Virus record (IMG/VR): IMGVR_UViG_3300007229_000124
Span: 1-20,787 of that record
Length of the DNA stretch: 20,787 bases
Source of the DNA: a virus
Direction: 5' to 3' (one strand)
How positions within the stretch are numbered: position 1 is the first letter of the stretch; every line of letters begins with the position of its first letter. Below the pieces are notes generated by a model that saw only the letters and a program-made list of their open reading frames with translations, did no database searches and was not told the origin of the DNA. Positions 1-20,787 of this stretch are shown piece by piece. The position numbers were made by a program, and so were the translations under genes.

Positions 1-126
1 AAAGGAAAAGCTCATTCTAAGAAAGACAAAAAGATAGCTATGGCTTCACCAAGCAATTCGCCTTGGGAGGCTGAAGCTTATATGAGGTCTGGTACTAAGT
101 ATAAAGATAGTAAATACAATGTCTAA
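1..126 (+). CDS. C-terminal end of an unknown phage protein (5' truncated)
   Basis: Frame 1 is open from the first base and ends at TAA 124-126, giving the last 41 residues of a protein that starts outside the window. The visible part is Lys-rich at first (KGKAHSKKDKK) and then contains a Ser/Pro and aromatic tail (SPSNSPWEAEAYMRSGTKY). An internal ATG at 40 would give a 28-residue protein, but the open frame upstream makes a longer gene more likely. It overlaps the start of the next gene by 8 bases, which suggests both are read from one transcript. I do not recognise the family and assign no function. Confidence 0.6.
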   Translation, partial: KGKAHSKKDKKIAMASPSNSPWEAEAYMRSGTKYKDSKYNV

Positions 127-577
127 GAAAAAATTTAACGAAACTAAGGTAGGTGAGTTTATAAAAAACAAAGCGCCACAACTATTAGATATTCTAAGTG
201 GAATACTACCTGACTTAGGTGGTTTAGGTGTAGTTAAAAGATTAATATCTAAAGATAAATCTATACCTGTCAAAGACAAGGAAACTGCACTTAAGTTACT
301 AGAGCAGGATATGGTTGAAATGCAAGAGGTTACAAAACGTTGGGACTCAGATATGAAATCTGATTCTTGGCTTAGTAAGAACACCAGACCTCTTTCATTA
401 GTGTTTTTAACAGTCATGGCTGTAGCTCTTATTTGGGTTGACAGTGTTGAGAATACACCTTTTACGGTTAGCGCTGGATGGGTTAATCTACTACAAACTT
501 TACTTACAACAGTTTACATTGCTTACTTTGGTTCAAGAGGAGCAGAAAAATGGAAAAATATAGGTAATAATAAGTAA
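119..577 (+). CDS. Holin-like two-helix membrane protein
   Basis: This 152-residue protein has a soluble, charged N-terminal half (1-88) and two hydrophobic helices, about residues 91-108 and 118-137. The helices are separated by a short loop and followed by a basic tail. The stretch SDSWLSKNTRPLSL before the first helix and YFGSRGAEK after the second resemble a widespread phage/gene-transfer-agent holin-type family (the '3TM holin' group). An inner-membrane lysis role is therefore plausible. No endolysin is visible next to it, so the lysis assignment rests on topology and motifs only. The region around residues 20-40 is moderately hydrophobic and could be a third, weak membrane segment. The ATG start overlaps the previous gene by 8 bases, and no Shine-Dalgarno sequence is seen. 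An alternative is a membrane-associated structural protein. Confidence 0.6.
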   Translation: MSKKKFNETKVGEFIKNKAPQLLDILSGILPDLGGLGVVKRLISKDKSIPVKDKETALKLLEQDMVEMQEVTKRWDSDMKSDSWLSKNTRPLSLVFLTVMAVALIWVDSVENTPFTVSAGWVNLLQTLLTTVYIAYFGSRGAEKWKNIGNNK

Positions 578-604
578 TAATATAATCAAATCAAATTTAA
601 TACA

Positions 605-841
605 ATGAGAATTACTGACGAAGAATTAAAATCAATTCGAGATCAACAAACTAAAATTGCTGAAGTTAAGCAAGACTTAGGGACTTTAGAAATTAGAAAG
701 CACGAAGTAATGAATATCTTTTTTGAGATCAACAAAGAGGTTGAGTCTACTAAAAAAGAATTAGAAAAAAATTACGGCCGTGTTAACATCAACCTTGAAG
801 ACGGTAGTTTTACTGAAATCGAGGAAAAAGTTACTGAGTAA
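605..841 (+). CDS. Small coiled-coil protein, unknown function
   Basis: This 78-residue, highly charged protein is predicted to be almost entirely alpha-helical. A likely coiled coil spans about residues 5-57 (Glu/Lys-rich with spaced Leu/Ile), followed by a short acidic tail. It contains no cysteine and no membrane segment. The stop overlaps the next start as TAATG, so the two are probably translationally coupled. It follows the holin-like gene after 27 AT-rich, non-coding bases. Small helical proteins of this kind are common between lysis and packaging genes in Bacteroidetes phages, but I cannot name a function. A chaperone, accessory packaging factor or lysis accessory are all possible. 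Confidence 0.65.
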   Translation: MRITDEELKSIRDQQTKIAEVKQDLGTLEIRKHEVMNIFFEINKEVESTKKELEKNYGRVNINLEDGSFTEIEEKVTE

Positions 842-1080
842 TGTCAAGTGTTATAAGAAAGATCAGCATAGGAGCTGACTACAAAAGCGATGCGATGCAT
901 TACGCTGTTTCACAGCAGGTGTATGGTGGTCATGAAATATCTAATATTCTCTTTGAAGAGAAAGATAACTCTTATAACATTTACATAAAAAAGAACAACG
1001 AGGTATTACCGTGGAAGAAGTTTAATTCTAACATGGCTATATCCGTTGAATACGACCTACAGTACAATGAAAGAGTCTGA
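841..1080 (+). CDS. Small conserved-looking phage protein, unknown function
   Basis: This 79-residue soluble protein looks like a small beta-rich fold. It has alternating hydrophobic strands such as NSYNIYIKKNNEVLPWKKF (about residues 45-63), then a strand MAISVEYDL near the C-terminus. It starts on the last base of the preceding stop (TAATG) and its 3' end overlaps a 29-residue membrane peptide gene by 14 bases, so it sits inside a tightly packed operon. The overall pattern (SIGADYK near the start, a central YIYIKK-like strand and W-K-x-F) is one I associate with uncharacterised marine phage proteins. I cannot assign a role. Confidence 0.6.
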   Translation: MSSVIRKISIGADYKSDAMHYAVSQQVYGGHEISNILFEEKDNSYNIYIKKNNEVLPWKKFNSNMAISVEYDLQYNERV

Positions 1081-1156
1081 TGAGCATTTTCTCGTTGGCT
1101 TTTGTTTTGGTATTCTGGTTGTATTTGTTGTAAAGTTTATTCTTGATACCATATGA
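1067..1156 (+). CDS. 29-residue single-pass membrane peptide
   Basis: The ATG at 1067 opens a 29-codon frame ending TGA at 1154-1156. The first seven residues (MKESDEH) are hydrophilic and mostly acidic. A single uninterrupted hydrophobic helix follows (FLVGFCFGILVVFVVKFIL), then a short tail. It overlaps the previous gene by 14 bases and the next gene by ATGA, the classic arrangement of translational coupling. It exactly fills what would otherwise be a 72-base hole in a gapless operon. These three points argue that it is real despite its size. The position near a holin-like gene suggests a lysis accessory (small holin, antiholin or spanin-like peptide), but that is inference. Confidence 0.55.
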   Translation: MKESDEHFLVGFCFGILVVFVVKFILDTI

Positions 1157-1749
1157 AAAGTGTACACGATTTTATTGTTAAGCCTATTGATAGTAGGTAT
1201 AACAACACAGTAAAGGTTGGTGACGTAGATCTTGTAACTAACACAAGAATAGAAGAATTTAAAAGCGTAAGTAAAGTAGCGGAGGTTGTTGCTTTACCTA
1301 TACTACTAGATACAGATATAAAAATCGGTGACAAGGTTATTGTTCACCACAATGTATTCAGAAGATTCTACGATATAAGAGGTAACGAAAAAAACAGTAG
1401 AAGTTTTATCAAAGAAGATTTGTATGCTTGTTCTGCAGATCAGATATATATGTATGGAGACAATAGAGGACATCTAGACTATTGTTTTGTAAAACCTTTA
1501 GTAAACTATGACATCTTTGTTTTAACTAAAGAGAGACCATTATTAGGAGTTTTAAAATACGGCAACAAACAACTAGATTCACTTGGTGTAAATAAAGAAG
1601 ATTTAGTTTCTTTTAGACCAACGTCTGAATTTGAGTTTATTATAGATGGAGAATTATTATATTGTATGAAATTAAATAACATTGTAGCCAAGCATGAACG
1701 TAAAGGAAACGAAGAAGAATATAATCCTAGCTGGGCAAAAAGCAGTTGA
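1153..1749 (+). CDS. GroES-like co-chaperonin with two tandem barrels
   Basis: This 198-residue protein resembles GroES (Cpn10) twice. Barrel 1, about residues 4-102, has HDFIVKPI like the GroES start, then a polar loop with VGDVDLVTN in the place of the GroEL-binding mobile loop. It continues with KVAEVVALP, DIKIGDKVIVHHNVFRRF and a closing strand ending SADQIYMY. Barrel 2, about 108-183, repeats the order: CFVKPL, LLGVLKYGN, GVNKEDLVSFRPTSEFEF and IDGELLYCMKLNNIVAKHE, which matches the GroES C-terminal strand. Its mobile loop is much shorter. Phage co-chaperonins such as T4 gp31 help GroEL fold the coat protein, and the head-gene context fits that. The start overlaps the upstream peptide gene as ATGA. 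The last 18 codons overlap the next gene. The fold call comes from pattern reading, not a search. Confidence 0.65.
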   Translation: MKSVHDFIVKPIDSRYNNTVKVGDVDLVTNTRIEEFKSVSKVAEVVALPILLDTDIKIGDKVIVHHNVFRRFYDIRGNEKNSRSFIKEDLYACSADQIYMYGDNRGHLDYCFVKPLVNYDIFVLTKERPLLGVLKYGNKQLDSLGVNKEDLVSFRPTSEFEFIIDGELLYCMKLNNIVAKHERKGNEEEYNPSWAKSS

Positions 1750-1978
1750 GGAATTAATAAAAGTTGCTAAAGAAGCTATCGTTGATAGCGGAGAAGATAT
1801 TACTGCTGACAGACTAAAAAATGCAGCGGCAACTAAGAAGCTAGCAATATTTGATGCTTTTGAGATATTAAATAGAATACAGGAGGAAGAGTCGATGCTA
1901 GACGATAGTAAAAAGCAAGAGAGCAAGAAGCAAAGTAATTTTAAAGGCTTTGCTGAAGGTAGAGCTAAAATAGGTTAG
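1694..1978 (+). CDS. Small helical protein; candidate small terminase subunit
   Basis: This 94-residue protein is predicted to be mostly helical (about residues 12-70), with a Lys/Gln-rich, probably disordered tail. It lies directly upstream of the large terminase, separated by one base, where phages usually keep the small terminase subunit that recognises DNA and regulates TerL. No helix-turn-helix can be named with certainty, although the segment ITADRLKNAAATKKLAIFDAFEIL could hold a DNA-binding or oligomerisation helix pair. The only in-frame ATG that retains the helical core is 1694, and it forces a 56-base out-of-frame overlap with the co-chaperonin gene. The next in-frame Met is residue 67. 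The stop is TAG, the only TAG stop in the window. The role is inferred from position. Confidence 0.55.
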   Translation: MNVKETKKNIILAGQKAVEELIKVAKEAIVDSGEDITADRLKNAAATKKLAIFDAFEILNRIQEEESMLDDSKKQESKKQSNFKGFAEGRAKIG

Positions 1979-1979
1979 T

Positions 1980-4193
1980 ATGTACGAACAGAGTTTATAT
2001 AAAGTACTACATAACCATATAAAGCCATCTACGCTTAAAAAGCGTAATAGGTATAAATCCTGGAAGTATGGATACGATGAAGAACACGATATAATTGTCA
2101 TAAGTAAAACTGGTGAAATAGGTGAAGTATACGAAATACAAAACCTTAAAATAGCTTTACCAGCTGAGTTTCAAACTCACAACTTTAAAGACAAAAAATG
2201 GGGTAAAACTGATTATCCAAAAGAATTAAGTAGAATTAAAACTATATTTGATTGGAAGGAATATCCCGACGAGTTCAAGGAAGAATGGTATGATTATATT
2301 GAAAAAGAGTTTGAAAGACGCGAGAATGGGTTTTGGTTTACTAACAACGGTAATCCTACTTATATTACTGGTTCTCACTACATGTATTTGCAATGGTCAA
2401 AAATTGACGTTGGCGAGCCAGACTTTAGAGAATCAAATAGACTTTTCTACATATTCTGGGAAGCCTGTAAGGCAGATACAAGATGCTTTGGAATGTGCTA
2501 CCTCAAGAATAGACGGAGTGGCTTTTCATTCATGTCATCTGGAGAAATTGTCAACCTTGCTACAATGTCAACTGACTCAAGGTATGGTATACTATCCAAG
2601 TCAGGACCTGATGCAAAGAAAATGTTTACCGACAAAGTCGTACCAATATCAGTTAACTACCCGTTCTTCTTCAAACCCATACAAGACGGTATGGACAGAC
2701 CAAAGACAGAACTTGCATATAGGGTACCAGCCTCAAAGCTTACAAGAAGGAAGCTTGATACTAACGACAGACCGGAAGATCTCGATGGGTTGGATACTAC
2801 GATTGATTGGAAGAATACAGGTGACAACTCCTATGATGGAGAGAAACTTAAGTTACTAGCTCACGATGAGTCTGGTAAATGGGAGAGACCAAATAACATA
2901 CTTAACAACTGGAGAGTAACTAAAACCTGCCTTAGACTTGGTAGTAGAATAGTTGGTAAATGTATGATGGGTTCAACTTCAAACGCTTTAGATAAAGGCG
3001 GTGACAACTTTAAAAAATTATACAATGCCTCAGATGTTACAGCAAGAAACAATAACGGACAGACTGCTTCTGGATTATACTCTTTGTTCATACCTATGGA
3101 ATGGAATTACGAAGGATACATTGATGCTTATGGATTACCTGTATTCGATACGCCAGAGAGACCAGTTAAAGATCCGTATGGAACAATTATTACACAAGGA
3201 GTCATTGACTACTGGAACAACGAAGTTGAAGGATTAAAGCAAGACCAAGATGGTTTAAATGAATTCTACAGGCAGTTTCCAAGAACAGAGCAGCATGCAT
3301 TTAGAGACGAAGCTAAAGAGTCTTTATTTAACTTAGCTAAAATATACCAACAAATAGATTACAATGAATCTATGGCATCTAGTAGTTTAGTTACTAAAGG
3401 TAATTTTCAGTGGGAGAATGGTATAAAAGATACAAGAGTAATGTTTATGCCAAATAAAAGTGGTAGATTTAACATAACTTGGATTCCACCTAAAAGCCTA
3501 CAAAACAGGGTTATAGACAAAGGTGACTCTAAATATCCTGGTAATGAACACTTAGGCGCTTTTGGTTGTGACAGCTATGATATATCTGGTACAGTAGATA
3601 GAAGAGGTTCTAACGGAGCATTACACGGGCTAACTAAGTTTAATATGGATGATGCACCATCTAATCACTTTTTTTTAGAATATATATCTAGACCTCAGAC
3701 TGCTGAGATATTCTTTGAGGATATACTAATGGCCTGTATATTTTATGGCATGCCTATACTTGCAGAGAATAACAAGCCTAGACTTCTATATCACTTCAAG
3801 AGAAGAGGTTATAGAGGTTTTTCAATGAATAGACCTGATAAGAATTACAATAAGCTATCAGTAACAGAGAGAGAGATAGGTGGAATACCTAACTCAAGTG
3901 AGGATATAAAGCAAGCTCATGCTGCTGCTATTGAGACTTATATAGAGGAACTAGTAGGAATACTAGGTGATGATGAAGTAGGGGATGTATACTTTCAAAG
4001 AACGCTAGAAGATTGGTCTAGGTTTAATATAAATAACAGAACAACACACGATGCATCTATAAGCTCTGGTCTAGCCATAATGGCTTGCAACAGAAATAGA
4101 TACGCACCAATGAATAGGATAGTAAGAAAAAATATAAATCTAGGACTGAAGATGTATGACAATACAGGACAGATTTCAAAAATAAAAAATTAA
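1980..4193 (+). CDS. terL: Terminase large subunit (packaging ATPase-nuclease)
   Basis: This 737-residue protein is the motor that pumps DNA through the portal and cuts it to length. In the N-terminal ATPase, the P-loop is a deviant KNRRSGFSFMSSG at residues 176-188, Walker B is LLAHDE at 292-297, and a coupling-type GSTSN sits at 331-335. The C-terminal RNase H-like nuclease shows GCDSYDISG at 529-537 (Asp531/Asp534), a second acidic site near ILAENNKP (Glu596) and a third at HDASISSG (Asp691). Length and motif layout match terminases of crAss-like and allied phages. It starts one base after the upstream TAG stop, and its own stop abuts the portal ATG. Codon use shifts between about 2439 and 2860, in the ATPase core. 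Confidence 0.93.
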   Translation: MYEQSLYKVLHNHIKPSTLKKRNRYKSWKYGYDEEHDIIVISKTGEIGEVYEIQNLKIALPAEFQTHNFKDKKWGKTDYPKELSRIKTIFDWKEYPDEFKEEWYDYIEKEFERRENGFWFTNNGNPTYITGSHYMYLQWSKIDVGEPDFRESNRLFYIFWEACKADTRCFGMCYLKNRRSGFSFMSSGEIVNLATMSTDSRYGILSKSGPDAKKMFTDKVVPISVNYPFFFKPIQDGMDRPKTELAYRVPASKLTRRKLDTNDRPEDLDGLDTTIDWKNTGDNSYDGEKLKLLAHDESGKWERPNNILNNWRVTKTCLRLGSRIVGKCMMGSTSNALDKGGDNFKKLYNASDVTARNNNGQTASGLYSLFIPMEWNYEGYIDAYGLPVFDTPERPVKDPYGTIITQGVIDYWNNEVEGLKQDQDGLNEFYRQFPRTEQHAFRDEAKESLFNLAKIYQQIDYNESMASSSLVTKGNFQWENGIKDTRVMFMPNKSGRFNITWIPPKSLQNRVIDKGDSKYPGNEHLGAFGCDSYDISGTVDRRGSNGALHGLTKFNMDDAPSNHFFLEYISRPQTAEIFFEDILMACIFYGMPILAENNKPRLLYHFKRRGYRGFSMNRPDKNYNKLSVTEREIGGIPNSSEDIKQAHAAAIETYIEELVGILGDDEVGDVYFQRTLEDWSRFNINNRTTHDASISSGLAIMACNRNRYAPMNRIVRKNINLGLKMYDNTGQISKIKN

Positions 4194-6599
4194 ATGAACG
4201 TAGGCGCAAATCCAAATAGTGTATTTCCTAGCCAAGTAGTTAGTGATGAAGAAAAATCAAGCTTTGAGTACGGTGTTCAAGTTGGACGTGCTGTAGAGTC
4301 AGAGTGGTTTAGACAAGGTGGAGCAGGTAATAGGTTCTCGCTAAACTATAATTATTTTCATACATTAAGACTATATGCTAGAGGTGAACAGCCTGTGCAG
4401 AAGTACAAAGATGAATTAGCTATTAATGGTGATTTATCTTACTTGAACTTAGACTGGAAGCCAGTACCTGTTATATCTAAATTTGTTGATATAGTATCTA
4501 ATGGTATGACAGAAAAGTCTTTTGATATAAAGGCTTACGCTCAAGATCCAGAGTCTATACAGAAAAGAACTAAGTATGCTGAGTCAGTGCTTCAAGATAT
4601 GCTTGCTAAGGAGGATTTAATTAAACTTAACGAGCAGATTGGTCTTGATGGATTCTCAACAGATGATCCAGATAGTTTACCTCAAAATAAAGAAGAGTTA
4701 GCTTTGCACATGCAAATGGATTATAAGCAGGCTATAGAAATAGCTAACGAAGAAGTTATAAGCCAAGTACTAGCTAAGAACAAATATGATGAGATAAGAA
4801 AAAGATTTAACTATGATCTAACTGTATTAGGTATAGGTTCCGTTAAAACAACTTGGAACAAAGCTAATGGCGTAGTTGTTGAATACTGCGATCCATCTAA
4901 CATGGTTTATTCTTATACTGATGATCCTAACTTTGAAGACATATACTACGTAGGTGAAGTTAAGTCTATATCTATACCAGAGCTAAAAAAGCAATTTCCA
5001 AATATTCCAGAAGAAGAGTTAAAGAGAATAGAGAAGATGCCTGGAAACAGACAGTATATAACTGGTTGGAATGCTTATGACGAAAACACTGTTCAGATTT
5101 TATACTTTGAATATAAGACTTACAACAACCAAGTATTTAAAATTAAGCAAGGGCCAAATGGCCTAGAAAAAGCCATACAAAAAACAGATTCATTTGATCC
5201 ACCTGAGAATGATACATTCAAAAAGGTTTCAAGAAGTATAGAGGTTTTATACAGTGGCGCTAAAATACTTGGCACAAATACTATGCTTAAGTGGGAGTTA
5301 GCAGAGAACATGACTAGACCTTTCGCTGATACAACAAAGGTGGAAATGAACTATGTGATCTGTGCACCAAGAATGTACAGAGGCAAAATAGATTCTATAG
5401 TAAGTAAGATTACTGGGTTTGCTGATATGATTCAACTAACGCATTTAAAATTACAACAAGTAATGTCTAGGATGGTTCCAGATGGAGTGTTCCTAGATGT
5501 AGATGGTTTAGCTGAGGTTGACTTAGGCAACGGGACAAACTATAACCCTGCTGAAGCATTAAACATGTACTTCCAAACTGGTAGTATATTAGGTAGGTCA
5601 TTAACGCAAGATGGTGAACTAAATAGAGGTAAGGTACCAGTACAAGAATTACAGTCATCAAGTGGAGGTGCTAAGATACAATCTTTAATACAGACATATC
5701 AGTATTACTTACAAATGATAAGGGATGTGACTGGGCTTAACGAAGCAAGAGATGGTTCTACACCAGATAAAGATGCTTTGGTTGGACTTCAAAAATTAGC
5801 GGCTAACCAATCCAACGTAGCTACTAGGCATATATTACAGGCTAGTAGTTACATAACACTTAGAGCATGTGAGAACATATCTAAGCGCGTTGCTGATTCA
5901 CTAGAGTTTTCTTTAACAGCTAACTCATTAGAGAACAGTATATCAAGATATAACGTTGGTACTCTACAAGAGATAAGAAACTTAAACCTACATGACTTTG
6001 GTATATTCTTAGAATTAGAACCAGAGGAGCAGGTTAAAGCTCAGTTAGAACAAAACATACAAGTTGCTTTACAAGCTGGTGGTATTGACTTAGAAGATGC
6101 AATAGACATAAGGCAAGTAAATAATATGCAGCTTGCTAACGAGATGCTAAAGCAGAGAAGAAAAAGAAAGCAACAAGCAGCTCAACAAACTCAACAAGCT
6201 AATATCCAAATGCAAGCACAGGCTAATGCAGAAGCATCAGAGAGATCAGCTTTAGCAGAGGTACAGAAACAACAAGCGTTAACAGCTGAAAAAGTAAGCA
6301 TTGAACAAGCTAAGTCTCAGTTTGAAATACAAAGAATGCGTACTGAAGCTCAGATAAAGAGAGACTTAATGGAAGAGGAGTTTAACTTTAACATGCAGCT
6401 TGCACAGGTAAGAGCAAACGCTGAGACATCTAAAGAAAAGGAGATGGAAGACAGAAAAGATAAGAGAGTAAAGATACAAGGGACTCAACAGTCTGAATTA
6501 ATAGATCAAAGACAAAACAATTTATTACCAAAGAACTTTGAGTCTGCAGGTAATGATACTTTAGGTGGATTTGGTTTAGATCAGTTTGGCCCAAGATAA
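4194..6599 (+). CDS. Portal protein
   Basis: This 801-residue protein should form the dodecameric ring at one capsid vertex through which DNA enters and leaves. The length is close to crAss-like portals and the gene follows terL with no gap. The body (about 20-640) contains typical portal features: an N-terminal helical clip/wing region, the core GITKFADMIQ-type helices (here SKITGFADMIQLTHLKLQQ, 404-422), and a crown-proximal segment with MIRDVTGLNEARDGSTPDKDALVG at about 508-531, a pattern common in podovirus portals. Residues about 650-770 form a long Gln/Ala/Glu-rich helical tail, likely the barrel or a coiled coil entering the head. The last 30 residues are Gly/Asn-rich. No Shine-Dalgarno sequence is visible, so translation probably couples to terL. 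Confidence 0.9.
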   Translation: MNVGANPNSVFPSQVVSDEEKSSFEYGVQVGRAVESEWFRQGGAGNRFSLNYNYFHTLRLYARGEQPVQKYKDELAINGDLSYLNLDWKPVPVISKFVDIVSNGMTEKSFDIKAYAQDPESIQKRTKYAESVLQDMLAKEDLIKLNEQIGLDGFSTDDPDSLPQNKEELALHMQMDYKQAIEIANEEVISQVLAKNKYDEIRKRFNYDLTVLGIGSVKTTWNKANGVVVEYCDPSNMVYSYTDDPNFEDIYYVGEVKSISIPELKKQFPNIPEEELKRIEKMPGNRQYITGWNAYDENTVQILYFEYKTYNNQVFKIKQGPNGLEKAIQKTDSFDPPENDTFKKVSRSIEVLYSGAKILGTNTMLKWELAENMTRPFADTTKVEMNYVICAPRMYRGKIDSIVSKITGFADMIQLTHLKLQQVMSRMVPDGVFLDVDGLAEVDLGNGTNYNPAEALNMYFQTGSILGRSLTQDGELNRGKVPVQELQSSSGGAKIQSLIQTYQYYLQMIRDVTGLNEARDGSTPDKDALVGLQKLAANQSNVATRHILQASSYITLRACENISKRVADSLEFSLTANSLENSISRYNVGTLQEIRNLNLHDFGIFLELEPEEQVKAQLEQNIQVALQAGGIDLEDAIDIRQVNNMQLANEMLKQRRKRKQQAAQQTQQANIQMQAQANAEASERSALAEVQKQQALTAEKVSIEQAKSQFEIQRMRTEAQIKRDLMEEEFNFNMQLAQVRANAETSKEKEMEDRKDKRVKIQGTQQSELIDQRQNNLLPKNFESAGNDTLGGFGLDQFGPR

Positions 6600-6626
6600 T
6601 TTTTTTAATTTATATTATATTATATT
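6600..6626 (+). promoter_or_regulatory. AT-only leader before the scaffold-like gene
   Basis: The gap between portal and the scaffold-like gene contains no G or C. It has seven T (6600-6606), AATT, then three tandem TATAT units (6611-6625) directly before ATG 6627. It carries no Shine-Dalgarno sequence. A similar TTTATATTATG context precedes the gene at 9312. It may act as an unstructured, A/T-rich ribosome-landing leader of the kind used in Bacteroidetes. I see no hairpin that would make the T-run a terminator. Confidence 0.35.
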
Positions 6627-7769
6627 ATGTCAGAAGAAGTAAAACAAGAGGGGGATTTTAAAATTAAAAAGAAACCTTCTATGAAAAAACTGGTTAAAAA
6701 ACCAGAGGTAACTAAGGTAGATTTATCTGCTAAAAAAGAAGCAGAGCCCGATGTTATTAAAGTTGAAATAAAATCAGAAGATGAAGTTCAAGAGCAAGTT
6801 GAAGATGTGGTTGAAGAGGTAGTGTCAAATGATAATATCGAGGATACGACTACAGACGATGACGTACAAGTGCTTCAAGAAATAACAGACGAAGAAGAAG
6901 AGGTGGTAGCTGATACTGTTGAAGAGTCAGTGGAAACTAAAAAGCTTTTACCTGAAAACATAGAGAAACTTGTTTCTTTTATGGATGATACAGGTGGTAA
7001 CATCGAAGACTATGTTAGATTAAATGCTAACTACGATGACATCGATAGTAAGACTTTGTTAAAAGAATATTACAGAAAAAATAAACCTCATTTAGACGAG
7101 GAAGAAATAGCCTTTATACTGGAAGATAAATTCGAATATGACGAAGATATTGACGAGGAAAGAGAAATACGTAAGAAAAAGCTTGCGTTTAAAGAAGAAG
7201 TTGCAGAAGCCAAAGGCTTTTTGAAAGACTTGAAGAGTAAATACTACGACGAGATTAAGTTAAGACCGGGCGTAACTCAAGAGCAGAAAAAAGCTGTAGA
7301 CTTCTTTAACCGATATAATGAAGAGAAGCAGATAGCTAATGACAAGTTACAAAGGTTTCAAAAAGGTACATCTGAATTACTTAACGATGATTTCAAAGGT
7401 TTTGATTTTAATGTCGGAGAGAAAAAATTTAGGTATAACATTAGCAACCCTAGTAAAACAGCCAAAGAACAATCTAGTATATCAAACTTTGTTGGGAAGT
7501 TCCTAGACAAAAAAGGTGAGGTATCAGATCAGAAAGGTTACCATAAAGCTTTGTATGCCGCTTCAAATGTAGACAAGATTGCAAACCATTTTTACGAACA
7601 AGGTAAGGCTGACGCTATAAAGGATGTTGTCAGTAGTTCTAAGAACATATCTGATAAGCCTAGACAAGCAGCAAGCGACAGTGTTTTTATTAATGGCCTA
7701 AGAGTTAAGTCTATAAATGGAGTAGATTCTTCAAAACTTAAAATTAAAAAATCACAATTTAACAATTAA
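6627..7769 (+). CDS. Putative scaffolding protein, highly acidic
   Basis: This 380-residue protein lies between the portal and coat genes, the usual place for a head scaffold. Residues 10-30 are basic (FKIKKKPSMKKLVKK). Residues 40-105 are extremely acidic and probably disordered (runs such as TDEEEEVVADTVEE). About 105-250 is charged and helical, with likely coiled coil at 175-250. The C-terminus is again basic (KLKIKKSQFNN, 370-380). Scaffolds are typically charged, helical proteins that touch the coat through a basic end, and that fits here. No protease motif is evident. Lys-Ile-Lys-Lys occurs at both termini, which could be paired binding sites. Family identity is inferred from composition and position rather than a recognised domain. 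An alternative is another internal head protein. Confidence 0.6.
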   Translation: MSEEVKQEGDFKIKKKPSMKKLVKKPEVTKVDLSAKKEAEPDVIKVEIKSEDEVQEQVEDVVEEVVSNDNIEDTTTDDDVQVLQEITDEEEEVVADTVEESVETKKLLPENIEKLVSFMDDTGGNIEDYVRLNANYDDIDSKTLLKEYYRKNKPHLDEEEIAFILEDKFEYDEDIDEEREIRKKKLAFKEEVAEAKGFLKDLKSKYYDEIKLRPGVTQEQKKAVDFFNRYNEEKQIANDKLQRFQKGTSELLNDDFKGFDFNVGEKKFRYNISNPSKTAKEQSSISNFVGKFLDKKGEVSDQKGYHKALYAASNVDKIANHFYEQGKADAIKDVVSSSKNISDKPRQAASDSVFINGLRVKSINGVDSSKLKIKKSQFNN

Positions 7770-7780
7770 AAACTAAAAAA

Positions 7781-9232
7781 ATGGGACAATTTATTCCTAA
7801 TGCTGCTGATCCACTTGGTCAGTTTAGCATTACACCTATGCCAAAAAAAATGGCATTAGAATCAAATTATTTAAGCTTTACTGACGGAACAAATGACTTT
7901 GCTCAACAGTATTTGCCAGAAATTTATGAGGCTGAAGTAGAGCGATACGGAAACAGAACTTTATCTGGATTCTTACGTATGGTTGGAGCTGAAATGCCAA
8001 TGACTTCTGATCAAGTTGTTTGGTCAGAACAAGAAAGACTACACATTGGATATGAAAGTTCTACAGCTGGTACAGTAACTGTTTCAGGTGCAGCAACAGC
8101 TGGTGGGTCAACTATTACCTTTGCTGGTACAGCATTAAACAATGGAACTCATGCAATACGCATAGGTAATACCGTAGTTGTCACTGATCCTGCTACAGAC
8201 ATTACACTTAAGTGTTATGTATTGGGTATTACTGATACAACTATTACTGTTAAGTCATACACTACAGCTACTTTAACTACTATCGGAAACGTTGTTGTTA
8301 ACTTATTTGTTTATGGCTCTGAGTTTGGTAAAGGAACGCTTGGTATGGTAGGTTCGCTTGACGCTCAATTTAAGCAATTTGATAACAAACCTATTATAAT
8401 CAAAGACAACTATGAGATCAATGGATCTGATACTGCTCAAATTGGTTGGGTTGAAGTTGCTACTGAAGATGGAACAAATGGATACTTATGGTATCTAAAG
8501 TCTGAAGGCGAAACTAGACTACGTTTTCAAGATTACTTAGAAATGGCAGTCGTTGAAGGAGAGAAAAAAGCTGCTACATCTACTGTATCAGTCGATGGTA
8601 CTCAAGGTCTATTCTCTGCTATTGAAGAGCGAGGCAATGTATACCAAAACTACGCAAGTGGTGCAGGTGTTGGCGGAGCTGGAACTAGAAGCGCATTAAG
8701 TGATTTCGATCTTATTCTTCAAAATCTTGATAAGCAAGGAGCTATTGAAGAGAACATGTTGTTCTTGAACAGATCTACTGCTTTGGATTTTGATGATATG
8801 TTAGCTGCTCAGAACTCTTATGGTGCTGGCGGTACTTCTTACGGAGTATTTGAAAACTCTGAAGAAATGGCATTGAACTTAGGTTTTGCTGGTTTCCGTA
8901 GAGGTTCTTATGATTTCTACAAAACTGACTGGAAATATCTAAATGATGCTACTACCAGAGGTTTAGTTGATAACATTAAAGGAGTATTAGTTCCTGCTGG
9001 AACAAGTACTGTTTATGATCAAATGTTAGGTACTAACATCCGTCGTCCATTCTTACACGTACGTTACAGAGCTTCTGAAGCTGATGATCGTAGAATGAAG
9101 TCTTGGATTACTGGATCTGTTGGAGGTGCTCAAACTTCTAGCTTAGATGCTATGACTGTTAACTTTTTATCTGAAAGATGTTTAGTTACTCAGGCTGCTA
9201 ACAATTTTGTATTGTTCACTGGAGCTGCATAA
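7781..9232 (+). CDS. Major capsid protein, HK97 fold
   Basis: This 483-residue protein should form the icosahedral shell. The N-terminal arm (1-40) leads to YLPEIYEAEVERYGNR (44-59) and LSGFLRMVGAEMP (61-73), followed by SDQVVWSEQERLHIGY (76-91). I recognise this signature from crAss-like and allied podovirus coat proteins. Residues about 95-180 are a Thr/Val/Gly-rich beta segment that fits an insertion in the E-loop. The P and A domains follow, with DADDRRM-type C-terminal strands around 425-450. Codon use differs from the neighbours: about half of the 20 Arg codons are CGN, with AGA making up the rest, and T/C-ending codons are frequent, as expected for the most abundant product. A strong terminator follows 16 bases after the stop. 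The start lies behind an A-rich leader, AAAACTAAAAAA. Confidence 0.92.
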   Translation: MGQFIPNAADPLGQFSITPMPKKMALESNYLSFTDGTNDFAQQYLPEIYEAEVERYGNRTLSGFLRMVGAEMPMTSDQVVWSEQERLHIGYESSTAGTVTVSGAATAGGSTITFAGTALNNGTHAIRIGNTVVVTDPATDITLKCYVLGITDTTITVKSYTTATLTTIGNVVVNLFVYGSEFGKGTLGMVGSLDAQFKQFDNKPIIIKDNYEINGSDTAQIGWVEVATEDGTNGYLWYLKSEGETRLRFQDYLEMAVVEGEKKAATSTVSVDGTQGLFSAIEERGNVYQNYASGAGVGGAGTRSALSDFDLILQNLDKQGAIEENMLFLNRSTALDFDDMLAAQNSYGAGGTSYGVFENSEEMALNLGFAGFRRGSYDFYKTDWKYLNDATTRGLVDNIKGVLVPAGTSTVYDQMLGTNIRRPFLHVRYRASEADDRRMKSWITGSVGGAQTSSLDAMTVNFLSERCLVTQAANNFVLFTGAA

Positions 9233-9248
9233 GCATTATTATTATAAG

Positions 9249-9290
9249 AAACTTGAGGTCGTAATGTGCGGCCTCAAGTTTTCTTTTTTT
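9249..9290 (+). terminator. Rho-independent terminator after the capsid gene
   Basis: The left arm 9249-9261 (AAACTTGAGGTCG) pairs with the right arm 9269-9281 (CGGCCTCAAGTTT). The 13-base-pair stem has a single T-G wobble and a seven-base loop, TAATGTG. A T-rich tract follows (TTCTTTTTTT to 9290). Stem and U-tract are both strong, and the position directly after the coat gene is typical for limiting or stabilising a highly expressed message. Confidence 0.92.
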
Positions 9291-9311
9291 TATTAAATTT
9301 TATTTTATATT

Positions 9312-10073
9312 ATGAAAACAAAAGAAAAACAACAAGTTAAATGGGAGATTAAAGATAGAATGTATTATCTTAACAATGACAAATCCCCGCTAACATTTAC
9401 ATTAGCATCAAAGCACTCTCAATTATTTCCACTTCTCTATTTCGATGAGGAGTTAAGTTACGAAAGAGAATTAAGATATGCTACTAATCAAATATCTCCA
9501 TTTGTAGATAAACAAGAAGGTGCAGTAACATTAGCACATATTGTTTTTAGAGACGGAGTATTAATGGTTCCTAAAGAAAAACAAAACCTTCAAAAGCTTC
9601 TATCTTTATACCACCCACAAAGATCTAATACATATTTAGAACAAGATGAGGTTGCTAACGCTATAGATGAGCTAGAAGATATAGAGCTTGAAGTAGAAGC
9701 GCTAAACTTAGCTATGACATTAGAAGTTGATCACGCTGAAGCTATAGTTAGAACTGAGTTAGGTAGTGCGGTATCTAAGATGACAACTAAAGAGTTAAGA
9801 AGAGACCTTATGTTGTTAGCTAAAAATAACCCAGCGTTATTCATAAGCTTAGCTAAAGATGAGAATGTAGAACTTAGAAGTTTTGGCATTAGAGCTGCTG
9901 AAGCAGGTATTATTAGCTTATCACAAGATCAAAAAACGTTTAAATGGGCAACGAATGGTAAAAAACTAATGACAGTTCCATTTGATGAACATCCATACTC
10001 TGCATTAGCTAGTTGGTTTAAGACTGATGAAGGAATGCTAGTATACAAAAGTATAGAGAAAAAGTTCTCTTAA
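9312..10073 (+). CDS. Conserved phage protein downstream of capsid, unknown function
   Basis: This 253-residue protein is one I associate with other Bacteroidetes phages, but it has no assigned function. The N-terminal half (about 28-110) has the pattern LLYFDEELSYERELRYATNQISPF (41-64), then AHIVFRDGVLMVPK (75-88) and a Leu-rich helix ending in LSLYHP. A short acidic helix follows (112-133), then a helical SAP-like or bundle segment MTTKELRRDLMLLAKNNP (157-174). A compact C-terminal domain (about 195-253) contains KKLMTVPFDEHPYSALASWFKTDEG (217-241). No membrane segment or signal peptide is present. The gene lies between two intrinsic terminators, only 21 bases after the first. A head-accessory or late regulatory role is possible. 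The start ATG follows TTTATATT with no Shine-Dalgarno sequence. Confidence 0.75.
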   Translation: MKTKEKQQVKWEIKDRMYYLNNDKSPLTFTLASKHSQLFPLLYFDEELSYERELRYATNQISPFVDKQEGAVTLAHIVFRDGVLMVPKEKQNLQKLLSLYHPQRSNTYLEQDEVANAIDELEDIELEVEALNLAMTLEVDHAEAIVRTELGSAVSKMTTKELRRDLMLLAKNNPALFISLAKDENVELRSFGIRAAEAGIISLSQDQKTFKWATNGKKLMTVPFDEHPYSALASWFKTDEGMLVYKSIEKKFS

Positions 10074-10097
10074 CATGTAACTATAATTTATGACTTT

Positions 10098-10127
10098 AGG
10101 TCACTCCTTTCCGGGGTGGCCTTTTGT
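10098..10127 (+). terminator. Rho-independent terminator, second in series
   Basis: The left arm 10098-10107 (AGGTCACTCC) pairs with the right arm 10113-10122 (GGGGTGGCCT). The ten-base-pair stem has two G-T wobbles and a five-base loop, TTTCC. The following tract is short and imperfect (TTTGTTGT), so termination is probably incomplete. It sits 24 bases after the stop of the 253-residue gene and ends 23 bases before the next ATG. Confidence 0.8.
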
Positions 10128-10150
10128 TGTAATTAAAATAAAATATTAAT

Positions 10151-10882
10151 ATGGCAATAAATGTAAATACAGTATATAAGACTGTGTTATTAATACTTAA
10201 CAAAGAACAAAGGGGTTACGTTACTCCAGATGAGTTTAATAAAATTGCCGCACAAGTTCAGTTAGAAACATTTGAACAATATGGCGAAGACTTAAATCAG
10301 CAACTACGTGTACCTCAAACAGATACAGACTATGCAGATAGAGTCGCTGCTGTTGACGAACACCTTTCTATATTTAAAACATCAGGCGTTGCAACATTTG
10401 TACCTGCGGCTGGAACAGTACCGGCTCATTTTTCTTTGCCTACTACTGATATTTATGGTAACACCGTAGATCTTTACAGACTAGGCGTCGTTAACTATAA
10501 AGAAGAAGTCGAACTCCAAAGACTTCAAAGAATGGATTTTTATAATATTCAAAAATCTCCATTAACCAAATCAACAGAATCATTTCCAACATACTTACTT
10601 GAGAGCGATAGAATATTTGTAAAGCCAAGTACTATTATTTCTAGTGTAAACTGTGACTTCTTGAGAAAACCTATTGATCCAATATGGGCATTTACAGTTG
10701 GCGCCGTTGGTCAATACTTATATGATTCGGTTAACTCAATCGACATAGAGCTAGATGTATCAGAACAAACAAGTTTTATACTAAAGACATTGTTTTACTT
10801 CGGTGTAGTTGTAAAAGATCCACAAATCATTCAAGTTGCTGCCACTCAAATGCAGCAAGAAGAAAACAACAAAAAAAGCTAA
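10151..10882 (+). CDS. Head-tail connector / ring protein (first)
   Basis: This 243-residue protein is the first of the neck genes. The N-terminus VNTVYKTVLLILNKEQRGYVTPDEFNKIA (about 5-33) and the following helix QVQLETFEQYGEDLNQQL (35-52) are a pattern I recognise from structural proteins of Bacteroidetes podoviruses. The middle (75-170) is beta-rich and includes VPAHFSLPTTD and FPTYLLESDRIFVKPS. The C-terminal 50 residues are helical and end in a charged tail. In crAss-like virions, proteins of this size encoded between the coat and the giant tail protein form rings under the portal, and that is the inferred role. The gene lies 23 bases after a leaky terminator. No Shine-Dalgarno sequence precedes the ATG. 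Confidence 0.7.
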   Translation: MAINVNTVYKTVLLILNKEQRGYVTPDEFNKIAAQVQLETFEQYGEDLNQQLRVPQTDTDYADRVAAVDEHLSIFKTSGVATFVPAAGTVPAHFSLPTTDIYGNTVDLYRLGVVNYKEEVELQRLQRMDFYNIQKSPLTKSTESFPTYLLESDRIFVKPSTIISSVNCDFLRKPIDPIWAFTVGAVGQYLYDSVNSIDIELDVSEQTSFILKTLFYFGVVVKDPQIIQVAATQMQQEENNKKS

Positions 10883-10888
10883 TAAGAT

Positions 10889-11170
10889 ATGCCAAATCCA
10901 AATGGTGGTTTAATAACCCAAACAAACGCACAATATTATTCTGGACAACAGGCTTTTATTGGTAATGCTATAACGGTTGACTTTACTTGTACATTCACCG
11001 TTAATCTAGTTGCTGCAATACCTAATGTATCAAATACCAATTTTTCAGTAACTGTAGGTGGAGTTGTTGTGACGAATTACACATTATTAGCTACACCTAA
11101 TAATACTATAAGGTTTGCCGCTGCACCTGCTTTAGGTGCTACTATTGTAGTTTCATTAAATACCACAGCG
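10889..11170 (+). other. Tail-fibre-type beta module at the start of the ring protein
   Basis: Codons 1-94 of the ring protein encode a Thr/Val/Asn-rich stretch. Its strand order and the sequence FSVTVGGVVVTNYTLL...NTIRFAAAPALGATIVVSL follow the 'vNGv..t.ytv...tI.F..aP..Ga.I.v' pattern repeated in phage tail fibres. It is separable from the helical adaptor core and probably projects outward as a decoration or binding domain. The fold is inferred from sequence pattern only. Confidence 0.55.
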
Positions 11171-12058
11171 CTAAAACAGAACTACGGTAGCTATCAATAC
11201 ACAAGCTTAAATGACGTTATAAATAATTTCATTGTAGCGTATGTTGGAGCTGGTAAATTAATACCTAGCGTTAAAAGAACTGATGTTATATTTCACGCTA
11301 AGCGTGGTATGCAAGAATTTAGCTATGATACACTAAGAGCTGTTAAATCACAAGAGCTTACTATGTCACCTAGCTTAACCGCTATCATGCCTCAAGACTA
11401 TGTGAACTACGTTAGAGTATCTTACATAGATGGACTAGGTGTAAAAAGAATTATATACCCAAACAATAACCTAACTATAAATCCAGCGGAGGCGCTTATA
11501 CAGGACGATCAAGGTGTGCCGACTCAAGATGTAACTGGTGAAAATATAGAAAGCGATCCACCAAAAACTGTAGAAAGATGGAGAGCTGCTGATCAATCAA
11601 GAATAACTGGATTATTTAGTAGCAATCAACTTAATAACGGTGTTGATGTTAACAGCTACCTTGATAATAATTTATACTGGGGTGGTATGAATGGACAAAG
11701 ATATGGTGAGCAACCAGAGCTAACTCAAAGAAACGGATGGTTCGGTATAGACGAAGCTAGAGGGGTATTTACTTTTTCTAGCAATCTAAAGGACGTCCTG
11801 ATCACCATAGAATACATCTCTGATGGTTTAGCATATGATTTGGATACTAGAGTCCCTAAGATGATAGAAGAGGCTATGTATGCACATATAGGCCATGCAA
11901 TAATAGCTAGTAGAATAAACCAACCTGAATATGTTGTAAGTAGACTTAAAAGAGAAAGAAGTGCTAAGCTTAGAAATGCTAAGATAAGGTTGTCTAACAT
12001 AAAAATTGAAGAAATATCTCAGGTTATGAGAGGTAAGTCTAAATGGATAAAATCTTAA
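10889..12058 (+). CDS. Head-tail ring/adaptor protein with an N-terminal beta module
   Basis: This 389-residue protein has two parts. Residues about 15-94 form a beta-sandwich-like module: a Tyr/Gly start, TVDFTCTFTV, TNFSVTVGGVVVTNYTLL, NTIRFAAAP and ATIVVSLNTT. This is the pattern seen in many phage tail-fibre and adhesin modules. Residues about 98-389 look like the real adaptor: SLNDVINNFIVAYVGAGKLIPSV (106-128), FHAKRGMQEFSYDTLRAVKSQEL (135-157), a beta region with RNGWFGIDEARGVFTF (281-296) and helices to a very basic C-terminus (350-389). P22 gp4-like/crAss ring proteins have this helical shape. It starts six bases after the previous stop and ends three bases before the muzzle gene, so the neck genes form one operon. 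Confidence 0.72.
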   Translation: MPNPNGGLITQTNAQYYSGQQAFIGNAITVDFTCTFTVNLVAAIPNVSNTNFSVTVGGVVVTNYTLLATPNNTIRFAAAPALGATIVVSLNTTALKQNYGSYQYTSLNDVINNFIVAYVGAGKLIPSVKRTDVIFHAKRGMQEFSYDTLRAVKSQELTMSPSLTAIMPQDYVNYVRVSYIDGLGVKRIIYPNNNLTINPAEALIQDDQGVPTQDVTGENIESDPPKTVERWRAADQSRITGLFSSNQLNNGVDVNSYLDNNLYWGGMNGQRYGEQPELTQRNGWFGIDEARGVFTFSSNLKDVLITIEYISDGLAYDLDTRVPKMIEEAMYAHIGHAIIASRINQPEYVVSRLKRERSAKLRNAKIRLSNIKIEEISQVMRGKSKWIKS

Positions 12059-12061
12059 TAT

Positions 12062-15000
12062 ATGGCAGAGGTTAAGAATACTTTTATAGGGGGTAAGATG
12101 AATAAGGATCTTAACCCTAGATTAGTTTCAAATAGAGAATACATAGATGCAAGAAATGCATCAGTGATGAACTCTGAGGATGACAACTCAGGAGTCTTAC
12201 AGAATGTACATGGTAATATAACTTTGACTGACTTCGGTCTAACAGATGTTGGTCTTGATATAATAGGGTTTTACGTAGATACTATTAATAATAGGTTGTT
12301 TGCATTTATAACTAATTGGAATGATACATCTACTGATAGACTGTCTAACTTTGCACCAGCAACGTCTAGTCATTATATATATGTATACAATAACAATACG
12401 AACACTTATAGCAAGTTAGTTGAGGGTAATTTTTTAAATTTCTCAAAAGCAAGTCCTGTATTAGGTATAAATCTACTAGAAGACTTATTGTTTTTCACTG
12501 ACAATAGAAACCAACCAAGAAAGATAAACGTAACCACAGCTACTGCAGATGCTACTTACTACTCTAAAGAAGAGCACATTTCTGTAGCAAAGTATTACCC
12601 ATTTAACGCACCTGTGTTTTCAAAGTACAAAACAAACAGAGGTTTGATTGTTGGCTCACAGCTAATGATAACATCAAACATGAGCGTTACTTACCAAGTA
12701 ACCCCGCAAACATTCACTAATATAGATGGTAAAGGAGCTAGCATAGAGATTACAACTGGATTTCCTTTATCAACACCAGCTATAATTTTAACTGCAGTTG
12801 TTACTGTTGCTGGCGCTGGTAATTACTCAGCAGGTGATGTTATAACTTTAAACAACGTAAATGGAGCTGCGGATCCACAAGATTCTTTTTCTTTTCAAAT
12901 TCTTTCAGAAAACATAGAGCAAGATCCTACTATGGAAGATGTTGTAAGTGAATACTTACCTTACACAGCACAAGCATCAGCATCAGCATCAACTAGTGCA
13001 AATATAGTATTAGCAGATGTTACAGGATCTATAACCTCTAGTATGCTTGTAGAGGGAGATGGTATACCAAGCGACACCACTGTTGTCAGTTTTTCTAATC
13101 CAAACTTAGTAGTTAGTCAATCTGTTAATGTCGCTGCAGCAGCTAACCTACAGTTTAGTCTACAAAATCCAGACTTTTCTACTACTTTTAGTGGTGATGT
13201 AGATTTTACGAAAGATAAGTTTATAAGGTTTGCTTATAGGTTCAAGTATGATGACGATGAGTATTCTATAATATCGCCGTTCTCTCAACCAGCTTTTATA
13301 CCTAAGCAAGATGGTTATTTCTTAGGTCAAAACCCTAATAGTTATTTAGCTGAAGGTAAGTCAGATGAGATAGACGCGTTTAAGAGCTCTATAATTTCTT
13401 TTTTCGAGAACAAAGTTAACAAGGCAGTGGTAACTATAGACTTACCTAATGGTATCAACACTGTGGGTGATTTAATTACAGGATTAAAAGTAAAAGAAGT
13501 AGATATAATATATAAAGAATCTGATGCATTGTCATTAAAAGTATTAGATACACTAACTTCGGTACAGCTAAACACTTCAGAGATACAGTTAGCTTACACG
13601 TATAATTCTCAAGCACCAATTAAAACATTACCTAGCAATGAGTTAAGTAGAGTTTCAGACAAAGTGCCTATAAGAGCTAAGTCACAGGAGATAGCCTCTA
13701 ACCGAGTTATATATGGTAACTATTTAGTTAGATTTAAAAGACGATCAAACATAGATTTTACTTTACTTCAAAGTGAAAAATATGCCTTAGGTGTAAATAA
13801 CTCTATAAACCAGCAACAATATCCAAACCATAACTGCAAGCAGAACAGATCGTATAAGGTTGGTATAGTTTTGTGCGATGTATTCGGAAGGCAGTCAGAC
13901 GTTATAACGGCGCCTGGTGCGTCCACTATATATAACAAGTACTTTACTGGTACTCAAATATCAGCAACAGACACTTACTTAGGTAATTCCTTAAAAGTTG
14001 AATTCAATGAGGCTATAACTTCTGATATAGCTGCTGGCGAGATAGGATTATATAGCGCCACAAACCCATTAGGTTGGTATAGCTATAAAGTAGTTGTTCA
14101 GCAGAAAGGTCAAGATTACTACAATGTATTTCTACCTACAATATTAAACAACACACCGCAAAGTGAGTTTGCTGTAAACATAACGACCAATCAAACTGAT
14201 TTTGTTGACGGTACATATACAGGTGAAGTATCTGTAACTACAGGATACACCACAGACAGCGCTGATGGCAATAATATGATCATTACCATTATTGTTTCTG
14301 GTAACACAGTTACTAAGGTTACTGTAGACCAATCTGGCACTAGATATAGAACAGGTGATCAGATATTTGTGACTGGTAATGGCGGTGTTCTTGGTGGAAG
14401 CAGTGGTAACTTACTATTAACATTGAGCACATCTTCCATAACAGATACTAAAGACTTATCATTTATAACACTACTAGGTGACAATATAAATAAAGTTCCA
14501 AGAGACTTAAACGAAGTAGGACCACTACAAGTACAGTTTAATAGTTCTCTTAATATCTTTCCTAGAGTACACAATACTGACTACGATACTGTAGTAGGTA
14601 CTAATAAGCAGTACTTAACTGCTAAGACACCTGATAAAGTTGTTCTAATAGGCCAAAGAGATGATTTAGGTTTAGATAAGTCAATAGAAGGTCAAGTATA
14701 TAATACCTCTCCATTCTTTGGTATGCCAAATGTACCAACTACATCTAATTCAAACAAAGGTTCTAACTATTTAATAGGTCAAGTGGCAACTCAAGACACT
14801 GTTGGTGCTATTGGTGGTTTTACTAGTCCAAATGTAAGCTACGAAAGAACAAGACTGAATGTGTATGAGACAGAGCCAGTATTTTCTAACATAGATATAT
14901 TCTATGAGTCAGGTACTAATGGTGTCATAAGTGAATTAAATAACTTTATAAATAGAGGTAATGGTAGCACAATTAATCCTGCGCTAATCAAATCATTAAC

Positions 15001-16693
15001 AAGGGAAGTAACTTACTTTAATTCATATATAATAAAAAAAGTAGTATCAACTACTGCCACTGGTAGACAAGCAGTCTATCCTGGTTTACCTTGGAATCCC
15101 ACTGGCTACCCAACTTTTCCAAGTAGAGCAGACGTTACACTCACTGATTATACTTGGTTTTTAGAAGAGTCTAGAATAAGAGGTGGATATAACAACACTC
15201 AAACTGATTTAGCTCCTAGAGCATTTATAACAGAAACAAATGATGAAAGACTAGAGCTAAGCAATGGTTTGATATACTCTGGCTTATATAACTCTAGAAC
15301 TGGTTTTAATGAAACAAATGTTTTCTCAGTAGCAGAGTCTATAACAAAAGAAGTTGATCCAAGATACGGAGGTATACAAAGGCTATATACTACAGATACC
15401 AACTTAACTATATTTCAAGAGGATAAAGTAAGTAGAACTTTTGTTGATAAAGACGCTATATATACAGCTGATGGTAATCCAGCAGTAACAGCTTCAAACG
15501 TTGTACTAGGTTCAATTCAACAGTATGGTGGTGAATATGGAATAAGTAGTAACCCAGAGTCATTTGCATTTAAAGGATATAGAATTTACTTTGCAGATAA
15601 GTATAGAGGCTCTATGATGAGGCTATCAAGAGATGGACTAACAGAGATAAGTTCATATGGTATGCGTGATTTTTTTAGAGATGAATTGCGTAATATATCT
15701 GACGTATTTGAAGATCAAGTTGTTACTGCTACTGTTAGTGGCTCATCTGTAATTGGACTTCAACTTTCGTTTGACTCAGATGTAGACTTTGGTAGTCTTG
15801 AGCTTGGTATGGTTATACAAGGTCAAGCTCCTGATACATATGGACTTAATGGATTAATAATAAATCAAATATCTCAATCACCTGGTGACAATTGGGTTAA
15901 ATTAAATAGCACATTTTCAGCCCCTGCTATTGGTACAGAAATAAAATTTAAAAAGTTTGTTAAGGACAAGGTAGTTGGTGGTTATGATAACTACTTAGAT
16001 AAGTACGTCGTGTCATTACAGAAAGCTGTTACTGCTATAGATAATAATGTAAGAGTTGGTGGTGGATACAATACATTATCTTTCAACGAGCAAAACAACG
16101 GGTGGACTAGCTTCTGGGATTATAACCCTTCGTTTTTAAACACGCTAGACTCTACCTATTTTACATGTAAGGATGCTACTATATGGAAACATTACAACAA
16201 CAATGTAACTAATAATAGAGGTAGCTTCTATGGTACTATATACCCATCATCAGTTCAGCTTTCATTTAACTCTAACGTATCACTTTCTAAAAACTTTAAT
16301 ACCATAAATTACGAGGGTAGTAATGGTTGGCAAACAGACTTTTTCTTGTCTGACCCAACTGAACAGGTATATTTAAACCCAAACTATAATAGCTATAAAG
16401 ATGAATCATCTTTTGTATATAGCTATATCGAAGGTGAATATACAGAGGGTGGTGTTACATACCATGTAGGGTTTAATAGAAAAGAAAATAAATACTATGC
16501 TAATCTAATAAACAAAGGCGTTATTAAAGATGGTGTGACTACAGTGAGTGAAGGATTACCTGGACAGGTTATAGACGGCATCGGTATGAGTGGAATAAAA
16601 GGTTATTTTGCAACAGTCAAGCTAAGTACAGACAGTACAACAGATATTGGAGGGCAAAAAACGTTATTTGCTGTATCATCAAATTTTGTTTAA
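12062..16693 (+). CDS. Giant tail protein (muzzle / tail stabilisation type)
   Basis: This 1543-residue protein is the largest complete one in the window. The N-terminus NTFIGGKMNKDLNPRLVSN (6-24), then EYIDARNASV and GVLQNVHGN, is the hallmark start of the crAss-like 'stabilisation' protein (called muzzle in the virion structure, P22 gp10-like). That protein caps the tail. A second conserved block is SSNPESFAFKGYRIYFADKY (1162-1181) followed by GSMMRLSRDGLTEISSYGM (1183-1201). Between and around these are apparent insertions: about 237-285, 302-366, 710-790 and 1216-1297, all small Thr/Gly/Val-rich beta modules. There is no signal peptide or membrane helix, as expected for a virion protein assembled in the cytoplasm. 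It starts three bases after the ring-protein stop. Confidence 0.85.
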   Translation: MAEVKNTFIGGKMNKDLNPRLVSNREYIDARNASVMNSEDDNSGVLQNVHGNITLTDFGLTDVGLDIIGFYVDTINNRLFAFITNWNDTSTDRLSNFAPATSSHYIYVYNNNTNTYSKLVEGNFLNFSKASPVLGINLLEDLLFFTDNRNQPRKINVTTATADATYYSKEEHISVAKYYPFNAPVFSKYKTNRGLIVGSQLMITSNMSVTYQVTPQTFTNIDGKGASIEITTGFPLSTPAIILTAVVTVAGAGNYSAGDVITLNNVNGAADPQDSFSFQILSENIEQDPTMEDVVSEYLPYTAQASASASTSANIVLADVTGSITSSMLVEGDGIPSDTTVVSFSNPNLVVSQSVNVAAAANLQFSLQNPDFSTTFSGDVDFTKDKFIRFAYRFKYDDDEYSIISPFSQPAFIPKQDGYFLGQNPNSYLAEGKSDEIDAFKSSIISFFENKVNKAVVTIDLPNGINTVGDLITGLKVKEVDIIYKESDALSLKVLDTLTSVQLNTSEIQLAYTYNSQAPIKTLPSNELSRVSDKVPIRAKSQEIASNRVIYGNYLVRFKRRSNIDFTLLQSEKYALGVNNSINQQQYPNHNCKQNRSYKVGIVLCDVFGRQSDVITAPGASTIYNKYFTGTQISATDTYLGNSLKVEFNEAITSDIAAGEIGLYSATNPLGWYSYKVVVQQKGQDYYNVFLPTILNNTPQSEFAVNITTNQTDFVDGTYTGEVSVTTGYTTDSADGNNMIITIIVSGNTVTKVTVDQSGTRYRTGDQIFVTGNGGVLGGSSGNLLLTLSTSSITDTKDLSFITLLGDNINKVPRDLNEVGPLQVQFNSSLNIFPRVHNTDYDTVVGTNKQYLTAKTPDKVVLIGQRDDLGLDKSIEGQVYNTSPFFGMPNVPTTSNSNKGSNYLIGQVATQDTVGAIGGFTSPNVSYERTRLNVYETEPVFSNIDIFYESGTNGVISELNNFINRGNGSTINPALIKSLTREVTYFNSYIIKKVVSTTATGRQAVYPGLPWNPTGYPTFPSRADVTLTDYTWFLEESRIRGGYNNTQTDLAPRAFITETNDERLELSNGLIYSGLYNSRTGFNETNVFSVAESITKEVDPRYGGIQRLYTTDTNLTIFQEDKVSRTFVDKDAIYTADGNPAVTASNVVLGSIQQYGGEYGISSNPESFAFKGYRIYFADKYRGSMMRLSRDGLTEISSYGMRDFFRDELRNISDVFEDQVVTATVSGSSVIGLQLSFDSDVDFGSLELGMVIQGQAPDTYGLNGLIINQISQSPGDNWVKLNSTFSAPAIGTEIKFKKFVKDKVVGGYDNYLDKYVVSLQKAVTAIDNNVRVGGGYNTLSFNEQNNGWTSFWDYNPSFLNTLDSTYFTCKDATIWKHYNNNVTNNRGSFYGTIYPSSVQLSFNSNVSLSKNFNTINYEGSNGWQTDFFLSDPTEQVYLNPNYNSYKDESSFVYSYIEGEYTEGGVTYHVGFNRKENKYYANLINKGVIKDGVTTVSEGLPGQVIDGIGMSGIKGYFATVKLSTDSTTDIGGQKTLFAVSSNFV
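12770..12916 (+). other. Inserted beta module A in the muzzle protein
   Basis: Residues about 237-285 contain AVVTVAGAGNYSAGDVITLNN. This follows the common small-module pattern 'v.V..aGsgYtaGD.itl..' found in phage and surface proteins. It sits between conserved muzzle segments and directly before module B. Boundaries are approximate. Confidence 0.4.
12965..13159 (+). other. Inserted beta module B in the muzzle protein
   Basis: Residues about 302-366 begin with an Ala/Ser linker encoded by a hexamer repeat. They continue NIVLADVTGSITSSMLVEG, DGIPSDTTVVSF, NLVVSQSV and ANLQFSL. This matches the 'Gm.V.G.GIp.gT.V.si....i.LS...' beta module seen in many phage tail proteins, and it resembles module D later in the same protein. 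Confidence 0.5.
12974..12991 (+). repeat. (GCATCA)3 hexamer microsatellite
   Basis: Three perfect tandem copies of GCATCA lie in frame and encode Ala-Ser-Ala-Ser-Ala-Ser. They sit at the N-terminal edge of module B of the muzzle protein, where they act as a flexible linker. Confidence 0.9.
14189..14431 (+). other. Inserted beta module C in the muzzle protein
   Basis: Residues about 710-790 read TDFVDGTYTGEVSVTTGYT, then NMIITIIVSGNTVTKVTVD, QSGTRYRTGDQIFVTGNGG and LLLTLS. This is the repeated 'G.Y..v....G......tv.v.gG.vt.v.i...G.gY..GD.l.v' module of phage structural proteins. It shares the 'Y..GD' turn with module A. Confidence 0.5.
15707..15952 (+). other. Inserted beta module D in the muzzle protein
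   Basis: Residues about 1216-1297 contain SSVIGLQLSF, LELGMVIQGQ, LIINQIS, WVKLNSTFSAPAIG and TEIKFKK. The strand order resembles module B (Gly-Met-Val followed by a short loop, an Ile/Val strand, a Leu/Ser strand and a closing strand). It interrupts the region just after the conserved muzzle block ending in DFFRDELRNISD. Confidence 0.45.
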
Positions 16694-16704
16694 CATTAAA
16701 TTTT

Positions 16705-16769
16705 AGTTTTTTTAAAAAAAAACTGTGACATTAGGCTATATATATAGATAGTAACAGGCTATTGTCACA
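16705..16769. promoter_or_regulatory. Structured AT-rich gap: A/T tract palindrome plus TGTGACA inverted repeat
   Basis: Downstream of the muzzle gene lies AG-T7-A9-CT (16705-16724), a near-palindromic A/T tract. It runs directly into the inverted repeat TGTGACA (16724-16730) / TGTCACA (16763-16769). Inside the 32-base spacer are two direct copies of AGGCTAT (16733-16739 and 16756-16762) and the perfect palindrome CTATATATATAG (16736-16747). TTAG/CTA pairs next to the outer stem could extend a hairpin. No U-tract follows, so it is not a standard terminator for the plus strand. It could be a promoter/operator, a protein-binding site or an RNA-processing hairpin. Function is unknown. Confidence 0.6.
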
Positions 16770-16804
16770 ATATATTAATCGTATTATTATAAAAATAAAG
16801 TAAA

Positions 16805-17497
16805 ATGAGTATATTATTAGGTATTGCTGCTGTTGGGCTTGCTACTTCTGTAATTAAAAAAAGACAAGCAGCAAATGAATTATATGGGTCTATGGTTACA
16901 CAAGCTGTTAAGGACCAAGTTAACTCTGCTAGACAGCAAGGTATATTAAATGAACTTGAAAACAGCAGGCAAGATATAATAAATCCTTATGAGGATGTAA
17001 AAGACTTAAGTGGTGACATGTCAAATTCTTTCAGTAATCTAGGTGTTGCTACGCAAGCGGCTGAGATGCAGATGGAACAATCTGATATTGCATTGGCAAA
17101 TACATTAGATACATTAAGAGCAACAGGTGCTGGTGCAGGTGGAGCTACAGCTCTAGCGCAAGCCGCATTACAAAGTAAGAAAGGTGTAGCTGCTAGCATA
17201 GAGAGTCAAGAGTCTGAAAACCAAAAACTTAGAGCGCAAGGAGAAGAGATGTTACAAAGACAAAAGATAGCTGAAAAACAAAGAGTTCAAGATGCTGAAG
17301 CTAAAGGAGCAATGTACGAGTTTGAAAGTAGAGAGACTAGAGAAACAGCGAAGCTAGATAGACAAGCAGACTTAGCAGATCAAGCTAGAGCTCAAGATAG
17401 AGAGACTCAAAATGCTGTAACAATGGCAAAATATCAAAAACAAAATATGGACGCTGACATGTTCATGGGTGCATCTTACGCTGCTAGTAGCGTCTAA
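16805..17497 (+). CDS. Internal virion / ejection protein, small
   Basis: This 230-residue, mostly helical protein starts with a hydrophobic Gly/Ala segment (SILLGIAAVGLATSVI, 2-17) that could insert in a membrane. A long coiled-coil-prone body follows. The middle contains ALANTLDTLRATGAGAGGATALAQ (96-119), an Ala/Gly stretch I associate with internal core proteins of podoviruses (T7 gp14-like position and character). The C-terminal half is Gln/Glu/Arg/Lys-rich (140-210). Its place after the tail gene and before two larger proteins fits a protein packed inside the head and ejected with the DNA, comparable to the cargo proteins of crAss-like particles. It is the first gene after the non-coding gap at 16694-16804, so it may begin a new transcript. 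Confidence 0.65.
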   Translation: MSILLGIAAVGLATSVIKKRQAANELYGSMVTQAVKDQVNSARQQGILNELENSRQDIINPYEDVKDLSGDMSNSFSNLGVATQAAEMQMEQSDIALANTLDTLRATGAGAGGATALAQAALQSKKGVAASIESQESENQKLRAQGEEMLQRQKIAEKQRVQDAEAKGAMYEFESRETRETAKLDRQADLADQARAQDRETQNAVTMAKYQKQNMDADMFMGASYAASSV

Positions 17498-17628
17498 ATT
17501 AATAAAACAACATGAGTTATAGAAATCCAAAAGTATATAAAGGTAGTAGTTTAGGTGAGTTTGCTGCTAAGGAGTTTAGTAAGCGATCTGAAGAGATGCT
17601 AAAGGGAGTAGCAGATCAAGCTAGAGCT
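17373..17628 (+). repeat. 20-base exact direct repeat shared by adjacent genes
   Basis: TAGCAGATCAAGCTAGAGCT occurs at 17373-17392 in the 230-residue protein gene and again at 17609-17628 in the 671-residue protein gene, 236 bases apart. It lies in the same reading frame and encodes Ala-Asp-Gln-Ala-Arg-Ala both times. The feature spans both copies. Confidence 0.85.
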
Positions 17629-19527
17629 GCTAAAGCTAACAAGACAGCCAACTTTGATGTATATAGAAAGGTGAATAACCACCTAAGCGATGTACAGTCA
17701 AATCTAGAAAAAACAGCTATTGAAAATAATGTCGATGTTAATAGCTACATGACAGCTAATAAGGAAATTATTTCTAGGTACAAAGAGTCTTTGCTTAAGT
17801 ATAACACAGCAACAGAACCATACGAGGGTATGGAGTATGATGAAAAGGTAATAAGAAATAGCAAGTCCTATATAAACAATGCAGCTATGAAAGTTGCTCC
17901 GCTTGAGGTTACACTTGATAATTATAATAAAATAATTAGTGAGAAAGGCATTGGTACAAAGCCTGGGCAAATAAATCCTAACTTCTCAGACCCTAGATAT
18001 GCCGTTACATCTGCCCTATCTCAACCTAATAGCGGCCTTGAAGGAGAGATTAAATTTGAAATGAGGTATGATGATGAATCTGGATACAAGTTGTATCAAG
18101 TTACACAGTCACCTGAAATAGCTAAGTTAAATAAAGATTTATATGACAAAACAGGTAACCAGGAATATTTAGACGCTGGAGATACTTATGCTGTTTCTAG
18201 TGAAGACTTAAACCAGGCGCAAACTGGAGGTGATACTAGCCCGTTCTTTCAAGGAACTTACGCTACTAATCCAGACATAGTGGGTACTGGTACAGATAAA
18301 GACTTTGGAATAAAAGATGAGTTGATTAAGTCAGGCTTTATAGACCCTAAGAAAGGTACAATAACAGATGACTACTACAGCGATCCTACTACAATAGTCA
18401 AGTCAGAGGTTATAGATGGTAAGGTACAGAAGTATTATGTAGACCAAAGCAGAGTTGATTATAATAAAGCTGAGCAAGCTGTTGGTCCTGATGCCAGAAC
18501 ATACGCTAACATGATGATGAACGGTGGTGCACCTACTGTTGCATCTTTCGTACAATCACATGCTCAATCAAGAGAAGAGAACGGTAGTACTGTTTACTAC
18601 TATAACGAGTTAGTTATGGATAAGAATGGTCAGCCAAAAATAGGTGCTAATGGTAGACCTGAACTTGGTAAAGAAATTACTTTAGGAGATGATGGAATAT
18701 TTAACGTAGAATTTAAAGATGGTACTGACAACACCTATGGGTTTAGCCAAGAAGATTATGACAAGATAAGAGACTTCGCTGTAAACACAACACTTAGTAA
18801 GCTTGGCGCATTTGGACCTCCTAATGAAAAGATAAATACAACAAAGAGGTTTATAGAGCCTAAGACAACGCCTAGAGGCACTAAGGGTGAGCGTGACGCA
18901 GCTAATACTAGTCTAATGATAGATAAAGCCTTAGAAAGCAATATAGCTATGTTAAACTCAGATGATGCAGATGCTATGGATTTCAGTGAGCTGAATGGAT
19001 TAAGAAGTGGTTATACTGTTGAGATACTTGATCCTAGCAAACCAAACTTAATAACTGTGTTTGGACCTGAGACAAGCAAGAGTGAAGGACCTGTTAAAAT
19101 AGATAACATAGACTTAAGTAAACCTAGAAAAGCTAAACAACAACTATACAATATATTCGGTGTTAAGACAGCTGTTGAAGGAGCTGAGGGTAAGATGCGT
19201 ACTCCACAGGCTATAAAAGATCTAACAGCACCTATAAGATCAATGCCAGATGAAATATCTGAAGGAGAGTTCATGGAAACACTAGGTGATGACTACATTA
19301 GTAAGTTAAAAGAAGTTGGTGTGACTATAGACGAGGATACTTTTGGTAGCGATAAGATACTTATAACCGGTCCAAATAAGTATGAAAAGGTTATAAACTT
19401 AGAAGAAGCAGACTGGAAGTCAATGTATAACAGTGCTATCAAAGAAGTGGTGGCTAAGACAGCCTTAGCTAAGTCTTCGACTAAACAAACCGCAGCTGAT
19501 TTAATGGCTAAGTATTTAAGTAAATAA
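17512..19527 (+). CDS. Predicted internal/ejected virion protein, unknown family
   Basis: This 671-residue soluble protein follows the small internal protein after 14 bases. The N-terminal 100 residues are helical and charged (KEFSKRSEEMLKGVADQARA near 17-36). The middle (about 150-420) is mixed and rich in Asp, Gly and Tyr, and the C-terminal part (420-671) is again mixed helical and ends in a basic helix (KSSTKQTAADLMAKYLSK). No membrane segment, signal peptide or catalytic motif is evident to me. Position between an ejection-type protein and a giant truncated protein suggests a virion cargo role (compare T7 gp15 and crAss-like cargo). That is inference from context. I do not recognise the family. 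Confidence 0.65.
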   Translation: MSYRNPKVYKGSSLGEFAAKEFSKRSEEMLKGVADQARAAKANKTANFDVYRKVNNHLSDVQSNLEKTAIENNVDVNSYMTANKEIISRYKESLLKYNTATEPYEGMEYDEKVIRNSKSYINNAAMKVAPLEVTLDNYNKIISEKGIGTKPGQINPNFSDPRYAVTSALSQPNSGLEGEIKFEMRYDDESGYKLYQVTQSPEIAKLNKDLYDKTGNQEYLDAGDTYAVSSEDLNQAQTGGDTSPFFQGTYATNPDIVGTGTDKDFGIKDELIKSGFIDPKKGTITDDYYSDPTTIVKSEVIDGKVQKYYVDQSRVDYNKAEQAVGPDARTYANMMMNGGAPTVASFVQSHAQSREENGSTVYYYNELVMDKNGQPKIGANGRPELGKEITLGDDGIFNVEFKDGTDNTYGFSQEDYDKIRDFAVNTTLSKLGAFGPPNEKINTTKRFIEPKTTPRGTKGERDAANTSLMIDKALESNIAMLNSDDADAMDFSELNGLRSGYTVEILDPSKPNLITVFGPETSKSEGPVKIDNIDLSKPRKAKQQLYNIFGVKTAVEGAEGKMRTPQAIKDLTAPIRSMPDEISEGEFMETLGDDYISKLKEVGVTIDEDTFGSDKILITGPNKYEKVINLEEADWKSMYNSAIKEVVAKTALAKSSTKQTAADLMAKYLSK

Positions 19528-19540
19528 TTAAAATTTTAAT

Positions 19541-20787
19541 ATGGAAGAATTAGAAGGTATTGTACAGCGCATGATTGATGCTGGTGAGCCAGAAGAGAAC
19601 ATAAAGTTAGTTATTGAGGAGTACGAAAACGTTAATGGCTTGGAAAAGCTAAATGCTGTCGAGGATGGTGCGACTGCGACAGCGGGAACAGAAGAAGCAG
19701 GTACGGATTTAGCATTGGAAGATGGTTCTTTGGAGTCACCAGAAGAAGCTAAGGATTTAGGTTTTTTTGATTCAGTATATAACTCTTTATCAAACCTTGC
19801 AGAGCAACTATGGGACATACCTGAGTTTTATGGCTTGTATTCAGGTGATGAAAAAGGAGCTAACGCTAGCTTAGAGATAGCCGCTAAGTCAATGAGCGAT
19901 GCAATATTTAATTCTGAATCAGTTCAGAAGTTTGCAGAAGAAACTGGATATGATTTTTTAACGCAAGGATTAAGTGAAGAAGATTTATTTGAAAATATAA
20001 GACAGAGAAAAATAGAGCAAGATAAGACATTACCTACTAAGGAGGTAATTAAAAGTATCAAGGAAGGTGATATACCTGGTTTAGGCGCTGCCATTTTTGA
20101 TGCAGTAACAAATGGCTTAGGTAGTGCATTTTATGGTATTACTACATTCGGTACAGGGTTTTTTGCAGACTACGCGGCTGATAACTATATAAACTACAAT
20201 AAACTAAAGGCCGAAAACCTTGGTATCTCAATGGATGAGTTAATAAAATCTGGAGAGGCTGATAACGCTATACCTTTAACTATGGCTGCTGTTTCAGCTG
20301 GACTTGAAATGCTTGGCTTAGGATTTATAGGTAGAACGGTTGGAGGGATACTTAAAGGAACTGCTGGTAAAGGTTCAGCTAGTTTATTTGCGCAGATGAA
20401 TAGAAATCTAGCGGAGAAAGTTTTCTACAACAAAAATGCTAGAACTGCAATGGCAGTTGTAGGCAGCGGGTTGACGGAGTTTAGTACAGAAATACTACAG
20501 CATGCATCTGATAAGGTTAATGAGGAGTTTGGCTCTGTTGCTGGCACTGATAAATCAGCAGACGTACTAGGTGCTGCATTGGATGCAGTAACCAGTGAAG
20601 AAGGTTTAGAAGCTGGGATACAGGGATTTTTTGGTGCGACAGGTATAGGTGGCGCGGCGATTAGTGCTAAAGCCATGTCTTCTATTAGAAATATTGTAGA
20701 TGGCGAGTCAACTACAGAAAACATAGATAAGTTAGTTAACCTTAATAACCAAAAGCAAGCAGCAACAGATAATACCGTCAAGAAAGG
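19541..20787 (+). CDS. N-terminal 415 residues of a large virion protein (3' truncated)
   Basis: The frame opens at ATG 19541, 13 bases after the previous stop, and stays open for 415 codons to the window end. The N-terminus (EGIVQRMIDAGEPEENIKLV, 5-24) is a short helical segment followed by an acidic Glu/Ala/Gly linker (35-72). Beyond it lie hydrophobic Gly/Ala-rich segments at about 180-208, 244-275, 303-315 and 358-378, divided by charged helices. GSGLTEFSTEILQH (308-321) resembles segments I associate with large phage 'polyvalent' or ejected proteins. Membrane-active internal proteins such as T7 gp16 have this character. In crAss-like phages the genes after the tail module encode giant virion proteins, including RNA polymerase. 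No polymerase or lytic-transglycosylase motif is visible in this portion, so the enzymatic role is open. Confidence 0.7.
   Translation, partial: MEELEGIVQRMIDAGEPEENIKLVIEEYENVNGLEKLNAVEDGATATAGTEEAGTDLALEDGSLESPEEAKDLGFFDSVYNSLSNLAEQLWDIPEFYGLYSGDEKGANASLEIAAKSMSDAIFNSESVQKFAEETGYDFLTQGLSEEDLFENIRQRKIEQDKTLPTKEVIKSIKEGDIPGLGAAIFDAVTNGLGSAFYGITTFGTGFFADYAADNYINYNKLKAENLGISMDELIKSGEADNAIPLTMAAVSAGLEMLGLGFIGRTVGGILKGTAGKGSASLFAQMNRNLAEKVFYNKNARTAMAVVGSGLTEFSTEILQHASDKVNEEFGSVAGTDKSADVLGAALDAVTSEEGLEAGIQGFFGATGIGGAAISAKAMSSIRNIVDGESTTENIDKLVNLNNQKQAATDNTVKK

Follow-up and report, generated by a model that had tools for sequence, protein, structure and literature searches.

A phage co-chaperonin predicted to carry two GroES barrels in tandem, encoded upstream of the terminase in marine Bacteroidetes phages

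We found that a 198-aa protein encoded in a 20.8-kb virus record (IMGVR_UViG_3300007229_000124, analysed over all of its 20,787 nucleotides and referred to here as the window) is probably a phage co-chaperonin of the plastid Cpn20 type, with two barrels predicted to lie head to tail, and that it would most likely form part of the GroEL lid for phage head proteins. Tandem co-chaperonins are known from plastids and apicoplasts, and how an even-numbered lid can sit on the seven-fold GroEL has long been puzzling there. Abundant phages that encode a double GroES, a single GroES and GroEL provide a small, tractable and apparently independent case, in which direct tests can be made of a ring of three doubles and one single, of how many docking loops are needed and of how the chamber is tuned to a capsid protein. 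The finding also allows an incomplete 'GroES' annotation to be corrected in many hundreds of viral genomes.

A conserved gene upstream of the terminase

The open reading frame that the initial annotation had read as a co-chaperonin was placed exactly, including its strand, ATG start and length (Table 1), and TerL, the portal and a structural protein all lie downstream of it in the window. phrog_13932 ('co-chaperonin GroES') matches the protein across both halves (E=1.7e-22), with E=2.3e-17 for half 1 alone and 1.3e-3 for half 2 alone. Isolated relatives with approximately 31-42% identity occur in Flavobacterium elemo phages, in Cellulophaga phages phi38:1 and Calle (Pervagoviridae) and in Maribacter phage Panino, and a further one at this level of identity is found in the metagenomic MW202828. 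Single scans of IMG/VR each return 540-590 relatives, and the carriers of the tandem protein are a large group of marine Bacteroidetes phages.

All 269 loci examined contain one copy with both halves kept, which answers the initial question of whether homologues retain them, and TerL is downstream of the tandem gene in each of the 267 loci with enough flank. Purifying selection acts on both halves, and more strongly on half 1 (dN/dS approximately 0.02-0.10) than on half 2 (0.05-0.25). Because these 269 relatives have two halves, dN/dS is low and profile scores lie far above those of shuffled controls, the open reading frame is a genuine, strongly conserved gene rather than a product of chance. 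When cellular genomes were scanned for the tandem protein, the scan returned phage modules inside MAG contigs and nothing else. A 1.05-Mb Aenigmatarchaeota MAG 'chromosome' (CP070801.1) holds a Bacteroidetes-phage module with tandem GroES, TerL and portal; this is probably a chimeric assembly, like other archaeal and proteobacterial MAG contigs.

Table 1. Features of the tandem co-chaperonin gene and its neighbors, in window coordinates
Feature	Coordinates	Strand	Evidence
Tandem double-GroES (Cpn20-like, predicted) co-chaperonin gene	1153..1749	+	ORF with ATG start, 198 aa; phrog_13932; AlphaFold2
Predicted barrel 1 (first Cpn10 barrel), residues ~1-103	1153..1461	+	model of the half alone; sequence link via phi46:3 and elemo half 1
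Putative mobile-loop equivalent of barrel 1, residues 12-40	1186..1272	+	alignment of 200 sequences; predicted hairpin E19-22/E25-28
HHN motif, residues 65-67	1345..1353	+	alignment (200 unique sequences); GroES equivalence inferred from alignment
Predicted barrel 2 (second Cpn10 barrel), residues ~107-181, mobile loop cut to ~13 aa	1471..1695	+	hhalign, Pfam Cpn10
S-E-[YF]-E-F motif, residues 158-162	1624..1638	+	alignment; equivalence to HHN site inferred from fold order
C-terminal tail ERKGNEEEYNPSWAKSS, residues 182-198, clade-specific	1696..1746	+	alignment; start of next ORF overlaps
Conserved 94-aa ORF between co-chaperonin and TerL	1694..1978	+	ORF list; 238 loci
Large terminase (TerL), conserved downstream neighbor	1980..4193	+	phrog_6681 E=2e-165
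Portal protein	4194..6599	+	phrog_6547 E=1.5e-144
Virion structural protein, 483 aa (probable major capsid protein)	7781..9232	+	phrog_13704 E=1.3e-96
Conserved 79-aa ORF upstream of tandem gene	841..1080	+	ORF list; 248 loci

The 483-aa structural protein is probably the major capsid protein and, as such, a candidate folding client. The 94-aa ORF begins inside the tandem gene (overlap 1694-1749) and covers the clade-specific tail ERKGNEEEYNPSWAKSS, so conservation of this tail may partly reflect the overlapping frame. The elemo, Calle and Panino phages do not have the 94-aa ORF, but the N-terminus of their TerL is approximately 140 aa longer. Its position suggests that the ORF is fused to TerL in these phages; a profile comparison of the ORF with the N-terminal extension of the longer TerL proteins was not significant.

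Structure prediction points to two GroES-like barrels

The AlphaFold2 model of the whole protein, built with a 55-member alignment, has a pLDDT of 88.7 and a pTM of 0.80. The protein had been proposed to follow the GroES strand order twice, and the predicted strands do run through this order in a first round (E7-11, E42-47, E61-64, E90-93 and E98-101) and again in a second (E110-117, E127-136, E151-154, E160-164, E167-173 and E177-181). The segments quoted in support of that proposal are present and pair as claimed, with FIVKP and CFVKP as strand 1, KVAEVVALP and LLGVLKYGN as strand 2, DIKIGDKVIVHHN and GVNKEDLVSFRPT as strand 3 with the turn after it, and DLYACSADQIYMY and ELLYCMKLNNIVAKHE as the last strands.

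Foldseek against the PDB placed 7ekq_R ('Cpn20 co-chaperonin subunit') first, with a full-length match to the whole model over 205 columns (TM 0.57/0.58, prob 1.00, E=2.8e-4). This chain is the tandem Cpn20 of Chlamydomonas and contains two GroES stretches, which bears out the analogy with plastid Cpn20 drawn at the outset. The following ranks, through 36, are occupied by GroES/Cpn10 chains, gp31 or other 7EKQ chains and by nothing else; 7EKQ also names a 'Chaperonin 23' (7ekq_Q) and a 'Chaperonin 11' (7ekq_P). The Foldseek E-values are modest and the rmsd is high (approximately 4-7 Å), as expected of divergent barrels, and these values alone are not decisive. Residues 1-103 modelled separately reached a pLDDT of 90.3, and PDB ranks 1-31 for this half were all GroES/Cpn10 or 7EKQ co-chaperonin chains. 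In a viral structure library, the 'Chaperonin cpn10' of phi18:3 (200 aa) matches the tandem model with a TM of 0.76. A viral protein of 304 aa, half again as long (BFVD A0A516L046), matches the tandem model at TMq 0.71 and may contain three barrels or be extended in some other way.

Our data indicate a GroES-like beta-barrel fold, supported for the whole model and half 1 by predicted structure and for half 2 by profile. Residues 108-183, where the lack of a GroES barrel would have spoken against the initial annotation, are predicted to form one. Fold prediction and profile evidence together thus argue for two fused GroES/Cpn10 beta-barrels, that is, a single chain in which one Cpn10 domain follows another, as in Cpn20.

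Sequence profiles link half 2 directly and half 1 through relatives

By hhalign, half 2 and phage single GroES match at 91.4% (E=9e-7). Pfam Cpn10 (PF00166) aligns to residues 140-180 only of the 198-aa protein, with 14.2 bits vs a gathering cut-off of 21.1 (E=0.047); this cut-off, missed by the window protein, is exceeded by half 2 of relatives (33.3, 28.0 and 26.4 bits), among them phi46:3, L189 and Calle. In the window clade, half 1 was not detected directly as Cpn10 by Pfam, NCBIfam, PDB sequence profiles or hhalign: Pfam Cpn10 gave no match to half 1 in 55 members, and hhalign of half 1 against GroES gave 3%, no better than shuffles. PDB sequence matches to ybgI and to UDP-GlcNAc acyltransferase were rejected as chance.

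The sequence link between half 1 and GroES is transitive, via phi46:3 and the elemo phages. Between the family and the tandem protein of phi46:3, the match is 97.5% (E=7.6e-12, 178 columns); half 1 of phi46:3 matches single GroES at 92.9% (E=3.7e-7), with its canonical loop KTESGLEL included, and half 2 does so at 94.4%. Half 1 of the elemo protein matches phrog_3188, a single-GroES PHROG, with E=3e-4. The matches of half 2 and the phi46:3 links score between 37 and 78, vs maxima of 17-23 in shuffled controls.

We consider it highly improbable that one half only is a GroES barrel and the other an unrelated domain. The missing direct sequence match of half 1 in the window clade would fit this, but ranks 1-31 for half 1 alone are GroES/Cpn10 chains, tandem Cpn20 aligns with the whole model along 205 columns and half 1 of phi46:3 matches GroES by sequence. 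Similarity between half 1 and half 2 is undetectable (4.7%, no better than shuffles) and therefore gives no choice between internal duplication and fusion of two different GroES.

Loops, roof and conserved motifs

A long mobile-loop-like stretch had been ascribed to half 1 only. This holds for the window, where the half 2 loop is approximately 13 aa, and for approximately 98% of relatives, where it is 13-17 aa; it does not hold for Pervagoviridae and L189/L190, in which the half 2 loop is 23-24 aa (with GSIIV in L189/L190). The second long loop was either lost by the window clade or gained by Pervagoviridae and L189/L190. The half 1 loop, located between residues 11 and 42, is 27-31 aa across the family (200 sequences) and has a hydrophobic triplet position at 27-29, LVT in the window and [LF][IV][VTLI] in the family, with residues 27-28 hydrophobic in nearly all 200 sequences. 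Canonical half 1 loops are found in phi46:3 (KTESGLEL) and in the elemo phages (SNGLILN). By its length and its triplet, the half 1 loop is a candidate for the mobile loop that binds GroEL; half 2 has no such loop in the window.

The roof segment is 13 aa in half 1 and 15 aa in half 2 vs 21 in GroES by the same measure, and approximately 12 aa in phage single GroES. In T4 gp31, the roof loops are missing and the mobile loop is longer, features thought to enlarge its chamber (PMC6318259). The enlarged chamber suggested in the initial annotation has indirect sequence support in the shortened roof segments and the longer half 1 loop.

HHN and Gly77 are each invariant in 200 of 200 unique sequences. 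HHN aligns with GroES residues 68-70, directly before the cavity-facing Tyr71, which lines the chamber ceiling and contacts clients (PMC10723157). By fold order, the SE[YF]EF motif of barrel 2, whose E159 is kept in 199/200 unique sequences, occupies the position equivalent to that of HHN in barrel 1. Both motifs may therefore face the client, and candidate roles for HHN are ceiling lining and metal or client contact. Since HHN is absent from GroES and from phi46:3, part of the tandem protein may do something else. The shortened roof, together with HHN and SE[YF]EF at ceiling positions, suggests a wider chamber with a client-tuned lining, similar to that of gp31.

An alternative reading is that a GroES-fold protein has turned into a virion or packaging component (for example a terminase accessory, a connector or a decoration) and has given up its action on GroEL. 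The fixed place by TerL and portal, which is seen in 267/267 loci and lies apart from the GroEL/GroES pair, would agree with this, as would the presence of only one long mobile loop, an invariant HHN not seen in GroES and a separate GroES that already serves GroEL. However, we regard a virion or packaging role as unlikely, given that the half 1 loop is kept at 27-31 aa with residues 27-28 almost always hydrophobic, that it is canonical in phi46:3 and the elemo phages, that Pervagoviridae keep a second long loop, and that the phi38:1 record marks the portal and the next gene, not the tandem product, as structural.

Companion chaperonin genes and the composition of the ring

GroEL is encoded in the records of 33 of 40 relatives. 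Among the 25 searched records of at least 50 kb, all contain a canonical single GroES above the Pfam cut-off and 23 contain GroEL. The single GroES mostly adjoins GroEL, kilobases from the tandem gene: in one record of the window's clade (G003), GroEL spans 5014-6462 and GroES 6474-6728, whilst the tandem gene begins at approximately 12255. By this layout, the GroEL/GroES region of the window phage would be located just left of the window. Co-occurrence with single Cpn10 and Cpn60 is thus seen in relatives, while the window ends before that region. The GroEL of the phages belongs to the group I chaperonins, is full-length and retains DGTTTAT. phi46:3 (KC821622, complete genome) and the 72.8-kb L189 record (G027) have the tandem and the single GroES with no detectable GroEL, so either host GroEL would be needed or the lid works otherwise. 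The double GroES, single GroES and, usually, GroEL would correspond to the plastid set of Cpn10, Cpn20 and Cpn60.

We propose that the tandem protein most likely becomes part of a lid on the GroEL ring. This lid would shut phage head proteins into the folding chamber, and the client is probably the capsid protein, whose gene lies a few genes further downstream. Judging from loop lengths, barrel 1 would dock via its lengthened mobile loop and barrel 2 would mainly complete the ring; since barrel 2 has no long loop in the window protein, not all seven GroEL subunits would be contacted.

The initial annotation had pointed to a symmetry problem, with three or four double subunits around a seven-fold GroEL. 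The single GroES of the relatives would offer, besides a homo-trimer or homo-tetramer, a ring of three doubles and one single. Because the same genomes encode a single-barrel GroES, and usually GroEL, this would be the simplest match to the seven-fold GroEL, with seven domains; we prefer it as a model, though only tentatively. The Chlamydomonas ring in PDB 7EKQ contains one Cpn11, one Cpn23 and two Cpn20, which amounts to seven domains. Work on plastid co-chaperonins found seven-domain hetero-oligomers to be functional, and six- or eight-domain concatamers also work (PMC5780408).

About equal in likelihood to the ring of three doubles and one single, and just as tentative, is an even-numbered ring formed by the tandem co-chaperonin itself, a trimer with six barrels or a tetramer with eight, which would cap GroEL asymmetrically and independently of the single GroES. 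The architecture would be the same and the ring composition different. Plastid Cpn20 forms tetramers and is able to work alone, the tandem and single GroES genes are not adjacent, and the single GroES may simply be a second, separate lid. However, the presence of a single GroES in all 25 records of at least 50 kb, even where GroEL is missing (G027 and phi46:3), fits a shared ring. Extended to its full form, the ring of three doubles and one single would give a complete, private chaperonin with an asymmetric, hetero-heptameric lid, approximately four docking loops and a client-tuned ceiling for head assembly, with plants and phages having arrived independently at 3 x 2 + 1; we consider this larger picture rather doubtful. 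As a normal GroES is already present in the same genomes, a second lid is not strictly needed.

Relation to known co-chaperonins

The members of phrog_13932 and the RefSeq entries 'co-chaperonin GroES' (phi46:3, phi18:3, phi38:1, Calle, elemo and Panino) belong to the same family, with similar length and the same place before TerL. These records are annotated only as cpn10/GroES and do not state two barrels. The window clade differs from these named phages in its shorter half 2 loop and its C-terminal tail. Prior studies described GroEL in phi38:1-type marine phages (Nishimura 2017, PMC5332604), 'chaperonin cpn10' among the Pervagoviridae core genes (Bartlau 2021, PMC8776804) and both GroEL and GroES in Panino (PMC11590407). 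A literature search for a tandem or double phage GroES found none; a mention is possible in Marine et al. (ISME J 2017, viral chaperonins), which was outside the search. The family already carries a name; its double-barrel architecture and the set of three parts appear to be undescribed in viruses.

Plastid and apicoplast Cpn20 (Chlamydomonas Cpn20/Cpn23, Arabidopsis Cpn20/21) likewise join one GroES domain to a second in the same orientation and are co-encoded with a single Cpn10 and a Cpn60. Identity to the phage protein is approximately 16%, and Chlamydomonas Cpn20 is its best full-length structural match. Mobile loops in both domains would be expected of the Cpn20 type, whereas most phage members are without a long half 2 loop; the phage protein also has no transit peptide. 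We assume that the relation between the two is probably convergent; the sequences have diverged too far to yield a trustworthy tree.

T4 gp31 and other single-barrel phage co-chaperonins have the Cpn10 fold, a long mobile loop and missing roof loops in common with the tandem protein (PMC6318259), and a role in morphogenesis like that of gp31 is assumed by analogy. gp31 has one barrel and forms homoheptamers on host GroEL, whereas here there would be two barrels, a separate phage GroES and usually a phage GroEL. Bacterial GroES shares its fold and strand order with each half, but it is a single domain with a full roof hairpin and no HHN. The phage single GroES proteins, for example gp074 of phi46:3 (L330:28560-28814), are without the roof hairpin and mostly keep a canonical mobile loop of the SGL[LI]L type.
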